64,000 bases of DNA from Gimesia benthica (GTDB taxonomy: Bacteria > Planctomycetota > Planctomycetia > Planctomycetales > Planctomycetaceae), in assembly GCF_009720525.1 (NCBI RefSeq), contig NZ_CP043930.1, positions 1,957,501 through 2,021,500 on the forward strand. The letters are read 5' to 3'. The notes under the pieces are model-generated. The model was not told where the DNA came from. It saw only the letters and a list, made by a program, of their open reading frames with translations, and made no database searches. Positions 1-64,000 of the stretch are shown here, in pieces. The position numbers and the translations under genes are program-made. Position 1 is the stretch's first letter; each line of letters starts with the position of its first letter.

Positions 1-1769
1 CTTACAGTTCCCTGCAGGGAGTCGACTACTGGATTATCGGTCTGCTACTCATGGGGATTGGCTCCGTTTCGGGGGCGATCAACATCTTCGCCACGATTAT
101 CAGCCTCCGTGCGCCCGGCATGAGCCTGCAGCGGGTCCCGCTGTTTGTCTGGATGATGCTCATGCAGGTGATCCTGATCATCCTCGCACTGCCGGCACTG
201 AACTCGGCCCTGGCCATGCTGCTCATCGATCGCTGGCTGGGCTCCGCCTTCTTCGATCCCAGTCGCGGCGGTTCCGCAGTACTCTGGCAGCATTACTTCT
301 GGATCTTCGGTCACCCCGAAGTCTATATTCTGATTCTGCCCGGCTTCGGTATGATCAGCGAAGTGATTCCCGTCTTCTCCCGCAAACCCATCTATGGTTA
401 TACCTTTGTCGCTGCTTCCTCTGTGGCCATCGTCCTCCTCGGATATGGAGTCTGGGCGCACCACATGTTCGCCGTCGGCCTGGGCATGTATGCAGACATC
501 TTTTTTGCCGTCGGTTCGCTGCTCATCGCGATCCCCACCGGTATTAAAGTCTTTAACTGGACAGCCACCCTCTGGGGCGGGGAAATCAATTTCAACACAT
601 CTCTGCACTTCGCCGTCGCGTTTCTGCTGCAGTTTGTGATCGGGGGGTTGACCGGCATCATGTTCGCTGCGGTCCCCATCGACTGGCAGCTTACCGACAC
701 CTATTTCGTCGTCGCACACTTTCATTATGTACTCATCGGCGGCCTTGTGTTCGCCCTGTTCTCTGCCACTTATTACTGGTTCCCCAAAATGACCGGCCGG
801 ATGCTCAACGAGCGACTGGGGCTCACCCAGTTCTGGCTCTGGGTCATCGGATTCAACATGACCTTCATGGTTCAGCACTTCCTGGGCATGATGGGCATGC
901 CTCGCCGTGTTTATACCTATGCAGACAATCCCGGCTGGGCATTGCTGAACGGAGTCGCTTCCCTGGGAGCCCTCTTCATGGCCGTTGGTACGCTGGTGTT
1001 ACTCTGGAATATCGCCGTGAGTCTCAAGCGAGGTAAAATCGCCGGCGACAATCCCTGGGATGCCTTTACCCTCGAATGGGCAACCACCTCCCCTCCGCCC
1101 ACAGAGAACTTTGAAACGGTTCCCGAAATTAAGAGCCGGCGTCCCGTCTGGGATCTGAATCATCCCGAAAGCGCAGACTGGAAAGCAGAATCCACACCCG
1201 AAGACAAAGGCCGCCGTGGCAATCTTCCCAAGATCGCCGCCTGGGCATTTATCGCTTCGGAAGCGGTCTTCTTCCTGCTGCTGCTGGTCGCCTATGTGGT
1301 CTTCAATACCCGCAGTGCGGAAGAGGAAGTCACCTCTGCCGTCCTGAACGTCAAACGGACCGGCATCTTCAGCCTGTTCCTGATTTCCAGCAGTGTCACC
1401 TTCTGGATTGCAGAACGTTTCCTGAAACGAGGGATGCAGAAAGCATTCAATATCTCCCTGGGACTGACGATCCTGCTGGGCATCACCTTCCTCTGCGGTC
1501 AGGCCTGGGAATACACCGGGCTGCTGATGGATAACATCACCATCAATACCGACCTGTTTTCAGCCACATTTTTCACCGTCACCGGCTTTCATGGAATCCA
1601 CGTGACCGCGGGTGTGATCGCCCTGATCGTGATGCTGATCCTGGGCCTGAAAGGCAGCCTGACGGCCCGGAAATCAAACGTGTTCGCCGCCGTCGGCGTC
1701 TATTGGCATTTCGTCGATGTCGTCTGGATTGCCGTCTTTGGAATTATTTATCTGGGACTTCTCCAATGA
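1..1769 (+). CDS. ctaD-ctaE: Cytochrome c oxidase subunit I-III fusion (5' end outside window)
   Basis: The frame is open from codon position 3, so about 588 residues are visible and the N-terminus lies upstream. The first half is haem-copper oxidase subunit I: it has HPEVY (Cu-B histidine with the cross-linked tyrosine), the HH pair in WAHHMFAVG, and HFHYVLIGG carrying the haem histidines. After a hydrophilic linker at about 350-395 of the visible chain it continues into a subunit III bundle, with SEAVFF, GFHGIHVTAG and YWHFVDVVW. It reduces O2 to water in the cytoplasmic membrane and pumps protons. I-III fusions are known in caa3 oxidases such as that of Thermus. Subunit II is expected upstream. 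The stop overlaps the next start (ATGA). Family assignment is certain; the exact haem type is inferred. Confidence 0.95.
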   Translation, partial: YSSLQGVDYWIIGLLLMGIGSVSGAINIFATIISLRAPGMSLQRVPLFVWMMLMQVILIILALPALNSALAMLLIDRWLGSAFFDPSRGGSAVLWQHYFWIFGHPEVYILILPGFGMISEVIPVFSRKPIYGYTFVAASSVAIVLLGYGVWAHHMFAVGLGMYADIFFAVGSLLIAIPTGIKVFNWTATLWGGEINFNTSLHFAVAFLLQFVIGGLTGIMFAAVPIDWQLTDTYFVVAHFHYVLIGGLVFALFSATYYWFPKMTGRMLNERLGLTQFWLWVIGFNMTFMVQHFLGMMGMPRRVYTYADNPGWALLNGVASLGALFMAVGTLVLLWNIAVSLKRGKIAGDNPWDAFTLEWATTSPPPTENFETVPEIKSRRPVWDLNHPESADWKAESTPEDKGRRGNLPKIAAWAFIASEAVFFLLLLVAYVVFNTRSAEEEVTSAVLNVKRTGIFSLFLISSSVTFWIAERFLKRGMQKAFNISLGLTILLGITFLCGQAWEYTGLLMDNITINTDLFSATFFTVTGFHGIHVTAGVIALIVMLILGLKGSLTARKSNVFAAVGVYWHFVDVVWIAVFGIIYLGLLQ

Positions 1770-2596
1770 GTTCATACTTCGATCTGACAAGCGAATTATG
1801 GAAATGGAACTCGCCGATCTGGCTCCTGGTGCTGGCCCTGACCGGCCTGTACCTCGTCTGCCTGCGCGGACAGTCAGGCAAACAGATCGCCTGCTTTGCC
1901 CTGGCGCTGCTCACGCTGGCACTGGCCTACGTCTCTCCCATCGGCGTGCTTTCTGACGGTTACCTGTTCAGCGCACATGTCATCCAGCATCTGGCCCTGC
2001 TGCTGATTGTTCCACTGCTGCTCCTGCTCAGTCTGCCCTCCTCTGCGATGGAAACCCTGTTTCAGAATCCGCTGCTCAACCGCATCGGCCATGTGCTCGC
2101 GGTACCTTTTCTGGGCTGGCTCAGTGGCCTGGGTGTAATGTGGTTCTGGCACATCCCCTCTTTCTGCAGTGCTTCAACGGAAAGTTACTCACTGGGAATT
2201 GTCCGCGACGCCACTTTTCTGCTGGCCGGTCTGGCATTCTGGTGGCCTATCTTCTCTCCCGTAAAACGCTTTCATCTTCCCTCGGCTCAGGCTGTCCTGT
2301 ACCTGTTCTCAGCCTGCCTGGGATGTACGCTCCTGGGAATCTATATCACGTTTACCGTCATCTCAGTCTGCCCGGCCTTCGCGAACCCCGTCGATCGAAT
2401 CGGGATTCTGAACATGCTCTACGACCAGGGCCTGACACCTGCCACCGACCAGAAACTGGGCGGCCTGCTGATGTGGGTTCCCCCTTGCTCACTGTATGTC
2501 ACAGCCATCATGGTCACACTCAGACGCTGGTACGCAGACATGGAACCCATGACGGCACCTGACACAACAGGCTCCTTAAGGGAGGCACATCGATGA
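1766..2596 (+). CDS. ctaG: CtaG-like cytochrome oxidase assembly/associated membrane protein
   Basis: This 276-residue polytopic membrane protein fits the caa3-type CtaG family. Visible hallmarks are SAHVIQHLALLL near the N-terminal third, WFWHIPSF in the middle and DQKLGGLLMWVP near the C-terminus, all rich in conserved His, Asp and Trp. The family is linked to assembly of the copper centre of caa3 oxidase. I chose the ATG at 1766 because it overlaps the stop of the oxidase gene as ATGA, and the longer frame from 1703 would run 64 bases into that gene. The stop in turn overlaps the next start. Translational coupling places it firmly in the respiratory operon. Confidence 0.85.
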   Translation: MSSYFDLTSELWKWNSPIWLLVLALTGLYLVCLRGQSGKQIACFALALLTLALAYVSPIGVLSDGYLFSAHVIQHLALLLIVPLLLLLSLPSSAMETLFQNPLLNRIGHVLAVPFLGWLSGLGVMWFWHIPSFCSASTESYSLGIVRDATFLLAGLAFWWPIFSPVKRFHLPSAQAVLYLFSACLGCTLLGIYITFTVISVCPAFANPVDRIGILNMLYDQGLTPATDQKLGGLLMWVPPCSLYVTAIMVTLRRWYADMEPMTAPDTTGSLREAHR

Positions 2597-2808
2597 ACGA
2601 GCCCACAACTGCGGAAACGGAGACCGAAACAGAAGAACCGGAACTTCGGCCGACCTATGCCCCTGCCGCGCTGTCCATGGGAATCATGTTTGCCTTCTGG
2701 GGAATTCTCACTCACTGGAGTATGTCCCTGATCGGAGGCCTGATGATGTTCGGTGCCATCTGGGCCTGGATGCATGAGATCCGTACTACATGGAGTAAAA
2801 CACCTTGA
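2593..2808 (+). CDS. Small two-helix membrane protein, probable oxidase small subunit
   Basis: A 71-residue protein with an acidic N-terminal tail of about 20 residues rich in Thr and Glu, then two hydrophobic helices (about 28-44 and 47-62) ending in WAWMHEIR. The helical pair resembles the small hydrophobic extension found at the C-terminus of some subunit I proteins and stand-alone subunit IV-like proteins of bacterial oxidases. It overlaps ctaG by ATGA and the Rieske gene by TTGA, so it must be translated with the complex. The role as a small structural subunit is inferred from position and topology; no catalytic residues are seen. Confidence 0.6.
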   Translation: MNEPTTAETETETEEPELRPTYAPAALSMGIMFAFWGILTHWSMSLIGGLMMFGAIWAWMHEIRTTWSKTP

Positions 2809-3338
2809 ACAGCGATCAGCCCACAAACGAAACACCCTGCTGTCAGCAACAACAGCGCAGAACCTTTCTGGCCCGGCTGTCGATTGCCCTCTCTGCAGTC
2901 ATCGGTGTCATCATCGCTTTGCCCGGAATTGGCTTTGTACTCGCACCGGTGTTCCGTAAACCCAAACAGAAATGGCGGAAAGTCGGCAAGCTGGAAGACT
3001 TCAAAGTCGGCGGGTTTGTGCTGGTACAGTATGAAGACAGTTCTTCCGTCCCCTGGGCAGGCATTACAGCCAAAGAAGGTGCCTGGATCCGTCGCGCAAG
3101 TGAAACCGAGTTCATCGCCTTTTCAATCAACTGTCGGCACCTGGGTTGTCCCGTCAGATGGGTCGATGATCCCCGGCTGTTTATGTGCCCCTGTCACGGA
3201 GGCGTGTATTACGAAGATGGGACCGTCGCCGCTGGTCCACCACCAGAGCCACTGCAGCGACTGAATGTTCGCATCAAGAATGGTCAGGTCGAAATTGAAT
3301 CCGGGCCGACACCATTGACGCTGACCAAAATTACTTGA
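2805..3338 (+). CDS. qcrA: Rieske 2Fe-2S protein of the bc complex
   Basis: The 177-residue protein has a twin-arginine-like RRTFLARL stretch followed by one hydrophobic anchor (about 24-48), then a Rieske fold outside the membrane. Cluster ligands are visible as C110-R-H112-L-G-C115 and C128-P-C130-H131, where C110, H112, C128 and H131 bind the 2Fe-2S cluster and C115/C130 form the usual disulfide. The serine normally following the second box is Gly here (CPCHGG), which in studied Rieske proteins tends to lower the redox potential. The TTG start overlapping the preceding stop (TTGA) is the only start that keeps the anchor complete. It carries electrons from quinol to the cytochrome c domain of the next protein. 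Confidence 0.92.
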   Translation: MNSDQPTNETPCCQQQQRRTFLARLSIALSAVIGVIIALPGIGFVLAPVFRKPKQKWRKVGKLEDFKVGGFVLVQYEDSSSVPWAGITAKEGAWIRRASETEFIAFSINCRHLGCPVRWVDDPRLFMCPCHGGVYYEDGTVAAGPPPEPLQRLNVRIKNGQVEIESGPTPLTLTKIT

Positions 3339-3369
3339 AATCACCTTTGAAAAGCGAGTAGCCGGCTGA

Positions 3370-4806
3370 ATGAGCAAAAATCCTCTGATGCGAACCTGGA
3401 ACTGGATCGACAATCGAATCGGGTATTCCGATTACATTGTGCCGCTCATGGTGCATCTGGTCCCCGACAATGCCCGCTGGTGGTACATTTTCGGAAGTGC
3501 GACACTCTGCGCATTCATGGTTCAGGTCTTCACCGGTATCTGCCTGGCGATGGCCTATGTTCCCGGTGGTGAAAAAACTTACGAAAGCCTCGTCTATATC
3601 ACCAACACTGCTCCCTTGGGCAACCTCTTGCGCGGCATGCACTATTACGGTGCCTCCGCGATGGTCATGCTGGCCGTCATCCATATGATCCAGGTCTACA
3701 TGCATGCCACCTATAAATACCCCCGGGAAATGAACTGGATGAGCGGCGTGGTCCTGCTGTTTGTCGTGCTGGGGATGGCCTTCACCGGACAGTTGCTCCG
3801 CTGGGACGCCAATGGTGTCTGGTCCGTCACCGTGGCCGCGGAAATGGCAGGCAGAACTCCCATCATCGGTCCTACAATCGCGCACTTCATCATGGGTGGG
3901 GAAACGGTAGGCGGCTCGACCATTACCCGCTTCTTCGCCATGCACGTGTTTATCATGCCTGCGATTATTTTCGCGGGCATCGGCCTGCACATGCTGCTGA
4001 TAATGCGGCACGGTATCTCCGAAATGCCCGATGCCAACGATCCGGTCGACCCGGAAACCTATAAAGAAAAGTACGAAGAACGCATCCACAAAACCGGGGT
4101 TCCGTTCTGGCCAGACGCCATGTGGCGAGACATGATCTTCTCCACCATCATCGTGGGTATTATCCTGGGCTGCTCCCTGTTCCTCGGTCCGCCGACACTC
4201 GATCCGCCACCAAACCCGAGTAGCATCAACGCGAACCCACTCCCCGACTGGTACTTCCTCTGGTACTTCGCCGTGCTCTCGCTTCTGCCCCCGAAACTGG
4301 AAACCTGGGTCATTCTCGGTGTACCGATCCTCGGTTTTCTGGGTCTGTTCTTCCTGCCCATGATCTCCAATAAAGGACACCGGGCACCTTCCAAACGTCC
4401 CTGGGCCGGGGGAACCGTGATCTTCGGTTCGGTCGCCTTTCTGGTACTTACCATTTACGGTTACAAAAAACCCTGGTCACCCGATTTCGGCGTGAAGGAA
4501 TTACCGGCTTCCGTTGTCGGCACCGATCAGGGACCATTGATGGAAGGGGCGAAACTGATGCATATCAAAGGCTGTCTGTACTGCCACGACATCAGTGGAT
4601 ACGGCGGTCATCGTGGTCCCGAGCTCACCGAAATCGGCAAGCTGCTCACCCGCGATGATTTGATCATTCGCATCAACAACGGTGGTCATAACATGCCGGC
4701 GTTCGCCAGTTCCATCAGCTCCGATGAGTTGCACCTGATTGTTGATTTCCTGTTAACCCGGGGAGTAGACCAGGATCAACCCATCCTGAACGGGGACTCT
4801 CCCTGA
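3370..4806 (+). CDS. qcrB: Cytochrome b fused to a C-terminal mono-haem cytochrome c
   Basis: Residues 1 to about 375 form a full cytochrome b with its transmembrane helices, histidine-bearing helices (MHYYGAS, MHVFIMPA) and the Qo-site motif P292-D-W-Y, a known variant of PEWY. A linker and last helix lead to a cytochrome c domain with C402-L-Y-C405-H406 and a likely axial Met in GHNMPAF. The fusion makes a separate cytochrome c1 unnecessary: quinol is oxidised at the b/Rieske centre and the electron goes to the tethered haem c, then probably to the oxidase encoded just upstream. It begins 31 bases after the Rieske gene. Cytochrome b/c fusions exist in several phyla, but the exact subtype (bc1-like or b6f-like) is not settled here. 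Confidence 0.92.
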   Translation: MSKNPLMRTWNWIDNRIGYSDYIVPLMVHLVPDNARWWYIFGSATLCAFMVQVFTGICLAMAYVPGGEKTYESLVYITNTAPLGNLLRGMHYYGASAMVMLAVIHMIQVYMHATYKYPREMNWMSGVVLLFVVLGMAFTGQLLRWDANGVWSVTVAAEMAGRTPIIGPTIAHFIMGGETVGGSTITRFFAMHVFIMPAIIFAGIGLHMLLIMRHGISEMPDANDPVDPETYKEKYEERIHKTGVPFWPDAMWRDMIFSTIIVGIILGCSLFLGPPTLDPPPNPSSINANPLPDWYFLWYFAVLSLLPPKLETWVILGVPILGFLGLFFLPMISNKGHRAPSKRPWAGGTVIFGSVAFLVLTIYGYKKPWSPDFGVKELPASVVGTDQGPLMEGAKLMHIKGCLYCHDISGYGGHRGPELTEIGKLLTRDDLIIRINNGGHNMPAFASSISSDELHLIVDFLLTRGVDQDQPILNGDSP

Positions 4807-4824
4807 TCAGCCGTGGGTTGCATT

Positions 4825-4830
4825 TATAAT
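4825..4830 (+). promoter_or_regulatory. Candidate -10 element before the glutamate-synthase-like gene
   Basis: A perfect TATAAT lies in the 64-base gap between the respiratory operon and the next gene, 40 bases before its start. No good -35 hexamer is visible at 16-18 bases upstream, so this is a weak call based on the box alone in a GC-rich setting. Confidence 0.3.
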
Positions 4831-4870
4831 ATTTCGACACCACTGTTCTCGTTTCTGACTGGTCAATCAC

Positions 4871-6463
4871 ATGAGATACTCGGCTTTCATCCTGACTGTG
4901 CTGCTGACCCTGCTGTTTTTTATCCTGGGTCTCGCCGTTGATGACTGGTTTTTCTGGCCGCTGCTCGTCCTGGCGCCCCTCTCCCTGCTGGGAGTCTGGG
5001 ACCTGGTCCAGACCAGACACAGCATCACGCGCAGCTATCCAATCATAGCGCATCTGCGGTTCCTGTTCGAGATGATCCGACCGGAAATCCACCAGTATTT
5101 CATCGAAAGTAATATTGACGGTCGTCCTTTCAACAACGATGAACGTTCCCTGATTTATGAGCGCTCCAAAAACATCGATGGACTCAAACCCTTCGGCACC
5201 GAACTCGACGTTTACGGCGATGAATACGAGTGGCTCAACCACTCCATGGCTCCTCGGCCCCGCTCCAAGGAACTGTTTCGTACGACCGTCGGTGGACCGG
5301 AGTGTAAGCAGCCTTACTCCTGCTCCATTCTGAATATCTCTGCCATGAGCTTCGGCGCCCTTTCCGCGAATGCAATTATGGCTCTGAACTCGGGCGCCAA
5401 AAAAGGGAACTTCTACCACTGTACCGGCGAAGGGGGCGTGAGCCCGTATCACCTGAAGCCGGGTGGCGACCTCGTCTGGCAGATCGGAACCGGTTACTTC
5501 GGCTGCCGAAATCATGACGGCACCTTCAACCCCGATCTGTTCCAGGAACAGGCGGCTCATGAGTCCGTCAAAATGATTGAGATTAAAATCTCACAGGGTG
5601 CCAAACCCGGTCACGGGGGCGTGCTTCCCGCTGCCAAAATCACCCCCGAGATCGCCTCGACCCGTAAAGTCCCCATGGGGGAAGACTGCATCTCGCCTCC
5701 CGGACACTCCACTTATTCAACCCCCATCGGCCTGTGTGAATACATCGCTCAGTTAAGGGAACTCTCCGGAGGGAAGCCGGTCGGTTTCAAACTCTGCATC
5801 GGACATCCCAGTGAATTCCTCGCTATCTGCAAAGCCATGATGCAGACCGGTATCCTGCCCGATTTCATCACCGTCGATGGTGGCGAAGGGGGCACCGGGG
5901 CCGCCCCGCTGGAATTTTCCGACAACATGGGTATGCCCTTAAAAACCGGGCTGATCTTCGTGCACAATGCCCTCGTCGGCTGTAATCTCCGCGACAAAAT
6001 CAAAATCGCCGCCGCTGGCAAAGTCAGTTCCGCTTTCACGATGGCCCGCTGCCTGGCTATCGGTGCCGACTGGTGTAACGCCGCCCGCGGTTTCATGATG
6101 TCCGTCGGCTGTATTCAGGCACAAGCCTGTCACACCAATGAATGTCCGGTCGGCGTCGCCACCCAGGACAAGGGACGCCAGCGGGCACTCGTCGTACCGG
6201 ATAAGAGCGAACGTGCCTACAACTTCCATCACAATACGATGGAAGCCCTGACCGAAGTCATCGCGGCTGCCGGCCTGGACCATCCCAACGAATTACGCCC
6301 CTGGCACATCTATCTCCGCTCGAAACGGACCGAAGTTCTCTCCTATTATGAAGCCTTCGACTTCCTCAAACCAGGGGAGCTGCTCGAGGACTGCCCTTAC
6401 CCCGTTTACAGCAAACTCTGGGATTTGGCCTCCGCGGAAACCTTTGAATCCCATCATGGCTGA
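4871..6463 (+). CDS. FMN-binding glutamate-synthase-family protein, membrane anchored
   Basis: The 530-residue protein starts with two hydrophobic helices (about 4-24 and 28-48), then a complete glutamate synthase FMN/Fe-S barrel. SAMSFGALS and TGEGGVSPYH match the FMN region, KPGHGGVLPAAK is the hallmark lysine/glycine loop, and C-x5-C-x4-C at about 413-424 (ending NECPVG) should bind a 3Fe-4S cluster. No glutaminase domain is present, so it is the stand-alone GltB-like family of uncertain reaction and not a standard GOGAT. It is a single gene between the respiratory operon and the polymerase pair. Membrane anchoring suggests exchange of electrons with the quinone pool, which is inference. 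Confidence 0.85.
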   Translation: MRYSAFILTVLLTLLFFILGLAVDDWFFWPLLVLAPLSLLGVWDLVQTRHSITRSYPIIAHLRFLFEMIRPEIHQYFIESNIDGRPFNNDERSLIYERSKNIDGLKPFGTELDVYGDEYEWLNHSMAPRPRSKELFRTTVGGPECKQPYSCSILNISAMSFGALSANAIMALNSGAKKGNFYHCTGEGGVSPYHLKPGGDLVWQIGTGYFGCRNHDGTFNPDLFQEQAAHESVKMIEIKISQGAKPGHGGVLPAAKITPEIASTRKVPMGEDCISPPGHSTYSTPIGLCEYIAQLRELSGGKPVGFKLCIGHPSEFLAICKAMMQTGILPDFITVDGGEGGTGAAPLEFSDNMGMPLKTGLIFVHNALVGCNLRDKIKIAAAGKVSSAFTMARCLAIGADWCNAARGFMMSVGCIQAQACHTNECPVGVATQDKGRQRALVVPDKSERAYNFHHNTMEALTEVIAAAGLDHPNELRPWHIYLRSKRTEVLSYYEAFDFLKPGELLEDCPYPVYSKLWDLASAETFESHHG

Positions 6464-6490
6464 GCCCCAGCCCCGGCCTGGTAAATCCGA

Positions 6491-6509
6491 AATACTGTTC
6501 AGTAGTATT
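6491..6509 (+). promoter_or_regulatory. Candidate operator (SOS-like inverted repeat) before the DNA polymerase gene
   Basis: The arms AATACT and AGTATT are perfect inverted repeats with a 7-base spacer, and they enclose TACTG-TT-CAGTA. The site ends 27 bases before the polymerase start. The TACTG/CAGTA halves resemble the outer halves of the E. coli LexA box, but the spacing is far shorter. Planctomycete LexA sites are not known to me, so regulator identity is inference. Confidence 0.4.
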
Positions 6510-6536
6510 CCATGAAAGCTCTGATACCATGCCCGC

Positions 6537-7757
6537 ATGGGCACGACTTTGATTGGACATATTGACTCGGACTGCTTCTACGTAAGCTGTGAAAGAGTAA
6601 GATCTTACACACTGCGTAGCGTCCCCTGCGGCGTCCTGGGCAACCAGGGAGCCTGCGTCATCGCCAAGAGCTATGAACTCAAATCCTACGGCGTTAAGAC
6701 CGGGCACCCCATCTGGGAAGCCAAGAAACTCTGTCCCCACGCCGTCTTTGTCAAACGGGATTTCCGCTGGTACGAAGTCATCTCCCGTCGCCTGCTGGAA
6801 CTGCTCAAAATGGTCAGCCCCCGTGTCGAATACTACAGCATCGACGAAATGTTCTTCGACGCCGGCGAACTTCAGCGCTACTTTCAACTCCCTCTGCAGG
6901 AAGCCACCCGAGCCCTGCAGACGCTCGTCCAGGATGAAGTGGGAGTCCCCGTTTCCATCGGCATCGCCCCTTCCCGATCCCTGGCCAAGCTGGGCAGTGA
7001 TGCCGCCAAACCGTTTGGCGTACACATCGTCAACAGGGAGAATTGCGAAGCCTTCCTGCGTTCGCAGCCGGTCGGCGAACTCTGTGGCATCGGCCGGCGG
7101 AGCGAACGCAAATTGCAGGACCGCAACATTCACACCTGCTGGGATTTCCGCCAGGCAGACCGCTTGCTGATCCGCGATCTGCTGACCATCAAAGGTGAAG
7201 CCCTCTGGTGGGAACTGCGTGGCGACTCCGTCACGCCGATTCAGACCAGTCGGCCTCCCCACAAAGCAATTGCCCGCGGCGGTTCCTGTGGCGGCAAGAC
7301 CAGCGATCCCGAACGGATCCGCGCCTGGGCCGTGCGGAATATTGAACGCCTGATTGAAGCCCTCGACCATCACCGTGTCTACGCCCGGCACATCAGCCTG
7401 CAGATCGACGCCAACAAAACCGCGCTCTGGCTCGGACGCACGCCGCTGGCCGTCCCCTCCGCCTCCTTTCGCACCATTTATGACGCCGTGATGCCCATGC
7501 TGGCCGCCGCCCCGCAAGACCACCTTGTCAGCCACATGCACATCATCGCTGAAAACCTGGTCTGGCGGGATCGGATTCAAAAATCGCTCTTCTTCGAAGA
7601 TGCCCAGAGCCCCCTGGATCAGATCAAACGCAACATCAACCAGAAACTGGGCCGCTTCGCGATCCGTAGTGCCGAAACACTGCCCCTGCATGAAATCTAC
7701 CACGACACGACTCACAACTATGACATCTGTGACATTTCAGGAAAGATGTGCTTCTGA
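6537..7757 (+). CDS. Y-family (translesion) DNA polymerase, UmuC/DinB type
   Basis: The 406-residue protein opens with the Y-family palm start GHIDSDCFYVSCE (D10 as metal ligand) and has YYSIDEMF with D103 and E104 as the catalytic pair. Thumb and little-finger sequences follow (SRSLAKLGSDAAKPFG, then an HhH-like GELCGIGR). It should copy past DNA lesions at the cost of fidelity. The usual YSIDE(A/C) is YSIDEM here. The stop overlaps the start of the next gene as TGATG, so the two proteins are made together. The inverted repeat upstream suggests damage control. The length is near DinB, but the start motif (VSCE, ACVIAKS) is closer to UmuC; assignment to a subfamily is open. Confidence 0.9.
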   Translation: MGTTLIGHIDSDCFYVSCERVRSYTLRSVPCGVLGNQGACVIAKSYELKSYGVKTGHPIWEAKKLCPHAVFVKRDFRWYEVISRRLLELLKMVSPRVEYYSIDEMFFDAGELQRYFQLPLQEATRALQTLVQDEVGVPVSIGIAPSRSLAKLGSDAAKPFGVHIVNRENCEAFLRSQPVGELCGIGRRSERKLQDRNIHTCWDFRQADRLLIRDLLTIKGEALWWELRGDSVTPIQTSRPPHKAIARGGSCGGKTSDPERIRAWAVRNIERLIEALDHHRVYARHISLQIDANKTALWLGRTPLAVPSASFRTIYDAVMPMLAAAPQDHLVSHMHIIAENLVWRDRIQKSLFFEDAQSPLDQIKRNINQKLGRFAIRSAETLPLHEIYHDTTHNYDICDISGKMCF

Positions 7758-8227
7758 TGTGTACTGCAATCACCCTGGCCTGGCGAGAAATCCCCCGCAA
7801 ACTGATCCGCCGCTTTCAACTGGAAGAACGTGTCATTCAGCGTTCAGAAACCGCCGACAAGGAAATCCTGTTCCTGCAGCGACACCGCCAGCCACTGCTC
7901 CCCGTCTTTTACCAGGGGGAACTGCACATCCTCCCCTGGGGCAATCGTCAGCGTAACAGCAGCGCCCCCCTCGCCTGGTGGTGCGATGTCGCCACGCTCC
8001 AGTCGGGCGCCTGGGCCCAGTATCACCCGGAACCGGTCGAAATCCTGGCGAACTTCGGACTTGAGCGGGGTGTCTGGTTTCTGATCCGCGAAGGCCTCCA
8101 GGGCGTCCTGATCCACGACCAGCGGGAACAGCCCTCTGTCTACCTGCTCCTGCAACCCGCTTCGCATTACTACCAGGTCATGACCGGCTACCACCGCGAA
8201 CCCGTTTTTCTGGGCGAGCAGATCTGA
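7757..8227 (+). CDS. Unknown protein starting Met-Cys, coupled to the Y-family polymerase
   Basis: I place the start at the ATG at 7757, which overlaps the polymerase stop (TGATG); a GTG at 7748 is possible but would add only Leu-Leu between. The 156-residue product then begins Met-Cys-Thr, so Cys2 becomes the N-terminus after Met removal. It contains HILPWG near residue 60 and a GVWFLIREGLQGVLI stretch. The order (N-terminal Cys, short beta region, PWG, then a large-hydrophobic/Gly segment followed by a Q-P-x-Y-L strand) recalls SRAP proteins (YedK/HMCES) that bind abasic sites through Cys2. The SRAP catalytic Glu and the N-A-R-x-E motif are not visible, so this is only a hypothesis. No family is recognised with confidence. 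Confidence 0.7.
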   Translation: MCTAITLAWREIPRKLIRRFQLEERVIQRSETADKEILFLQRHRQPLLPVFYQGELHILPWGNRQRNSSAPLAWWCDVATLQSGAWAQYHPEPVEILANFGLERGVWFLIREGLQGVLIHDQREQPSVYLLLQPASHYYQVMTGYHREPVFLGEQI

Positions 8228-8320
8228 AGGGAATCTCAGAGTCAGATAACTGCCTGTTGAGTGATCGGTCATGACGCATTATACTCCAGCAAAATCCCCC
8301 TTCACTCAGGAGAAACAAAG

Positions 8321-9184
8321 ATGAATGGATGCCGACTGTCTACTGCCGCTGGTTTGATGCTGCTCGCGATGTGCCTGACCGCCTGTCAAAAATCAACGCC
8401 TGCGCCCCAGCAGGAAGAGCCCGGGATTACCGCCGAGACAGAAATCATCCCCGAACCGGATGCCGGCTCGGAAAAACAGCAGCTGAATGTCGCCATCAGT
8501 ACGGACATCGCTCCTTACGTGATGCAGAACGCCACAACAGGCATCGAGGTCGATATCGCCACCCAGGCACTGCCTGACTACAAGCTTAACTTCATTCAGA
8601 TGCCCTACGCGAAACTGCAGGCTGCGGTCGCCGAAGATCAGGCCGATCTCGCTCTGGGCGTACAGCAGTTCAAAGACGTGGAAGGCATTTTCTACTCCGA
8701 TAATTTCATCGACTTCACGAACGCCGCCATCACCAAAAAATCAGCGAAGCTTAAAATCGAAAAGGTCGCCGATCTGGCCGATCACAAGGTTCTCACCTGG
8801 CAAGATGCGTACCGCGAACTCGGTCCGGAATTCGAAAAAATGTTCTCACCGGACGCCCCCCAGAGAAAGAACTACGTTGAAGTCGCCGACCAGGGTCAGC
8901 AGGTCAAACAGTTCTGGGAAGACAAAGCCGCTGTCATCGTCATCGACAAAGCGATCTTCAACGCCATCAGTCAGGCCACCGGCCACAAGCTGGACGAAGT
9001 CGAATACCATGCCATCTTCCCGCAGACCACATACTTCAAAGCCAACTTCGAAGAACCCTCCGTGCGGGATGCCTTCAACGCCGGCCTGCAGAAACTCTGT
9101 CAGAGCGGAGAATACGCGAAGCTGCTCAAAAAGTATAATATCGACCTGCCCGGCACCATCTGTGACCAGAAATCGAAACCGTGA
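8321..9184 (+). CDS. Periplasmic solute-binding lipoprotein (SBP family 3-like)
   Basis: A 287-residue lipoprotein: signal peptide with lipobox L-T-A-C22, an acidic Pro/Glu-rich linker (about 25-50), then two lobes of an extracellular solute-binding protein. LNVAISTDIAPYV is the usual first strand, and ADLALGVQQFKD and VIVIDKAIF match the hinge and second lobe of SBP family 3. Family members bind amino acids or small acids for ABC transport or as sensors. No permease or ATPase lies nearby, so partner and ligand are unknown. The start at 8321 is preceded by a good ribosome site (CAGGAG, 8 bases before), while the frame could extend to 8261 without one. Confidence 0.8.
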   Translation: MNGCRLSTAAGLMLLAMCLTACQKSTPAPQQEEPGITAETEIIPEPDAGSEKQQLNVAISTDIAPYVMQNATTGIEVDIATQALPDYKLNFIQMPYAKLQAAVAEDQADLALGVQQFKDVEGIFYSDNFIDFTNAAITKKSAKLKIEKVADLADHKVLTWQDAYRELGPEFEKMFSPDAPQRKNYVEVADQGQQVKQFWEDKAAVIVIDKAIFNAISQATGHKLDEVEYHAIFPQTTYFKANFEEPSVRDAFNAGLQKLCQSGEYAKLLKKYNIDLPGTICDQKSKP

Positions 9185-9659
9185 CCGAAATCACTTACCT
9201 GCAGGGAGACGCCACTCAGCCGCAATCGTAGGGAAACAAGATCATTGCCCACATCTGCAATGATCTGGGCGGCTGGGGCAAAGGCTTCGTACTGGCAATC
9301 AGTAAACGCTGGCCGGAACCCGAAGCCGAATACCGCCTGTGGCACCGTGAACGCGCCAAGAACAGTTTCGGTCTGGGCGAAGTGCAGTTTGTGAATGTCG
9401 AGAAATACATCTGGATCGCCAACATGATCGGTCAGCGCGGCATGAAGACCGGCAGCAAAGGCCCCCGGTGCGCTACCCGGCCATTGAACAATGCCTGGCG
9501 ACAGTCGCTGACAAAGCGGGAGAACTCTCCGCCTCCGTCCACATGCCCCGCATCGGCTGCGGCCTGGCCGGCGGCAAGTGGAATCAGATCGAACCATTAA
9601 TCCAGCAGACGCTCTGCGCCGCCGGAATCGAAGTCTTCATCTATGACTTCGGCACGTAA
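9181..9659 (+). pseudogene. Broken macro-domain (ADP-ribose-binding) gene
   Basis: Reading from GTG at 9181 (overlapping the lipoprotein stop) gives an intact macro-domain start, ITYLQGDAT, then TAG at 9229-9231 (codon 17). The same frame goes on with GNKIIAHICNDLGGWGKGF, the ADP-ribose loop, up to GMKTGSKGP. At 9462-9466 a run of five C's is one base short: adding one C restores GPPVRYPAIEQ, which continues in the shifted frame to MPRIGCGLAGGKW and a stop at 9657-9659. Two separate lesions in an otherwise conserved protein of about 159 codons argue for a recent pseudogene. Intact relatives remove ADP-ribose from proteins or O-acetyl-ADP-ribose. Sequencing error at the C run cannot be excluded. 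Confidence 0.85.
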
Positions 9660-9938
9660 ACCAGTCAGCGGAATTCCAGCAGCTAATTACGCTTACGCCG
9701 GATAGCGTTTTCCCATCAGCCCCAGAGCCATGCTCCTCTAAACAGCATACACTTTTGCACACCAGCAGAAAAGAATAGAAATCCGAACACAAACCTTTGG
9801 AATTGTGAAAAAGATTTCTCACTTCGCTGATATATTGATTGATAGAAAGAGCGCTCATGCACACTCACAATTCTGGTTGTATGGGAAGCAGAAATGAGGT
9901 CTGACATTTTCGATCCGTAAATTCACAGGAGAGGTAAA

Positions 9939-11495
9939 ATGAAAGCCAACACGCGCCGCGAGTTTCTCGCAGACATTGGACGGGGAATGCTGATTGGTAG
10001 CGTCGGTTCGTCACTCGCACTGGACTTGGGAATTTCTTCCACTTTCGCAGGTGAAGAGGCCGCCAAGCTCACTTTCGGCGAACTGGAACCACTGGTCTCA
10101 GCCCTGCAGGAAACGCCTCTCAACAAACTGCAGACAATGCTGGTCAGTAAACTGAACTCAGGTACCGATCTACAGACATTGGTCTCAGCAGCAGCGCTTG
10201 CGAATGCCCGCTCGTTCGGGGGTCAGGATTATATCGGCTTTCATACCTTCATGGCCCTGGCACCCGCCTACCAGATGACCCGGGAATTACCCACGGAACT
10301 CAAACCCCTTCCCGTCTTGAAAGTCCTCTATCGCAACACGGCGCAAATTCAGGACACGGACAGCCAGCATCATGAAATTCTCCACCCGGTGGAGCCGTTA
10401 ACGCTTCCTCCCAACAGCGCTGGAGGCCCACTCCTGCAGACAGCCACCCGCAGCGCTGACTACGACCAGGCAGAAGGAACGTTCGCCGCTCTTGCACAGG
10501 GTCCGGTTGATGAAACATTCAACGAATTACAATATACCATTCAGGATGAACTCAACGTCCACCGTGTTGTGTTGTCCTGGCGTGCCTGGGCGATGCTTGA
10601 ACTGGCAGGACAGCAACACGCACACACACTACTGCGTCAGTCAGTCCGGTTCTGCGTGAATTCGGAACAGAATCTCCAGAAGTATAATCGCCCGCCTTCT
10701 AAAATTCGCATCGTGCTGCCGATGCTCCTTGACCAGTACAGTTTGCTCAGTAAACCACTCGGAAATAGAAAAGCCGATGATTCCTGGGTGGATTCGCTGG
10801 CGCGAACGATCTACCGCAGTAATCCGGAACAGGCTGCCGAGGCAGCCGCTGCCGCCCTGGCGGAAGGCTTTGATCCAGAAGCCGTGGGGGAAGCCATCTC
10901 ACTGGCGTCGAATGCACTCGTCCTGCACGATCAGGGACGCACCAAAGCTTTTCCCGATAAGCCTCTCGGCAGTGTGCACGGTGATTCTGTGGGAGTACAC
11001 GCATCAGACTCCGCCAATGCCTGGCGAAATATCGCCCGGGTCAGTAACAAACGAAACACGATCGCCAGCCTGATCGTCGGAGCCTATCATACCGCGGTCG
11101 GCAGATATAACAGTAAACTGAATGAATTACCCTATCCGCTCCAGGATCAACTCGAACAGATCACATCCCGAAATCCGAAACAGCTGCTTCAGGAAGCAGA
11201 AGCAGCCATTCGAAATCAGGACCAGTTCCGCGCTGCAGCGGTGATACATCAGTATGGAGCGCAGGGCCACAACGCCCGTCCGGCATTTGATCTGTTATTA
11301 AGATACGCCACCAGCGAAGACGGTGCGTTACACGCAGAAAAATATTACTGCACAGTGAAAGAGGAGTTCCAGAATACACGACCGGCATTCCGCTGGCGCC
11401 AACTTGTAGCTCTCGCTCGAGTGACTGCCAGTGAATACGGCAAACCTTCTCCCGGTTATGCCGAAGCCTGTGGTTTATTAAAGATCAATAGCTGA
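9939..11495 (+). CDS. Tat-exported protein of unknown function
   Basis: The 518-residue protein starts with a twin-arginine signal (T-R-R-E-F-L at 5-10, then a hydrophobic stretch ending near Ala-Gly-Glu at 31-36). The mature part is mostly helical with several histidines in short clusters: DYIGFHTFMALAP, SQHHEILHP, LNVHRVVL, and SVHGDSVGVHASDSANAW followed by IVGAYHT. The pattern suggests a metal- or cofactor-binding helical protein, with a faint likeness to questin-oxidase-like proteins, but I do not recognise a family with confidence. The start is supported by AGGAGAGG 6 bases upstream. It stands alone, with 279 bases of AT-richer spacer before it. Confidence 0.75.
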   Translation: MKANTRREFLADIGRGMLIGSVGSSLALDLGISSTFAGEEAAKLTFGELEPLVSALQETPLNKLQTMLVSKLNSGTDLQTLVSAAALANARSFGGQDYIGFHTFMALAPAYQMTRELPTELKPLPVLKVLYRNTAQIQDTDSQHHEILHPVEPLTLPPNSAGGPLLQTATRSADYDQAEGTFAALAQGPVDETFNELQYTIQDELNVHRVVLSWRAWAMLELAGQQHAHTLLRQSVRFCVNSEQNLQKYNRPPSKIRIVLPMLLDQYSLLSKPLGNRKADDSWVDSLARTIYRSNPEQAAEAAAAALAEGFDPEAVGEAISLASNALVLHDQGRTKAFPDKPLGSVHGDSVGVHASDSANAWRNIARVSNKRNTIASLIVGAYHTAVGRYNSKLNELPYPLQDQLEQITSRNPKQLLQEAEAAIRNQDQFRAAAVIHQYGAQGHNARPAFDLLLRYATSEDGALHAEKYYCTVKEEFQNTRPAFRWRQLVALARVTASEYGKPSPGYAEACGLLKINS

Positions 11496-11528
11496 TTGTA
11501 AAACCACCTCTTACTGTGGAGAAACACC

Positions 11529-11993
11529 TCAATCGCCAACACCGAAATCGCTGTTGAACGCGTCCTGAACAATCCGGCGTTCGTGTCGCTGGTGAGCGAT
11601 GTAGCTGGTAATCCAGTCGCGTAGTTCATCACGCAATTCACTGGCAATCTGTTGCATTTTCTGCAGAGGCTGTGAATCACGCATCCGGGTCCGCAGCTGA
11701 TTCAGCTTCCGCAGGAGCTCACAGCGTTCCTGATAAAGGTCTCTGACTTGTCCCTGCCAGTTCGGCTGTTCTTCCAGTACCTCTTCCAGGTAACCACCTT
11801 CGTCCTGCAACTCGAATTCGCGAGGCATCGCGGACAAAAGCGTGTCGAGCACTTTCGAGATCCATTTCCAGGCGGCGGCATCGCCATCTGCTTCATCCAG
11901 TAAATCCAATAAGTCGCCAAGCAGAATATATTCCAGTGCGGAAATCTCTTCTAATGCACCATCGACCACAAGGCTTGTCTGTTTTCTGTTCAT
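11529..11993 (-). CDS. Helical acidic protein of unknown function
   Basis: The 154-residue product has AAGGAG 6-7 bases before its ATG, so the start is well supported. It is rich in Leu, Glu, Asp and Arg. An acidic N-terminal part (ALEYILLGDLLDLLDEADG) is followed by a probable coiled coil (about 80-130, LYQERCELLRKLNQLRTRM) and a short tail. No catalytic motif or membrane segment is visible. It is convergent with the Tat-exported protein gene, their ends being 33 bases apart. It looks like a cytosolic interaction protein; no function can be given. Confidence 0.65.
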   Translation of the reverse strand: MNRKQTSLVVDGALEEISALEYILLGDLLDLLDEADGDAAAWKWISKVLDTLLSAMPREFELQDEGGYLEEVLEEQPNWQGQVRDLYQERCELLRKLNQLRTRMRDSQPLQKMQQIASELRDELRDWITSYIAHQRHERRIVQDAFNSDFGVGD

Positions 11994-12391
11994 AAAAACT
12001 CCTTTAGCGGGCGAACGAACTGCAGAAAGGCGATCGCCCTGTTACTGGATTGATTGATGTTCCGTAGGCAACTCCTGTTTTATTCAGCGAGACCAATCAA
12101 AGAGAAATGAAATAAGAACGCTTGCTGTAGCAGTCAATAATTTACCATTCCCGCTCTCAGTCGTCAAAAAAATCTTTTGTTTCGCAGACAGAGAGCACCT
12201 TTATAAACATCATTCACATTTTCAATTCTGTACACTTCCAGCTCCAAAAGTCACTACGGGGAAAATGATTTAGGTCTCAATGAATCATCCCAATACGGGC
12301 CGGCTGGTGATGGATTCTGAATTCTGCCTGAGATAAACTGAAAAGACCAATCTGAGTTTCTCAATCATCCCCTCAGCCAGGAGATCAGCCG
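11994..12391. other. Intergenic spacer between divergent genes
   Basis: About 400 bases, richer in A and T than the flanking genes, hold the upstream regions of the leftward helical protein and the rightward methyltransferase. I see the ribosome sites of both genes but no convincing promoter, repeat or RNA gene. Confidence 0.5.
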
Positions 12392-13477
12392 ATGCCAGCG
12401 ACAACCGGAATGAAAGGGGGCGGCTATTATGATGCCAACTCTCGCGAACAGCGTTCCGCTTCGGATTCGTTTCTCCCCTGGCTGGAAGCAGCGATCGCCG
12501 ACCTGCCCGCACCGACGGAAAGTCAGTCCAGTTGGAACGTACTCGACATCGGCTCCTCGGAAGGTGCCAACGCCATCTACACGATGAACCGGGTTGTCGC
12601 TGTCTTACGTCAACACACCGACTTGCCTGTCTGGGCCCTGTTCGATGATCTGCCCACAAATGACTTCAACCAGCTGTTCCTGAACCTGTTTCCCGATCAG
12701 ACTCCCGCACTCACCGCCCCAGATGTCTATACCGCTGCCATAGGTGGATCGGCTTTCGGCAGGCTGGTGCCACCGCGCAGTCTGCACGTGGCAACGACGT
12801 TCAATGCCATCGGCTTTTTTGAAAATAAGCCGCAAGCGCGACTTCCCCACTTCATTCTGGCAATGCAACCCAATCCTCGCGCGTCTCGAGAGGGAGTCTC
12901 GGTCACTCCTGAGGAACTGCAGCCCTTCCAGCAGCAGGCCCATCAAGATCTATGTGAGTTTTATTCTGCCCGGGCCGCAGAACTGGTCCCCGGTGGTAAA
13001 CTGCTGGTGCAGGTCTTCGGACGAAATGAGAACCACTCTACCGGTCATGGGATCTGCGATGTGCTGAGTGACGCCCTGCTTGACTTTGTGGAAGCCGATC
13101 TGTTACCACAGACGTTCTATGAAGATTTTCTGTTCCCGGCCTATTATCGCAGTACACAGGAACTTGCTGCCCCCATCGAACAGATTCCGGAGCTGGCGTC
13201 TGCATTTCGAATGGAACACCTCGCCGACATCAATGCCCCGGTCCCGTTCAATAACGAATTTGCCCGCTCAGGAGATCGCAAAGCGTGGGCAAAAAGTTAT
13301 ACCGGCTTCCTGCGGGCATTTACGGAACCGGTGCTGGCGGCAGCCTTGCCTGCAGAGTTGGTCGCAGAACAGATCGTCGATAAAATATACCAGCGAATTG
13401 AACAACTACTGGCAGACAACCCCGAACGGTATGAATTTCACTTCATTTCGATCGCCGCTCTGCTGACACGACTTTGA
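12392..13477 (+). CDS. SABATH-like SAM-dependent carboxyl methyltransferase
   Basis: The 361-residue protein begins with [14 protein letters not shown], matching the SABATH signature (GGxGxxSYxxNS type) where a Tyr and Asn/Ser contact SAM and substrate. The SAM-binding strand follows as [11 protein letters not shown], then [14 protein letters not shown], the second hallmark strand, and later [11 protein letters not shown]. Family members methylate carboxyl groups of small acids such as salicylate, jasmonate or other acids; they are best known from plants, with scattered bacterial homologues. A strong ribosome site (AGGAG, 8 bases) fixes the start. It sits 28 bases before msrB, possibly co-transcribed. 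The substrate is unknown. Confidence 0.8.
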
Positions 13478-13505
13478 CCAACGACCATCAGACAGGAAGG
13501 ATCTC

Positions 13506-13916
13506 ATGTCTTCTGAACCAGCATATAATAAACTGACTCCCGAAGAAGAATACGTCATTCTGCACAAGGGGACAGAACGTCCATTTGTGGGAGAATACAC
13601 CGATCTCAAAGCGGAAGGCACCTTCATCTGTCGACGCTGCAACGCCCCGCTCTACCAGAGTGCCGATAAATTCGAGAGCCACTGCGGCTGGCCCAGTTTC
13701 GATGATGAACTGCCTGACGCCGTCGATCGCTTCCCCGACCCCGACGGCATGCGCACCGAAATCGTCTGTCACAACTGCGGAGGACACCTGGGACACGTCT
13801 TCCTCGGCGAGCGAATGACCGATAAAAATACCCGGCACTGCGTGAATTCCATCTCAATGAAATTCATCCCCGCTGGCGAGCCTCTTCCCCCGGTCGTGAA
13901 AGCCGAAAACGCCTGA
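13506..13916 (+). CDS. msrB: Peptide methionine (R)-S-oxide reductase MsrB
   Basis: At 136 residues this is a full-length MsrB. Zinc ligands are C42-R-R-C45 and C88-H-N-C91; the catalytic cysteine is C112 in [12 protein letters not shown]60 in SHCGWPSF lies at the usual resolving position. It reduces methionine-R-sulfoxide in proteins using thioredoxin. The ribosome site AGGAAGG lies 5 bases upstream of the ATG. No signal peptide, so it acts in the cytoplasm. It converges on selO with a 4-base gap. Confidence 0.97.
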
Positions 13917-13920
13917 GCGA

Positions 13921-15528
13921 TCAGGAACTGCAGGACAGCATCGAACAGCCGGGACGATTCCGCGCCCACTCCGGTCGCTTCTCCGCATACTGTTCGCGAC
14001 CGGGCTGTTCATCATACGGATGCCGCAACACATCCAGTAATTCATTGACCAGGGAAAAATCCCCTTCTTCGGCTTTATCGATGGCTATCTGTGCGAGGTA
14101 ATTCCGTAACACATACTTCGGATTGATCTCATTCATCCGCGTACGGCGTTCTGCTGGTTCGGTTCCATCCTGTTGCAGGCGATTCTGATAACGCCGCAAC
14201 CAGTCGCAGATTTGCTTCTGAATGTCGCCTGTTACCTTCTCGGGAGCATAATAAGCATCCCGAAGTGGAGCGAGCAGCGTCTCATCATCTAGATCCGCGT
14301 CTGTCTCCAACAGCGCCAGTCTACGGAAGAAAATCGTCATGTCGGTTTCCACCAGTTGCAGGACTTCCTGCAATGATTCGATCAACGACACATCTTCATC
14401 GGCCTGAAACGAAGTCAGCCCGAGTTTCTCGACCATCATCTGCTGCCAGCCCTTTTGGAAGCGGTCGGCATATTGATCCAAAGCCTCTTGCAGCGGTTCG
14501 ACTTCTTCGATCAGTGGATAGAGTGCATTCGCAAACTGTACCAGGTTCCACAGTGCAATCTGCGGCTGGTTACCGAAGCGATAGCGCCGACCTGAAGCAT
14601 CGGTAGTATTGGGTGTCCAGTTCGGATCGAAATCTTCCAGCCAGCCATAGGGGCCGTAATCGATGGTCAACCCCAGGACCGACATGTTATCGGTGTTCAT
14701 CACGCCATGCACGAAACCGACGCGCATCCAGTGAATGATCATATCTGCGGTCCGGCGGCAGACCTCCTCAAACCAGGCCAGGTAAGTATCTCGTCCCGGA
14801 TCTCCGAGACCGGGGAAATCGGTTTGAATCGTATAGTCCACCAGTTTTTTCAATGTCTCAATTTCACCCCGTGCGGCAAACAGCTGGTAATTGCCGAACC
14901 GTAGAAAAGATGGCGCAACACGACAGACCACCGCCCCGGGCTCCATCTGGGGATTGCCGTCATAAAACATGTCCCGCTGCACTTCTTCGCCTGTGAGTAC
15001 CAGGCTGAGTGCCCGTGTGGTAGGCACTCCCAGGTGATGCATGGCTTCGCTGCACAGAAATTCGCGCACCGATGACCTCAGCACCGCCAGGCCATCCGCC
15101 ATGCGGGAATAGGGAGTCGGCCCCGCTCCTTTCAGTTGCAGCGTCCAGTGTTCGCCCTGCGGGTTGACCACTTCACCCAGATTAATCGCCCGTCCATCCC
15201 CCAGCTGACCGGCCCAGTTGCCGAACTGGTGTCCGCCGTAACACATGGCAAACGGATCCATCCCCTTCAGCAGCTTATTCCCGGCAAAAACCTGAGCAAA
15301 CTCCGGTGTCTCGACCGCTTCCGGTGAAAGCCCCAAGATGTCGGCCATCTCTCGCGAATAGGCCACAAGCTGTGGCTCCCGGACGCTGGTGGGAGACACA
15401 CGCGAATAACAGGCCTCACTCACCTGCCTGCGATAATTCTTCGCCTCAGGGTCCGCGGGCAGCGCACGTGTAAACTGGTTATCAAACTCAAGCTCTTCCA
15501 GACTCTGGATCATTTTTTGACTGTTCAT
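13921..15528 (-). CDS. selO: Protein adenylyltransferase SelO (YdiU, UPF0061)
   Basis: The 535-residue protein matches SelO throughout: GGHQFGNWAGQLGDGRA near 98-114, LQLKGAGPTPYSR, VLRSSVREFLCSEAM and VHGVMNTDNMS, the atypical kinase-like core that transfers AMP from ATP to Ser/Thr/Tyr of target proteins in redox stress. The C-terminus ends Cys-Ser-Ser, with C533 at the place of selenocysteine in eukaryotic SelO and cysteine in E. coli YdiU, so no selenocysteine is needed. Ribosome site is weak. Facing msrB end to end, it forms a small oxidative-stress neighbourhood, though each gene must have its own promoter. Confidence 0.96.
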   Translation of the reverse strand: MNSQKMIQSLEELEFDNQFTRALPADPEAKNYRRQVSEACYSRVSPTSVREPQLVAYSREMADILGLSPEAVETPEFAQVFAGNKLLKGMDPFAMCYGGHQFGNWAGQLGDGRAINLGEVVNPQGEHWTLQLKGAGPTPYSRMADGLAVLRSSVREFLCSEAMHHLGVPTTRALSLVLTGEEVQRDMFYDGNPQMEPGAVVCRVAPSFLRFGNYQLFAARGEIETLKKLVDYTIQTDFPGLGDPGRDTYLAWFEEVCRRTADMIIHWMRVGFVHGVMNTDNMSVLGLTIDYGPYGWLEDFDPNWTPNTTDASGRRYRFGNQPQIALWNLVQFANALYPLIEEVEPLQEALDQYADRFQKGWQQMMVEKLGLTSFQADEDVSLIESLQEVLQLVETDMTIFFRRLALLETDADLDDETLLAPLRDAYYAPEKVTGDIQKQICDWLRRYQNRLQQDGTEPAERRTRMNEINPKYVLRNYLAQIAIDKAEEGDFSLVNELLDVLRHPYDEQPGREQYAEKRPEWARNRPGCSMLSCSS

Positions 15529-15791
15529 ACTATTATTTTAGCACTCTGCACTCGAAACGAAAACCCGGGGATATTTTACCAGAAGCCGGTGATCGAGAGT
15601 CGCGATACAATACCAAGCACTTTTGCTTTAATAACGTCAGACCATAAAACATCAGGCGTCGGGATTTCTCGAATGATCTTGCATACCAGTAGTGAATCCG
15701 CCATAGTTAACATAAACCATCCTTGATCCATCCCCATCACTCCGCCTCAGAGTGATCCACCCTCTGCAAACCAGATTTCAGGAGGTCCGCC

Positions 15792-17033
15792 ATGACTCTC
15801 ATGAATCGCCGTCACTGGCTGCAACAGGCATCAGCAACATCACTCCCCCTGCTCCTCTCAGGCAATGCCTTCGCTGCGGAATCGAAATCACGCCCGCAGC
15901 TTCCAGTCGCAGCCATCGTGACCGAATACACGCCCAATTCACACGCCGATGTCCTGGTAGGCAAAATCCTGGAAGGATTCCAGCAACAGGGAGGTCCGGG
16001 CCCCTATTTGAAACTGGCGGCCCTCTATACCGATCAGGTTCCCCAGCGAGACATGAGTCGCGCTCTGTCACGAAAATATGGATTTCCCATCACAGACACA
16101 ATCGAGGAAGCAATCACGCTGGGAACACAGCAGGTACAGGTAGCTGGGGTCTTAATCGTTGGCGAGCATGGCGACTACCCTTACACCCCCACCACGAAAC
16201 AACACATGTATCCCCGTAAGCAGTTCTTCGATGCAACCACCGCCACGTTCAAAAAGTGTCGTAAATCGGTCCCTGTCTACAATGACAAGCACCTCGGCTA
16301 TCGCTGGGAGGATGCGAAAGATATAGTCGACACATCGCGCGAGATGGGCTTTACCCTGATGGCAGGCTCCTCACTACCGGTTGCCTGGCGGCACCCTACA
16401 CTGACACTTCCTGAAAACTGCGAAATCGAATCGGTACTGACAATAGGCCGCGGTAATTTCGAAGCGCACGGCTTTCACGCCCTGGAAGCACAGCAGTGCC
16501 TGATCGAACATCGTCAGGGCTCTACCGGCGTCACTGCAGTCGAAACCGCACAGGGCAAACAGATCTGGGAAGCTGAGCAGGCAGGAAAATGGAATCGCGA
16601 AATGCTTAAAGCCGCCCTGGCCGTGATACCTAATGTCGCGAAAGGCAAGTGGGAAGAGATTCTCAAAGACGACAGTGCATTCTACTTCCTTGAACATCAG
16701 GATGGATTAAAAAGTACCGTCGCGATGGTCAACCGACTCGGTCGGCATTACGCGGTCGCCGTCAAATTGAAGGGTGAGAACCAGCCGCGGGCCACCTGGA
16801 TCAAGCTTGAACTGGATCCCCCGTTCGGGCACTTCGCCTACCTGCTGAAGGCCATTGAGCACATGATTCACACAGGCCAGCCCGCTTACCCGGTCGAGCG
16901 CACACTGCTCACCACTGGGGTTCTGGACACGGTCATGCATAGTCTGGCAGCAGGAGGCAAACGCATAGAGACACCGCAACTGGCCATCGACTACGAAGCA
17001 GTCCGCTGGCCGTATGCGAACCAGAAGACCTGA
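15792..17033 (+). CDS. Exported planctomycete protein of unknown function
   Basis: The 413-residue protein starts after AGGAGG (7 bases) and has NRRHWLQQA, a twin-arginine-like motif, then a hydrophobic stretch ending Ala-Phe-Ala-Ala at about 30. The mature chain opens with a Rossmann-like strand (PVAAIVTEYTPNSHADV) but lacks a glycine-rich nucleotide loop; VLIVGEHGDYPYTP and GSSLPVAWRHP are notable. The tail GVLDTVMHSLAAGGKRIETP recalls the C-terminus of planctomycete Gfo/Idh/MocA-type oxidoreductases, so it may be a divergent member that has lost NAD binding. No operon partner. The function is not assigned. Confidence 0.7.
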   Translation: MTLMNRRHWLQQASATSLPLLLSGNAFAAESKSRPQLPVAAIVTEYTPNSHADVLVGKILEGFQQQGGPGPYLKLAALYTDQVPQRDMSRALSRKYGFPITDTIEEAITLGTQQVQVAGVLIVGEHGDYPYTPTTKQHMYPRKQFFDATTATFKKCRKSVPVYNDKHLGYRWEDAKDIVDTSREMGFTLMAGSSLPVAWRHPTLTLPENCEIESVLTIGRGNFEAHGFHALEAQQCLIEHRQGSTGVTAVETAQGKQIWEAEQAGKWNREMLKAALAVIPNVAKGKWEEILKDDSAFYFLEHQDGLKSTVAMVNRLGRHYAVAVKLKGENQPRATWIKLELDPPFGHFAYLLKAIEHMIHTGQPAYPVERTLLTTGVLDTVMHSLAAGGKRIETPQLAIDYEAVRWPYANQKT

Positions 17034-17051
17034 GTGAATTTACCCCGCATC

Positions 17052-18254
17052 TTATTTCAGTTCTTCGCAGAGTCTCCGGGCCAGAACGCTGACCTGTTCA
17101 GCCTGCAGGCACAACGGATTGATCGTCAGAATTCCTTCGTACAGACGCGCGTGTCCGACGTAAATCGGCGGCTTCCCTTCCCGTAACTTGCGGCAGACCT
17201 CAAAGGCATCACGGTCTTCCACCTGAATTTCCAGGATCGGCCAGCGCTGTGGATTTTCCGGAATCACCAGGTAACACGACGCACGAACATCGGCTAACTC
17301 CACTTCCTCTGCCACTTCCTCTGCCACTTTTTCTAACCAGCTGCGATACTCCAGGTTCTGCGCGTCGTACGCTCCGGAGGCAAACAGATCGAGGGCCGTC
17401 AGGACTGCGATAATCTCTTCCTTGGAGACCTTGAGCGCCCTGCCAATCCCATGCCGTGGCAGGCCTTTCAGTTGGGTGGCATCAATCAGCCCTTCCGCCG
17501 GCGACCAGAGTTCATAATGATCGTCCATGTCCAGCATCTGTAGAGCAGCGGAAGAGATCAGGTCGCGTTTACCACACAATAGCCCAGTGGACTGTGGTCC
17601 GCGGATCGCCTTTCCTCCACTGAAGGCGACGAGGTCGGCTCCGGTCGCAGCGATCTCCCGCAGATTCTCGCGAGGTGGCAGCTCCCCGGCGGCATCAACG
17701 ATCACGGGTAGTCCATGTTCGTGCGCCACCTCAACCACTTCGCTCAGCCCCGGCGCAGAGTCCGCTGCATGCACATAGACGATGCCCGCAGTCCGCTCTG
17801 TAATCGCCGCTGCATATTCCCAGGCTTCTGTCCGCCGGACTCCCGCATTCGAAACGATCTCATTGAAACCAACCTCGACCAGCCGGGCTCCTGCCGCCCG
17901 AATCGCATGGTCGTAGCCACTGCGTTGTTCCCGTGCGATGATGAATTCGTGAGGAAACTCATCACAGTGAGGCAGCTGTTCTATCCGTCTGAGATTGTGC
18001 CCCGCCAGAATCGCCGCGGTCCCCAGTGTCAAAGCGCCCGCGGCACCGGAGGTCACCAGCCCCGCTTCTGTTCCGGTCTGGGCGGCAATTTTTTTTGACG
18101 CAGCGGCCTGCAGCTGTTCCAGGGGCACCCACTCTTGTGCCCCCTGGTGAAACGCCTCGAGCACTTCTGGGGGCATTGGCGCGCCCCCCAGTCGGGTCAC
18201 ACTGCCACAGGCATTGATAATCGGTTCCACTCCCAGTTCCCGGTAAACACTCAT
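17052..18254 (-). CDS. PLP-dependent SelA/DgaE-like lyase or transferase
   Basis: A 400-residue fold-type I PLP enzyme. The start YRELGVEPIINACGSVTRLGG is typical of the SelA-like group that includes D-glucosaminate-6-phosphate ammonia lyase (DgaE); VIVDAAGELPP (D187) holds the pyridine nitrogen and FSGGKAIRGPQ gives the PLP lysine K215. Such enzymes eliminate ammonia from amino-sugar acids or related substrates. The gene lies end to end with the preceding exported-protein gene (18-base gap) and has no pathway neighbours, so the substrate is open. A 12-base tandem duplication within it repeats Ala-Glu-Glu-Val. Confidence 0.82.
   Translation of the reverse strand: MSVYRELGVEPIINACGSVTRLGGAPMPPEVLEAFHQGAQEWVPLEQLQAAASKKIAAQTGTEAGLVTSGAAGALTLGTAAILAGHNLRRIEQLPHCDEFPHEFIIAREQRSGYDHAIRAAGARLVEVGFNEIVSNAGVRRTEAWEYAAAITERTAGIVYVHAADSAPGLSEVVEVAHEHGLPVIVDAAGELPPRENLREIAATGADLVAFSGGKAIRGPQSTGLLCGKRDLISSAALQMLDMDDHYELWSPAEGLIDATQLKGLPRHGIGRALKVSKEEIIAVLTALDLFASGAYDAQNLEYRSWLEKVAEEVAEEVELADVRASCYLVIPENPQRWPILEIQVEDRDAFEVCRKLREGKPPIYVGHARLYEGILTINPLCLQAEQVSVLARRLCEELK
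17301..17324 (-). repeat. 12-base tandem duplication inside the PLP enzyme gene
   Basis: The unit CACTTCCTCTGC occurs twice in a row and a third copy begins (CACTTTTTCT). It keeps the frame and lengthens an acidic helix with repeated A-E-E-V. Confidence 0.8.
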
Positions 18255-18563
18255 CAGCGTTGCTTTCTCTTCGGACTGAAAACTCGAGTAAACTCAAATC
18301 GGTTGCCCCGACGCCTCTCACCGCAATAAAGCAATATTCAGAATATTTTCACGACTGATGCACGGGACTGTACGAACAAGTAGTATCAACCATTTTAACA
18401 GACAACGAAATCACAGGATAGAAACCAGAGATGATCTATCGAAGCAGTTTTCGGGATTGTATAATTCATATATGACGCCAGATCGTCTGTATTGAAACCG
18501 ACGGTTCCGCAACCAGTCGCAGATGTTTTTCTGGTCAGTCAACTGGGAATCAGGGGCCTCTGA
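18255..18563. other. Intergenic spacer with one candidate promoter
   Basis: About 310 bases between the leftward PLP enzyme and the rightward response regulator. A TATAAT occurs at 18460-18465, about 98 bases before the regulator start, without a clear -35 box. Nothing else (RNA gene, repeat) is visible. Confidence 0.4.
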
Positions 18564-19229
18564 ATGGAAAATACGACTCAGTCTAAAACCCGGATCATGA
18601 TTGTGGACGATCATCCGATTGTCAGGGAAGGCTATTCCCGATTGATCGAACGTGAAGGCAATCTGCAGGTCTGCGCTGAAGCTGACAGTAAATCCGTCGC
18701 CCTGAATCAGATCATGAACGATCCGCCCGATCTGGTAATCGTTGACATCTCTCTGAAAGATGGCAGTGGACTGGAGTTGATCAAGGATATTAAGGCCCAG
18801 TTCAAGCAGATCAAAATGCTCGCCGTCTCCATGCACGACGAAAACCTGTTCGCCGAACGTTGTATCCGAGCCGGCGCTCTGGGCTTTGTCAATAAGCAGC
18901 AAGCCCCCGAGCAACTGGTCACCGCCATCCATCGGGTACTCTCGGGAAAAGTTTTTCTCAGCTCCGAAATTACAGAACGCATGATCTGCCGTTCCATTGG
19001 ATCAGAAAATTATAGCGAAGAGTCTCCCATTGAAACGCTCTCCGATCGTGAACTGGAAGTATTCGAACAGATCGGCCTGGGAGAGACGACACGCCAGATC
19101 GCCGAAAAACTGAACCTGAGCCCCAAAACCGTCGAAACCTATCGGGAAAACATCAAACACAAGCTGAACCTCGATAATGCAACGGAATTGATCCGTAATG
19201 CGATTCAGTGGGTCTTGGAAAAGAAATAG
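18564..19229 (+). CDS. NarL/FixJ-type response regulator
   Basis: The 221-residue protein has a complete receiver: acidic pair D15-D16, phospho-acceptor D61 in VIVDISL and K111 in FVNKQQ. A linker of about 25 residues leads to a LuxR-type helix-turn-helix near 150-215 (LSDRELEVFEQIGLGETTRQIAEK and SPKTVETYRENI). Phosphorylation should drive dimerisation and DNA binding. No kinase is adjacent; the nearest candidate is the HisKA_3-type kinase at 22060-23544, the right class for NarL-type partners. Both flank a set of stress genes. The pairing is inference. Confidence 0.93.
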   Translation: MENTTQSKTRIMIVDDHPIVREGYSRLIEREGNLQVCAEADSKSVALNQIMNDPPDLVIVDISLKDGSGLELIKDIKAQFKQIKMLAVSMHDENLFAERCIRAGALGFVNKQQAPEQLVTAIHRVLSGKVFLSSEITERMICRSIGSENYSEESPIETLSDRELEVFEQIGLGETTRQIAEKLNLSPKTVETYRENIKHKLNLDNATELIRNAIQWVLEKK

Positions 19230-19496
19230 TTCTTCCGCGACAGGGAGAATTATTCTCAGACATCGGCGTCTTTACATTCACATCCCCTTGTTGTTGCAGA
19301 TCCCGTGGAAATCTGCCTGGGGTAATTCCTGATGGCAGCGTCGGAAATTCCCCCCAGACCTATACTCCTGATTGCCTGATAGCAGGACATCCCGGACCTG
19401 GATTAAAATACTCACAGTCCGAAGATAACTTCGAGTCCGAGCACATTGCCATCTCAGCATGAGCTCCACCTCCAAGAGACGTTTCAAGAGTAAAGA

Positions 19497-19940
19497 ATGC
19501 AGGCCATGACCACAATTGGTAGAAATGATCTTCAGCAACTACTGGCATCTTGCCCCAGCTTGCTGCTTCTGGATGTACTACCCCAAAATTCTTACAAGGA
19601 ATATCACATCAGGGGGGCCATCAATGCCCCGTTCGACCATCGTTTCAACAGTGAAGTCTCTGCACTCTGCCCGGACAAATCACAAACCATCGTCATTTAT
19701 GGAATGAACTTTGAATGTCCGATCGCCAGTCAGGCTCTGCAACGACTCGGCGAACTGGGATATGAAAACCTCTTCCATTATGAACCCGGCAAAGTCGACT
19801 GGAAAGCGGCTCTGCTACCTGTTGAACAGGGGCCAGCCGTACGTGACTCACTGCAAATTGAACAGGCCGACAAAGAGCAGCGATTCCTGTTTCTGCTCTC
19901 GCTGTCCCAGGCCCCCCTGTTTGATCTTCTGCAGCTCTGA
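19497..19940 (+). CDS. Rhodanese-like protein with altered active loop
   Basis: A single rhodanese domain of 147 residues: LLLLDVLPQNSYKEYHIRGAI is the typical first half. The active-site loop reads IVIYGMNFECPIASQA, so Gly69 stands where the persulfide-carrying Cys is expected, while Cys74 remains five residues on. Some rhodaneses have cysteines at both places. Either Cys74 has taken over or the protein binds and does not transfer sulfur. Start may be 19497 or the ATG at 19506. It is followed by a large hairpin and lies near stress genes. Confidence 0.8.
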   Translation: MQAMTTIGRNDLQQLLASCPSLLLLDVLPQNSYKEYHIRGAINAPFDHRFNSEVSALCPDKSQTIVIYGMNFECPIASQALQRLGELGYENLFHYEPGKVDWKAALLPVEQGPAVRDSLQIEQADKEQRFLFLLSLSQAPLFDLLQL

Positions 19941-19988
19941 CCAGAGGCACTGTGAAGAGATGTGCTGAGGTCTCACATGAAATGAAAA

Positions 19989-20038
19989 CAGTCACGCTAC
20001 AAACTCCCGGGTGAAGTCAGGAGTTTGCAACGTGACTG
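19989..20038 (-). terminator. Long hairpin, terminator for the leftward BON gene
   Basis: Arms at 19989-20007 and 20020-20038 pair over 19 positions with only two non-Watson-Crick pairs (both can be G-U in one strand), around a 12-base loop. On the minus strand the stem is followed by TTTTCATTTC, fitting intrinsic termination of the BON transcript. It also lies after the rhodanese gene, but no T run follows on the plus strand. Confidence 0.7.
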
Positions 20039-20080
20039 ATGTCTGCCTGGCGGAGCAGACAGAGGCCCCGCTGAGATTGT

Positions 20081-20350
20081 TCAGGTAAAATGGTGGTACT
20101 GGCGGTCCACGTTGAGTTCATTTGTCAGCCGTCTGACGCCCTCAATCGGCAGTACACGTGTCTGGGCCAGTTGTTTCATGAAATAGGTTGGGACTTCTCC
20201 TTCCAGACAGACTTTCCCCTCCTCAGCAAACACCCTGACTTTCGCCAGGGAAGCATAGCCCGAAGACTGCAAGACACGTTTCACCTGTGCCACGAGTTGA
20301 TGATCCGAATTGGAAAACAATTCTGTTTTTATTTCTCCCTGCAGTTTCAC
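20081..20350 (-). CDS. Small BON-domain protein
   Basis: An 89-residue protein covering one BON domain: LVAQVKRVLQSSGYASL, the central VRVFAEEGKVCLEGEVP strand pair with the conserved Gly, and the closing GVRRLTNELNV. BON domains bind membranes or envelope components and often occur in stress proteins (OsmY). No signal peptide is present, so this copy may be cytosolic. The GTG start is preceded by AAGGAGG at 6 bases. It follows the Hsp20 gene on the same strand, 56 bases away, and is likely co-transcribed. Confidence 0.8.
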   Translation of the reverse strand: MKLQGEIKTELFSNSDHQLVAQVKRVLQSSGYASLAKVRVFAEEGKVCLEGEVPTYFMKQLAQTRVLPIEGVRRLTNELNVDRQYHHFT

Positions 20351-20406
20351 GCTGCCCTCCTTAGTTTGTCGAATGAGTCCTGGAAAGTATTATGTATGGA
20401 TTCGCT

Positions 20407-20898
20407 TCAGGATTTGGGTTTCACCTGAATTTTACGTGGCTTATTAAATTGCGATTTGGGCAGCACGATCGTCAATACCCCCCGTTCACAGTTGGCTTCT
20501 ATGTGCTCACTTTCGACCTCACAGGGCAGCTTAATCGACCGTGCGAAGCTGCCGACAGAACGCTCAACCCGGTGCCAGGTCTTCCCTTTTTCTTCTTGCC
20601 CAGCTTTCCGCTCACCTGTGATTCTTAATAGTTCTCCCACGACTTCCACTTCGATCTCATCGGGCTCAATTCCGGGTACGTCCATGCGGACTTCGACAGC
20701 ATCTTCCGTTTCTGATATGTCCAAGGCTGCATTCAAGCCAGCCGTCGTAATGCCTCCCGCCCCGGATATGGTATTTAACAGCTTCTCCATCTCACTTCTC
20801 AGATCTCCGAAGGGAGCTCTGCCCGGGAATGAACTGCCCCCAGGCACTGACTGATTCGCCCGCATCACTGTCCCTTTTAATTCTGGTGAAGTTGTCAT
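20407..20898 (-). CDS. Small heat-shock protein (Hsp20/alpha-crystallin)
   Basis: From the ATG at 20898 (AGGAG 7 bases upstream; a nearer ATG is too close to that site) the protein has 163 residues. A Gly/Pro-rich N-terminal arm leads into an alpha-crystallin domain (about 55-148) with AALDISETEDAVEVRMDVPG, LLRITGERK and the ANCERGVLTIVLPK beta strand; the C-terminal tail has an I-x-V motif (KIQVKP) for oligomer assembly. It holds unfolded proteins without ATP. Pairing with the BON gene suggests a shared stress promoter in the 280 bases upstream, where no known heat-shock element was recognised. Confidence 0.95.
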   Translation of the reverse strand: MTTSPELKGTVMRANQSVPGGSSFPGRAPFGDLRSEMEKLLNTISGAGGITTAGLNAALDISETEDAVEVRMDVPGIEPDEIEVEVVGELLRITGERKAGQEEKGKTWHRVERSVGSFARSIKLPCEVESEHIEANCERGVLTIVLPKSQFNKPRKIQVKPKS

Positions 20899-21178
20899 AT
20901 TCATTCTCCTGCTGAAATGAAATTGTGACTGATGTCTGTCGGCATTGTTCACTCTATGGCAGAGTTCCGAGTGCCAATCAACTTACCAGTTATCCCTGCC
21001 ACCGATCGTTATGATTGAGATGCTAATTTATATTTCCCGACAAATAAATCGGGCAAATTGCAGATCATTCCCGCCGGGCGTCCCTCCAGTAGGCCTCAGG
21101 AATTCCCTGAGTCAGCAATTTGATCTATCGTCATATCGTCAGACCTGAACGGGCCTGAAACAAGAGCCGTACCGGACT

Positions 21179-21394
21179 TCAAACGACCAGGTGCTCTGCC
21201 GTCATCAGGGGTTCTTCTAACAGACATTCATCCTCACCCAGCATTTCCACCTGCACTTCACTGCGGCGAATCGGAATTTTTGCAGGGCATTTAATACCGA
21301 TTCTGACTTTCCCCCCTTGAATCCGCAGCACAGTCAACACGATATCATCATTGATACAAATCTCTTCATTTTTTTTGCGTGTTAAGACAAGCAT
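21179..21394 (-). CDS. csrA: Carbon storage regulator CsrA
   Basis: Starting at MLVLTRKKNEEI the protein has 71 residues, the family size, with the RNA-binding strands GKVRIGIKCP and IPIRRSEV intact. CsrA dimers bind GGA motifs in mRNA leaders and block or protect translation. The start at 21394 is supported by AGGGA at 9 bases; an upstream in-frame ATG is directly against that site. The first 29 bases overlap the preceding gene. Its leader holds TTTCAGGGAATG, which resembles a CsrA site, so autoregulation is possible. Confidence 0.95.
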   Translation of the reverse strand: MLVLTRKKNEEICINDDIVLTVLRIQGGKVRIGIKCPAKIPIRRSEVQVEMLGEDECLLEEPLMTAEHLVV

Positions 21395-21710
21395 GGCTTT
21401 CATTCCCTGAAATTGGAGTACGGGCTCGCTGGTTCTGGCAGCAGTATCGGGCCAGATAAACCAGTCGTTTAAGGGTAGACTGATCAAAGTGAGACAGTCG
21501 GTTGGGACAGCGTGTGTTCAGGACCATCGAGCGCGCTGCGCTAACAATTCCCTCCAGTTCCTGATGACTCATCTTTTGAATCTGCTGATTCTCCAGTCCG
21601 GCAATCTCGCTCAGGTCGTATTCGACTCGCTCCGTTATTTCCGGATTTACCTGAAAGCGTGACCGTTGTTTCAAATCAGCCGGCTGTGGCCAACTACATG
21701 TCGTTCGCAT
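21366..21710 (-). CDS. Unknown small protein overlapping csrA
   Basis: The 114-residue product starts at the ATG at 21710 with GAGAGGAAAG a few bases before. It has a helical middle (PEITERVEYDLSEIAG, then HQELEGIVSAARSMVL) and a Cys/Arg-rich tail (LARYCCQNQ). No family is recognised. Its 3' end overlaps csrA by 29 bases in another frame, so translation of the two is probably coupled. It could be a partner or antagonist of CsrA; this is inference from position alone. Confidence 0.6.
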   Translation of the reverse strand: MRTTCSWPQPADLKQRSRFQVNPEITERVEYDLSEIAGLENQQIQKMSHQELEGIVSAARSMVLNTRCPNRLSHFDQSTLKRLVYLARYCCQNQRARTPISGNESHACLNTQKK

Positions 21711-22059
21711 AATATCTTTCCTCTCAAGAGAGTGTGACAAAGGCACGAATTTCCTTAGTTACTCACATCCCTGCCTGAGACTCTCAGAGAAAAGCGAAAT
21801 CAGTCAGGTTCAGGCCCGATGGCTGACTGTTTTTCTTGTTCTCCCCACTCGCCAGGACGAAACGAGCCAGAGCATAACACATCCTGTAGTGGGTACATTA
21901 CAAAACTGTGTAATCAGCGGTAATCGGAAAACTGACCATTCTGGGCTGGGGGAAACCCCCAGGTTGTTGTATGCACATGCAATCTTCTTCACAGATTCTT
22001 TACACACATCTGGGGAACGGTTACCGTAGAATAGAGTTTGATACCGAACAGGAGGCCCC
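21711..22059. other. Intergenic spacer between divergent csrA and sensor-kinase genes, with hairpin
   Basis: About 350 bases. A compact hairpin at 21946-21962 has CTGGGGG and CCCCCAG arms around AAA, and is followed by GTTGTTGT. It lies about 100 bases before the kinase start and may be an attenuator or leader structure. No clear promoter boxes were found. Confidence 0.45.
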
Positions 22060-23544
22060 TTGAAACAGGAATCCAGCATGTCAGCAGGAGCCGCTCTCCA
22101 GCCCCAGGGATCGCCGATTCTGCTGGTCGAACCCGATCCCTCATCCCGCGACAGTCTGCTGCAGATTCTTGCAGAAGACGGTTATCCGGTTGATATAGCA
22201 GAGACAGTAGCTCAACTCTTCGACCGTAAACGGTGGTCGGATTATTTTCTGATCATACTGGAACACGACCTGCCCGATGGCAGCATCGAAGAGGTGCTCC
22301 CCCGAATAAAACAACTGGCCCCGTCAGCCGAGCTGCTGGTCATCACTTCCCGGACCCGCATCGAAAACATGATTCTCGCCTTTCGCACTGGTGTCGCCGA
22401 TTATTTCGTCAAACCCATCGATCCGGATCTGTTTCGGTCCTCGATTAAACGGATCCTGCAAAACCAAAGCGTTTCCAGCGAACTCCTGCAGACACAGGCC
22501 GAACTCAAAGCGATCGTGGAAACCGCCATTGAGGCAGTCATTACCATCAATCGCAGCGGTCTGATTCAATCATTCAACCCGGCTGCCGAAAAAATGTTTG
22601 GTTACCAGGCACATGAAATCATCAACCAGAACGTCAGCGTGCTCACTCCCGATGCCATCCGGGCTGTGCATGACCGGTATCTCACCCGTTATCTGGAAAC
22701 AGGACAGGCCTCAATCATTGGCTCGCGTCGGGAACTGATGGCGCGACGACGTGACGGCAGCCTGTTTCCCATCGAGATCTCCGTTACAGACCTGCCCCAG
22801 TTCGGCCTCTTCGCCGGGATCATTGGGGATATCAGTGAACGGAAACAGGCGGAACAGAAACAGGCCGATCTCACCCGAGCCGTCGCCGTCGCAGCCCAGC
22901 AGGAACGACGACAACTGGCAGACATCCTCCATGACCACCTCCAGCAGGTTCTCGTAGGAGTCCGCATCCACCTGGATATCGCTAAAAATGACACTACTGA
23001 TGAATTCATCCGCCAGACTTTGACCCGCGCCGATGAACTGCTCAACCAGGGAATTGAAATCACACGTTCCCTGACCGCGGAACTCAACCCGGTCGTTCTG
23101 CACGAAGAAGGCCTGGTCACTGCACTGGAATGGCTGTCACACAACATGCAGGAACGCTACAACCTGAACGTCACACTCGACCTCGACCGCCAGGCGGAAC
23201 CACAACAAGATACAATCAAAGTCGCCTTATATGAATGCATTCGCGAACTGCTGTTTAACGTCGTCAAACATTCTGAAACCACCGAAGCACGTGTCTGCAT
23301 GAGCCTGCTGCCTGAGAACAAAATTGAGATTGTCGTCTCCGATCAGGGAGTAGGCTTCGATACAGAACAGCTCGATCACCAGATTTCCGATGCCAGCGGA
23401 ATTGGCCTCAGCAATATTGAATTCCGGCTCTCACTCATCAACGGAAAATTCCGTCTCGAGTCCACACGAGGACAGGGAACCGTTGCCCGAATTATCACCT
23501 CACTGACCCCGATTGAAAACGCAGCCTTGTCGGGAGAATCCTGA
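22060..23544 (+). CDS. Sensor histidine kinase with degenerate receiver and PAS domain
   Basis: Domains over 494 residues: receiver (about 19-135), PAS with PAC (about 145-265, IEAVITINRSGLIQSFNPAAEKMFG), HisKA_3 dimerisation with the phospho-histidine in ADILHDHLQQV (about 293), and HATPase (ECIRELLFNVVKHSE, DQGVGFD, GIGLSNIEFRL). The receiver keeps K118 (YFVKPID) but has Glu68 where the phospho-acceptor Asp should be (LIILEHDLPDG), and its acidic pocket is E24-P25. It therefore cannot work as a normal receiver and may be locked in a phospho-like state. No membrane segment, so cytosolic. TTG at 22060 follows AGGAGG; ATG at 22078 is an alternative. A NarL-type regulator is the expected partner. 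Confidence 0.9.
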   Translation: MKQESSMSAGAALQPQGSPILLVEPDPSSRDSLLQILAEDGYPVDIAETVAQLFDRKRWSDYFLIILEHDLPDGSIEEVLPRIKQLAPSAELLVITSRTRIENMILAFRTGVADYFVKPIDPDLFRSSIKRILQNQSVSSELLQTQAELKAIVETAIEAVITINRSGLIQSFNPAAEKMFGYQAHEIINQNVSVLTPDAIRAVHDRYLTRYLETGQASIIGSRRELMARRRDGSLFPIEISVTDLPQFGLFAGIIGDISERKQAEQKQADLTRAVAVAAQQERRQLADILHDHLQQVLVGVRIHLDIAKNDTTDEFIRQTLTRADELLNQGIEITRSLTAELNPVVLHEEGLVTALEWLSHNMQERYNLNVTLDLDRQAEPQQDTIKVALYECIRELLFNVVKHSETTEARVCMSLLPENKIEIVVSDQGVGFDTEQLDHQISDASGIGLSNIEFRLSLINGKFRLESTRGQGTVARIITSLTPIENAALSGES

Positions 23545-23745
23545 CAGGAATTCATTGTCTTACCCGGAAACTGCAAAAGTGAACAAACACACTATAGTCT
23601 GAACGCTATTTTTGTCTATGATTGAGTGAGAGTCTGAAATGGTCAGTTCACCGCCGACGCACCTGGCTGATTTCAAAACTCACTAACATCAAAACAGCGC
23701 TTCCCTCAAACCGCATTCAGCCTCCGAACATAACGAGATTTCTAC

Positions 23746-25152
23746 ATGAGTCGTCCCACCAATCTGGCGGAACTCCGCGAAAGCGGCTGGCAAAGCAAAA
23801 CAGTTAAACGAGAAATATATGACAACTTGATGCAGGTCCTGCAACAGGGGGATGAACTGTTCCCCGGCATTGTCGGCTATGATGATACTGTCATCCCCGA
23901 CATCGTTCTGGCCCTGCTCTCTGAGCATGACATGCTCTTTCTGGGTGAAAAGGGACAGGCAAAGAGCCGCATCATGCGACAACTGGTCCGGTTTCTGGAC
24001 CCAGAGATCCCCTATCTCGATCTGCCTGAGTCGCCTGTGCACGACGATCCCTATCAACCCATCACCAGTATCGGACGCAAATTTCTGGCGAATACTCCGG
24101 ACCACGATGTACCCATCGCCTGGTGGTCGCGTGAAGACCGCTATGCAGAACGTCTGGCACCGGGAACCAAGTTTGCTGACGTGATCGGAGAAATTGACCC
24201 CGCCAAACTGGCACACGGCGAAAGCATGTCCGCGGAAAGTGCACTCCACTTCGGCCTGATTCCCCGCATGCACCGGGGCATTTTTGCCATGAACGAATTG
24301 CCCGAACTCGATGAACTGGTTCAGGTTGGCCTGTTTAACATCCTCGAAGAACGGGACGTGCAGATCCGCGGCTATCCCATCCGCTTCGACCTCGACATGC
24401 TGATTCTGTTCTCATCTAACCCCTCGACCTTCAACCGCAGTGGGAAAGTCATACCCCAGTTGAAGGACCGTATCGGCTCGGTTGTTCATACACATTATCC
24501 CCGGGAACGCAGCCTGGGAATTGAAATCATGGAGCAGGAAGCCAATGTCGATCTGGAGGGAGATGTCCCCGTGGTCGTTCCCTACTTTATGCGTGAAATT
24601 ATCGAACAGATTTCCGTCGCTGCCCGCGCCTCAAAATATGTCGACCACGATTCCGGCGTGAGTGCCCGCTTCAGTATTGCCAACTATCGGATGATGATCG
24701 CTTCCGCCCGCCGCCGGGGTGCGGTGCTCAATGAAAAACCGGCTGTTCCCCGCATCAGCGATCTGGGCCACCTCTACTCCTCCTCGCTGGGGAAACTGGA
24801 ACTCGATTTGATGGGCGCCAACCAGATGTCGGAGCGACAGGTGCTCGATTCCATCATCGCTCAGGCTATTCAGGATGTCTTTCAGGAATACATTGTCGAA
24901 CATGGCCTCGCGGAGATCAGTGAGATCTTTTCCCAGGGAATTAAAATCGAAGTGGGTGACATGCTTCCTTCTTCTCAGTACGCAGAACGTCTGAAACGCG
25001 TTCCCCCGATCTGGGACAAAGCGTTCGAGGTCAATGCCTCGGGAGATGAAGCCGTCCGCGCGTCCTGTATTGAGTTTATTCTCGCAGGACTCTACGCCAA
25101 CAGTAAAATTTCGCGTTCGCAGGATCATGGCCGCATCACTTATGAGACCTGA
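23746..25152 (+). CDS. AAA+ ATPase, magnesium-chelatase subunit I/MoxR-like
   Basis: The 468-residue protein has a Walker A variant G67-E-K-G-Q-A-K73-S in [11 protein letters not shown], a helix-2-insert type region, [14 protein letters not shown] as Walker B, and [11 protein letters not shown] as sensor strand. This places it with BchI/MoxR-type ATPases. These remodel targets together with a VWA-domain partner, which is the very next gene (40 bases on). There are no chlorophyll genes nearby and the target is unknown. The region after 280 is helical ([12 protein letters not shown]). The ribosome site is weak. Confidence 0.85.
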
Positions 25153-25191
25153 TCAGCCCCTGGCTCTCGTCAGAGAGATCGAGACACGACT

Positions 25192-26892
25192 ATGACAGAC
25201 AAACGACTGACCGGCGGTATTATTCATACTTACCAGAAGTATGATCCTAAACGCATCCCCGACCCGATGCAGCCGCCCCCGGACCTGGTATCTCCCGCGT
25301 TGAATCACATGATGTATTATGGATCGATGCGGGAACTGACCGAGGAAGAACTGGCCCGCGCCATTCGCCTCGATCCCAGCCAGATTGCCGGCCTCGGGCC
25401 GAGTCTTGATGCCCTGCTGGCCATGCTGGAGGAACGGAAACGTAAAATCCTCGAAACCTACGAAACCGACGGCGTCCGAAAGAAAGCCCGCCGCAGTTAT
25501 CACGATTATGCGAAACAGATCCAACCGCCGCGGAAGTACAAAGACTACTATCGACAGGCAGTTAGGGAAGAACAGATCTACGATCTGGAACGACTCTGGT
25601 ACCGAATCAATGACGACCAGAGCCCCTTCTCCAAGGGACTGGTCCAGCTGGTGGACCGGCTGAGCAACAAGTACGAAATCGACGAACTCGCCGCCAACTA
25701 CCATTTCACCGGACGGACTTCGCTGACGATCCCGGAAGCACTTGAGATCAAAGCTGAACTCGAAAAGATCGATGAATTACTGAAACAGCTGGAAGAAGCC
25801 CGCGAGACGGCCCAGATCGCGATCATCGACATGGAGGCTCTCTCCGAATTCACACAGCCCGGCGACATGGAAACATTGGAAGCGATCCAGAAACAGGTCC
25901 GCGATATGCTGCGTGAGATGGCTGATCAACAGGGACTGGAATTCTCAAAAGGCCAGTTCCGTCTGACCCCCAAAGCTTACCGCCTGTTTCAAAGCCGTAT
26001 CCTGGAACGAATCTTCAGCGATCTGCAAGCCTCACGTACCGGTCGCCATACAGGTCCCGTGGTTGGCGAAGGTGCAGTGGAAATGCCCAGCACCAAACCC
26101 TACGAATTTGGTGATTCGGTCTCAAACATGGATATCACCCAGTCCTTCACCAATGCCATCCTCAGAGACGGACCGGGACTCCCAATCCGCCTGAAATCAG
26201 ACGATCTGGTCATCCACAAAACACGCAATACTCCCAAGTGTGCCACCACCGTGCTCATGGATATGAGCGGCTCCATGCGCTACGAAGGCCAGTACGTTAA
26301 CGTCAAGCAGATGGGCCTGGCACTCGAAGCATTGATCCATGGCGAATTCCCGGGTGACTATCTGCAATTCATCGAGATGTACACGTTCGCCAAGCCGCGC
26401 ACGGTCGGTGAAATTGCTGAGATGATGCCCAAGCCGGTCACGATTTTCGATCCCGTCGTCCGTCTGAAGGTCGACATGAGCGACGAGAAGATCAGCGAGT
26501 CAATCATCCCGCCGCACTTCACCAACATTCAGCACGGGCTGCAGCTCTCGCGGAACTTCCTGGCATTACAGGACACGCCCAACAAACAGATCATTCTGAT
26601 CACCGACGGCCTGCCCACCGCGCACTTCGAAGGGGAACAGCTCTACCTGCTCTACCCACCTGATCCGCAGACCGAATCAGCCACTATGCGGGAAGCCTAT
26701 CTCTGCCATCGCGAAGGAATCACGATCAACATTTTCCTGATTCCCAGCTGGTCCCAGTCCAGCGAAGACATCCAGTTCGCCCACCGTTTGGCCGAAGCCA
26801 CACAGGGCCGCGTCTTCTTCACCGCCGGCCGCGACCTCGACCGCTACGTCGTCTGGGACTACGTCTCCCATCGCAAAGACATCATCGGTTGA
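25192..26892 (+). CDS. VWA-domain protein, partner of the AAA+ ATPase
   Basis: A 566-residue protein with a long charged, partly coiled-coil N-terminal part (about 60-230, including LEIKAELEKIDELLKQLEEA) and a C-terminal von Willebrand A domain. The metal-ion site is complete: D-M-S-G-S near 357 (VLMDMSGSMRYEG) and LITDGLPTAHFEG near 470. In magnesium-chelatase-like pairs the VWA protein links the ATPase ring to the substrate. No signal peptide or membrane helix, so cytosolic. Together with the preceding gene it forms a two-gene operon; it ends 2 bases from the convergent multihaem cytochrome gene. Confidence 0.87.
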   Translation: MTDKRLTGGIIHTYQKYDPKRIPDPMQPPPDLVSPALNHMMYYGSMRELTEEELARAIRLDPSQIAGLGPSLDALLAMLEERKRKILETYETDGVRKKARRSYHDYAKQIQPPRKYKDYYRQAVREEQIYDLERLWYRINDDQSPFSKGLVQLVDRLSNKYEIDELAANYHFTGRTSLTIPEALEIKAELEKIDELLKQLEEARETAQIAIIDMEALSEFTQPGDMETLEAIQKQVRDMLREMADQQGLEFSKGQFRLTPKAYRLFQSRILERIFSDLQASRTGRHTGPVVGEGAVEMPSTKPYEFGDSVSNMDITQSFTNAILRDGPGLPIRLKSDDLVIHKTRNTPKCATTVLMDMSGSMRYEGQYVNVKQMGLALEALIHGEFPGDYLQFIEMYTFAKPRTVGEIAEMMPKPVTIFDPVVRLKVDMSDEKISESIIPPHFTNIQHGLQLSRNFLALQDTPNKQIILITDGLPTAHFEGEQLYLLYPPDPQTESATMREAYLCHREGITINIFLIPSWSQSSEDIQFAHRLAEATQGRVFFTAGRDLDRYVVWDYVSHRKDIIG

Positions 26893-26894
26893 AC

Positions 26895-28127
26895 TTATTC
26901 AGCCTGGGAGCGATTTTCCGGCTTCCGAATCCAGTGATCATGGAACTTAATGCCGGCGGTCCATTCGACTGCCGGCATGTGGCACTCAATACAATCACCC
27001 TGGGGCTGGATCGGGCAGGTGCTGGGCTCTGTTGCCTGGTGACAGGACTGGCACTGTTTGCGGTACAACGCCCGGTCGTGTGATGTCGCATCGTGTGGAT
27101 CGTGACAATTTGCGCACGACAGTTTGCCTTCTGATTTCAGATAACAGGCACTCTGCTTCAGTCCGTAAAGCTGGAACCGCACCAGTTCATGCGGCTGCTC
27201 CTTCCCTGTCAGATCGCTGGCATCGCGATGACACTCCGCACAGGCTGCGATGTACTCTTCCGCGTTGTGGTAATTGATCAGCGGTTTGATTTCATTTCCC
27301 CGTCCCTGCTGGGCCAGTTCGACGTGCTTCTGCCGCGGTCCGTGACAACGTTCACACCCGACATTGGGAACAAAAAATTCGGTCCGTAATGGTGCCCCGG
27401 GAGGAGGACCAACGGTCATATGACATCCCAGGCAGGCCAGTACGTCGGTCGCATTCATCGGACGTCCAAAACATTCGATGCTGTTGCGATTGAATTGATC
27501 ATACGGTTCGTGATCCGGGGTCAGCCCCGGTCCATTCTGACTGGCCAGCCAGGACCAGCGGAGTTCCACTCCCTGTCTGCGGCGTGGTTCAACGGCAATC
27601 GCGGTCTGGGCGTGCGTCCCTGAACCTAACAACCAGGTGACTGCCAGAGCAGGCATGGTGGGATGTTTCTCATCTTTGACCAGAAATTTCTCCTGGTCCA
27701 GCTTGAAGGACCACCGCTGATCTCGACGGGAATCCTGATAGGAACCGATCTCCGCCAGGCGTTTCGCCAGTGGACTCTCAGCCATCTGGATCGCAGTATG
27801 AGAATGACCGGAACGCTGATGCGCGTCATACTCTTTTCGATGACAGTCCGCACACGCCTGATCGCCGGCGAAGTTGGTAGCAATAAAACGCTGCCAGGAT
27901 TCTGCTGGAGACAGGCTTTCCGGTTGGTGCTGTTCTTGAGAATCTGCCTGCGATGTGCGTCTGGATGCCTGCTTCCCGGGCTGACCACTGTCAGAACAGC
28001 CCGGGAACAGCATCAGCATGGTGAGTACCCCAACCAGTGTCCCGAAAAATCGAGATGGCTTTGCCGTCGAAAGTAACGCGTCACAGCGGCAGCTTAACCT
28101 GGCAGGGGCGCTTCTTTGAGTTTCCAC
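26895..28127 (-). CDS. Seven-haem c-type cytochrome lipoprotein
   Basis: The protein has seven C-x-x-C-H sites: CADCH, CLGCH, CERCH, CAECH, CANCH, CQSCH and CIECH, spread over the last 320 residues. It belongs with cytochrome c554-like multihaem proteins. A hydrophobic stretch ending in the lipobox F-P-G-C (about residue 44) predicts a lipoprotein facing the periplasm or outside. It should pass electrons between the quinone pool and an external partner, but no reductase domain is present. The reading frame begins at a GTG inside the preceding lipoprotein gene; the true start may be nearer the signal region, since about 25 residues before it look atypical. Confidence 0.85.
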   Translation of the reverse strand: METQRSAPARLSCRCDALLSTAKPSRFFGTLVGVLTMLMLFPGCSDSGQPGKQASRRTSQADSQEQHQPESLSPAESWQRFIATNFAGDQACADCHRKEYDAHQRSGHSHTAIQMAESPLAKRLAEIGSYQDSRRDQRWSFKLDQEKFLVKDEKHPTMPALAVTWLLGSGTHAQTAIAVEPRRRQGVELRWSWLASQNGPGLTPDHEPYDQFNRNSIECFGRPMNATDVLACLGCHMTVGPPPGAPLRTEFFVPNVGCERCHGPRQKHVELAQQGRGNEIKPLINYHNAEEYIAACAECHRDASDLTGKEQPHELVRFQLYGLKQSACYLKSEGKLSCANCHDPHDATSHDRALYRKQCQSCHQATEPSTCPIQPQGDCIECHMPAVEWTAGIKFHDHWIRKPENRSQAE

Positions 28128-28495
28128 TCTTCCCCTTCACGCTGCAGTTTCCAGGTCATTTTCGTTTCTGACTTTTCATCGGTTTTCTTTTTCGATGAAC
28201 TGTCACCGCCCTGCGTTGAAAAAATGCCTCCAATAATTTTCACAGGCACAGTAGCTTCATCACCGTTAATTTCTGCGGTTCCATCAACTTCATAAGCATA
28301 TTTGCCGTAATCCTGACGGTTTTCCGGTACCGCCCCGGAGACGAATGCTGCCTGAAACATTGCTTCATCACCACTGGCATCGCCCAGGGCCACAACATTC
28401 GCATAGACTTCCTGTTCCACTGTAATTGAAGTGTCATCTCCTCCACCACAACCAGTCAGAACAAAAACCATTAGACATATAATCCAGTATTTCAT
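28094..28495 (-). CDS. Small lipoprotein of unknown function
   Basis: From the ATG at 28495 the product has 133 residues with a clean signal peptide and lipobox L-T-G-C16 followed by GGG. The mature protein is acidic and then Lys/Ser-rich (about 98-112); it has short beta strands ending in TWKLQREGEEWKL, a pattern often seen in planctomycete lipoproteins encoded beside DUF1559 genes. It lies 86 bases after the DUF1559 gene, with a terminator-like hairpin between. It overlaps the start region of the cytochrome gene by 34 bases if the GTG at 28127 is used. Confidence 0.75.
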   Translation of the reverse strand: MKYWIICLMVFVLTGCGGGDDTSITVEQEVYANVVALGDASGDEAMFQAAFVSGAVPENRQDYGKYAYEVDGTAEINGDEATVPVKIIGGIFSTQGGDSSSKKKTDEKSETKMTWKLQREGEEWKLKEAPLPG

Positions 28496-28533
28496 GCTTG
28501 ACTCTCTTATCGATCTTCTCATTAAAAATAAGA

Positions 28534-28562
28534 ACGCCACAGGCATCAGCTGCCTGCGGCGT
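28534..28562 (-). terminator. Intrinsic terminator/attenuator after the DUF1559 gene
   Basis: On the minus strand ACGCCGCAGGCA and TGCCTGTGGCGT pair over 12 positions with one mismatch around a 5-base loop, then TCTTATTTTT follows. This is a good Rho-independent signal placed between the DUF1559 gene and the lipoprotein gene, probably lowering expression of the latter. Confidence 0.8.
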
Positions 28563-28581
28563 ACTCTGAAGCTCACGTTAA

Positions 28582-29685
28582 TTAAAATTCACCAATCGTT
28601 TCACCATTACGAACGGTGTTCAAGGGATGCCAGATCCCGTTTTTATCGATGTTGTCGCTGATAAAGCGGACCGCGCCATCAGCCATCAATGCATTCACTC
28701 CCCCCGTATGATAGCTGCGAGCAGCTGCATAGACATTCTCTGTTGACCGATCTTCAGTACAATTCATGTATGGGCTCGTCGTAACTGAAATGGTATCATC
28801 ACAGGCTGCCAGGATATCAGCGACACGGGCGTTAGGAGAATTATAGGCTGAAAAGATAGTGGCTCCCATCGCTGGCGACATCCAGACCCCACGTATATCC
28901 GTGGTGTCAGACGAGCCGTATCCATCTGCACTGATAATCTCACTGATCGCCACGGTATTACTCATCCCGTCAGTGAAGTCACTGTCCATTAAGCCCTTAT
29001 CTTGCTGAAACAGGTCGCCTGATCCACCAGAGGGAATTGAAACTTTACCCTGATCCGTGAAGTAACAGCCGAAAGCACCTTTGGTAGAGCGGCTTTCCCA
29101 GGACAGCATATTCCCGCTTCCCCAGCTGGCTGCATAGCTGTTTCCTTTCGCCAGTCCTTCTAACCCATACGACCCATCTGTAAACAGAGTCTTGTCTCGG
29201 GGACTCGAAGGACAGTGATTAAATTTGGGTAAGGGATATCGACCAATATGTGCGGGAGCCAGATATTCGCAGTGATCCCAGGGGTTACTGGTCCCCCCCT
29301 TCTGAGTATCAGCACAGGTCGTTACCTGATCCCACAAACCGGGCTGTTCCATGTAAGGCAGCAACATCACCAGCCAGTGAAAACCAAATTCGTTCTGTCC
29401 GTTCTGCCAGCCTCCTGTCTGCCAGCGGTTACCGGATTCATCATAGCAGACATATCCCGGAGGAAATGCCCCATGAGTATCCAGGTGATTATGCAGCGCC
29501 AGGCCGTACTGCTTGAGATTATTCTTGCACTGCGACCGACGGGCTGCTTCACGCGCCTGCTGTACCGCGGGCAGTAATAGAGCAATCAGAATCGCAATGA
29601 TAGCAATCACTACCAGCAGTTCGATGAGGGTGAAACCGCGACGACAGTTCTGACTCGACTGTTTCTGCGATTGTTGAAGTTGCAT
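28582..29685 (-). CDS. DUF1559 prepilin-like protein
   Basis: The 367-residue protein has a type IV prepilin N-terminus: [19 protein letters not shown] with the Gly-Phe cleavage site at 17-18 and Glu at +5, followed by [18 protein letters not shown], the planctomycete DUF1559 signature. The C-terminal part is a beta-rich head with [18 protein letters not shown], the usual closing motif. Planctomycetes encode many such proteins; they are thought to be pseudopilins for secretion or surface fibres. The start is supported by AAGGAGAG 7 bases upstream. It leads a unit with the small lipoprotein gene downstream. Confidence 0.95.
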
Positions 29686-29863
29686 TGTAAGACTCTCCTT
29701 CTTACTTAAATAAAGAAATATTTTGAGAACAATAAGAACATACTCTCAGCACCGGCTACATTTCCGGACTCTGTAAAACATCTCTAACGATCTCAAATCA
29801 GACTGCACTGAACCAACAGGAATCAGTGAAAATTAGTATTTCGATAATCAGGACGGACCGTGG

Positions 29864-31156
29864 TTAAAATTCCCCATTCCGCCAGATCTGCAGACAGCCG
29901 AAATGCTGCTGCTGTAGTGTAGTAATCAGTTTCTGCCCAGACTGTCCGTAGCGAGTCGCATCAAGTGCCATCGCCTGATGAGCATACTCTCGTGCTTTCG
30001 CTGTCTGTTGCGTATCTTCGTAATATTGCGCGAGAAGAAAGTGCTGGTCCGCTGTGGGAGCCAGCGACAACGCCGATAGATACGCAGTTTCTGCTGCTTC
30101 ATAGTTCCCTCGTTTTCGTTCAGCAAATGCAATCCCTTTCCAGGCGGCTACGATGCCTGCCTGCTGCTGTTCGGAAGCTGGTAACTTTTCCCACGCCTGT
30201 AATGCCCGGCGATATGCCTGCTGACTTTCGGCCCAATGCTGCTGCTGCTGATAGAGGTTGCCGAGCAACTGGCTGGTCAGCGGGCTGACCGTAGATTTGT
30301 CATACCAGGGTAACAGTAGATCAATGGCTGCCTGATCCTCCCCGAGGATGGCCAGCAACCGGGCACGATGGTAGGTCGACTCTTCATTGTGGGATGTCTG
30401 CTGGTTCATGTATGCCAGGCTACGCTCTACACCAAAGCAGTCATGATCCAGGTCGCGTGCTACGTCGTCGGCAGGCTGTCCTCCAATCTTGCCCCAGGGA
30501 GAAAGAATGCAGACCTCGCGTACAACTTGCCGGGCATCACCCAGTCGACCGCTGCCCAGATATTCGTCTACCTGTTGCGCCATTTCATCCACGCGGGACT
30601 GAATATAAAACACGGGAACCAATAATGCCGTCAGACAGACCGTGCTCCACACGAGTTTGCCTGCCCGCACGGAACCTTGCGGGATTTCCGTCCGAAAGAA
30701 CCTGCCTGCCAGCAGGATCAACGACAGTATCAGCCAGAATGCGATAACGGGCCTCAGAATAAATGATTCCCAGGCATCGTATTCACTAAGTGCCCCGCTG
30801 GCATGACTGCTGCTGAAGAGAAAAACGAGAATCCCGGCAGTCCCGGTCAGCGCGATCAGGTTCACAATCTTAAAGAGCCCCGGACTGTGGTATTTGAGCA
30901 CGCCCTGCATCCACTCTGTTACCACAATCGCCAGTGGCAGCATACAGAGAAAGTTGACAATCGTGATGTCGGCCCGTGCATAAGGCAGGCTCAGTCCACC
31001 TGAGTTACGGATGCTCTGTACCCACCAGCCTGCCAGACAGGCAATAAACAGCCCTGCGACTATTGGAACAGTTCTGTCGGGAACGGAGTCATATTTGATC
31101 AGGTCAGACGTGGAATTCGCATTCAGATTCTGTAACTTGGACTGACGTGCATTCAT
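29864..31156 (-). CDS. Membrane TPR protein
   Basis: The first half of this 430-residue protein has about five transmembrane helices (between about 30 and 190). The second half holds tetratricopeptide-like helix pairs from about 270 to 405 (LLGNLYQQQQHWAESQQAYRR, AFAERKRGNYEAAETAYLSA, AQYYEDTQQTAKAREYA). The TPR part probably docks partner proteins on the outer face. Its ATG overlaps the stop of the preceding membrane protein (ATGA), so the pair is translated together and may form a complex. No enzyme motif. Confidence 0.8.
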   Translation of the reverse strand: MNARQSKLQNLNANSTSDLIKYDSVPDRTVPIVAGLFIACLAGWWVQSIRNSGGLSLPYARADITIVNFLCMLPLAIVVTEWMQGVLKYHSPGLFKIVNLIALTGTAGILVFLFSSSHASGALSEYDAWESFILRPVIAFWLILSLILLAGRFFRTEIPQGSVRAGKLVWSTVCLTALLVPVFYIQSRVDEMAQQVDEYLGSGRLGDARQVVREVCILSPWGKIGGQPADDVARDLDHDCFGVERSLAYMNQQTSHNEESTYHRARLLAILGEDQAAIDLLLPWYDKSTVSPLTSQLLGNLYQQQQHWAESQQAYRRALQAWEKLPASEQQQAGIVAAWKGIAFAERKRGNYEAAETAYLSALSLAPTADQHFLLAQYYEDTQQTAKAREYAHQAMALDATRYGQSGQKLITTLQQQHFGCLQIWRNGEF

Positions 31157-32184
31157 GTCGTTACCGCCTTCCGTGATTTCCAGATCAGACCATCATAGGC
31201 ATAGTGCAGAAAGGCCATGATCAGGTTTGCGGTCAGCCAGAGTTCCATCAGATGGGTCTGCATCAGCCAGGCCCCCATCCCCAGAATGACTATGAAGACC
31301 GCCAGAATCATTCCCCAGCGAGGCATAAGTCGTTTAAACAGCTCGGTCGTTGATTTTCCAGACTGGTTCGTCCGGTCAACGGCCCAACTGACAATCGCCA
31401 GATATTCAATCGAATGAAACAGAGCAGAGGCCGTGGTCAGCACCAGCAGCAGCATGGGACTGCGGGCCACCACCGCCCCCAGCATTGCCAGGTAAAGCGT
31501 CATCACACTTGTAAAATACAGACAGCGGCCCACAGTCTGAGCCCGCAACTGCCAGAATTCACGCAACATCATTCCGATCGGGATTGTCGCAAACAGAGAA
31601 TCGAGGATTCCCCACCCCGGCGTGGAACTGCCCCACGAAGCCCAGCTGGCGATCCGTAACGTGACATACAGCAGAAAACTCCGCATCAGCCATTTGTCGA
31701 TACGCGACCGTCGAGGAGATATTCCCCCCGTCTTGCGACCATAGATGCTGTAGATTCCATGATGCTGAGCAGCGAAGTGCCACGCGTTCCAGATATAATC
31801 AATGGTTAACAGACAGGTCAGCGCTCCGGTGGAAATCTTGACCGCCAGAGGAATCGTCAGCAGACAGACTGTGATCAGGATGTATTTGTTTCGATTCGCT
31901 TCCAGGCGATCGCGTTCCATGAACAGCAAAGCCGGCGTAATCCAGCGGTGCGGCGTCGTAATGAAATAGACCTGCCAGAAGCTGATCCCGCTCTGAATTT
32001 CGAGTCCGCCCCACCACTGCAGCAGAACAAGCAGAGGCCAGCCCAGGTTCACGAGAAACAACAGATCATATTTAGGATCGACCAGCCAGGCGGATCGCAA
32101 CGATTCACGGAACTGGCCCGTCACAGCTGCAGAAGATTCTGAAACCGCCTCTGGTAGGTAAGTTGTTGAAGAAACTTGTGACAT
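31153..32184 (-). CDS. Histidine-rich polytopic membrane protein, unknown
   Basis: The 343-residue protein has about eight hydrophobic helices. Histidines sit in short clusters near helix ends: TTPHRWITP (about 78-86), WHFAAQHHGIY (H-x4-H-H), ALFHSIEYLA and AFLHYAYDGLIWK. Such spacing is seen in membrane di-iron desaturases, hydroxylases and carotenoid-cleaving Brp/Blh proteins, but the sequence as a whole fits none that I recognise. I infer a metal-dependent membrane oxidoreductase. Its stop overlaps the start of the TPR gene. Confidence 0.75.
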   Translation of the reverse strand: MSQVSSTTYLPEAVSESSAAVTGQFRESLRSAWLVDPKYDLLFLVNLGWPLLVLLQWWGGLEIQSGISFWQVYFITTPHRWITPALLFMERDRLEANRNKYILITVCLLTIPLAVKISTGALTCLLTIDYIWNAWHFAAQHHGIYSIYGRKTGGISPRRSRIDKWLMRSFLLYVTLRIASWASWGSSTPGWGILDSLFATIPIGMMLREFWQLRAQTVGRCLYFTSVMTLYLAMLGAVVARSPMLLLVLTTASALFHSIEYLAIVSWAVDRTNQSGKSTTELFKRLMPRWGMILAVFIVILGMGAWLMQTHLMELWLTANLIMAFLHYAYDGLIWKSRKAVTT

Positions 32185-32431
32185 ATTGAAAATTACACCA
32201 AAGCCATTTCAGTGCACCGAAACAGTTTTGTGAGGAAGGAGAAAGTGGCTTGCAGCCTACTCGACTAAAGACAGCTTTCCGCGGAAAACAAAACCTGACG
32301 CGTTTGATACCACATCAGATTTGGAAGGCATCTTAGAGCTGATTTATTAAGAATCTGTGAGCAAATGAAGAAAATACACTCACAGAAATTCGCAAAAAAA
32401 AAGCACCGACGAGCGAGGGGTAAAGCACACA

Positions 32432-32493
32432 AATAATTTTTCAGATTAATGTTTCGTGAATTCGAAATGTGAGTTACATCAAGAAAAATTATT
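32432..32493. repeat. Nested inverted repeat
   Basis: AATAATTTTTC (32432-32442) is a perfect inverted match to GAAAAATTATT (32483-32493). Inside it TTTCG (32452-32456) and CGAAA (32463-32467) form a smaller hairpin. It could form a cruciform or a leader RNA upstream of the membrane-protein/TPR operon. Confidence 0.6.
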
Positions 32494-32595
32494 TTCAGAA
32501 AGGCTTTGAATCGAGGGAATACCTGTGAATCGGCGCAGCAGTATGCCTGTCCGCCCGTATTTCAGGGAACAGAATGTTCTATAAGAAAGGAGTGT

Positions 32596-32627
32596 GGCAG
32601 GGAGGCATGACACCAATGCCCCCTGCC
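32596..32627 (-). terminator. Hairpin after the LamG protein gene
   Basis: GGCAGGGAGGCAT and ATGCCCCCTGCC pair over 12 positions with one bulged base around a 7-base loop, 14 bases past the stop of the leftward gene. The following minus-strand bases (ACACTCCTTTCTTAT) are only moderately T-rich. Confidence 0.6.
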
Positions 32628-32641
32628 TTTTCAGGCTGTGC

Positions 32642-35600
32642 TTAGCCGGCGGGCTGTTCTGGATTGAAGCCTTTGATATTCCGCCCGTGAGGTTTCACTG
32701 CAGAATTGTCATCGCTCACCCGGAAAAAGGTAGAGGTGCTCTTTCCCGAGGCCAGTTCTTTGACGCGGGCACACCAGATTCCAGCTTTGTCATTAGGAGC
32801 AATTTGAATCTGGAAATCCTGTTTCCCGTCGACCAGGGCCCGATAACCGGAAAACTCGGCCAGGCGTCCCTCGGCATCTTCAATCGTAACCTCGACCGGA
32901 ATCACCGCCGACACCGGTTGTCCCTGCGGGTCGACGACACTGAGAGCTACGGTGCCACTCTCACCCCGTTTGAGTTTTTCAGGCACCTTCACTGTCACAC
33001 CAGAAACAGGCTGATCAGTTACCAGGTAAATTCCCCCGGCTCCCGGTGCCAGTTGAATCCCTGCCTTCTGCTTACCTGCAGCCTGTTTCACAGACACAGG
33101 CTGGTGACGTACCAGGTCATACACGTGACCTGTAGGGCGATTCAGCGTAAGAGTTGTCTCAGCAGGTAAACCGTTTTCCATTACGCGTCCATGCTGGCCC
33201 ACGTAGTCTCCAAACTCACGTCGATCATTGACCACAAACAGGTAGTCCGCAGCCTTACCTCGACGACAGTAAGGAATCACATCTGGATTCGACGAATCCA
33301 GGTACCGCTCGTATTTACCAGCGAGGGACTGACGCAGCTCCAATGCTTTCTTCTGCAGTTCCTGTTTGTCCTGTTCCGCATTTCCGGTTCTTCTGTATGA
33401 AGTGATGACAAGATCCGGCTTCACTCCCGGAGCGACATGCTCATCGGCAACCACGATGCCCCCCCGCTGCTGGAAGGCTTTGATCTTCTTTAAAATAGCT
33501 TCGGTCACCACATCACAATCCATCATGAACAGCACCTTATATTGATCCAGTCCATGCTGTTGAATCGATTCGTCAAAGACCACATCGGTCTGTAATCCAG
33601 CCCACTGCAGCATCTGATGGGCGTCACCCAGCCAGTAACCGTTCCAGCCATACGTTCCCCGTCGCGCAAAAACCTGGGCTGCAAAACTTTCATAGTAGGC
33701 AATGTCATTACGGGGTGCGGGAATCTGCTTCAGTGCAGGTCCCAGAGGCTGTACCACTTCATGAATCAACCGTTTGAGTTCATGCTGCGTCTGGGGATTG
33801 GTATAGCGATACCCGCTGGTCGATTCCGTAGGTACCAGCGACTGCCAGCCATGATACATGATGCCTTTGATCGGACGCGATATCTTGGCCCAGAACGCCT
33901 CGCGCAACTGCATGGGGGCGATTGTAATAAAGGGTGCATCGGGCTGTTCCCGTTCCCAACTCGCCAGAGGCGGAGTGTCTTTGTCGGTCTTCTTCGGCTG
34001 TGGGGCGGTCTGTGAACGATACCAGATGATCTGTGTCATCTTCATCACATCCTGATGCTTGCTGGAACCACGGGCCATGGCGAACAGTTCATCCAGCACC
34101 ACGTTAATTCGAATCGGATCGGGATAGGTATAGGTCCAGTGCGAGAGAAAATCGACATTCCCCCCTGCCCCAAACACACTCGCCACCCGCATCGCGGGAT
34201 CGTACCAGGTCCAGATCTTGTCGTCGGTCGAGTTCAGTCCCCTCTCCAGATCGCTGTTCAAATCGTTCCAGCCATCGCCGGTCTTCCAGTGCCACTTGTA
34301 ATAGACATACAGCGGATTGTCATCTTTGATGATCCGGTCCGACGGGAAGTCCTTCAGTTTTTTATAATCCACGCCACGTGGCGGTCCCGCTTCTGCGGGA
34401 ATATCAATCCCGGCAAATTTACGGAACGCGGCCCGGTCATGCTCGTGAAAACAGGGACGCGAATGCCCGCGAACTTCGGTATGCAGCAGTGCGGAATCGT
34501 AGGCAGGATAATCTCCATACGTTTCGGCAACCGAAACGCCCACGTTGTAACAGAACTCTTTAATCTCGGGAAACAACGGGCAGATATCTTCCCGGCTCTC
34601 ATGGTGTGTTCCATCCCGGCTGACTCGCTGTAATTTCTCCTGGCTCCGCAACCAGGATCCGGGAGAGAGTCCCGCATAAAAGGAAACCCCGTTTGCCAAT
34701 CCTCGATCCAATCCTTCACGCAGGGCTTGGACCTGTTCTTTGCCATCGGCCAGTGTCGGCTTGCCAGCCTGCCAGATCTTGGAATAATTTGCCCGCACAC
34801 CAGCGGCATGCGTGAAACCAATTTCTTTCAGTCGATCGATTTCATTGATCCCGGCTCCCCACATCACGACCGGGAACCGGTCCGGCAGAGGGCGGGAGAC
34901 GATCTGGATCGGGAACGAAGCCTGGGCTGTTGTCCCTGTCTTCTTCCCCGTCTCCAGTTCTGCTTTCAGTTCATACTTGTCGGGGCGTAAAGCGGTATTT
35001 AATGGAAAGGAAACCTTCCGGGGTTGCCCCGGTTCCAGATTTTTCAGCGTCGAAGTCCCCTGCACCAGTCCGTTAAGAGACCAGGTGACTGTCGCTTCTG
35101 GTAGAGGCTTTCGCTGCAGATTCGTGACCTCAAAATCGAGCGTCCGTTCGGGTTCCATGCGGACAAAACAGGATCGCTCTGAAATCCGTTCGAAACGGAC
35201 AGGGCGAAATTCCAGTTCCCCTTCACTGATCCGCACCTGATCGATCAGTCCCGGAAAGCCGCCGTAATTACTTCCAGTCCGATCTCCGATTGTGAGATAA
35301 CGGGAACCGGCTGCGACCGCGCCCACATCGTTAACGGTCTTTTCCCCCCAGGGAATTCCGTTAATCAGAAACCGACCGCGTCCTGCGCCATTGTACAGGA
35401 AGACAACGTGATACCAGGTCTCGGGCTCGAGCTGCAACGGATTCGAAAACCAGGTCTCAGATTTGTTACCAAACCCCAGGACGGCCTTTAAAGTCCGCGA
35501 GCCGGTACGCCCTGCAGGAGTAAACACCAGCTGGTAATCAGTGTCGCTGACATATTTTTTATCCAGCAAATAAGGAGTCGCAGCTTTTACGATATCTTTT

Positions 35601-35977
35601 TCCGGCTTGATCCACATCTCCAGGGTGAAAGCACCGCGGGGTGAGAGGTGTGGCGAGTCCGACACCATCGCCCAGTGACGCTTATCAATCACCGGAAAAC
35701 CGGGAAAGGAACGCATCGCCGCACCGAAACGGCCCTTGGGTTCAATCTCAGCCCCATCAAAAGTGGCGTCCAGCTTATGTCCTGAAAGATCTGCGCCGGG
35801 CTTGTCTCCATCAAAAGTCCATAAACCCAGCACATGCTTGCCGGTCGCGTTTTCCTTTGTGTACTGCGACTGCCAGGGTTCCTGCAGATCTTGACTGGCC
35901 GGTTCAGCTGACTTTGCTGTGAAAGGAGATGAAAGAAAAACCAATACGAGTCCGAACGTTATTAACGATCTCAGCAT
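32642..35977 (-). CDS. Secreted LamG-domain glycosidase-like protein
   Basis: A 1111-residue protein with a signal peptide ending near Ala-Lys-Ser-Ala (about 24). Residues about 45-250 form a LamG/concanavalin-like domain (VLGLWTFDGDKPGADLSGH, LEMWIKPEK, TWYHVVFLYNG). After an Ig-like stretch (about 265-360) comes a large catalytic-looking region with VVMWGAGINEIDRLKEIGF, a loop with HTEVRGHSRPCFHEHDRAAF, and a later glutamine-amidotransferase-like segment (VLFMMDCDVVTEAILKKI) like that in GH42-type beta-galactosidases. The last 120 residues look Ig-like again. It probably cleaves a polysaccharide outside the cell. The catalytic pair cannot be fixed by eye. Confidence 0.75.
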   Translation of the reverse strand: MLRSLITFGLVLVFLSSPFTAKSAEPASQDLQEPWQSQYTKENATGKHVLGLWTFDGDKPGADLSGHKLDATFDGAEIEPKGRFGAAMRSFPGFPVIDKRHWAMVSDSPHLSPRGAFTLEMWIKPEKDIVKAATPYLLDKKYVSDTDYQLVFTPAGRTGSRTLKAVLGFGNKSETWFSNPLQLEPETWYHVVFLYNGAGRGRFLINGIPWGEKTVNDVGAVAAGSRYLTIGDRTGSNYGGFPGLIDQVRISEGELEFRPVRFERISERSCFVRMEPERTLDFEVTNLQRKPLPEATVTWSLNGLVQGTSTLKNLEPGQPRKVSFPLNTALRPDKYELKAELETGKKTGTTAQASFPIQIVSRPLPDRFPVVMWGAGINEIDRLKEIGFTHAAGVRANYSKIWQAGKPTLADGKEQVQALREGLDRGLANGVSFYAGLSPGSWLRSQEKLQRVSRDGTHHESREDICPLFPEIKEFCYNVGVSVAETYGDYPAYDSALLHTEVRGHSRPCFHEHDRAAFRKFAGIDIPAEAGPPRGVDYKKLKDFPSDRIIKDDNPLYVYYKWHWKTGDGWNDLNSDLERGLNSTDDKIWTWYDPAMRVASVFGAGGNVDFLSHWTYTYPDPIRINVVLDELFAMARGSSKHQDVMKMTQIIWYRSQTAPQPKKTDKDTPPLASWEREQPDAPFITIAPMQLREAFWAKISRPIKGIMYHGWQSLVPTESTSGYRYTNPQTQHELKRLIHEVVQPLGPALKQIPAPRNDIAYYESFAAQVFARRGTYGWNGYWLGDAHQMLQWAGLQTDVVFDESIQQHGLDQYKVLFMMDCDVVTEAILKKIKAFQQRGGIVVADEHVAPGVKPDLVITSYRRTGNAEQDKQELQKKALELRQSLAGKYERYLDSSNPDVIPYCRRGKAADYLFVVNDRREFGDYVGQHGRVMENGLPAETTLTLNRPTGHVYDLVRHQPVSVKQAAGKQKAGIQLAPGAGGIYLVTDQPVSGVTVKVPEKLKRGESGTVALSVVDPQGQPVSAVIPVEVTIEDAEGRLAEFSGYRALVDGKQDFQIQIAPNDKAGIWCARVKELASGKSTSTFFRVSDDNSAVKPHGRNIKGFNPEQPAG

Positions 35978-36178
35978 GAGCGATCACCACTAGAAAGATT
36001 AGCCTGCGAATTTGTGAACTTTTTAAAGTAATTTCTGATTTCAGTTTAGCAACTCAGAATCGGTCTGAAAACTCAGCAGAGAGGATGTCTGCTTTTGTAT
36101 GAACTTCCTGCAATTTCAGCCTGTTTGTTTGAGTGTCGTGATCCTGCTATGATCGTGAACAATCACTTTTTGTGATCC

Positions 36179-37075
36179 ATGCGCTCCCTTCTGAACTCTG
36201 TACCTGTCTCTTTGAATCATTCAATGCTCATGAACGCCCAAACTCCCCATCAGCCGACTACAACGCCGCCACTCGTGATCATGACCGACCTGGACGGCAC
36301 ACTGCTGGATCACGATACCTATTCCTATGCGCCCGCGATCCCTGTGATGGAACGTCTCAAAGCAGCGGGGATTCCTTTGATGCTCAATACGAGCAAAACG
36401 GCAGCGGAGTTGATGAGTTTGCGCCATGAACTGGAAAATTCAGATCCCTATATTGTAGAAAATGGATCAGCACTTTATCTGCCAACCCACTTCCTGACGG
36501 AGAACTCTGCCCAAAATTCGGGAGACCAGGTGCACATTCTGGGGGCAGTCCGCTCCGAAATTCTGACTTTGATTCAAAAAATCCGGGTGGATGAAAAATT
36601 CCTGTTTACCGGATTTGCAGATATGGAAGTCGCTGAAGTCATTGAATATACGGGACTATCGGAAAGTGCAGCCCAACGGGCTATGACCCGTGAATTCTCC
36701 GAACCCCTGATTTGGCAGGACTCGGCACATCAATTGCGTAAGTTTGAAGCACTGATTGCCAATCATGGTCTACGGCTGCTGCGTGGCGGCCGGTTTGTGC
36801 ATGTGATTGGTGCGTGTGACAAAGGAAAATGTCTGCAATGGTTTCGCAACTGGTTTGCATCGTCTGATCAACGTGTGCCTCGATTTGTGGCGCTGGGCGA
36901 CAGTCAGAATGATGTAGCCATGCTGAAAACAGCAGACATCGCAGTCATTGTGCGCTCTTCCCATCATGAACCTCCTGATCTTGAACAGCAGTCTGCGGTC
37001 ATAATCACTGACAAAACCGGTCCGCAAGGCTGGGCCACTGCGTTGACCCAAATACTGGATGACGAGCAAATCTGA
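36179..37075 (+). CDS. HAD phosphatase, mannosyl/glucosyl-3-phosphoglycerate phosphatase type
   Basis: The 298-residue product is a HAD hydrolase with the Cof-type layout: motif I D37-L-D39 in MTDLDGTLLD, motif II MLNTSKTAAE, VENGSALYLP, and motif IV LGDSQNDVAML. The sequence YIVENGSALYLP and the AAGI/NTSKT layout match mannosyl-3-phosphoglycerate phosphatase. With the glucosyl-3-phosphoglycerate synthase directly downstream, the natural substrate is more likely glucosyl-3-phosphoglycerate, giving glucosylglycerate. No good ribosome site precedes 36179; ATGs at 36224 and 36230 would remove a non-conserved N-terminal tail of 15-17 residues. Confidence 0.87.
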   Translation: MRSLLNSVPVSLNHSMLMNAQTPHQPTTTPPLVIMTDLDGTLLDHDTYSYAPAIPVMERLKAAGIPLMLNTSKTAAELMSLRHELENSDPYIVENGSALYLPTHFLTENSAQNSGDQVHILGAVRSEILTLIQKIRVDEKFLFTGFADMEVAEVIEYTGLSESAAQRAMTREFSEPLIWQDSAHQLRKFEALIANHGLRLLRGGRFVHVIGACDKGKCLQWFRNWFASSDQRVPRFVALGDSQNDVAMLKTADIAVIVRSSHHEPPDLEQQSAVIITDKTGPQGWATALTQILDDEQI

Positions 37076-37120
37076 TCATCCCGTGTTGTTGCGCTCAAAC
37101 ATTGATCATGGAGATCTGGT

Positions 37121-38341
37121 ATGGGAGACTTCTACCAAAACGGAATTATTACGACCCTGCATAATCTCTCTTCCCGATCGCTGGAAGAGATGGAAGCGGA
37201 ACTGCTCCAGTTTTCCAAAATCCGCCCCATGAGCCTGGTGCTTCCCTGTCTCTACAGCGAACTGGAAGGCCCGGCCCTCGATAAAATTGTTACGGAACTC
37301 GCACAGGTCAATTACCTGCAGGAAATTGTGATTGGCCTCGATCGGGCCGACGAAAATCAATATAAACATGCGATCCAGTTCTTCAGCCGCCTGCCTCAGA
37401 AACATCGTATTCTCTGGAATGACGGCCCCCGCCTGCAGGAAGTCAACACACTGCTGCAGAACCAGGGACTGGCACCCAACGAACTCGGAAAAGGCTGTAA
37501 CGTCTGGTTCTGTCTCGGGTATGTCCTCGCACAGGGGACCGCCTCATCCGTCGCACTGCACGACTGCGATATTCTGACTTACGATCGCAGCATGCTCGCA
37601 CGACTGATCTACCCGGTCGCCAACCCCAGCTTCAACTACCAGTTCTGCAAAGGCTATTATGCCCGCGTGGCGGATAATAAAATGAACGGTCGCGTCACCC
37701 GACTGCTGGTGACTCCCCTGCTCCGCGCGTTAAAGAAAATTCTGGGCTCGCTGGATTATCTTGAATACCTCGACAGCTACCGCTACCCGCTGGCCGGGGA
37801 GTTCTCGTTCCGTACCGATGTGATCAACGACATTCGTATTCCCAGTGACTGGGGGCTGGAAATCGGTGTCCTCTCGGAAGTCAAACGTAACTACTCGACA
37901 AACCGCTTGTGCCAGGTTGATATCGCTGACCGCTACGATCACAAACATCAGCAGCTATCCGTCGATGATGCCCAGGCAGGGCTTTCGAAAATGTCGATTG
38001 ATATTTCGAAAGGAATCTTCCGCAAACTCGCCACCAATGGCGTTGTCTTTTCCACGGAAACCTTCCGCTCCATCAAGGCGACCTACTACCGGATCGCCCT
38101 CGACTTTATTGAGACCTACCGCAACGATGCCATCATCAATGGTCTCGCACTGGATGTTCATAACGAAGAAAAAGCCGTTGAGCTGTTTGCAGAAAATGTG
38201 TTAAAAGCGGGGATTCACTTCCTGGATAACCCCATGGAAACGCCGTTTATCCCCAGTTGGAACCGCGTTCAAAGTGCGGTTCCCGATATCTTTACCCGTT
38301 TGTGTACCGCCGTTGACGATGATTACCGGGAGTTTGCCTGA
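37121..38341 (+). CDS. gpgS: Glucosyl-3-phosphoglycerate synthase (GT81)
   Basis: The 406-residue enzyme belongs to the GpgS family: [18 protein letters not shown] for the nucleotide-sugar strand, [22 protein letters not shown] (a loop that binds phosphoglycerate in GpgS) and the metal motif D148-C-D150 in [11 protein letters not shown]. The C-terminal half holds [22 protein letters not shown], typical of the acceptor site. It transfers glucose from NDP-glucose to 3-phosphoglycerate in the cytoplasm. The upstream phosphatase finishes glucosylglycerate; the downstream phosphorylase can break it down. It begins 45 bases after the phosphatase gene. Confidence 0.93.
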
Positions 38342-38345
38342 ACCG

Positions 38346-40106
38346 ATGACCGAACCTGTCGCGCACTCTGCCATCAGTGAATACCGTTTCATGGTCGAGA
38401 ACCATCTCAAGATCATTTATCCCGAGCTGGACCATGCAGCGTTTGCCCAGGATCTAATCGACATCATGTGCCCGGACGGGCAGTGCCAGACGCCGGAAAC
38501 GCATCAGAATCACTGGGACCAGCGGAACGTCGTCATGATCACTTACGGCGACAGTCTGCTGGCAGAAAACGAGAGTCCCCTGCAGACCCTGCTCCATTTC
38601 TCGGAAAAATATCTCAGCAATACAATCAACGGCATTCATATTCTCCCCTTCTTCCCGTATAGCTCTGATGATGGTTTTTCGGTGATCGATTACCATCAGG
38701 TGAATCCCACCCTCGGTGACTGGGAAGACATCAATGCCATCGCGGAAAAATTCCAGTTAATGTCGGATCTGGTCATCAATCATTGTTCAAGTCAGAGTGA
38801 ATGGTTTCAACAGTTTAAACGTGGCGAATTTCCCGGCCGGGACTTTTTCTTCTGTGCCAGCCCGGACGACGACCTGGCCGATGTCGTTCGCCCCCGCACT
38901 AATGAACTGCTGCAGCGCATCGATACGCCAGAAGGGCCGCGATACGTCTGGTGCACCTTCAGTCATGATCAGATCGACCTGAACTTCGCAGAGCCACTGC
39001 TACTTAAAGAAGTGGTAAAGATAGTCAAACTTTACCTGGACCATGGTGTGCAGATTTTTCGCCTCGATGCGATCGCGTTCATCTGGAAAGTCGCAGGAAC
39101 CACCTGCCTCAGCCTGCCGGAAACCCATGAAATCGTCCGCCTGCTGAGAACCCTGATCCAGTTTGTCTCCCCCCAGGCCATGATTCTCACAGAAACCAAT
39201 ATTCCCAATCGCGAAAATCTGGCTTATTTCGGAAACTCGAACGAAGCCCATGCCATCTATAATTTCTCACTGCCCCCACTGCTGGTCAACGCCATGCTCT
39301 GTGGCAGCTGTCAGCATCTGAAGACCTGGATGATGAGTATGCCACCAGCACTGCATGGTACGACTTATCTAAACTTCATCGCCTCTCACGACGGAATCGG
39401 CCTGCGACCGGCAGAAGGTCTGATGGACGACGAAGAAATCAACCGGATGGTCACCATGATGGAACAGTTCGGCGGTCGCATCTCTATGCGTTCCCTTCCG
39501 GGAGGAGGCATGCGACCTTACGAGATCAACATCTCTCTGTTTGACGCCATGAAAGGCACAATCGACGGACAAGATGAATGGCAAATCCCCCGCTTCCTCT
39601 GTGCGCATGCCATCATGATTGCACTGGAAGGCATCCCTGCACTCTATATTCACAGCTTTCTGGGAACCCATAACGACCAGGAAGGCGTTGAACGCACGGG
39701 GCACAACCGCTCCATCAACCGGCACCGCTGGGACTACGAACAATTACAGGCGGTTCTGGCCGATGAAAATTTCTCACACGCCCATGTCTTCCAGGGACTC
39801 TGCCATCTGCTTCAGGTTCGCAGACGTCAGCCCGCGTTCCATCCCAACGCGACCCAGTTCACTTTACATCTGGGGGATGCCGTCTTTGCTTTCTGGAGAC
39901 AGAGCATGGATCGACAGCAGAGTATTTTCGCACTGAATAATGTGTCAAATACCGAACAAATCCTGCCCCTCTCAGAGATCAACCTGATCGGCACCGATTC
40001 CTGGATCGATTTGATCAGCGGTGAAATCTATTCCAACCTCAGAGCAGAACTGACTCTCAAACCTTACCAGGTGGTCTGGCTGACCAATTTATTTGAACGT
40101 GAGTAA
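38346..40106 (+). CDS. GH13_18 phosphorylase, probably glucosylglycerate phosphorylase
   Basis: From the ATG at 38346, 4 bases after the gpgS stop, the protein has 586 residues. It is a sucrose-phosphorylase-type GH13 barrel: nucleophile D241 in IFRLDAIAF, acid/base E283 in ILTETNIPN, and D349 in FIASHDGIG, with the early [19 protein letters not shown] motif of subfamily 18. Sucrose, sucrose-6-phosphate and glucosylglycerate phosphorylases share this fold. The operon makes glucosylglycerate, so phosphorolysis of it to glucose-1-phosphate and glycerate is the best guess. An upstream extension of the frame to 38274 would lie inside gpgS and is rejected. Confidence 0.9.
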
Positions 40107-40134
40107 CTTCTCCTGATTCGACACGGTGATTGAG

Positions 40135-40542
40135 TTATTCTGCCATTCTTTCAGGAACCGGATTCTGAAAACAGAGCTCATAACCATCGGGATCTTTCAG
40201 AAACAGCTGGTTCATTCCGTAGAAGGCTACTTTCGGCGGATCCAGTCCCATTCCCTTGCCACGCAGTTCCTCGTACATGGCATGTGCATCCTCACATAGA
40301 AAAAAGAAGCCGATGCCTTTGCTCCGTTCCTCAGTGGTCCCGTCTTCATCCGGGCAAGCCAGCTGCAGCATCAGAGCCACGCCATCCCGCTCCAGCCGGC
40401 ACCAGGACAGTTTCCCCTCCGGTTCCCAGTTCAGTGTCATCTCAAAACCGAGTTGATCCCGATAAAAGGAGACAGACTGCATGACATCTTCCACAAACAG
40501 AAGCGGTACCAGTTCCTGAATAGTGTTGGGGCCTGACTGCAT
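40135..40542 (-). CDS. VOC-family (glyoxalase/bleomycin-resistance fold) protein
   Basis: A 135-residue single vicinal-oxygen-chelate protein: LVPLLFVEDVMQSVSFYRDQLGF opens the first beta-alpha module and FLKDPDGYELCFQNP closes the second, with the conserved Glu in YELCF. Usual members dimerise to form a metal site for small-molecule chemistry or antibiotic binding. AGGAG lies 8 bases before the ATG. It is followed closely by the cupin gene upstream on the same strand (30 bases), so the two may be an operon. The substrate is unknown. Confidence 0.88.
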   Translation of the reverse strand: MQSGPNTIQELVPLLFVEDVMQSVSFYRDQLGFEMTLNWEPEGKLSWCRLERDGVALMLQLACPDEDGTTEERSKGIGFFFLCEDAHAMYEELRGKGMGLDPPKVAFYGMNQLFLKDPDGYELCFQNPVPERMAE

Positions 40543-40572
40543 CAGCGTATCTCCTGCTTCACTCTAAAAGTT

Positions 40573-40941
40573 TCAGGATGCCTCGTCGCGATGAACGGTA
40601 TCGGGCGAAAAGGCGGGCGTACAAACCGCGATATATTCGGCCCCCTCCGCGCCAGGTGTACTGTAACGAACCCACTCGCCGGGCTCCAGTATTATCCCCT
40701 GTCCCGTCTTGACTTCAAACATCCCCTCACGCGTCTCAACCTGCAGCGTGCCTTTCAAAACCACGGTCGTTTCCCGAAAATCAGGTGTCTGGGCCGGTTC
40801 TACCCAGCCACCGGGAGAAACCATACGGGCGATGCTGATCGCGTCGTCTCCCGTATTCACTCGCCCCACAAACTCTTCAATCTGCTTGGGTTTGTTACCG
40901 GCGGCTTCTACAACGACAGGACGTTCAATGAATTGAGGCAT
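40573..40941 (-). CDS. Cupin-domain protein
   Basis: The 122-residue protein holds one cupin barrel. Motif 1 is degenerate (TPDFRETTVVLKGTLQVE, lacking the two His of the G-x5-H-x-H-x3,4-E consensus but with Glu/Thr), and motif 2 reads GQGIILEPGEWVRYS without the metal His. Metal binding is therefore doubtful and it may bind a small ligand instead. AAAGGA before the ATG supports the start. It is the first gene of a likely two-gene unit with the VOC protein. Confidence 0.85.
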   Translation of the reverse strand: MPQFIERPVVVEAAGNKPKQIEEFVGRVNTGDDAISIARMVSPGGWVEPAQTPDFRETTVVLKGTLQVETREGMFEVKTGQGIILEPGEWVRYSTPGAEGAEYIAVCTPAFSPDTVHRDEAS

Positions 40942-41078
40942 GTTGATCCTTTCCGATCATCTTGGCTAATGTGGTTATGAATCTTCGTTGAGGTACTAGG
41001 AATGCCGGTCCTGAATTTTTATCATGAGACCGAATCAATCCAGCATCTCTTTTCCTGTAACATTCGGGAGTTGAACAC

Positions 41079-41621
41079 ATGGTAGCAAGTCTGCTGATAC
41101 CTGTCCTGTTATCTGCCGTTGCACTGTTTTTTGCCAGCTTTCTGTCCTGGATGGTCTTCCAGTTGCATCGATCAGACTGGATTAAGATCGAACAGGAAGA
41201 CGAGTTCCTCGATGCGTTGCGAGGTCTGAACCTGGGCCGGGGCAGCTACATGTTCCCTGGCTGCAAAACCCCCGAAGAGATGAAAAGCGAATCCTACCAG
41301 CAGAAGTGGGAACAGGGGCCCCGTGGAATTATCACCCTGTTTGACAAAGTCAATATGGGTAGAAACCTGGGGCTGACGTTTCTTTACTTTCTCGTAATCA
41401 GCTTTGCGCTGGTCTGCCTCGCGACGCTGGTACTCTCGCCGGGTGCAGAATTCACAGTCGTCTTTCGCTTTTTCGCCCTGGCTGCGTTACTGACGTTTCT
41501 CTCTGCTATCGTGCAGCATGCGATCTGGTTCCACAATCGTATCACCGGACATATCATCGAATCGATTCTGTATGCGGTTATCGTCGGACTCATTTTCGGA
41601 TCCTTCTGGCCGGCTGCATGA
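41079..41621 (+). CDS. Membrane protein of unknown function
   Basis: A 180-residue protein with a transmembrane helix at about 5-28, a hydrophilic section (about 30-90, with RGSYMFPGCKTPEEMKSE and a Gln/Lys-rich stretch) and three further helices at about 98-120, 128-148 and 158-176. Ribosome site GGGAG precedes the ATG. No family recognised. It lies 51 bases upstream of the DJ-1-type gene on the same strand, so co-transcription is possible. Confidence 0.7.
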   Translation: MVASLLIPVLLSAVALFFASFLSWMVFQLHRSDWIKIEQEDEFLDALRGLNLGRGSYMFPGCKTPEEMKSESYQQKWEQGPRGIITLFDKVNMGRNLGLTFLYFLVISFALVCLATLVLSPGAEFTVVFRFFALAALLTFLSAIVQHAIWFHNRITGHIIESILYAVIVGLIFGSFWPAA

Positions 41622-41672
41622 GATAGCCAACTTCATTTTTAAAATTAACCTCAAAACCTTAAAGGATATTCT

Positions 41673-42209
41673 ATGACTGATTCACTCCCCCTCGCCGGAC
41701 AGAAGTTTCTACTGTTCGTAGGAGCGGACTACGAAGACCTCGAACTCTGGTACCCGAAGCTCCGTCTCGAAGAAGCGGGCGCAGAGACAACCATGGCGGG
41801 ACTGGAAGCCAATCAGACCTACCTGGGTAAGCATGGCTATCCGGCAGAATCGGAAGCCACCATTGAGAGCATTTCATCCAGCGATTACCAGGGGGTAATC
41901 TGTGCCGGCGGCTGGATGCCCGATAAGCTCCGCCGCTATGAAAAAGTACTTTCGCTGCTGCAGGAATTCCATGAAAGCGAAAAGCTGATTGCAGCCATCT
42001 GTCACGGTGGCTGGATGCCGATCTCTGCCGGCATCTATCAGGGCGTCAAAGTCACCGGTTCTCCCGGAATCAAAGACGACCTCGTCAATGCCGGCGCCAT
42101 CTGGGAAGACGCACCTGTTGTCGTGGACCGACACTTCGTCTGCAGTCGTCGCCCGGGTGACCTCCCTGACTTCTGTCGTGGTATCCTGGATGTCCTTCAG
42201 TCGAAGTAA
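41673..42209 (+). CDS. DJ-1/PfpI-family protein
   Basis: The 178-residue protein matches the PfpI/YhbO group: KFLLFVGADYEDLELWYP gives the conserved Glu near the N-terminus and LIAAICHGGWMPISA holds the nucleophile cysteine in the A-x-C-H-G elbow. Members act as glyoxalases/deglycases or stress chaperones. AAAGGAT precedes the ATG. It is cytosolic and ends just before a strong bidirectional hairpin shared with the large convergent gene. Confidence 0.92.
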   Translation: MTDSLPLAGQKFLLFVGADYEDLELWYPKLRLEEAGAETTMAGLEANQTYLGKHGYPAESEATIESISSSDYQGVICAGGWMPDKLRRYEKVLSLLQEFHESEKLIAAICHGGWMPISAGIYQGVKVTGSPGIKDDLVNAGAIWEDAPVVVDRHFVCSRRPGDLPDFCRGILDVLQSK

Positions 42210-42220
42210 AGAAACCATTT

Positions 42221-42249
42221 CACAGACCGTCAGGGAAAGACGGTCTGTG
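42221..42249. terminator. Bidirectional terminator overlapping a stop codon
   Basis: CACAGACCGTC and GACGGTCTGTG form a perfect 11-base stem with a 7-base loop. An outer AAGAAAC/GTTTCTT pair (42209-42215 and 42253-42259) extends it and gives T runs on both strands. The stop codon of the leftward gene (42230-42232) lies within the stem-loop, so its last codons are part of the hairpin. Confidence 0.85.
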
Positions 42250-45200
42250 CCCGTTTCTTAATCTCGGCATTCTCTGACATTTTCAGCTGCTGCTGAACTG
42301 AGGCATCCACCAGTTCGGCAGCCAGCTCTTTTTTCTCCAGCGCCTGCAGCAGCATCAACGTGCGGACCTCTGTTCTGACGAGAGCCTCGACCGCAAGCTT
42401 CCGGTTCCGCGGAGTCAATTTCGGCAGCGCGGTGATCAGATCCTGAGCCGCTTCCGGGGTATTGATGTCGCCCAGCCCACTGACGGCTCCCATCTGCAAT
42501 TCGGCCTGCTTCGCATCCATCAGGTAACGTTTCAACTGCTGCTGACATTTCTCGTAGTCGAGCATGGCCACCATGCGCAGTGCATCATAGCGGGTACCCG
42601 ATTTGATTTTGGGATCATCGGCCATCTTGACTGCAGCATGCAGCGACTGCTTCCAGCGAACTTCCAGCGGAGGAGTGGCTTTGAGAATGTTTTCGATTTT
42701 CGTTCGTGGCCAGTCGCCGGCGATGGTGATCCCGTTGATCACACCACCGCCTATCACCACGGCCTGCCAGCACTCCAGCGACTGTCCGAAGTCCGGCAGT
42801 GAAGCAGCCAGCAAGCGATGAAGTTCATCCGCCTGATTTCGTTTTCCGGCAGCAATCGCCTGTCTCCAGATATCAGGAATGTTGCGATATTCATCGGGTG
42901 TACCGACTTTAACATCCGCCACCAGAGACTTGATTCGGGCCACCGGATCGACTTCAGGAGCAGCCTGTTCTGCAGCGCCGGGTGTAACGGATACCGCCTG
43001 ATGCTGATCGCTGGTAGCGGTACTGGCCAGCGAGATTTCCGAAAGAAACAGCCAGCGACCGGCACTTTGAAAATCAATGCGTACAAACCGTCCCCGTTGT
43101 TCCGGGAACGTGATTTCAATCATGCGTCGATCAATTTCATACAGCCCCAGTCCATCCGGGTGGTTATCGAATTCCGAAAACTGTACCGGATTACCAAACT
43201 CACGCCCGTTGTTGCTGAAGGAAACCCGCACTGATCGCGGAGCATGAATTGATCCCGGTTCATGATTGACGCCATACACGATCCGCAATGACTGCAGAGG
43301 CATCTTCTTCCCCAGATCCAGTTCAATTCGCGGCTGGGGGTGCTCGCCAGTGAAGCGGAACCCGACCCATTGGCCGTCATTGAATTTGGGAGTTCCGTTC
43401 ATCCGATCGACCAGCTTCGGCTTCTGTGCATCATCGGGATAACTGGCATCCGGAGTCACCGCTCCCGCGTACTTGTAGGTCACGGGGGCACTGTGTTCCT
43501 GGAGATACACAATCAGATCCGCCATCGCTGCGGGAGGAATTTCCCGTTCCAGCCCCTCGGGCATGAGTGACTTACCCGAATTGATCAACTCGTCAATCTG
43601 GGCTCTCAGAATCGTCAGCACTTTTCCCTGCTGCGCTTTCAGCGTGATACTGTTGCTCTGTTCGGAAACCAGAATCCCCGTATTAAGTTTTCCATCTTCC
43701 GTTACCGCCAGATAGGAAGCATAACGACCATCGACGGCTTTATTCGGATCCAGAATTGAAGTCAGCAAAAATGACTTGGATTGATCCGTCAGTGCTGCCA
43801 GGTCAGGACCGACCACATGTCCTTTGCCATCCAGGCGATGACAGCTGGCACACTGCTTCTCAAAGACCTGCCGCCCTCGTTCCAGGTTCCCCTGTTTCAG
43901 ATCAACCGACTGATACTGCTTCAGTACCTGTTCGCGACTGGCACTGCTGGCCGCGGAAAACAGTTTCTGCGCGTGCTCTTTAATCTTGGAATTCTTATGC
44001 TCGAGCAATCGCTGTTGATTCGTCAGATCAATCTGGGCAGGTTGCACCTGCTTCTGTTCAACCTGTTTCAGCAGTGCCTGAGTCGTCGATTCCCGCAGGA
44101 GTAACTGATTCAGAACTTCTGCCTGAATAGAAGGCGTGAACTGCTTCCAGTTTTCAAACACCAGCTCCAGTGCCTCTGGATTCTGGGTGGCGATCAGGTT
44201 TCTCAATGCAGCAATCTGCAGCTTCAATGGTGTCTGGGGAGAGAGCAGATCGGCAACAAAATCGAGGTCCTTCTGATTCTGTTTCAGGCTTAATAAAAAC
44301 TCCAGGGAGGTCACCCGTTCTTCCGGGGACTGATCGACATCAGATACCAGCTCACGGGCACGCGGACTCAAAGCCGAGATCTGTTCCTGAAATACATCCG
44401 AATGGCCCTGCTGTTTCACCTGAGGCGACTGCAGTAACTGAGCAAGCAAGTTCCATTCCCAACTCGGAATCTGCTGACTTTCGGCAGCATGCGCAGTCAG
44501 ATGGACAGCCAGGTCATTCAACACCTTGGGCTGCTTCGAAGCGATTGCCATATCGGTCAGTGCATTAAGCACCGGCAGCATCTTCGGATTGGCTGTCACC
44601 TGAGGCAAAAGTGATGCGATTGCGGATGCCAGTCGGCTTGGTTCAAAACTCGTCAGTACTGCAGAGCGAATATAAACACTGTCGGCATGCTGCTGCATCA
44701 ATTTCAATAACGCTGCCGTCGCGGCATCGCCTTTTAAATCACCAAGAGAGTAAGCCAGTTGCAGAATCACAGACGGATCCTGTTCCTGCTTTGCCTGTGC
44801 CAAGACCGCATCTGCCAGTGGAGACGATTCATTCAAAAATGGTTCCGACAGTCGAATCGCTTCGCGTCGGACTCCCGGATGAGCATCGTTAATCCGCGGT
44901 TGTAACAATTCCGGATCAAGTCCCTGTAACGCATCCAGTGTGCACAATGCCTGCAGGCGTGAGGCGGGGAATTCGGCCTCTGCTGCGATCTGTTTCAAGA
45001 CTGGAACAGCACTCTGATCGCCGCGTAAGCGAAGTTCCTGCTGCACCATATCACGCAGAGTACCATTCTTACTTTCCATCAACCCTGCCACTTTCGCAGC
45101 ACTGAGTCGTTTCAGATCCGGAATGGACTTGAGCTGTTGTCCCTTACGCGTCACACGATAGATCCTCCCCCGCGTCTCCCCCGCGCGGACATTCAGTTTC

Positions 45201-47662
45201 TGTACGGACTCCGGGGAAAGAAATTTGGGATGCTCAATCAGATAACGGTACATGTCGACGATGTATAGCGAGCCATCGGGAGCGGTTCTCATCTGAACGG
45301 GGCGAAACCAGTTATCGGTCGATGTCAGAAATTCACGTCCCTGCTCTTCTTTCGCCCGGTAGCCGGCGAATGTCACTCCCTCAGGTTTCAAGACGCGACG
45401 ATGCACCAACTGATTCACTGGTTCACAGACAAACGCATTTTCATAAAAGGGATCGCCCAGTGCGACATCGCGATAGAGCCCCAGTCCACAGGCAGACGTC
45501 GGTCGGCCGCGTTGTCCACTGAGGTGGAATTGAACCAGTTCCCCGACCGGATATAACTGACTGGCGTCATCACCGCGGGGCACGGCCACTTCAGCCGGCG
45601 GTGAAACCACATACGGATTTTTACGATAGTAAGCTTCATCCACGGGATAATGCACACACAGACTGCCATTCCGACAACCAAACCAGTCTCCCCAGTCATC
45701 GCGGACTCGCCCCTGCTGGGTTCGTCCACTGACCGGCTCCAGTTCTCCCGTCTCAGGATGAAAGCGAAAATCCCGATTGGTAACATTAACGGTCTGACCG
45801 TTGAAGGATTTGATGATCCCGCCAAAAAGCCCCCCGGAAGCATAGACCCAGTTATCCAGGCCCGGTGCCAGACTGTTGACTCGTGCCTGATAGTTGTGGG
45901 TTGCAAAACCGGTGAGCACCTTGCGGTTGATGTCTGCTTTCCCGTCGCCGTCGGTGTCTTCTGCATAAATCACATCGGGGGCAGTACAGACCAGCAACCC
46001 GTTTTTCCAGACCATCAGTCCGGTGGGAAACGGCAGCCCCTCCAGAAACACAGTTGATTTATCGTAGGTCCCGTCCTGATCGAGGTCTTCCAGAAATTTG
46101 ACCACGCCCCCCGGCTTGAGATTGCCGTCCATCCCCTGCGGATAGTCTCGCATTTCCACAACCCACAGTTTTCCATCCGGTCCGAACTCCACTGCCACCG
46201 GATCGACTACCAGCGGCTCGGCGGCCACCACATCGACCTGCAGGTCATCTGCGTAATTCATCCGGGAAATCGATTCTTCCGGAGTCAGTGGTCGTTTCCC
46301 ACCTGTTCGGCTGACATCTTCCGCAGGCTTAAAGTCAGCGGGAATTTGAGCGGCCACTGTCTTGAGAATTTTCCCTTCCAGTCCCGGTGCAAACGGACCC
46401 GGCTTGTCATACCAGACCATCGCATTCCGCCCTTCGTAGCCTCCTTCTTGCAGGACGCGTTCGGACGGAATGTAACAGGGAACATCATTCGCATAAGAAG
46501 AGACCCAGACTTTCTCTCCGTACTTACTCTTGATCGCCAGTGAGTAATCGACGACCACCTCTCCACCAAGAAACACCATTGCCAGGTCGTCGCCGAACAC
46601 CCAGGATTTCACCGGATAGTCGATCTCGTCAATTAAAGCCTCGCCCTGTGCCAGTCGTTTCAGATTTTTCTGAGCGTGGTAGCCCGTAATGCCAGGCTTT
46701 TGTGCCAGCGATTTCCACTCTTCCTCTGTCGGCAGAGTCGCCAACGGGAGTTTCACTTCCTGGCTGTGTGTGGTCAGGCTGCCGGTAATCGGTGTCAGAC
46801 TCGTCTTCAACCGCTGCTTGACACCATCGGCGAGCCCCCGCCCATTCACCCGGGCAGCTCCCTGATCGTCGCCACGGACTTTGGGATTCTGATCGGCTCC
46901 ACAACCAATGGCCACCATTGCCATGCACCCCGGATAATCGGTTTCGATCCCTTCGACAGCACACCCGGCCCAGTCCCCCGACATAAATGGGACCGGTCCT
47001 AATGTAGTACAGTGACAGGCATAGCTCACCAGAATCGCGCGACGCTTTCCCTCCGGACTTTTCACGACCAGAATCGGTACCTCGTAATCGACGGGCCCGG
47101 TGATCTGTCTGCGGTTTTTGGCAAAGGTGGCTGTTCCAGTTCCCCATTCCAGGTGTGCAGGACGGGAATCCTGAATCGCCTGCTTTGCAACCTCGGTCAA
47201 ATTCTCCACTAACTCCTGAGTATAGCGGGCAATCACTGCCTGCTCCTCTTTGGTCAGATCTTTCGTGAACAGGTTTGGCAACACATCAGTCAGCATGGGG
47301 GCGGAATGGGTGTGAGTCGAACAGATCACAACGCCGGATGGCGTCATTTCATATTTATCTTTCAGATTCGCGACAACCTGTTTCGTCACGAGAGCGGGAA
47401 CGCCACAGTTATCAACCGTGATCAGCACACGTGGCTTACCCTGTTGATCCTCAACAGCAACGGCACGTGCCCATAAATGCTGTTCCACCTGATTGATCAG
47501 CTTCGATCCACGAGCGGCGTATCCGCTTAAGGGGACCGGATACTCCGGAGTGATATCGACTTTGGCGATCCCTACTGAAAATGTTTTCGTTTTTTCAGCG
47601 TGAGTGATCGAAAAAGAAATACTGAAGACCACTGCCGTCGTTAAGAGGCGAAAGGCGTGCAT
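42230..47662 (-). CDS. Giant secreted fusion: neutral-ceramidase-like, PVC dehydrogenase, HEAT, haem c, discoidin-like
   Basis: An 1810-residue exported protein with a signal peptide ending near Thr-His-Ala-Glu (about 22). Residues about 28-440 match neutral/alkaline ceramidase (VGIAKVDITPEYPVPLSGYA, VVICSTHTHSAP with the zinc histidines). Residues about 467-830 are the PVC membrane-bound dehydrogenase type (FGPDGKLWVVEMRDYPQGMD, ASGGLFGG). HEAT-like repeats follow to about 1250. A haem-c domain has CASCH near 1270 (GRQVFEKQCASCHRLDGKGH); a discoidin-like domain lies at about 1440-1570; more HEAT-like repeats close the chain. It may hydrolyse an amide-linked lipid or sugar and oxidise a product, passing electrons to its own haem. 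A XylR-type regulator is divergent. Confidence 0.85.
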   Translation of the reverse strand: MHAFRLLTTAVVFSISFSITHAEKTKTFSVGIAKVDITPEYPVPLSGYAARGSKLINQVEQHLWARAVAVEDQQGKPRVLITVDNCGVPALVTKQVVANLKDKYEMTPSGVVICSTHTHSAPMLTDVLPNLFTKDLTKEEQAVIARYTQELVENLTEVAKQAIQDSRPAHLEWGTGTATFAKNRRQITGPVDYEVPILVVKSPEGKRRAILVSYACHCTTLGPVPFMSGDWAGCAVEGIETDYPGCMAMVAIGCGADQNPKVRGDDQGAARVNGRGLADGVKQRLKTSLTPITGSLTTHSQEVKLPLATLPTEEEWKSLAQKPGITGYHAQKNLKRLAQGEALIDEIDYPVKSWVFGDDLAMVFLGGEVVVDYSLAIKSKYGEKVWVSSYANDVPCYIPSERVLQEGGYEGRNAMVWYDKPGPFAPGLEGKILKTVAAQIPADFKPAEDVSRTGGKRPLTPEESISRMNYADDLQVDVVAAEPLVVDPVAVEFGPDGKLWVVEMRDYPQGMDGNLKPGGVVKFLEDLDQDGTYDKSTVFLEGLPFPTGLMVWKNGLLVCTAPDVIYAEDTDGDGKADINRKVLTGFATHNYQARVNSLAPGLDNWVYASGGLFGGIIKSFNGQTVNVTNRDFRFHPETGELEPVSGRTQQGRVRDDWGDWFGCRNGSLCVHYPVDEAYYRKNPYVVSPPAEVAVPRGDDASQLYPVGELVQFHLSGQRGRPTSACGLGLYRDVALGDPFYENAFVCEPVNQLVHRRVLKPEGVTFAGYRAKEEQGREFLTSTDNWFRPVQMRTAPDGSLYIVDMYRYLIEHPKFLSPESVQKLNVRAGETRGRIYRVTRKGQQLKSIPDLKRLSAAKVAGLMESKNGTLRDMVQQELRLRGDQSAVPVLKQIAAEAEFPASRLQALCTLDALQGLDPELLQPRINDAHPGVRREAIRLSEPFLNESSPLADAVLAQAKQEQDPSVILQLAYSLGDLKGDAATAALLKLMQQHADSVYIRSAVLTSFEPSRLASAIASLLPQVTANPKMLPVLNALTDMAIASKQPKVLNDLAVHLTAHAAESQQIPSWEWNLLAQLLQSPQVKQQGHSDVFQEQISALSPRARELVSDVDQSPEERVTSLEFLLSLKQNQKDLDFVADLLSPQTPLKLQIAALRNLIATQNPEALELVFENWKQFTPSIQAEVLNQLLLRESTTQALLKQVEQKQVQPAQIDLTNQQRLLEHKNSKIKEHAQKLFSAASSASREQVLKQYQSVDLKQGNLERGRQVFEKQCASCHRLDGKGHVVGPDLAALTDQSKSFLLTSILDPNKAVDGRYASYLAVTEDGKLNTGILVSEQSNSITLKAQQGKVLTILRAQIDELINSGKSLMPEGLEREIPPAAMADLIVYLQEHSAPVTYKYAGAVTPDASYPDDAQKPKLVDRMNGTPKFNDGQWVGFRFTGEHPQPRIELDLGKKMPLQSLRIVYGVNHEPGSIHAPRSVRVSFSNNGREFGNPVQFSEFDNHPDGLGLYEIDRRMIEITFPEQRGRFVRIDFQSAGRWLFLSEISLASTATSDQHQAVSVTPGAAEQAAPEVDPVARIKSLVADVKVGTPDEYRNIPDIWRQAIAAGKRNQADELHRLLAASLPDFGQSLECWQAVVIGGGVINGITIAGDWPRTKIENILKATPPLEVRWKQSLHAAVKMADDPKIKSGTRYDALRMVAMLDYEKCQQQLKRYLMDAKQAELQMGAVSGLGDINTPEAAQDLITALPKLTPRNRKLAVEALVRTEVRTLMLLQALEKKELAAELVDASVQQQLKMSENAEIKKRAQTVFP

Positions 47663-47868
47663 GAGCTGGGGTCCTGTTCTGGAAAACAGTCTGGATGACT
47701 AGCGCAGGTATTGATTTTGATTGAATCAATTCCAGTGATCCCAGGCTGTTCTCATTTTTTAAAAATCTTTATTATCAAATAATCACTTCAGTGTAACCTC
47801 GGCAGAGAGGCGTAATCAATCCAGTGATGCGTCATTCACTTTCAATTTTGCGACACCGGAACTCAGTA

Positions 47869-49029
47869 ATGCAGAACCGTACCGCCCCCCAGGTGGCGAT
47901 ATTCATAGAAACGTCCAAAACTTTCGGTAGAGAAATCCTGCAGGGAATCTCCAGCTATTCGCGGACCCATGGGCCCTGGTCTGTCTACATTGATGAATGG
48001 GGACCAGAGACGTCGTTACCTGACTGGCTGAATGGCTGGGAGGGAGATGGCATCATTGCCCGCGTCCGTTCACGTCAGATGGCAGAGCGACTGTCAGCGG
48101 CCAATGTCCCCGTAGTCGACACTCTGCAGCAGATCCCCAACCTGGGTCTGCCCGGCGTTTACTCTGATGATACAGCTCTGGCCCGGATTGCCTTCGAACA
48201 TTTACAGGATAGGCACCTCAGAAATTTTGCCTTTGTGGGTGTTGAACGGGCCAACTGGTCTCTTCGTCGGCAACAGGCATTTGCTGAACAGGCAGCGCGA
48301 CAGGGTGCCAGTTGTGAAATTTACTCCCCGCTTTCCCGCAGAAGATTCGTGGAGAGTTGGAACGGAGGACAAGAGGATCTGGGCGACTGGCTGGAATCGC
48401 TTCCAAAGCCGGTCGGACTGATGGCAGCTCATGATCTGCGGGCGCTCTGTGTCCTGGATGCCTGCCGCCGGCGTAATATCGCGGTACCGGAACAGGTGGC
48501 TGTCGTGGGAGTGGACGATGACGATGTCTTCTGTGAGGCAGTTGACCCACCTCTGACCAGCATCGCCCATCAGGCCAAAGCGGTAGGTTACCAGGCTGCA
48601 GCGCTGCTTGATCGCCTGATGAAAGGAGAACAGACCGAAGATTCAACAATCCTGGTCCCTCCCCGCCTGCTGATTCCCCGCCGCTCCACTGATACCATCG
48701 CCGTCGATGACCCCGCAATCGCAGCAGCACTCGAATTTATCAGGCACAATGCGTGTGGGAAAATCAGTGTTTCACTGATTGCCCGCCACGTCAATCTGGC
48801 ACGGCGTTCCCTGGAACGTCGCTTTACCAGACTGGTGGGAAAAACGCCGCACCAGATCATCGCGGAAGAACGTCTCCGGCGCGCCAGACAATTGCTGATT
48901 GACACTGATTTCACGCTCGAACAGATTGCAGCCATGTCTGGATTCTCCAGTGCCGCCTACCTGAGTGTGATCATCAGGCAGCATGAGGACTGTACTCCGA
49001 CCGAGTTTCGAATGAAGGCGCAACATTAG
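47869..49029 (+). CDS. XylR-type transcription activator (periplasmic-binding-like + AraC HTH)
   Basis: Starting at the ATG at 47869, 386 residues: a LacI/GalR-like sensor domain (QVAIFIETSKTFGREILQGI, VVGVDDDDVFCEAVDPPLTSI) followed by a C-terminal AraC-type pair of helix-turn-helices (about 280-385, NLARRSLERRFTRLVGKTPHQ and QIAAMSGFSSAAYLSVIIRQHE). It probably binds a sugar or related ligand and activates its target genes. It is divergent from the giant ceramidase/dehydrogenase gene, which is the natural target. GTG at 47824 or ATG at 47827 would add a 14-15 residue tail with no matching ribosome site. Confidence 0.9.
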   Translation: MQNRTAPQVAIFIETSKTFGREILQGISSYSRTHGPWSVYIDEWGPETSLPDWLNGWEGDGIIARVRSRQMAERLSAANVPVVDTLQQIPNLGLPGVYSDDTALARIAFEHLQDRHLRNFAFVGVERANWSLRRQQAFAEQAARQGASCEIYSPLSRRRFVESWNGGQEDLGDWLESLPKPVGLMAAHDLRALCVLDACRRRNIAVPEQVAVVGVDDDDVFCEAVDPPLTSIAHQAKAVGYQAAALLDRLMKGEQTEDSTILVPPRLLIPRRSTDTIAVDDPAIAAALEFIRHNACGKISVSLIARHVNLARRSLERRFTRLVGKTPHQIIAEERLRRARQLLIDTDFTLEQIAAMSGFSSAAYLSVIIRQHEDCTPTEFRMKAQH

Positions 49030-49190
49030 AAGGAATCTGCTTCATCTCATCATTGCTTTAAAAGAATCAGAAATTTGATTAGAGAAATTCTAACTGGAAT
49101 AAGATCAATGATAGTCGATAAGAGGCTATTGACGCCTCAAATACTTACCCATAAAATGGCCGGATTCCATCTCATACATCAGGGCTAAAA

Positions 49191-49670
49191 ATGGCGCACA
49201 GCAATCTGCAAGAAGAGCTAAAAAAGAAACAACCTTTCGATTCTCTGGAACAGGCAGCCATTTTAAATATCCTGCGAACCAGCGATATTTTTCATAACCA
49301 GTTCGGTAAGCTGTTCCGGGAATTTGGCTTAACCCCTTCTCAGTATAATGTTTTACGCATTCTACGCGGAGAAGGTAAACCCATGCCTTCACTGGAAATT
49401 GCCGGTCGAATGGTACAGGTCGTTCCCGCCATCACCGGATTACTGGACCGACTGCAGGCTCAGGATCTGGTCAAACGCAAACGCTGCACGGAAGACCGGC
49501 GTGTGGTTTACATTGAAATCACACCGAAAGCACTCAAACTGCTCAAGCAGATCGATGAGCCGGATCTCGAATTGCACCGCAAATTGATCGGCCATTTGAG
49601 TAAAAATGAACTGAATGAGCTGTCCCGGCTTCTCGAGAAGGCCCGAACCTCGTTGGTTCCCGCCAACTAG
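49191..49670 (+). CDS. MarR-family transcription regulator
   Basis: The 159-residue protein has the MarR winged-helix: LTPSQYNVLRILRGEGKPMPSLEIAGRM, then VPAITGLLDRLQAQDLVKRKRCTEDRRVVYIEIT, the recognition helix and wing with the conserved DRR. The helices at both ends form the dimer. It commonly represses genes for efflux or stress and releases DNA on binding a small aromatic ligand or on oxidation. No cysteine suited to redox sensing apart from one in the wing (KRCTEDRR). No target gene is adjacent, so it may control itself. Confidence 0.93.
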   Translation: MAHSNLQEELKKKQPFDSLEQAAILNILRTSDIFHNQFGKLFREFGLTPSQYNVLRILRGEGKPMPSLEIAGRMVQVVPAITGLLDRLQAQDLVKRKRCTEDRRVVYIEITPKALKLLKQIDEPDLELHRKLIGHLSKNELNELSRLLEKARTSLVPAN

Positions 49671-50168
49671 AATTCAAATGACCTGCTTTGCAGTTCGTGG
49701 ATTTAAGCGGCCGTCACTATCCAGGCAATGTCAAATCTCCTGAATTAACATTCGAGCCTCGCCAGATTTTTTCTCACATCTCGAAACGGTCCTCCCCCCT
49801 AAACAATGCGTGAGTCAGGAGTTCCGTACTTACTAAGCACGCTATGCATAGCCGATGCCTGCACAAGTTTTGACTTTTTTGCCAATAATCTGAATTCTCT
49901 GAATCAGATCTCTTTTTTAAAGGTAGTTATATTATCACGGGGAAGGTATGCGCCAGTTCTGGCGATCATATTCAGAGATTTTGATGAACTCCAGATAATA
50001 CCGGATTGTCTGATTACTACTGGATAATTTTATTCCATTCCTTAAGCAGTTTGAGTACATTGAATAATGTATCTCTGATACATCTGCCTTCCTGAACTTA
50101 GTTGACTCCCTGCAATAACCAATCGATTGCAATCAGCGTTTGACCACTGTTATTGCTGAGGTTGTAAG
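49671..50168. other. Intergenic spacer before the sigma-factor gene
   Basis: About 500 AT-richer bases. It carries the left copy of a 12-base inverted repeat (49829-49840) and the leader of the sigma-factor gene. No tRNA, RNA hairpin or clear promoter was identified; TTGACT at 49870-49875 has no matching -10 box. Confidence 0.4.
49829..49840 (+). repeat. Left copy of a 12-base inverted repeat bracketing the sigma/kinase/GT genes
   Basis: CTTACTAAGCAC here is the exact reverse complement of GTGCTTAGTAAG at 54666-54677. The core CTTACTAAG is itself palindromic, so only the CAC/GTG ends fix the orientation. Flanks differ beyond the 12 bases. Confidence 0.55.
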
Positions 50169-50807
50169 GTGATCGGTAAGGAACGCCATCAAATGAACTA
50201 CGGCACTGAATGGCCTTCGACACATATAACGCTGCTGAACCGTGTCCGCCTGCATACGGATGCGGAGGCGTGGCGGGAGTTTGTAAAAATCTACGGCCCC
50301 CTGATCTACAATTACTGCCGAAAAAAACGGCTGAATGACGCCGATGCCGAGGATGTCTGCCAGGAAGTCTTTCGCCAGATCAGCACATCCCTGAACTCAT
50401 TTGAGTACAACAGAAAGCTGGGCCGTTTTCGTTCCTGGCTGGGTACCGTCACCTACCACGAAATCTGCCGGTTCTGGAAAAAGAACCAGCGGGTTCAACA
50501 CCAGACGGGAAAAAGCGAACTGGAAGAGTTTATCAACAAACACCCGGGAGAAATCGATGGTGTCTGGTCTGATGAATTCTGCAGTCATATCTATGAAACC
50601 GCATTGCAGACAATCCGCCCGCAATTTGATGAAAAAACCTGGCGCGCGTTTGAACTCACCTGGATTCAGGATTCCCCTACCAAAGCAGCGGCGGTAGAAT
50701 TGGACGTTGATCCGAACTGGATTTACAAAGCCAAGTTCCTGGTTCAACAGAAACTGAAAGAGGAAATCAAACGTCTTTCCTTTGACAGCGTCGTATTCCA
50801 GAAGTAA
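50169..50807 (+). CDS. ECF-type RNA polymerase sigma factor
   Basis: The protein of 212 residues has sigma region 2 (WREFVKIYGPLIYNYCRKKRLNDADAED then VCQEVFRQI) and a -10 recognition part with FRSWLGTVTYHEICRFWKK. Region 4 is near 155-205 (FELTWIQDSPTKAAAVELDVD). This is the form commonly seen in planctomycete ECF groups. It directs polymerase to its own set of promoters. The GTG at 50169 follows GAGG at 7 bases; the ATG at 50193, with AAGGA, is an alternative. The next gene, 19 bases on, encodes a kinase with an anti-sigma-like zinc motif that should control it. Confidence 0.92.
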   Translation: MIGKERHQMNYGTEWPSTHITLLNRVRLHTDAEAWREFVKIYGPLIYNYCRKKRLNDADAEDVCQEVFRQISTSLNSFEYNRKLGRFRSWLGTVTYHEICRFWKKNQRVQHQTGKSELEEFINKHPGEIDGVWSDEFCSHIYETALQTIRPQFDEKTWRAFELTWIQDSPTKAAAVELDVDPNWIYKAKFLVQQKLKEEIKRLSFDSVVFQK

Positions 50808-50825
50808 GCAGATCTTGAGTTCTTC

Positions 50826-52940
50826 ATGGAAAATTGCCTCTCGGATAATCAAATCCACCAATATCTGGTACATGACCTGAATGGCGAAGATTTACAGCGC
50901 TATTCTGAGCACCTCAATGAGTGCGGCAGTTGCCAGAAACGAATTGAGATCCAGTCAGAAGACGATGAGCTCAAAGTCTGGCATAACCGTCATCGGCAAC
51001 AGACCCTGGATGAGCCTGTAGAGAAGCACGCTTTTACCGACGATCGGATCGACAAACTTTTTCGCTCCACATTTTCTTCCATCCACAACCCCGGCACCTC
51101 CGATAATAAGACAGCCGAACAATCGGCTGACATCGCAGCCTCTACATCGACACTGCCCGATGAAGCCCCCATCAGAACCATTGGGAATTACCATCTCATT
51201 GAACAGATTGGGAAAGGAGGCATGGGAGCCGTCTACCGTGCCACACATTCACATCTGAAAAAACAGGTCGTTGTGAAACTGATCCTGAATAATCGCGTCG
51301 ATGACGAGACTCAGGTTCAACGGTTTTACCGGGAAATGGAAGTAATCGGCAGCCTGGATCATGCCAACATTGTCAAAGCTACCGATGCAGGAGAGATCGA
51401 CGGGACCTGCTTTCTGGTGATGGAATACCTGGACGGCCACGATGTCAAATCCATCCTGAATGCGGAAAAAAAGATCCCTCTCTCATCCGCTTGTTACATC
51501 CTGAGACAGGTGGCAAATGGCCTGCAGTACATCCACAACCATCAGTTAATCCACAGGGACATCAAACCCTCCAACCTGTTTCTGACCACCGACGGGCAGG
51601 TCAAGATTCTTGACCTCGGACTGGCCGGATTGAAACAGGGGGAATGCAGCGACCTGACCGATAGTAACTGCATTATGGGCAGCGTCTATTACATGGCCCC
51701 GGAGCAGGCACAAAACGTCAAAAACATTGACCAGCGCGCAGACATTTACAGTCTGGGCTGCGCTTTCTATCAGATGCTCACTGGCCGGCCCCCATTCAAG
51801 AAGACATCGCAACTCGAAACGATTATCGCGCATCGCGAGACACCACCGCCACATCTGCGAGTTCCCATTCCGAACATCCCCCCTGAAATTGAAGATCTTT
51901 TTCAGTCCATGATGAAAAAAGATCCGGAAGAACGGATTCAGACTATGGCAGAAGTTGTGGAGATCCTCGACCACTTTCTGTATCAGCGATCGGAGCTACC
52001 ACTCAGCGAATCTTCGGAAACCCGGTTCACCGAGTCTCAGGAACTGAAACAATTATGTACGAACGCAAGGCTCTCCCCTGCAATCGAAGCACTGCAACAA
52101 ACGGCGACGACTCAATACAGTCAGTTGGGAGAATCCGCCCCTCTCCGAAAGAGAATGGTCAGTTCATCTATTTTCATCGCCTGTGCATTGGGAATGGCTG
52201 GTGCGATGATCTGGTTGAATAATCCCAAAATAGCAGACAACCAAACCATACAAACAGCCGGTATATCTACAGGGATTCAGTCCGTTATCAATCCGGAACT
52301 GGAAAGAAAAGCTGCAGTCTGGTTCCTCAAACATCGCTGCGAGCTACTGATCTCAGGTGAAAATACCCCCATCAGTCAAGTTGAATCGCTCCCTGATCGT
52401 GATTTTTCCATCATAGGAATTGATTTCAAACCCCAGCCCATCACTCCCGAACTGCTGGCTCCTCTCAAAAATCTCTCAAGACTCGAGGCACTCAATATGT
52501 ATGACTGCCGGATCACTACCGGCTCACTACAGTCACTGGAAAATATGGGCTCTCTCTTGAAACTGGACCTGCATAATACAGGAATTACTGATGCTGACCT
52601 GGCAGTCGTCAGCAGCCTGAAAAATCTAACCAATCTCTCAATTCATAAAAATCCGAAATTAACTGATCAGGGATTACAACATCTCAGTGCCCTGCAGAAC
52701 CTGGAATCAGTCAATCTGGCACGCTTAAATACTTCCGACAAAGGTCTGCAGTTTCTGCAAACAAATCCCGCTCTGAACTGGTTGAACCTGGAAGACACCA
52801 AAACCTCTGACGCCTCAGTCCCTGCCCTCAAAACGCTCCAAAGCATGGATAAGCTATACCTGAAAAATTCCAATGTTACAGAACAGGGTTTTCAGGAAAT
52901 AAAAAACAGTCTGCAAAATGCAAGAGTTCTTTCATATTGA
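50826..52940 (+). CDS. Ser/Thr kinase with anti-sigma-like zinc motif and leucine-rich repeats
   Basis: This 704-residue protein has four parts. Residues 1-45 carry H29-x3-C33-x2-C36, the zinc-binding anti-sigma (ZAS) signature. The kinase lies at about 122-390: glycine loop IGKGGMGAVYRA, VVVKL lysine, HRDIKPSNLF catalytic loop, LDLGLAG and APEQ. A membrane helix follows near 445-463. The outside part (about 480-700) has leucine-rich repeats (LEALNMYDCRI, LLKLDLHNTGITDADL, LTNLSIHKNPKLTDQGLQHL). An outside ligand could alter the kinase and release the sigma factor encoded upstream. Kinase and ZAS assignments are read directly; the mechanism is inference. Confidence 0.92.
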   Translation: MENCLSDNQIHQYLVHDLNGEDLQRYSEHLNECGSCQKRIEIQSEDDELKVWHNRHRQQTLDEPVEKHAFTDDRIDKLFRSTFSSIHNPGTSDNKTAEQSADIAASTSTLPDEAPIRTIGNYHLIEQIGKGGMGAVYRATHSHLKKQVVVKLILNNRVDDETQVQRFYREMEVIGSLDHANIVKATDAGEIDGTCFLVMEYLDGHDVKSILNAEKKIPLSSACYILRQVANGLQYIHNHQLIHRDIKPSNLFLTTDGQVKILDLGLAGLKQGECSDLTDSNCIMGSVYYMAPEQAQNVKNIDQRADIYSLGCAFYQMLTGRPPFKKTSQLETIIAHRETPPPHLRVPIPNIPPEIEDLFQSMMKKDPEERIQTMAEVVEILDHFLYQRSELPLSESSETRFTESQELKQLCTNARLSPAIEALQQTATTQYSQLGESAPLRKRMVSSSIFIACALGMAGAMIWLNNPKIADNQTIQTAGISTGIQSVINPELERKAAVWFLKHRCELLISGENTPISQVESLPDRDFSIIGIDFKPQPITPELLAPLKNLSRLEALNMYDCRITTGSLQSLENMGSLLKLDLHNTGITDADLAVVSSLKNLTNLSIHKNPKLTDQGLQHLSALQNLESVNLARLNTSDKGLQFLQTNPALNWLNLEDTKTSDASVPALKTLQSMDKLYLKNSNVTEQGFQEIKNSLQNARVLSY

Positions 52941-53109
52941 ATTTCATCTCCCGCATCGCCTTGTTCAGATAAAAGTCGCACACCGCTACTCGGCACAAGA
53001 CCACCAGCCCGCCTTCCAATCTGAAATCCATATCTTGACCCTCCGGTCCCCTTCTGAATACTTCAACCTGGTTTGTGTTTTCAGATTCTAATTCAAAAGG
53101 GCTAAATCG

Positions 53110-54570
53110 ATGGTAGGTAATGCAGTCTGGCCAAAATCTGCGCGCGTAGAACGATTGGAAAATCAGACAAAGTTCCAGGCAGATCCCGAACAGAGTCTGG
53201 TCAGCATCGTAATTGCAGCGCGGAACAATGGACCATTTCTGGCAGAAGCAATTGAGTCTGCATTAAATCAAAGTGTGGATTGTGAAGTCATCTATGTTGA
53301 CGACTGCAGTTTTGACAACTCCCTCATAATTGCCGGTCAATACCAGGATCGGGGGCTACAGGTGATTCGCTCGCAGTTTCACCGGGGGGTTTGTGAAGCA
53401 CGGAATCGCGGTGCCTCATTTGCCAAAGGAGATTATCTGTTATTCCTGGACGGTGATGACGTTCTGCAGGCAGACTATGTCCAGAAGCATCTGGACGCCA
53501 TCACTCCCGAGACTCCCTTCATATATGGTTCTGCCGAAGCTTTTGGCGCTTTTACAACATTCTGGGATGCGCCCGAATGGGACGACGGACGCCTGTGGTT
53601 ACGAAATTTTGTGAACACCTCTGCTTTGTGGAATCGCCACGCGTTCGAAACCGCCGGCGGATGGCGTAACAAAATCAATACCATGTGGGACTGGGACCTG
53701 GCCCTCCGCGGTGCGCGCCTGGGTACACCAGCGAAAAGTCAGGCTGTGCTGCTCTACCGCCAACACCCCGGATCCTGGTCTGCCAACATTCAAACCAAAA
53801 AAGAGGAACGCCAGGAATCGATGCTCCCCCGTATAAGACAGATCTGCACCCGTCTCAGTGTAGGATCGATCATCAGCGGCCGCCTGGTCGACTACTTTCC
53901 CCAGTGGATGTCAGCGGTTGCTCAGGCGGTCAAACTGATCAATACACAGGAACCGGTTGAACTGGTTCTACTGGACAACTCCAATAACCCACGCACACTC
54001 GAACAAATCAGAAGAGAAGCCTACCGCTATCTCAATATTTTTGAGTCAATCAGAGTCGTGCCACATCCGGTTAAATATCACCACACGACTGAGCGTGACA
54101 GAAGAAACAAGGTGGCCCAGTTCATGGCCCATGCCTGCAATCGACTCAAGGCAGAAATGAAAGGTGAGATCCACTGGATCATTGAAGATGATATTCTGGT
54201 CCCCCTCGAAGCAGGAAAAGAGCTAACTGAAAATCTGATGACTGGCTGGGTCCCGCCGAATGCAGTCTCAGGCTGTTACCGCAGTCGGCATGTCGAGTCA
54301 CAGTTTGTCGGCGGCTATTTTGATGAGGAACATGTTGTCAAAGCTTTTAAAGAACTGGGCGACAAAATCACGTCGGTCGACTATTGTGGTACAGGTTGCC
54401 TCATGTACTGGAAAGATCGCACGCCTAAATACTGGCGTAGCCACTACCGAGATTCGCCTGCCCATGACTGGGCCTGGTGCGCGCAGCTCAAGCGTGAAAA
54501 TGGTGAAATATTGATGCTCCCCTCAGTGCACTGCGGACACGTTCAGACGCCGGAGAACATTCTCTATTGA
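53110..54570 (+). CDS. Double GT-A glycosyltransferase
   Basis: A 486-residue protein with two GT-A-like halves. The first (about 28-240) is a classical GT2: VSIVIAARNNGPFLAEAIESA, the D-D pair in VIYVDDCS and the metal motif D114-G-D-D117. The second (about 255-486) has its own strand order with LVLLDNSNNPRTLEQI and an E-D-D metal motif at 359-361 (IIEDDILVPL), then a HDWAWC-type active loop. The protein probably builds a surface glycan with two sugar transfers. AAAGGG precedes the ATG. It follows the sigma/kinase pair by 169 bases and may be among its targets. Confidence 0.85.
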   Translation: MVGNAVWPKSARVERLENQTKFQADPEQSLVSIVIAARNNGPFLAEAIESALNQSVDCEVIYVDDCSFDNSLIIAGQYQDRGLQVIRSQFHRGVCEARNRGASFAKGDYLLFLDGDDVLQADYVQKHLDAITPETPFIYGSAEAFGAFTTFWDAPEWDDGRLWLRNFVNTSALWNRHAFETAGGWRNKINTMWDWDLALRGARLGTPAKSQAVLLYRQHPGSWSANIQTKKEERQESMLPRIRQICTRLSVGSIISGRLVDYFPQWMSAVAQAVKLINTQEPVELVLLDNSNNPRTLEQIRREAYRYLNIFESIRVVPHPVKYHHTTERDRRNKVAQFMAHACNRLKAEMKGEIHWIIEDDILVPLEAGKELTENLMTGWVPPNAVSGCYRSRHVESQFVGGYFDEEHVVKAFKELGDKITSVDYCGTGCLMYWKDRTPKYWRSHYRDSPAHDWAWCAQLKRENGEILMLPSVHCGHVQTPENILY

Positions 54571-54665
54571 GCATCTCTAATACGGCCGAGGAAATAAGAG
54601 GACGAAATAGAAAAACACGAGCTCACAACACAAAATAGGAAGCAGGCACTAGTCCCCTACGATGT

Positions 54666-54677
54666 GTGCTTAGTAAG
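54666..54677 (-). repeat. Right copy of the 12-base inverted repeat
   Basis: GTGCTTAGTAAG matches the left copy at 49829-49840 in inverted orientation. The interval of about 4.85 kb holds exactly the sigma factor, kinase and glycosyltransferase genes. Confidence 0.55.
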
Positions 54678-55123
54678 CAAGTGAGCCCGTGTCTTTCGTG
54701 ATTAGTTCATTTTGTTTTCACAAAAATGAATAACACCCTCTACTGTCATATAGGAATGTAACCGGACAATCTTCCGGAAAATGATCATAAAATTGGAAGG
54801 TTTTTCTGAAATAAGCAGAAAACTGTTCTTACGAACCCTACAGGTTTATTTGAACACAAACCGCTCCTGTCTGTCAATAACGAATCAAATACAGTCTGGG
54901 ATCAATAATTTTCCCAACGTAAATACAATAATATAAACACTTTTCTCAACTTCCACCATAGCGTCTAATTTTACAGACATCGACTCTCGCCTCGGTTGCG
55001 ATTCTCTAATCCGATCTGATTTGTCATTCACGCACGAAAAAATATACATATTGCCATATATATTTTTATTTACACTTTTCAATATTGAATTCTTTGAAAG
55101 TGAATTACGTCCCAGCTTTTTAT

Positions 55124-55152
55124 TTGACAATATATTGTTAACAATTTACAAA
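55124..55152 (+). promoter_or_regulatory. Candidate promoter with operator for the GntR operon
   Basis: TTGACA at 55124-55129 is a consensus -35 box; TACAAA at 55147-55152, 17 bases on, could be the -10. Between them ATTGTTAACAAT (55134-55145) is a perfect 12-base palindrome, whose GT..AC arms fit GntR/FadR operators. Binding there would block polymerase, giving autorepression. The gene start lies 111 bases downstream. Confidence 0.5.
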
Positions 55153-55262
55153 AGACAACCTATGGTGCGGTGCATTTTAGATGCAGATCACTGCCAACAA
55201 GCTCTGCTCTCAAGAGTCATAGCCCAGACTAGAACCTCTGTTTCGGTTAGCAGGTACAATAT

Positions 55263-55883
55263 ATGAATGATTTACAGTTAGTCAGAGGTCTCGGCGAGCA
55301 GATCGTTGAGCGACTCAGAGAAGACATCTTTGCTGGTAGAATCGCGGAGGGGGAACGACTGCGGGAAACCGAACTCGCCAGACGGTTTTCAGTCAGTCGC
55401 GGTCCGATTCGTGAAGCCATTCAACAGTTAACCTGGGAAGGTGTTCTGGAAACGGACCGCAACAGGGGAGCGATGGTGGCAACGTCTGCACCTGATGAAA
55501 TTACCGAACTCATTATTCCACTCCGCTGCACGATCGAAAAATATGCCGTCCGACTGTTCTTTGATCAGCTCACAGCGGAAGATTTTCAGGTCTGGGAAAA
55601 CATCCTGCTGAAGATGAAGCAGGCATGCGAAGCCCGCGATTTCGCCCTGATTTCAGAGCATGACATCGCATTTCACCGCTCCCTGGTAACAAGCTCACAG
55701 TCCCCAGACCTGTTGGCAATCTGGTCTGCCATCGTTTCACGAGTTAGACGGCATTTTCGCGAAGCACATTTGAACTACAAGAATCCATTACAGATCTACG
55801 AAGAGCATCTGCCGATCATCGAAGCATTCAAAAACCAGAGCCTGACAGAGGCGCTGCAAATCATCGAAAATCATATTGAGTAG
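55263..55883 (+). CDS. GntR-family regulator with FCD domain
   Basis: A 206-residue FadR-type regulator: winged helix at about 8-76 (IVERLREDIFAGRIAEGERL and ELARRFSVSRGPIREAIQQL) and an FCD ligand domain (about 85-205). A metal-site pattern is present with D/H residues in EHDIAFHRSL and EEHLPIIEAF. FCD domains often bind a sugar acid or carboxylate through a metal. It opens the catabolic operon and probably represses it until the substrate is present. The next gene starts 5 bases past its stop. Confidence 0.93.
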   Translation: MNDLQLVRGLGEQIVERLREDIFAGRIAEGERLRETELARRFSVSRGPIREAIQQLTWEGVLETDRNRGAMVATSAPDEITELIIPLRCTIEKYAVRLFFDQLTAEDFQVWENILLKMKQACEARDFALISEHDIAFHRSLVTSSQSPDLLAIWSAIVSRVRRHFREAHLNYKNPLQIYEEHLPIIEAFKNQSLTEALQIIENHIE

Positions 55884-55888
55884 ATCAA

Positions 55889-58800
55889 ATGAATTACATG
55901 ATGAAACAATCTCCGAAATTGCCGCACTTCATACTGTTGATCTGCCTGTCTCTGCTCAGTGTCTTTGCGAACGAAAGTCGTGCAGAATCGGAGAAACAGC
56001 AACAGGTGGAGCGGGTTCGATTTTTTGAAGAACATGTACGGCCCCTGCTCCTCAAACATTGCATCGATTGCCATGGCCCCAAAAAACAATTTGCAGAACT
56101 CCGCCTCGATTCGCGTGAGAATCTGCTCAAAGGAGGGGAAAGTGGTCCGGCAATCGTCGTAAATCAACCTGATGACAGTCTGCTGATTTCCGCCGTCAAA
56201 CGGGAATCATTGGAGATGCCCCCCGATCAAACACTCTCTTCTGATGAAATCAAAGTTCTCACAACGTGGATTGAACAGGGAGCAGTCTGGCCTGATTCCG
56301 CCAGGCTGGCTGACACGAAATCAGTCGATTTCTCCCGGCACTGGTCCTTTCAACCCATTCAGAACCCGCCACGACCTGTCGTCAAGAATATCAGTTGGCC
56401 TCAGAACGACATCGATTATTTCATCCTTGCCCGGCTCGAAGCAGAACAGCTCTCCCCCTCCCCCCCAGCCGCTCCCGCTACTCTCCTCAGACGCATGCAC
56501 TGGGATCTGACAGGTCTGCTCCCCACTTACAGTGAGATCGAAACTTTTACCAATTCCTTCAGCCCCGCAGTATCTCAGGCCACAGTAGACAAATTACTGG
56601 ACTCTCCCCATTACGGCGAACGCTGGGGCAGACACTGGCTCGACCTCGCCCGCTATGCAGACACCAAAGGTTACGTCTTTTTTGAAAAGCCCACCTTTCA
56701 CAATGCATTCACCTACCGTGACTATGTCATCGAGAGCTTCAACCAGGATAAGCCGTTCAACCAGTTTGTCCTCGAACAACTGGCGGCAGACTATCTGACC
56801 GATGAGTTACCCCACGAAACTTTAGCGGCCCTCGGTTTCATCACCGTTGGCCCCCGCTTCAAAAATGATACCCACGATATTATTTCAGACCGCATTGACG
56901 TCGTCACCCGCGGATTTCTCGGTTTAACCGTCGGCTGTGCACGCTGTCACGATCATAAATATGACCCCATCAGCATCGAAGACTATTACTCGCTCTATGG
57001 GGTCTTTCGAAATTCGCTACAGCCCATTGATCTCCCCTTCCGCGATCAGGATTCTCTCTCTCCTCAACTGGCCGAACAGGCGCAGAAGATTCAGCAGACA
57101 GCTCAGGAACTGAATCAGCTCTATCAGCAGAAACATCAGAAAGTTCTCGAGGACACGCATCAGCGACTTGCCGAATATCTGACCGTGGCCCAGTCCCAGA
57201 GAAACGGTCCGGACACCGTCAAATTTGATGTGATCGTCGACGGCGATGACCTCAATCCCGAAGTCCTGCTGCTCTGGCAGGAATTCCTGGACCTTTCCGA
57301 GAAAAATGAGGATCCCGTATTCTCGCTCTGGCACAAACTCGCAAAACTTCCTGCCACCAACTTTCAGCCTCAAGCCCTCAAGTTGCTGCAGCACTCAGTC
57401 CAGAACCAGAAAACGAGCCCAACGGAACACCTGATCGCAGACCATTTGCTGAAACAGCATCCGCAGACATTCGATGACGTCATTCGCGGCTATGCAAGTC
57501 TGTTCAAACAGATTGACCAGGCATGGGACACACGAATCGTGACGGCTGCCAGACCAGGGCAACAGAAAACCTCCCAGCCGTTTCCTGAAGCTAAAACAGA
57601 CGTTTTGAAGGCCTTTTACAGCCCGCACTCCCCGCTGGTCATGCCCCTGCACGGCTACACGGTGCTGCGACTCTTCCCGGATCGAAAACAACAGCAGAAA
57701 GTCAAAGAACTGAACGACGCCCTCGATCAGGCCCGCGCTGCAGCGCCCGCGGAACTCGCTCAGATGCTGGCACTCCAGGATGCGAAACAGATCATCGAAC
57801 CCCGCGTCTTCAAACGCGGCAACCCCGGCATGCCGGCCCAGGCAATCTCCCGCCGTTATCTGCAGTTCTTTGATCAGGTCTCAGCAGAGCCTTTCACTGA
57901 AGGCAGCGGGAGACTCGAACTGGCACAGGCCATTATTTCGCCTGAGAATCCACTGACTGCCCGCGTGATCGTCAATCGTGTCTGGCAGCATCATTTCGGC
58001 CAGGGGCTCGTCTCCACCCCCAGTGATTTCGGTATTCAGGGCGCTAAACCCAGCCACCCCGAATTGCTCGATCATCTGGCCCGCTGGTTCATGCAGCACG
58101 ACTGGTCTATCAAACAACTTCACCGCTATATCATGTCCTCCGCCACGTATCAGCAGCAGAGCCGCTCCAACGTTGCCGGCGAGAAACGAGATCCCGCCAA
58201 CAAACTTCTCTGGCGCATGAATCGCAGACGGCAGGATTTCGAAACGATGCGCGATACCCTGCTGCAGGTCAGCCACCAGCTCAATCTGACAGTGGGAGGC
58301 AAATCCGTCCGAGGCATCGCAGCCACTGCCAACAAACGCAGAACCTTATATACGTTCATCGATCGTCAGAACGTTCCCGGACTGCTGCGTACGTTTGACT
58401 TCCCTTCACCAGATGTCAGCAGCGGTGCGCGGAATTCCACCTCGGTTCCCGGGCAGTCCCTGTTCCTCATGAACCATCCCCTCGTATTGAATGCCGCCCG
58501 CATTCTGGGAGAACAGGCACACAAGTCACCAGATTCCCAGGCAGGCATCCGGCAATTATTTCAGTCAATTCTGCAACGTGAGCCAACTCCAGATGAATTA
58601 CAGGCAATGCAGCAATTCCTGGAATCAGACCAGGTCGAATCTCCGCCGGCACCTGTAATCGCAGAATGGGAATACGGCTACGGAGCCTACGACGAAAAAA
58701 CAGAGACCCTGTCCAATTTCAAATCACTGCCCTTTTGGAACGGAAAACAGTACCAGGGCGGGAACAAGCTCCCCGATCCCAAAATCGGCTGGGTCTTCCT

Positions 58801-59278
58801 CGACAACACCGGAGGCCATCCCGGGAATGACATGCGACATGTCGCCGTCATCCGCTGGCGAGCCCCCGAGACAATGACTGTCTCCCTGCACGGCAAACTG
58901 TCCCATGAACTCCCCCAGGGTAATGGGGTCCGGGGTCGCGTGCTCATCGCGGGTAAGAAAGTCCTCGGTCCCTGGACACTCCACCAGAAATCGGTCGACA
59001 CCAACCTTGAGAAGATCCAGCTCAAACAAGGTCAGACTATCGATTTCGTGGTCGACATCGCCGGACAGCTCGGCTTCGACTCCTTTGTCTGGTCTCCCGA
59101 AATCAAAACACAATCACTGGCGCTCACGGCTGCCTCCGGTGAAAAAACAGAGCAGACACCAGCACGCCAGTGGAACTACTCCCGGGATTTCAGAAAACCG
59201 GAACCGGTCCGGATTAGCCCCTGGCAAAGCCTGGCACAGATTCTTCTGTTATCCAACGAATTTCAGTTTATCGATTAA
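55889..59278 (+). CDS. DUF1549/DUF1553 protein with planctomycete cytochrome c domain
   Basis: An 1129-residue exported protein with a signal peptide (about 8-32). It has a PSCyt1-type haem domain with C58-I-D-C61-H62 (VRPLLLKHCIDCHGP and MPPDQTLSSDEI). DUF1549 follows (HWSFQPIQNPPRP, SPHYGERWGRHWLDLARYAD, a second C-x-x-C-H in VGCARCHDHKYDP). DUF1553 begins about 660 (GSGRLELAQAIISPENPLTARVIVNRVWQHHFG). A jelly-roll-like segment lies between about 930 and 1070. These proteins are nearly always paired with DUF1501 proteins, as here 12 bases on. A role in surface binding or oxidation of polymer substrates is proposed in the field but not proved. Confidence 0.9.
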   Translation: MNYMMKQSPKLPHFILLICLSLLSVFANESRAESEKQQQVERVRFFEEHVRPLLLKHCIDCHGPKKQFAELRLDSRENLLKGGESGPAIVVNQPDDSLLISAVKRESLEMPPDQTLSSDEIKVLTTWIEQGAVWPDSARLADTKSVDFSRHWSFQPIQNPPRPVVKNISWPQNDIDYFILARLEAEQLSPSPPAAPATLLRRMHWDLTGLLPTYSEIETFTNSFSPAVSQATVDKLLDSPHYGERWGRHWLDLARYADTKGYVFFEKPTFHNAFTYRDYVIESFNQDKPFNQFVLEQLAADYLTDELPHETLAALGFITVGPRFKNDTHDIISDRIDVVTRGFLGLTVGCARCHDHKYDPISIEDYYSLYGVFRNSLQPIDLPFRDQDSLSPQLAEQAQKIQQTAQELNQLYQQKHQKVLEDTHQRLAEYLTVAQSQRNGPDTVKFDVIVDGDDLNPEVLLLWQEFLDLSEKNEDPVFSLWHKLAKLPATNFQPQALKLLQHSVQNQKTSPTEHLIADHLLKQHPQTFDDVIRGYASLFKQIDQAWDTRIVTAARPGQQKTSQPFPEAKTDVLKAFYSPHSPLVMPLHGYTVLRLFPDRKQQQKVKELNDALDQARAAAPAELAQMLALQDAKQIIEPRVFKRGNPGMPAQAISRRYLQFFDQVSAEPFTEGSGRLELAQAIISPENPLTARVIVNRVWQHHFGQGLVSTPSDFGIQGAKPSHPELLDHLARWFMQHDWSIKQLHRYIMSSATYQQQSRSNVAGEKRDPANKLLWRMNRRRQDFETMRDTLLQVSHQLNLTVGGKSVRGIAATANKRRTLYTFIDRQNVPGLLRTFDFPSPDVSSGARNSTSVPGQSLFLMNHPLVLNAARILGEQAHKSPDSQAGIRQLFQSILQREPTPDELQAMQQFLESDQVESPPAPVIAEWEYGYGAYDEKTETLSNFKSLPFWNGKQYQGGNKLPDPKIGWVFLDNTGGHPGNDMRHVAVIRWRAPETMTVSLHGKLSHELPQGNGVRGRVLIAGKKVLGPWTLHQKSVDTNLEKIQLKQGQTIDFVVDIAGQLGFDSFVWSPEIKTQSLALTAASGEKTEQTPARQWNYSRDFRKPEPVRISPWQSLAQILLLSNEFQFID

Positions 59279-59290
59279 AGCGGTACGATC

Positions 59291-60688
59291 ATGCATCAGT
59301 TCAGCCACAACCCGTTTCTGACACGACGCGAAATGCTGACCCGCTCCGGCATGGGGATGGGCATGCTCGCTCTGGCAGGTCTGACCTCACAGGAAAACCT
59401 GCAGGCAGCAAAGCAGACCGCATCCGTCACGCGTCACCATCCCGCCCGGGCCAAACAGGTCGTACATCTGTTTATGAACGGCGGCCCCTCCCACGTCGAT
59501 ACTTTCGACCCCAAGCCGCTGCTGAAGAAATTTCATGGCAAACCACTGCCTAACCCCAACCTACCCACAGAACGCAAGACCGCCGGTGCCCTGGGGTCTC
59601 CCTTTCAGTTCCACAAATTTGGTGAATCCGGCATCGAAGTCAGTGAACTCTTCCAGAAAACAGCCGCCCACATCGACGACATGTGCGTCATCCGTTCCAT
59701 GCAGTCTGATATTCCCAATCATGAGCCTTCACTGTTACTCATGAACTGTGGCGACAACGCCCTGCCCCGCCCCAGTTTTGGATCCTGGGTCAATTATGGT
59801 CTGGGAACACTCAATGAAAATCTGCCCGGCTTCGTCGTGCTTTGCCCCAACGGCTTTCCCGTCGTCGGCCCCAAAAACTGGCGATCCGCTTTTCTGCCGG
59901 GCTCATTCCAGGGAACTCATCTGGACACGAAAGAGACCGACGTCACCCGCCTCATTGAAAACATTAACAACCCACAGACACCGGAACGCCAGCGACGTCA
60001 GCTCAATCTGCTACAACAGTTCAACCAGCGGCACCTCGCAGAGCGCGGACACGATCCCCTGCTCGAAGCCCGCATCCAATCCTTCGAACTCGCTTATCGC
60101 ATGCAGTTCGCTGCTTCGGATGTGCTTGACCTCTCCAAAGAACCGAAGCACATTCACGAAATGTACGGCGAAGGTCTCCAGGGCCGCCAGTTACTGATGA
60201 CACGCCGCCTGCTCGAACAGGGAGTCCGTTTCATCCAGGTCTGGCACAGTGGCGGACAGGAATGGGATCATCACAGTGGAATCGAAAAGAATCTGAAACG
60301 CCTCTGCGGGCAGTGGGACCAGCCCATCGCCGCATTCCTGCAGGATCTCAAGCAGCGGGGCATGCTCGATTCCACACTCGTGCTCTGGGGAGGCGAATTC
60401 GGCCGTACCCCGGTCGCGGAGCTCCCCGCGATGAATGGACGCGATCACAATCATTACGGTTTCAGCATGTGGATGGCCGGCGGTGGCGTCCGAGGAGGCC
60501 ACGTACATGGCGCCACCGATGAAACCGGCTTCGCGGCCGCTGAAAACAAGGTTCACGTGCACGACCTGCACGCCACCATGCTGCACCTGCTCGGTATCGA
60601 TCATGAACGGCTCACCTACCGTTACGCAGGTCGCGACTTCCGTCTGACCGATGTTCACGGACGCGTCGTCAAAGAAATTATCTCATAA
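59291..60688 (+). CDS. DUF1501 protein, Tat-exported
   Basis: A 465-residue DUF1501 protein related to alkaline phosphatases/sulfatases. The N-terminus has a twin-arginine signal (L-T-R-R-E-M-L near 10-16 then GMGMGMLALAGL). The phosphatase-like core shows VVHLFMNGGPSHVDTFDP near 57-74 and LWGGEFGRTPVAE with NGRDHNHYGFSMWMAGGG, the metal-type His/Asp region. The usual substrate is unknown; such proteins partner with DUF1549/1553 proteins. It lies 12 bases after that gene and is followed by the enolase-superfamily gene. Confidence 0.9.
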   Translation: MHQFSHNPFLTRREMLTRSGMGMGMLALAGLTSQENLQAAKQTASVTRHHPARAKQVVHLFMNGGPSHVDTFDPKPLLKKFHGKPLPNPNLPTERKTAGALGSPFQFHKFGESGIEVSELFQKTAAHIDDMCVIRSMQSDIPNHEPSLLLMNCGDNALPRPSFGSWVNYGLGTLNENLPGFVVLCPNGFPVVGPKNWRSAFLPGSFQGTHLDTKETDVTRLIENINNPQTPERQRRQLNLLQQFNQRHLAERGHDPLLEARIQSFELAYRMQFAASDVLDLSKEPKHIHEMYGEGLQGRQLLMTRRLLEQGVRFIQVWHSGGQEWDHHSGIEKNLKRLCGQWDQPIAAFLQDLKQRGMLDSTLVLWGGEFGRTPVAELPAMNGRDHNHYGFSMWMAGGGVRGGHVHGATDETGFAAAENKVHVHDLHATMLHLLGIDHERLTYRYAGRDFRLTDVHGRVVKEIIS

Positions 60689-60742
60689 CACAAGCATCCA
60701 TTTTAAGAATCATTCTCCTTTCAGTTAAGGCATCTCATCTCC

Positions 60743-61861
60743 ATGAAAATCGAACAAATCGTCTGCCAAATCCTCCGCTCGGGTTCCGTCACCAATAAAA
60801 CCGCCAGCTGCCAGGATTCGGTTCTGGTCCGCATCAAAACCGACAACGGCCTGGAAGGAATCGGCGAAGCGGACTCCTCACCCGAAGTGGTCAAAGCCAT
60901 CATCGACGCCCCTTACAGCCACAACGTGGCCTGCGGATTAAGAGAGCTCCTGATCGGCGAAAACCCGCTGGAAACAGAACGCCTCTGGCAGAAAATGTAT
61001 CGCCACACTATGTACTTCGGCCGCACCGGTGTCACCATCACCGCGATGGCCGCGATCGACATGGCCCTCTGGGACCTCAAAGGCAAACACTTCGGCGAAC
61101 CGATTCATCGCCTGCTCGGCGGCGCCCATCACAGTGAATTCCGTGCCTACGCTTCAATCCTGTTCGGCAAAGATGGCCAGGAAACCTGCGACATCGCCCA
61201 GCGCTGGATCGAAAACGGTTACACCGCAGTTAAGTTCGGCTGGGAACCGATGGGAGAGTCGGAGGCACTCGACATCGAACTGGTAGCGGGAGCCCGTGAA
61301 GGCATGGGAGACGGCACTCTGCTCATCGACGCCGGCTGTGTCTGGGATGCCAGAACCGCTCTGCAGCGGGCCAACGCCTTCGCCGATTACAATATCGGCT
61401 GGCTTGAAGAACCGCTCTTCCCTCATAATGTCGCCGGTTATGCCTGGCTCAAAGATCGCTCCCCCGTCCCCATCGCTGCCGGCGAAGAAGAATGCGGACG
61501 TGAATCCTTCGGTCCCTACATTGAACAGCGGGCCCTTGATGTCTACCAGATCGACCTCGCCCGTAACGGCTTCACAGAAGCCTCCTATCTGAAACAGCGG
61601 ATTTCCGACATTGGTGCCCGTCCCTGCAATCACTGTTACACCAGCCCCATCACCGTCGCTGCCTCGCTGCACTGGCTGGCCACCTGCAAAGATGCCTTCA
61701 TCTTTGAAGACTGCGTCGAAGACGAACCGATCCGCAACGAACTGACCTACGAAAAAGTCCAGGCCGAAAACGGCATTATTCAGGTTCCCGATCAACCGGG
61801 GCTTGGCGTCACGCTCAATGAAGAATTCGTTGCCGCTCATATTGTTTCAGAATCGAAATAG
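60743..61861 (+). CDS. Mandelate racemase/muconate-lactonizing (enolase superfamily) enzyme
   Basis: The 372-residue protein shows both enolase-superfamily domains. The metal ligands are D196 (LLIDAG), E222 (WLEEP) and E248 (AAGEEE). On the barrel's other side are K164 in TAVKFGW and the D271/H297 dyad (QIDLARNG and CNHCYTS). Members abstract a proton next to a carboxylate, leading to dehydration or racemisation of sugar acids and others. The KxK pattern is only a single K here, so the reaction probably uses K164 and/or H297. It follows the DUF1501 gene by 54 bases with a weak ribosome site; the substrate is unknown. Confidence 0.9.
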   Translation: MKIEQIVCQILRSGSVTNKTASCQDSVLVRIKTDNGLEGIGEADSSPEVVKAIIDAPYSHNVACGLRELLIGENPLETERLWQKMYRHTMYFGRTGVTITAMAAIDMALWDLKGKHFGEPIHRLLGGAHHSEFRAYASILFGKDGQETCDIAQRWIENGYTAVKFGWEPMGESEALDIELVAGAREGMGDGTLLIDAGCVWDARTALQRANAFADYNIGWLEEPLFPHNVAGYAWLKDRSPVPIAAGEEECGRESFGPYIEQRALDVYQIDLARNGFTEASYLKQRISDIGARPCNHCYTSPITVAASLHWLATCKDAFIFEDCVEDEPIRNELTYEKVQAENGIIQVPDQPGLGVTLNEEFVAAHIVSESK

Positions 61862-61904
61862 TGTCCACCCCTCACACTTCCCCAGCCCAGACTGAGACCA
61901 CAAC

Positions 61905-62939
61905 ATGACACAAACTCCCATTCGTACGAAGATCGACTTTGAACAGCCCGGTACTCAATGGAGCACGCTCAATATCCCCTTCTCTTATAACTTGAGCGGC
62001 TGGTCACAACTGCAGATCCCCATCGCCACCATGGCCAACGGCGACGGCCCCACCGTGCTCCTCATGGCCGGTAATCATGGAGATGAATACCCCGGCCCCA
62101 TCGCCATTATGAAACTGATGAAAACCCTGCAGCTGGAACAGATTTCCGGTCGCATCATCTTCATCCCCGCGATCAACATCCCCGCTGCCAAAGCAGCCAC
62201 GCGACTCTCCCCCCTGGATGGCAAAAACCTCAACCGCTGTTTTCCTGGAAACGCGGAAGGTACCGTCACCGAAATCATGGCCCACTACCTCACTACGGAG
62301 ATCTTTCCCCGGGTCGATGTCGTCATCGACCTGCACACCGGCGGTCGGGGCGTTTACTTTTATCCCTGTGCCCACCTGCACCTGGTCGATGATCTCGAAC
62401 AGCGCCGCCGCATGGCTCAGGCCACGCTCGCCTACAACACCGATTTCGCATTCCTCTATGCCGACATCGCCGGCAAAGGGCTGCTGCCTGTTGAAGCCGA
62501 AAACATGGGAAAAACCGTCGTCACGACCGAAATGGGTGGAGGCGAAGTGACTCCGGCCAGCGTGCACCGCACGACTCAGTCCGGTTTGCACAATGTCCTG
62601 ATCCACCTCAAGGTCCTGCAGGGAGAGGAACAGAGCCGCGCTGACCTCGGCCTGGCTCCCACCCGCTGGATTCAGGCTCTCGACGCCGACGACTATATGT
62701 TCGCTCCCGAGTCCGGCCTGTTCGAAAGTTTCGTCGATGTGGGAGCCGACGTCTCAGCGGGACAGCCCCTGGGAGGACTCTACTTCCTCGAACGCCCGGA
62801 CCGCGAGCCGACGATTATCGAAGCTCCCTCGGATGGCATCGCGATCGCCCACCGTGGCCCCACCTTAACCAGCCAGGGGGACATCCTCTTCTGTCTGGCC
62901 CATGATGTGGATCCTGCTGTCCTGAAAACGTTCGAATAA
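61905..62939 (+). CDS. Succinylglutamate desuccinylase/aspartoacylase-family deacylase
   Basis: A 344-residue M14-type zinc hydrolase: H58 and E61 in AGNHGDEYPG and H144 in DLHTGG bind zinc, and KNLNRCFPG holds the carboxylate-binding Asn-Arg. The C-terminal beta-barrel ends SDGIAIAHRGPTL. Relatives deacylate N-acyl amino acids (DoeB removes acetate from N-acetyl-diaminobutyrate in ectoine degradation). In this operon it should hydrolyse an N-acyl or amide bond of the imported compound. It lies 43 bases after the enolase-superfamily gene and 32 bases before the symporter gene. Confidence 0.9.
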   Translation: MTQTPIRTKIDFEQPGTQWSTLNIPFSYNLSGWSQLQIPIATMANGDGPTVLLMAGNHGDEYPGPIAIMKLMKTLQLEQISGRIIFIPAINIPAAKAATRLSPLDGKNLNRCFPGNAEGTVTEIMAHYLTTEIFPRVDVVIDLHTGGRGVYFYPCAHLHLVDDLEQRRRMAQATLAYNTDFAFLYADIAGKGLLPVEAENMGKTVVTTEMGGGEVTPASVHRTTQSGLHNVLIHLKVLQGEEQSRADLGLAPTRWIQALDADDYMFAPESGLFESFVDVGADVSAGQPLGGLYFLERPDREPTIIEAPSDGIAIAHRGPTLTSQGDILFCLAHDVDPAVLKTFE

Positions 62940-62971
62940 CCTCCTGTTTCTCCACCACCGGGAAGACATAC

Positions 62972-64000
62972 ATGACGGGTCTGGACTGGTTCATTGTCTT
63001 TTTACTGAACGGCGCTGTAATCGCCTTTGGCTTTTACCTCGCCCGCAGTACGAAATCCAGCAGCGACTGGTTTCTCGGCGGACGCTCGCTCCCCTGGTGG
63101 GGGCTGGGGCTCTCGATTTTTGCCACCAGTGTCGACAACGCCGACGCCGTCTCACTCACCGGTTACGCATACAACCACGGCATGCACATTATTACCGCAT
63201 TCACCCTCGCCAGTGTCTGCGGTGCGGTTCTGGCATCGTTCGTCGTGGTCCCGGTCCTGTATCGCGGCGGCTTCTACACCAACGCCGAATACCTGGAGAC
63301 CCGCTTTGACAAATCCATTCGCGTATTCAGCGCCCTGATTCAGATCCAGTACCGCACCAGTATGCTCGGCCTGATGATCTGGTCTATTTATCTCATGCTG
63401 CAGGGACTCCTCGATTTCACTCCCACGCAATGCTGGACGCTCATCGCGCTACTGGTCATCTTCACCGCCGCCTATACCACCTGGGGCGGACTCACCTCCG
63501 TCGTCTGGACCGATGCCCTGCAGAGCCTGATCATGATGGCCGGCGGCATCACCATATTCTACGCCGTCTGGTCCGCCACTGGCGGCTGGTCTACGATAGT
63601 CGATAACCTCTCGCAGTCCACCGACGCCAATGGACAACCGCTAATTAACTGGCTACACATCGGCCAGTTCCAGGATGCCAAATCCACCTCCCCCTATCTG
63701 ATCGTCATGGGCTGGACTATCATCGGCATGGGTTACTACACCGTCAATCACACGCAGACCATGCGGCTCATGGGAGCCCGCTCACTCTGGGATATGAAAA
63801 TGGCCGCCCTCTTCGGCTGCCTGTTGATCATGCCCATCATGATCGGCACCACCTTGATGGGAGTCATGGGCCGCGTCCTGGTTCCCGAATTCACTACTCA
63901 CTCTGGAGCCGACCAGTTATTACCGCACTTCGCTAATCAGTATCTCGCTCCCGGTTTTAAGGGTCTTGTTGTCGCCGGCATTCTATCCGCTGCCATCAGT
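62972..64000 (+). CDS. Sodium:solute symporter (SSS family), 3' end outside window
   Basis: The frame is open from the ATG at 62972 to the window end, giving 343 residues. It starts with WFIVFLLNGAVIAFGFYLARS and has the SSS hallmarks SSDWFLGGRSLPWWGLGLSIFATSVD near 31-56, followed by many transmembrane helices (about nine visible). GWTIIGMGYYTVNHTQTMRLMGA fits the central substrate/Na+ region. It should import the substrate of this operon (a carboxylate, amino acid or sugar acid) with sodium, and its location after the deacylase and enolase-superfamily genes supports this. Confidence 0.92.
   Translation, partial: MTGLDWFIVFLLNGAVIAFGFYLARSTKSSSDWFLGGRSLPWWGLGLSIFATSVDNADAVSLTGYAYNHGMHIITAFTLASVCGAVLASFVVVPVLYRGGFYTNAEYLETRFDKSIRVFSALIQIQYRTSMLGLMIWSIYLMLQGLLDFTPTQCWTLIALLVIFTAAYTTWGGLTSVVWTDALQSLIMMAGGITIFYAVWSATGGWSTIVDNLSQSTDANGQPLINWLHIGQFQDAKSTSPYLIVMGWTIIGMGYYTVNHTQTMRLMGARSLWDMKMAALFGCLLIMPIMIGTTLMGVMGRVLVPEFTTHSGADQLLPHFANQYLAPGFKGLVVAGILSAAIS

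Follow-up and report, generated by a model that had tools for sequence, protein, structure and literature searches.

A planctomycete receptor kinase with a zinc anti-sigma-like domain, encoded beside an ECF sigma factor

Genes and features at the locus

The window, that is, the whole 64,000-nucleotide stretch of Gimesia benthica DNA that was analyzed (genome size in the kinase survey, 8.03 Mb), holds a gene for an ECF sigma factor that is followed on the same strand, after a gap of 18 bases, by a gene for a membrane-bound receptor kinase (Table 1). Orthologs of the kinase were sought in 40 genomes, 17 of which belong to the genus (its own included). These 17 hold 12 full-length orthologs, again counting its own, one truncated copy that keeps the N-terminus (L013), and one piece without the N-terminus (L014); a match of ortholog strength was absent from the other three, one of which is only 74% complete.

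Table 1. Features of the sigma factor-kinase locus, in positions of the window.
Feature	Position	Strand	Basis
Bipartite element conserved ahead of the ECF gene, candidate promoter	50031–50059	+	Gap-free alignment, 13/13 orthologs, with substitutions
ECF sigma factor gene	50169–50807	+	GTG start, 212-aa open reading frame; domain matches
Acidic DAED motif, sigma region 2.2, residues 51–54 of the 204-aa form	50343–50354	+	Ortholog alignment; meaning from PMC8999054, PMC13147305
Receptor kinase gene	50826–52940	+	ATG start, 704 aa
Zinc anti-sigma-like domain, residues 1–43; likely ligands C4, H29, C33, C36	50826–50954	+	Scans, orthologs, profile, fold
Predicted helix 47–61, candidate counterpart of class I anti-sigma helix 4	50964–51008	+	Model, block pLDDT about 67–73
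Predicted helix 72–87 with S81, T82, S84, S85, candidate phosphorylation cluster	51039–51086	+	Model, block pLDDT 64–80
Hanks-type kinase domain, residues 122–374	51189–51947	+	Pfam Pkinase, E 2e-58
Membrane helix, residues 444–462	52155–52211	+	Hydropathy
Leucine-rich repeats, about residues 545–700, presumed outside	52458–52925	+	LRR_4, AlphaFold

The true start of the sigma factor is probably ATG 50193, which would give a protein of 204 amino acids, since MNY (12 sequences) or MKY (one sequence) lines up at this codon in the alignment of 13/13 ECF orthologs. Sigma70_r2 was the sole Pfam family above its own cut-off (E 3.4e-11), and the TIGR02937 model of ECF-type sigma70 factors matched residues 33–199 of the 212-residue form (63.9 bits, cut-off 42.9). 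By its domain matches, the protein is an ECF sigma factor, with sigma2 and sigma4 and no sigma3.

As read from the sequence, the kinase consists of a zinc anti-sigma motif, a Hanks-type kinase domain, one membrane helix, and leucine-rich repeats (LRRs), in this order. An earlier note on this DNA had claimed a complete kinase core, one membrane helix, and LRRs, and each of these was borne out. The catalytic residues are present (GKGGMG at 129, K151, E170, HRDIKPSN at 243, and APE at 291), with DLG at 263 replacing DFG. A single membrane helix (hydropathy at least 1.3) was found in each of the 12 full-length orthologs, and LRR_4 scored 30.5 bits when the C-terminal part was scanned alone (cut-off 27) and 25.8 bits in the whole protein. 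The full-length AlphaFold model was poor (mean pLDDT 57) except in the LRR part, where pLDDT reached 87–94 over residues 491–704. Given the single membrane helix of the kinase, the LRRs are presumed to lie outside the cell. Taken together, a complete catalytic core, a membrane helix, and an outer domain mark the predicted protein as a Hanks-type receptor kinase.

The pair lies between a MarR-type gene and a family 2 glycosyltransferase gene, both assigned by a scan of the window genes, and genes resembling these two flank the pair in the same way in 12/12 loci. The sigma factor may have its own promoter in the bipartite element that precedes its gene. A search of eight genus genomes with this element, allowing up to two mismatches, did not find a regulon: there were 16 matches, seven of them at the orthologous locus (none there in G016), and a reversed control pattern gave two. 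In G000, the single match away from the locus has two mismatches. We do not claim the downstream glycosyltransferase gene as a sigma target because its own upstream region carries a conserved TTGAC...ATACT that differs from the bipartite element and resembles a housekeeping promoter.

The N-terminal zinc domain

The motif that the earlier note had placed at the kinase N-terminus, H29-x3-C33-x2-C36, is exact, and C4, absent from its list, is an additional and fourth likely zinc ligand. An upstream fourth ligand is part of the class I zinc anti-sigma scheme, and C4 would presumably complete, by analogy, the four-ligand arrangement of RsrA and ChrR. C4, H29, C33, and C36 were all kept in the 13/13 genus orthologs that have an N-terminus (own included), and an ECF gene lay directly upstream of the kinase in the same 13/13. 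The earlier note had named loss of the zinc motif in homologs as a finding that would refute its idea; since the ligands were kept throughout, no such loss was found within the genus.

Scanning residues 1–61 alone, zf-HC2 matched residues 9–37 with 21.5 bits, and the score in the whole kinase was 16.1 bits (E 0.012; cut-off 22.2). The RsrA model (TIGR03988) matched residues 8–45 of the same fragment with 22.5 bits (E 9e-5; cut-off 62.5); the single kinase therefore falls under both curated cut-offs. The spacing HxxxCxxC arose in 590 of 200,000 shuffles of residues 1–117. Among 126 kinase N-termini (own genome plus a public sample of the best 80 of at least 589 stretches, duplicates kept), 16 combine the motif with a C or H ahead of it, where shuffling predicts 0.054.

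From the N-termini of 33 motif-bearing kinases, 28 of which matched zf-HC2 at E 0.1 or better, we built a profile; searched against all PDB sequences, it returned 12 at E 10 or better. The strongest were ChrR (2q1z, 5e-7; 2z2s, 5.5e-7) and DdvA (8rlz, 5.4e-7), followed by a CHAT-domain protein (8rot, 1.4e-5), RslA (3hug, 2e-4), RsiW (5wuq, 0.004), and RsrA (5frf, 0.12); the other five were unrelated (0.11 or worse). Part of these scores is the motif itself, because the 33 rows were picked by it. It is by way of the 33-row profile, with the single protein below curated cut-offs, that the N-terminus is related in sequence to solved members of the class I zinc anti-sigma group (ASDI/ZAS). The invariant C4 would, by analogy, supply the zinc ligand that this group has near the N-terminus.

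In the predicted structure of residues 1–110, helices span residues 7–14, 20–32, and 34–43, followed by the two listed in Table 1. The mean pLDDT of this model was 70.7, with about 81–91 for residues 1–40; the full-length model built with 12 rows reached just 40–56 there. In class I anti-sigma domains, helix 4 contacts sigma2, and the two candidate helices after the zinc motif (47–61 and 72–87) were predicted at moderate confidence. Hx3Cx2C lies across helices 2 and 3, as is characteristic of class I zinc anti-sigma domains. A Foldseek search with the model gave 19 PDB matches, of which 14, including the first seven, are chains of ChrR, RsiW, or RslA, at E 0.58 or worse. Re-alignment of Foldseek's own matches only gave Z 6.8 for ChrR (52 residues, 3.3 Å) and Z 5.2 for RslA, and a Z below 8 can reflect merely a common helical arrangement. 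The predicted fold thus best matches ChrR and RslA, although not conclusively. With this limit on the fold, it agrees with the sequence evidence on kinship between the N-terminus and zinc anti-sigma factors. Beyond the zinc domain, S81, T82, S84, and S85 are invariant in 12/12 full-length orthologs, and the truncated L013 has the same residues.

ChrR, RslA, RsiW, and RsrA share with the Gimesia domain an Hx3Cx2C over helices 2–3, a likely fourth ligand upstream, a three-helix N-terminal bundle (predicted in Gimesia), and a gene beside that of an ECF; the difference is that the Gimesia domain is one end of a longer chain that also carries kinase, membrane helix, and LRRs. The suggestion of the earlier note that sensor, kinase, and anti-sigma factor may be combined in one protein beside its ECF gains support at the level of sequence from the PDB profile matches, the kept ligands, and the conserved ECF neighbor, and weaker support from the fold.

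Recurrence of the layout among planctomycete kinases

The earlier note had called the chain unusual and proposed a survey of domain architectures. The word was only partly right: zinc motif, kinase, and membrane helix recur together in planctomycetes with a varying outer part, and even LRR-bearing versions exist beyond the orthologs (L068 of the same genus, and L080). The 12 motif-bearing kinases among the best 80 of at least 589 public stretches come from records titled as planctomycete or with names of genera and families assigned to that group. One membrane helix follows soon after the kinase domain in 20 of 21 further motif-bearing kinases, the exception, L104, being cut off where its sequence stops. 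The outer parts of nine motif-bearing kinases besides the orthologs vary, with LRRs in two (L068, L080), WD40 in L072, FGE-sulfatase in L064 and, together with laminin G, in L032, and no recognized domain in L035, L038, L077, and L090. The constant part is therefore zinc domain, kinase, and membrane helix, and the outer part is modular.

In the own genome, an ECF gene lies upstream of 4/4 motif-bearing kinases versus 10/40 others (p 0.007; 44 rows, one duplicate). The corresponding figures for the public sample, which comprised the best 80 of at least 589 stretches retrieved with a query derived from motif-bearing kinases, are 7/9 versus 3/78 (p 7e-7); this count used 87 of 98 kinases, leaving out 11 with less than 700 bases upstream, among them the motif-bearing L078, L099, and L109 and the ECF-linked L134. 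Both p values treat as independent relatives that are not. In a phylogeny-corrected pair test of the motif-ECF link, from which near-identical rows and rows whose domains or flanks were short had been removed, the median p was 0.22, which is not significant. The raw table (27/34 versus 16/126) was not used as evidence; it is biased because its 160 rows include loci found ECF-first. In the ECF-first survey, 27 of 39 rows were read (three of the others are the window's own orthologs and nine have no locus): a kinase lies next to the ECF in 12/27 loci, and 11 of these 12 kinases carry the motif, counting two own-genome copies and two near-identical ones, while 15/27 loci have no adjacent kinase. 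Once the kinase domain was taken into account, the distances of ECF and zinc domain were weakly coupled (partial 0.15 over 26 pairs, p 0.037); the value for ECF and kinase was 0.48. Collectively, a zinc motif joined to a kinase is a recurrent planctomycete layout, mostly beside an ECF and with varied outer sensors.

We also noted that in four zinc-less relatives (kinases L063, L084, L075, and L024) the kinase domain is preceded by a common GECE/PECE-like helix (GEAE in L075). A profile comparison gave a probability of 12 and E 0.0024; a profile of these four rows found no anti-sigma factor in the PDB, its sole match being a designed protein.

Restraint or activation of the sigma factor

We propose that the kinase is a one-protein signaling unit, whose zinc domain sequesters the ECF sigma factor and whose activation frees it, and we put the probability of this reading at roughly 0.6. 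The proposal starts from the gene pair, the domain order, the kept zinc ligands, and the sequence kinship between the N-terminus and anti-sigma factors of solved structure. The kinase would sit in the membrane with its LRRs outside, and its cytoplasmic N-terminus (residues 1–43 and the helices that follow) would serve as an anti-sigma domain of the class I zinc type: it would bind zinc, capture and inhibit the co-encoded ECF, and tether this factor to the membrane. Once the LRRs receive a signal, the kinase would become active and phosphorylate either its own anti-sigma region, with S81, T82, S84, and S85 as candidate sites, or the sigma factor. The sigma factor would be released and might activate its own gene pair. 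In Mycobacterium tuberculosis, phosphorylation of the zinc anti-sigma factor RshA by PknB releases SigH (PMC8999054, PMC13147305); zinc anti-sigma, ECF, and Ser/Thr kinase likewise meet in one pathway there, as three separate proteins, whereas anti-sigma domain and kinase form one chain in Gimesia.

Kinase-linked ECFs are treated as phosphorylation systems in PMC8999054, PMC8103513, and PMC13147305, and an alternative along these lines is that the zinc domain is a docking site only, the kinase activating the sigma factor by direct phosphorylation as PknT does with EcfP. The kinase core is complete, the reviews predict phospho-activation of kinase-linked ECFs (PMC8999054, PMC8103513), and direct phosphorylation was shown for EcfP and EcfK (PMC8999054, PMC13147305). 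Moreover, 15 columns of the ECF are Ser or Thr in all 13 orthologs. The sigma factor itself points the other way. The ECF43 sigmas lack an acidic DAED motif and are activated by phosphorylation at this site, to which EcfK adds the linker (PMC8999054, PMC13147305); the Gimesia orthologs have DAED (eight) or DSED (five) in 13/13, rather than the uncharged residues with a phosphorylatable Thr that characterize ECF43. Between sigma2 and sigma4 (residues 95–130), five alignment columns hold acidic residues throughout the 13 orthologs, and no column is Ser/Thr throughout. The two sites at which ECF43 sigmas are known to be phospho-switched therefore look pre-charged, and the ECF43 switches are not directly applicable. 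An EcfP-type switch is not favored, and restraint by an anti-sigma domain fits better with a DAED that is kept: to judge from these residues, the sigma factor seems poised for polymerase binding and would need to be held back. Kinase-linked ECFs with DAED may indeed work differently (PMC8999054). According to a review, kinase-regulated ECFs have an uncharged motif, and in ECF59 a Ser is phosphorylated (PMC8103513), hence the Ser of DSED in 5/13 leaves some room for direct phosphorylation.

Acidic sites also tend to accompany the zinc motif elsewhere. Outside the Gimesia ortholog family, DxxD is kept in 10/13 motif-linked sigmas, the exceptions being L016 (GVSD), L035 (AEDE), and L072 (TAKD). 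Non-acidic DAED sites pair with zinc-less kinases: no acidic residue stands at the site in 4/17 rows without the motif (L036, L040, L059, L142) versus 0/26 with it, a small difference among related rows, counted after removal of eight duplicate motif rows and of L134 with its cut motif. L059 has lost both the zinc histidine and DAED. Co-occurrence of the zinc motif with an acidic site across kinase-linked ECFs is suggestive only. On balance, we consider it unlikely that the zinc domain is for docking only; if it were, deletion of the kinase would shut the regulon off rather than turn it on.

Two further explanations concern the zinc domain itself. It might be a sensor from which oxidants release zinc, as in RsrA, freeing the sigma factor or altering the kinase, so that redox state inside and LRR ligands outside would both be inputs. 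The solved relatives do include ChrR and, weakly, RsrA, and all four ligands are kept, but about half of the membrane-bound class I anti-sigma factors carry a zinc motif that is possibly structural only, according to the survey in PMC7406223, and we regard a redox sensor as improbable. Alternatively, the domain might be a leftover or an unrelated zinc finger with no part in sigma control. No ECF was detected upstream of five motif-bearing kinases (L017, L060, L065, L076, and L079), for each of which 1.1 kb or more of preceding sequence was available, and the single-protein scores are below threshold; against this stand the ligands kept in 13/13, the ECF linkage, and PDB matches led by sigma-binding proteins, which make a bystander domain very improbable.

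The proposed sequestration by the zinc domain would also set the Gimesia pair apart from known systems. PknT-EcfP and PknS-EcfK (ECF43) likewise join a membrane Hanks-type kinase with an ECF (PMC8999054, PMC13147305); the Gimesia sigma factor differs in keeping DAED/DSED, and the Gimesia kinase in having a zinc anti-sigma-like domain. ECF59, ECF61, ECF62, and ECF217 also lie beside Ser/Thr kinases, with planctomycete examples (PMC8999054); the passages on them describe phosphorylation and mention no anti-sigma domain within the kinase. In the text of a class I anti-sigma survey (PMC7406223) "kinase" words occur twice, never for a Ser/Thr kinase fusion, and the main text of a planctomycete kinase survey (PMC11032199) does not contain the word zinc. 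No earlier description of a kinase with a zinc anti-sigma domain was found among the top literature matches (titles and abstract starts), and a search for zf-HC2 with Pkinase returned no papers; an earlier mention is possible in the ECF classification (10.1093/nar/gkaa1229), in Jogler 2012 (PMC3497475), or in supplements.

The design is real, recurrent in planctomycetes rather than a one-off, and its mechanism is testable. More tentatively, at a little under even odds, it may represent a widespread Planctomycetota class of self-releasing anti-sigma kinases, in which the zinc region would be phosphorylated by its own kinase on an outside signal and the outer sensors would be interchangeable. 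A kinase with its own anti-sigma domain offers a concrete alternative to phospho-activation, under which the regulon should come on, not go off, when the kinase is lost. If this is true, outside sensing, phosphorylation, and sigma restraint would be joined in a single chain.

Surroundings of the ECF-kinase pair

The bipartite element upstream of the ECF gene was used in a regulon search across eight genus genomes, and no regulon was found. The glycosyltransferase gene that follows the pair has its own promoter, which is conserved and housekeeping-like. Coordinates of these features, and of two further ORFs, are collected below.

Features in the window and at locus L037 of the same genome (G000)
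Feature	Location	Strand	Observation
Single ORF, 1810 aa	window 42230-47662	minus	CxxCH motif; long, multidomain-looking sequence
Bipartite DNA element	window 50031-50059		upstream of ECF gene; kept in 13 orthologues with fixed spacing
Family 2 glycosyltransferase gene	window 53110-54570		directly 3' of ECF-kinase pair in 12/12 loci read
Single ORF, 463 aa	L037 693-2084 (G000 about 1,515.7-1,517.1 kb)		matches ECF profile and kinase profile

An apparent ECF-kinase fusion

The 463-aa ORF at L037 is an apparent fusion of an ECF sigma factor with a kinase. It lacks the HRD motif, and adjoins another ECF-kinase pair encoded on the opposite strand. Elsewhere in this genome (L041, about 1,305.6 kb), a kinase is preceded by a partial ECF match that contains one in-frame TGA.

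ECF-linked kinases without an intact zinc motif

At locus L059 (1-3680), the ECF-linked kinase is missing the histidine of the zinc motif, and its ECF carries IAQQ in place of DAED, the acidic motif of sigma region 2.2. We also noted that in four ECF-linked kinases devoid of the zinc motif (L063, L084, L075 and L024) the kinase domain is preceded by an acidic helix, which is similar in all four. The N-termini of these four kinases are perhaps zinc-less anti-sigma domains.
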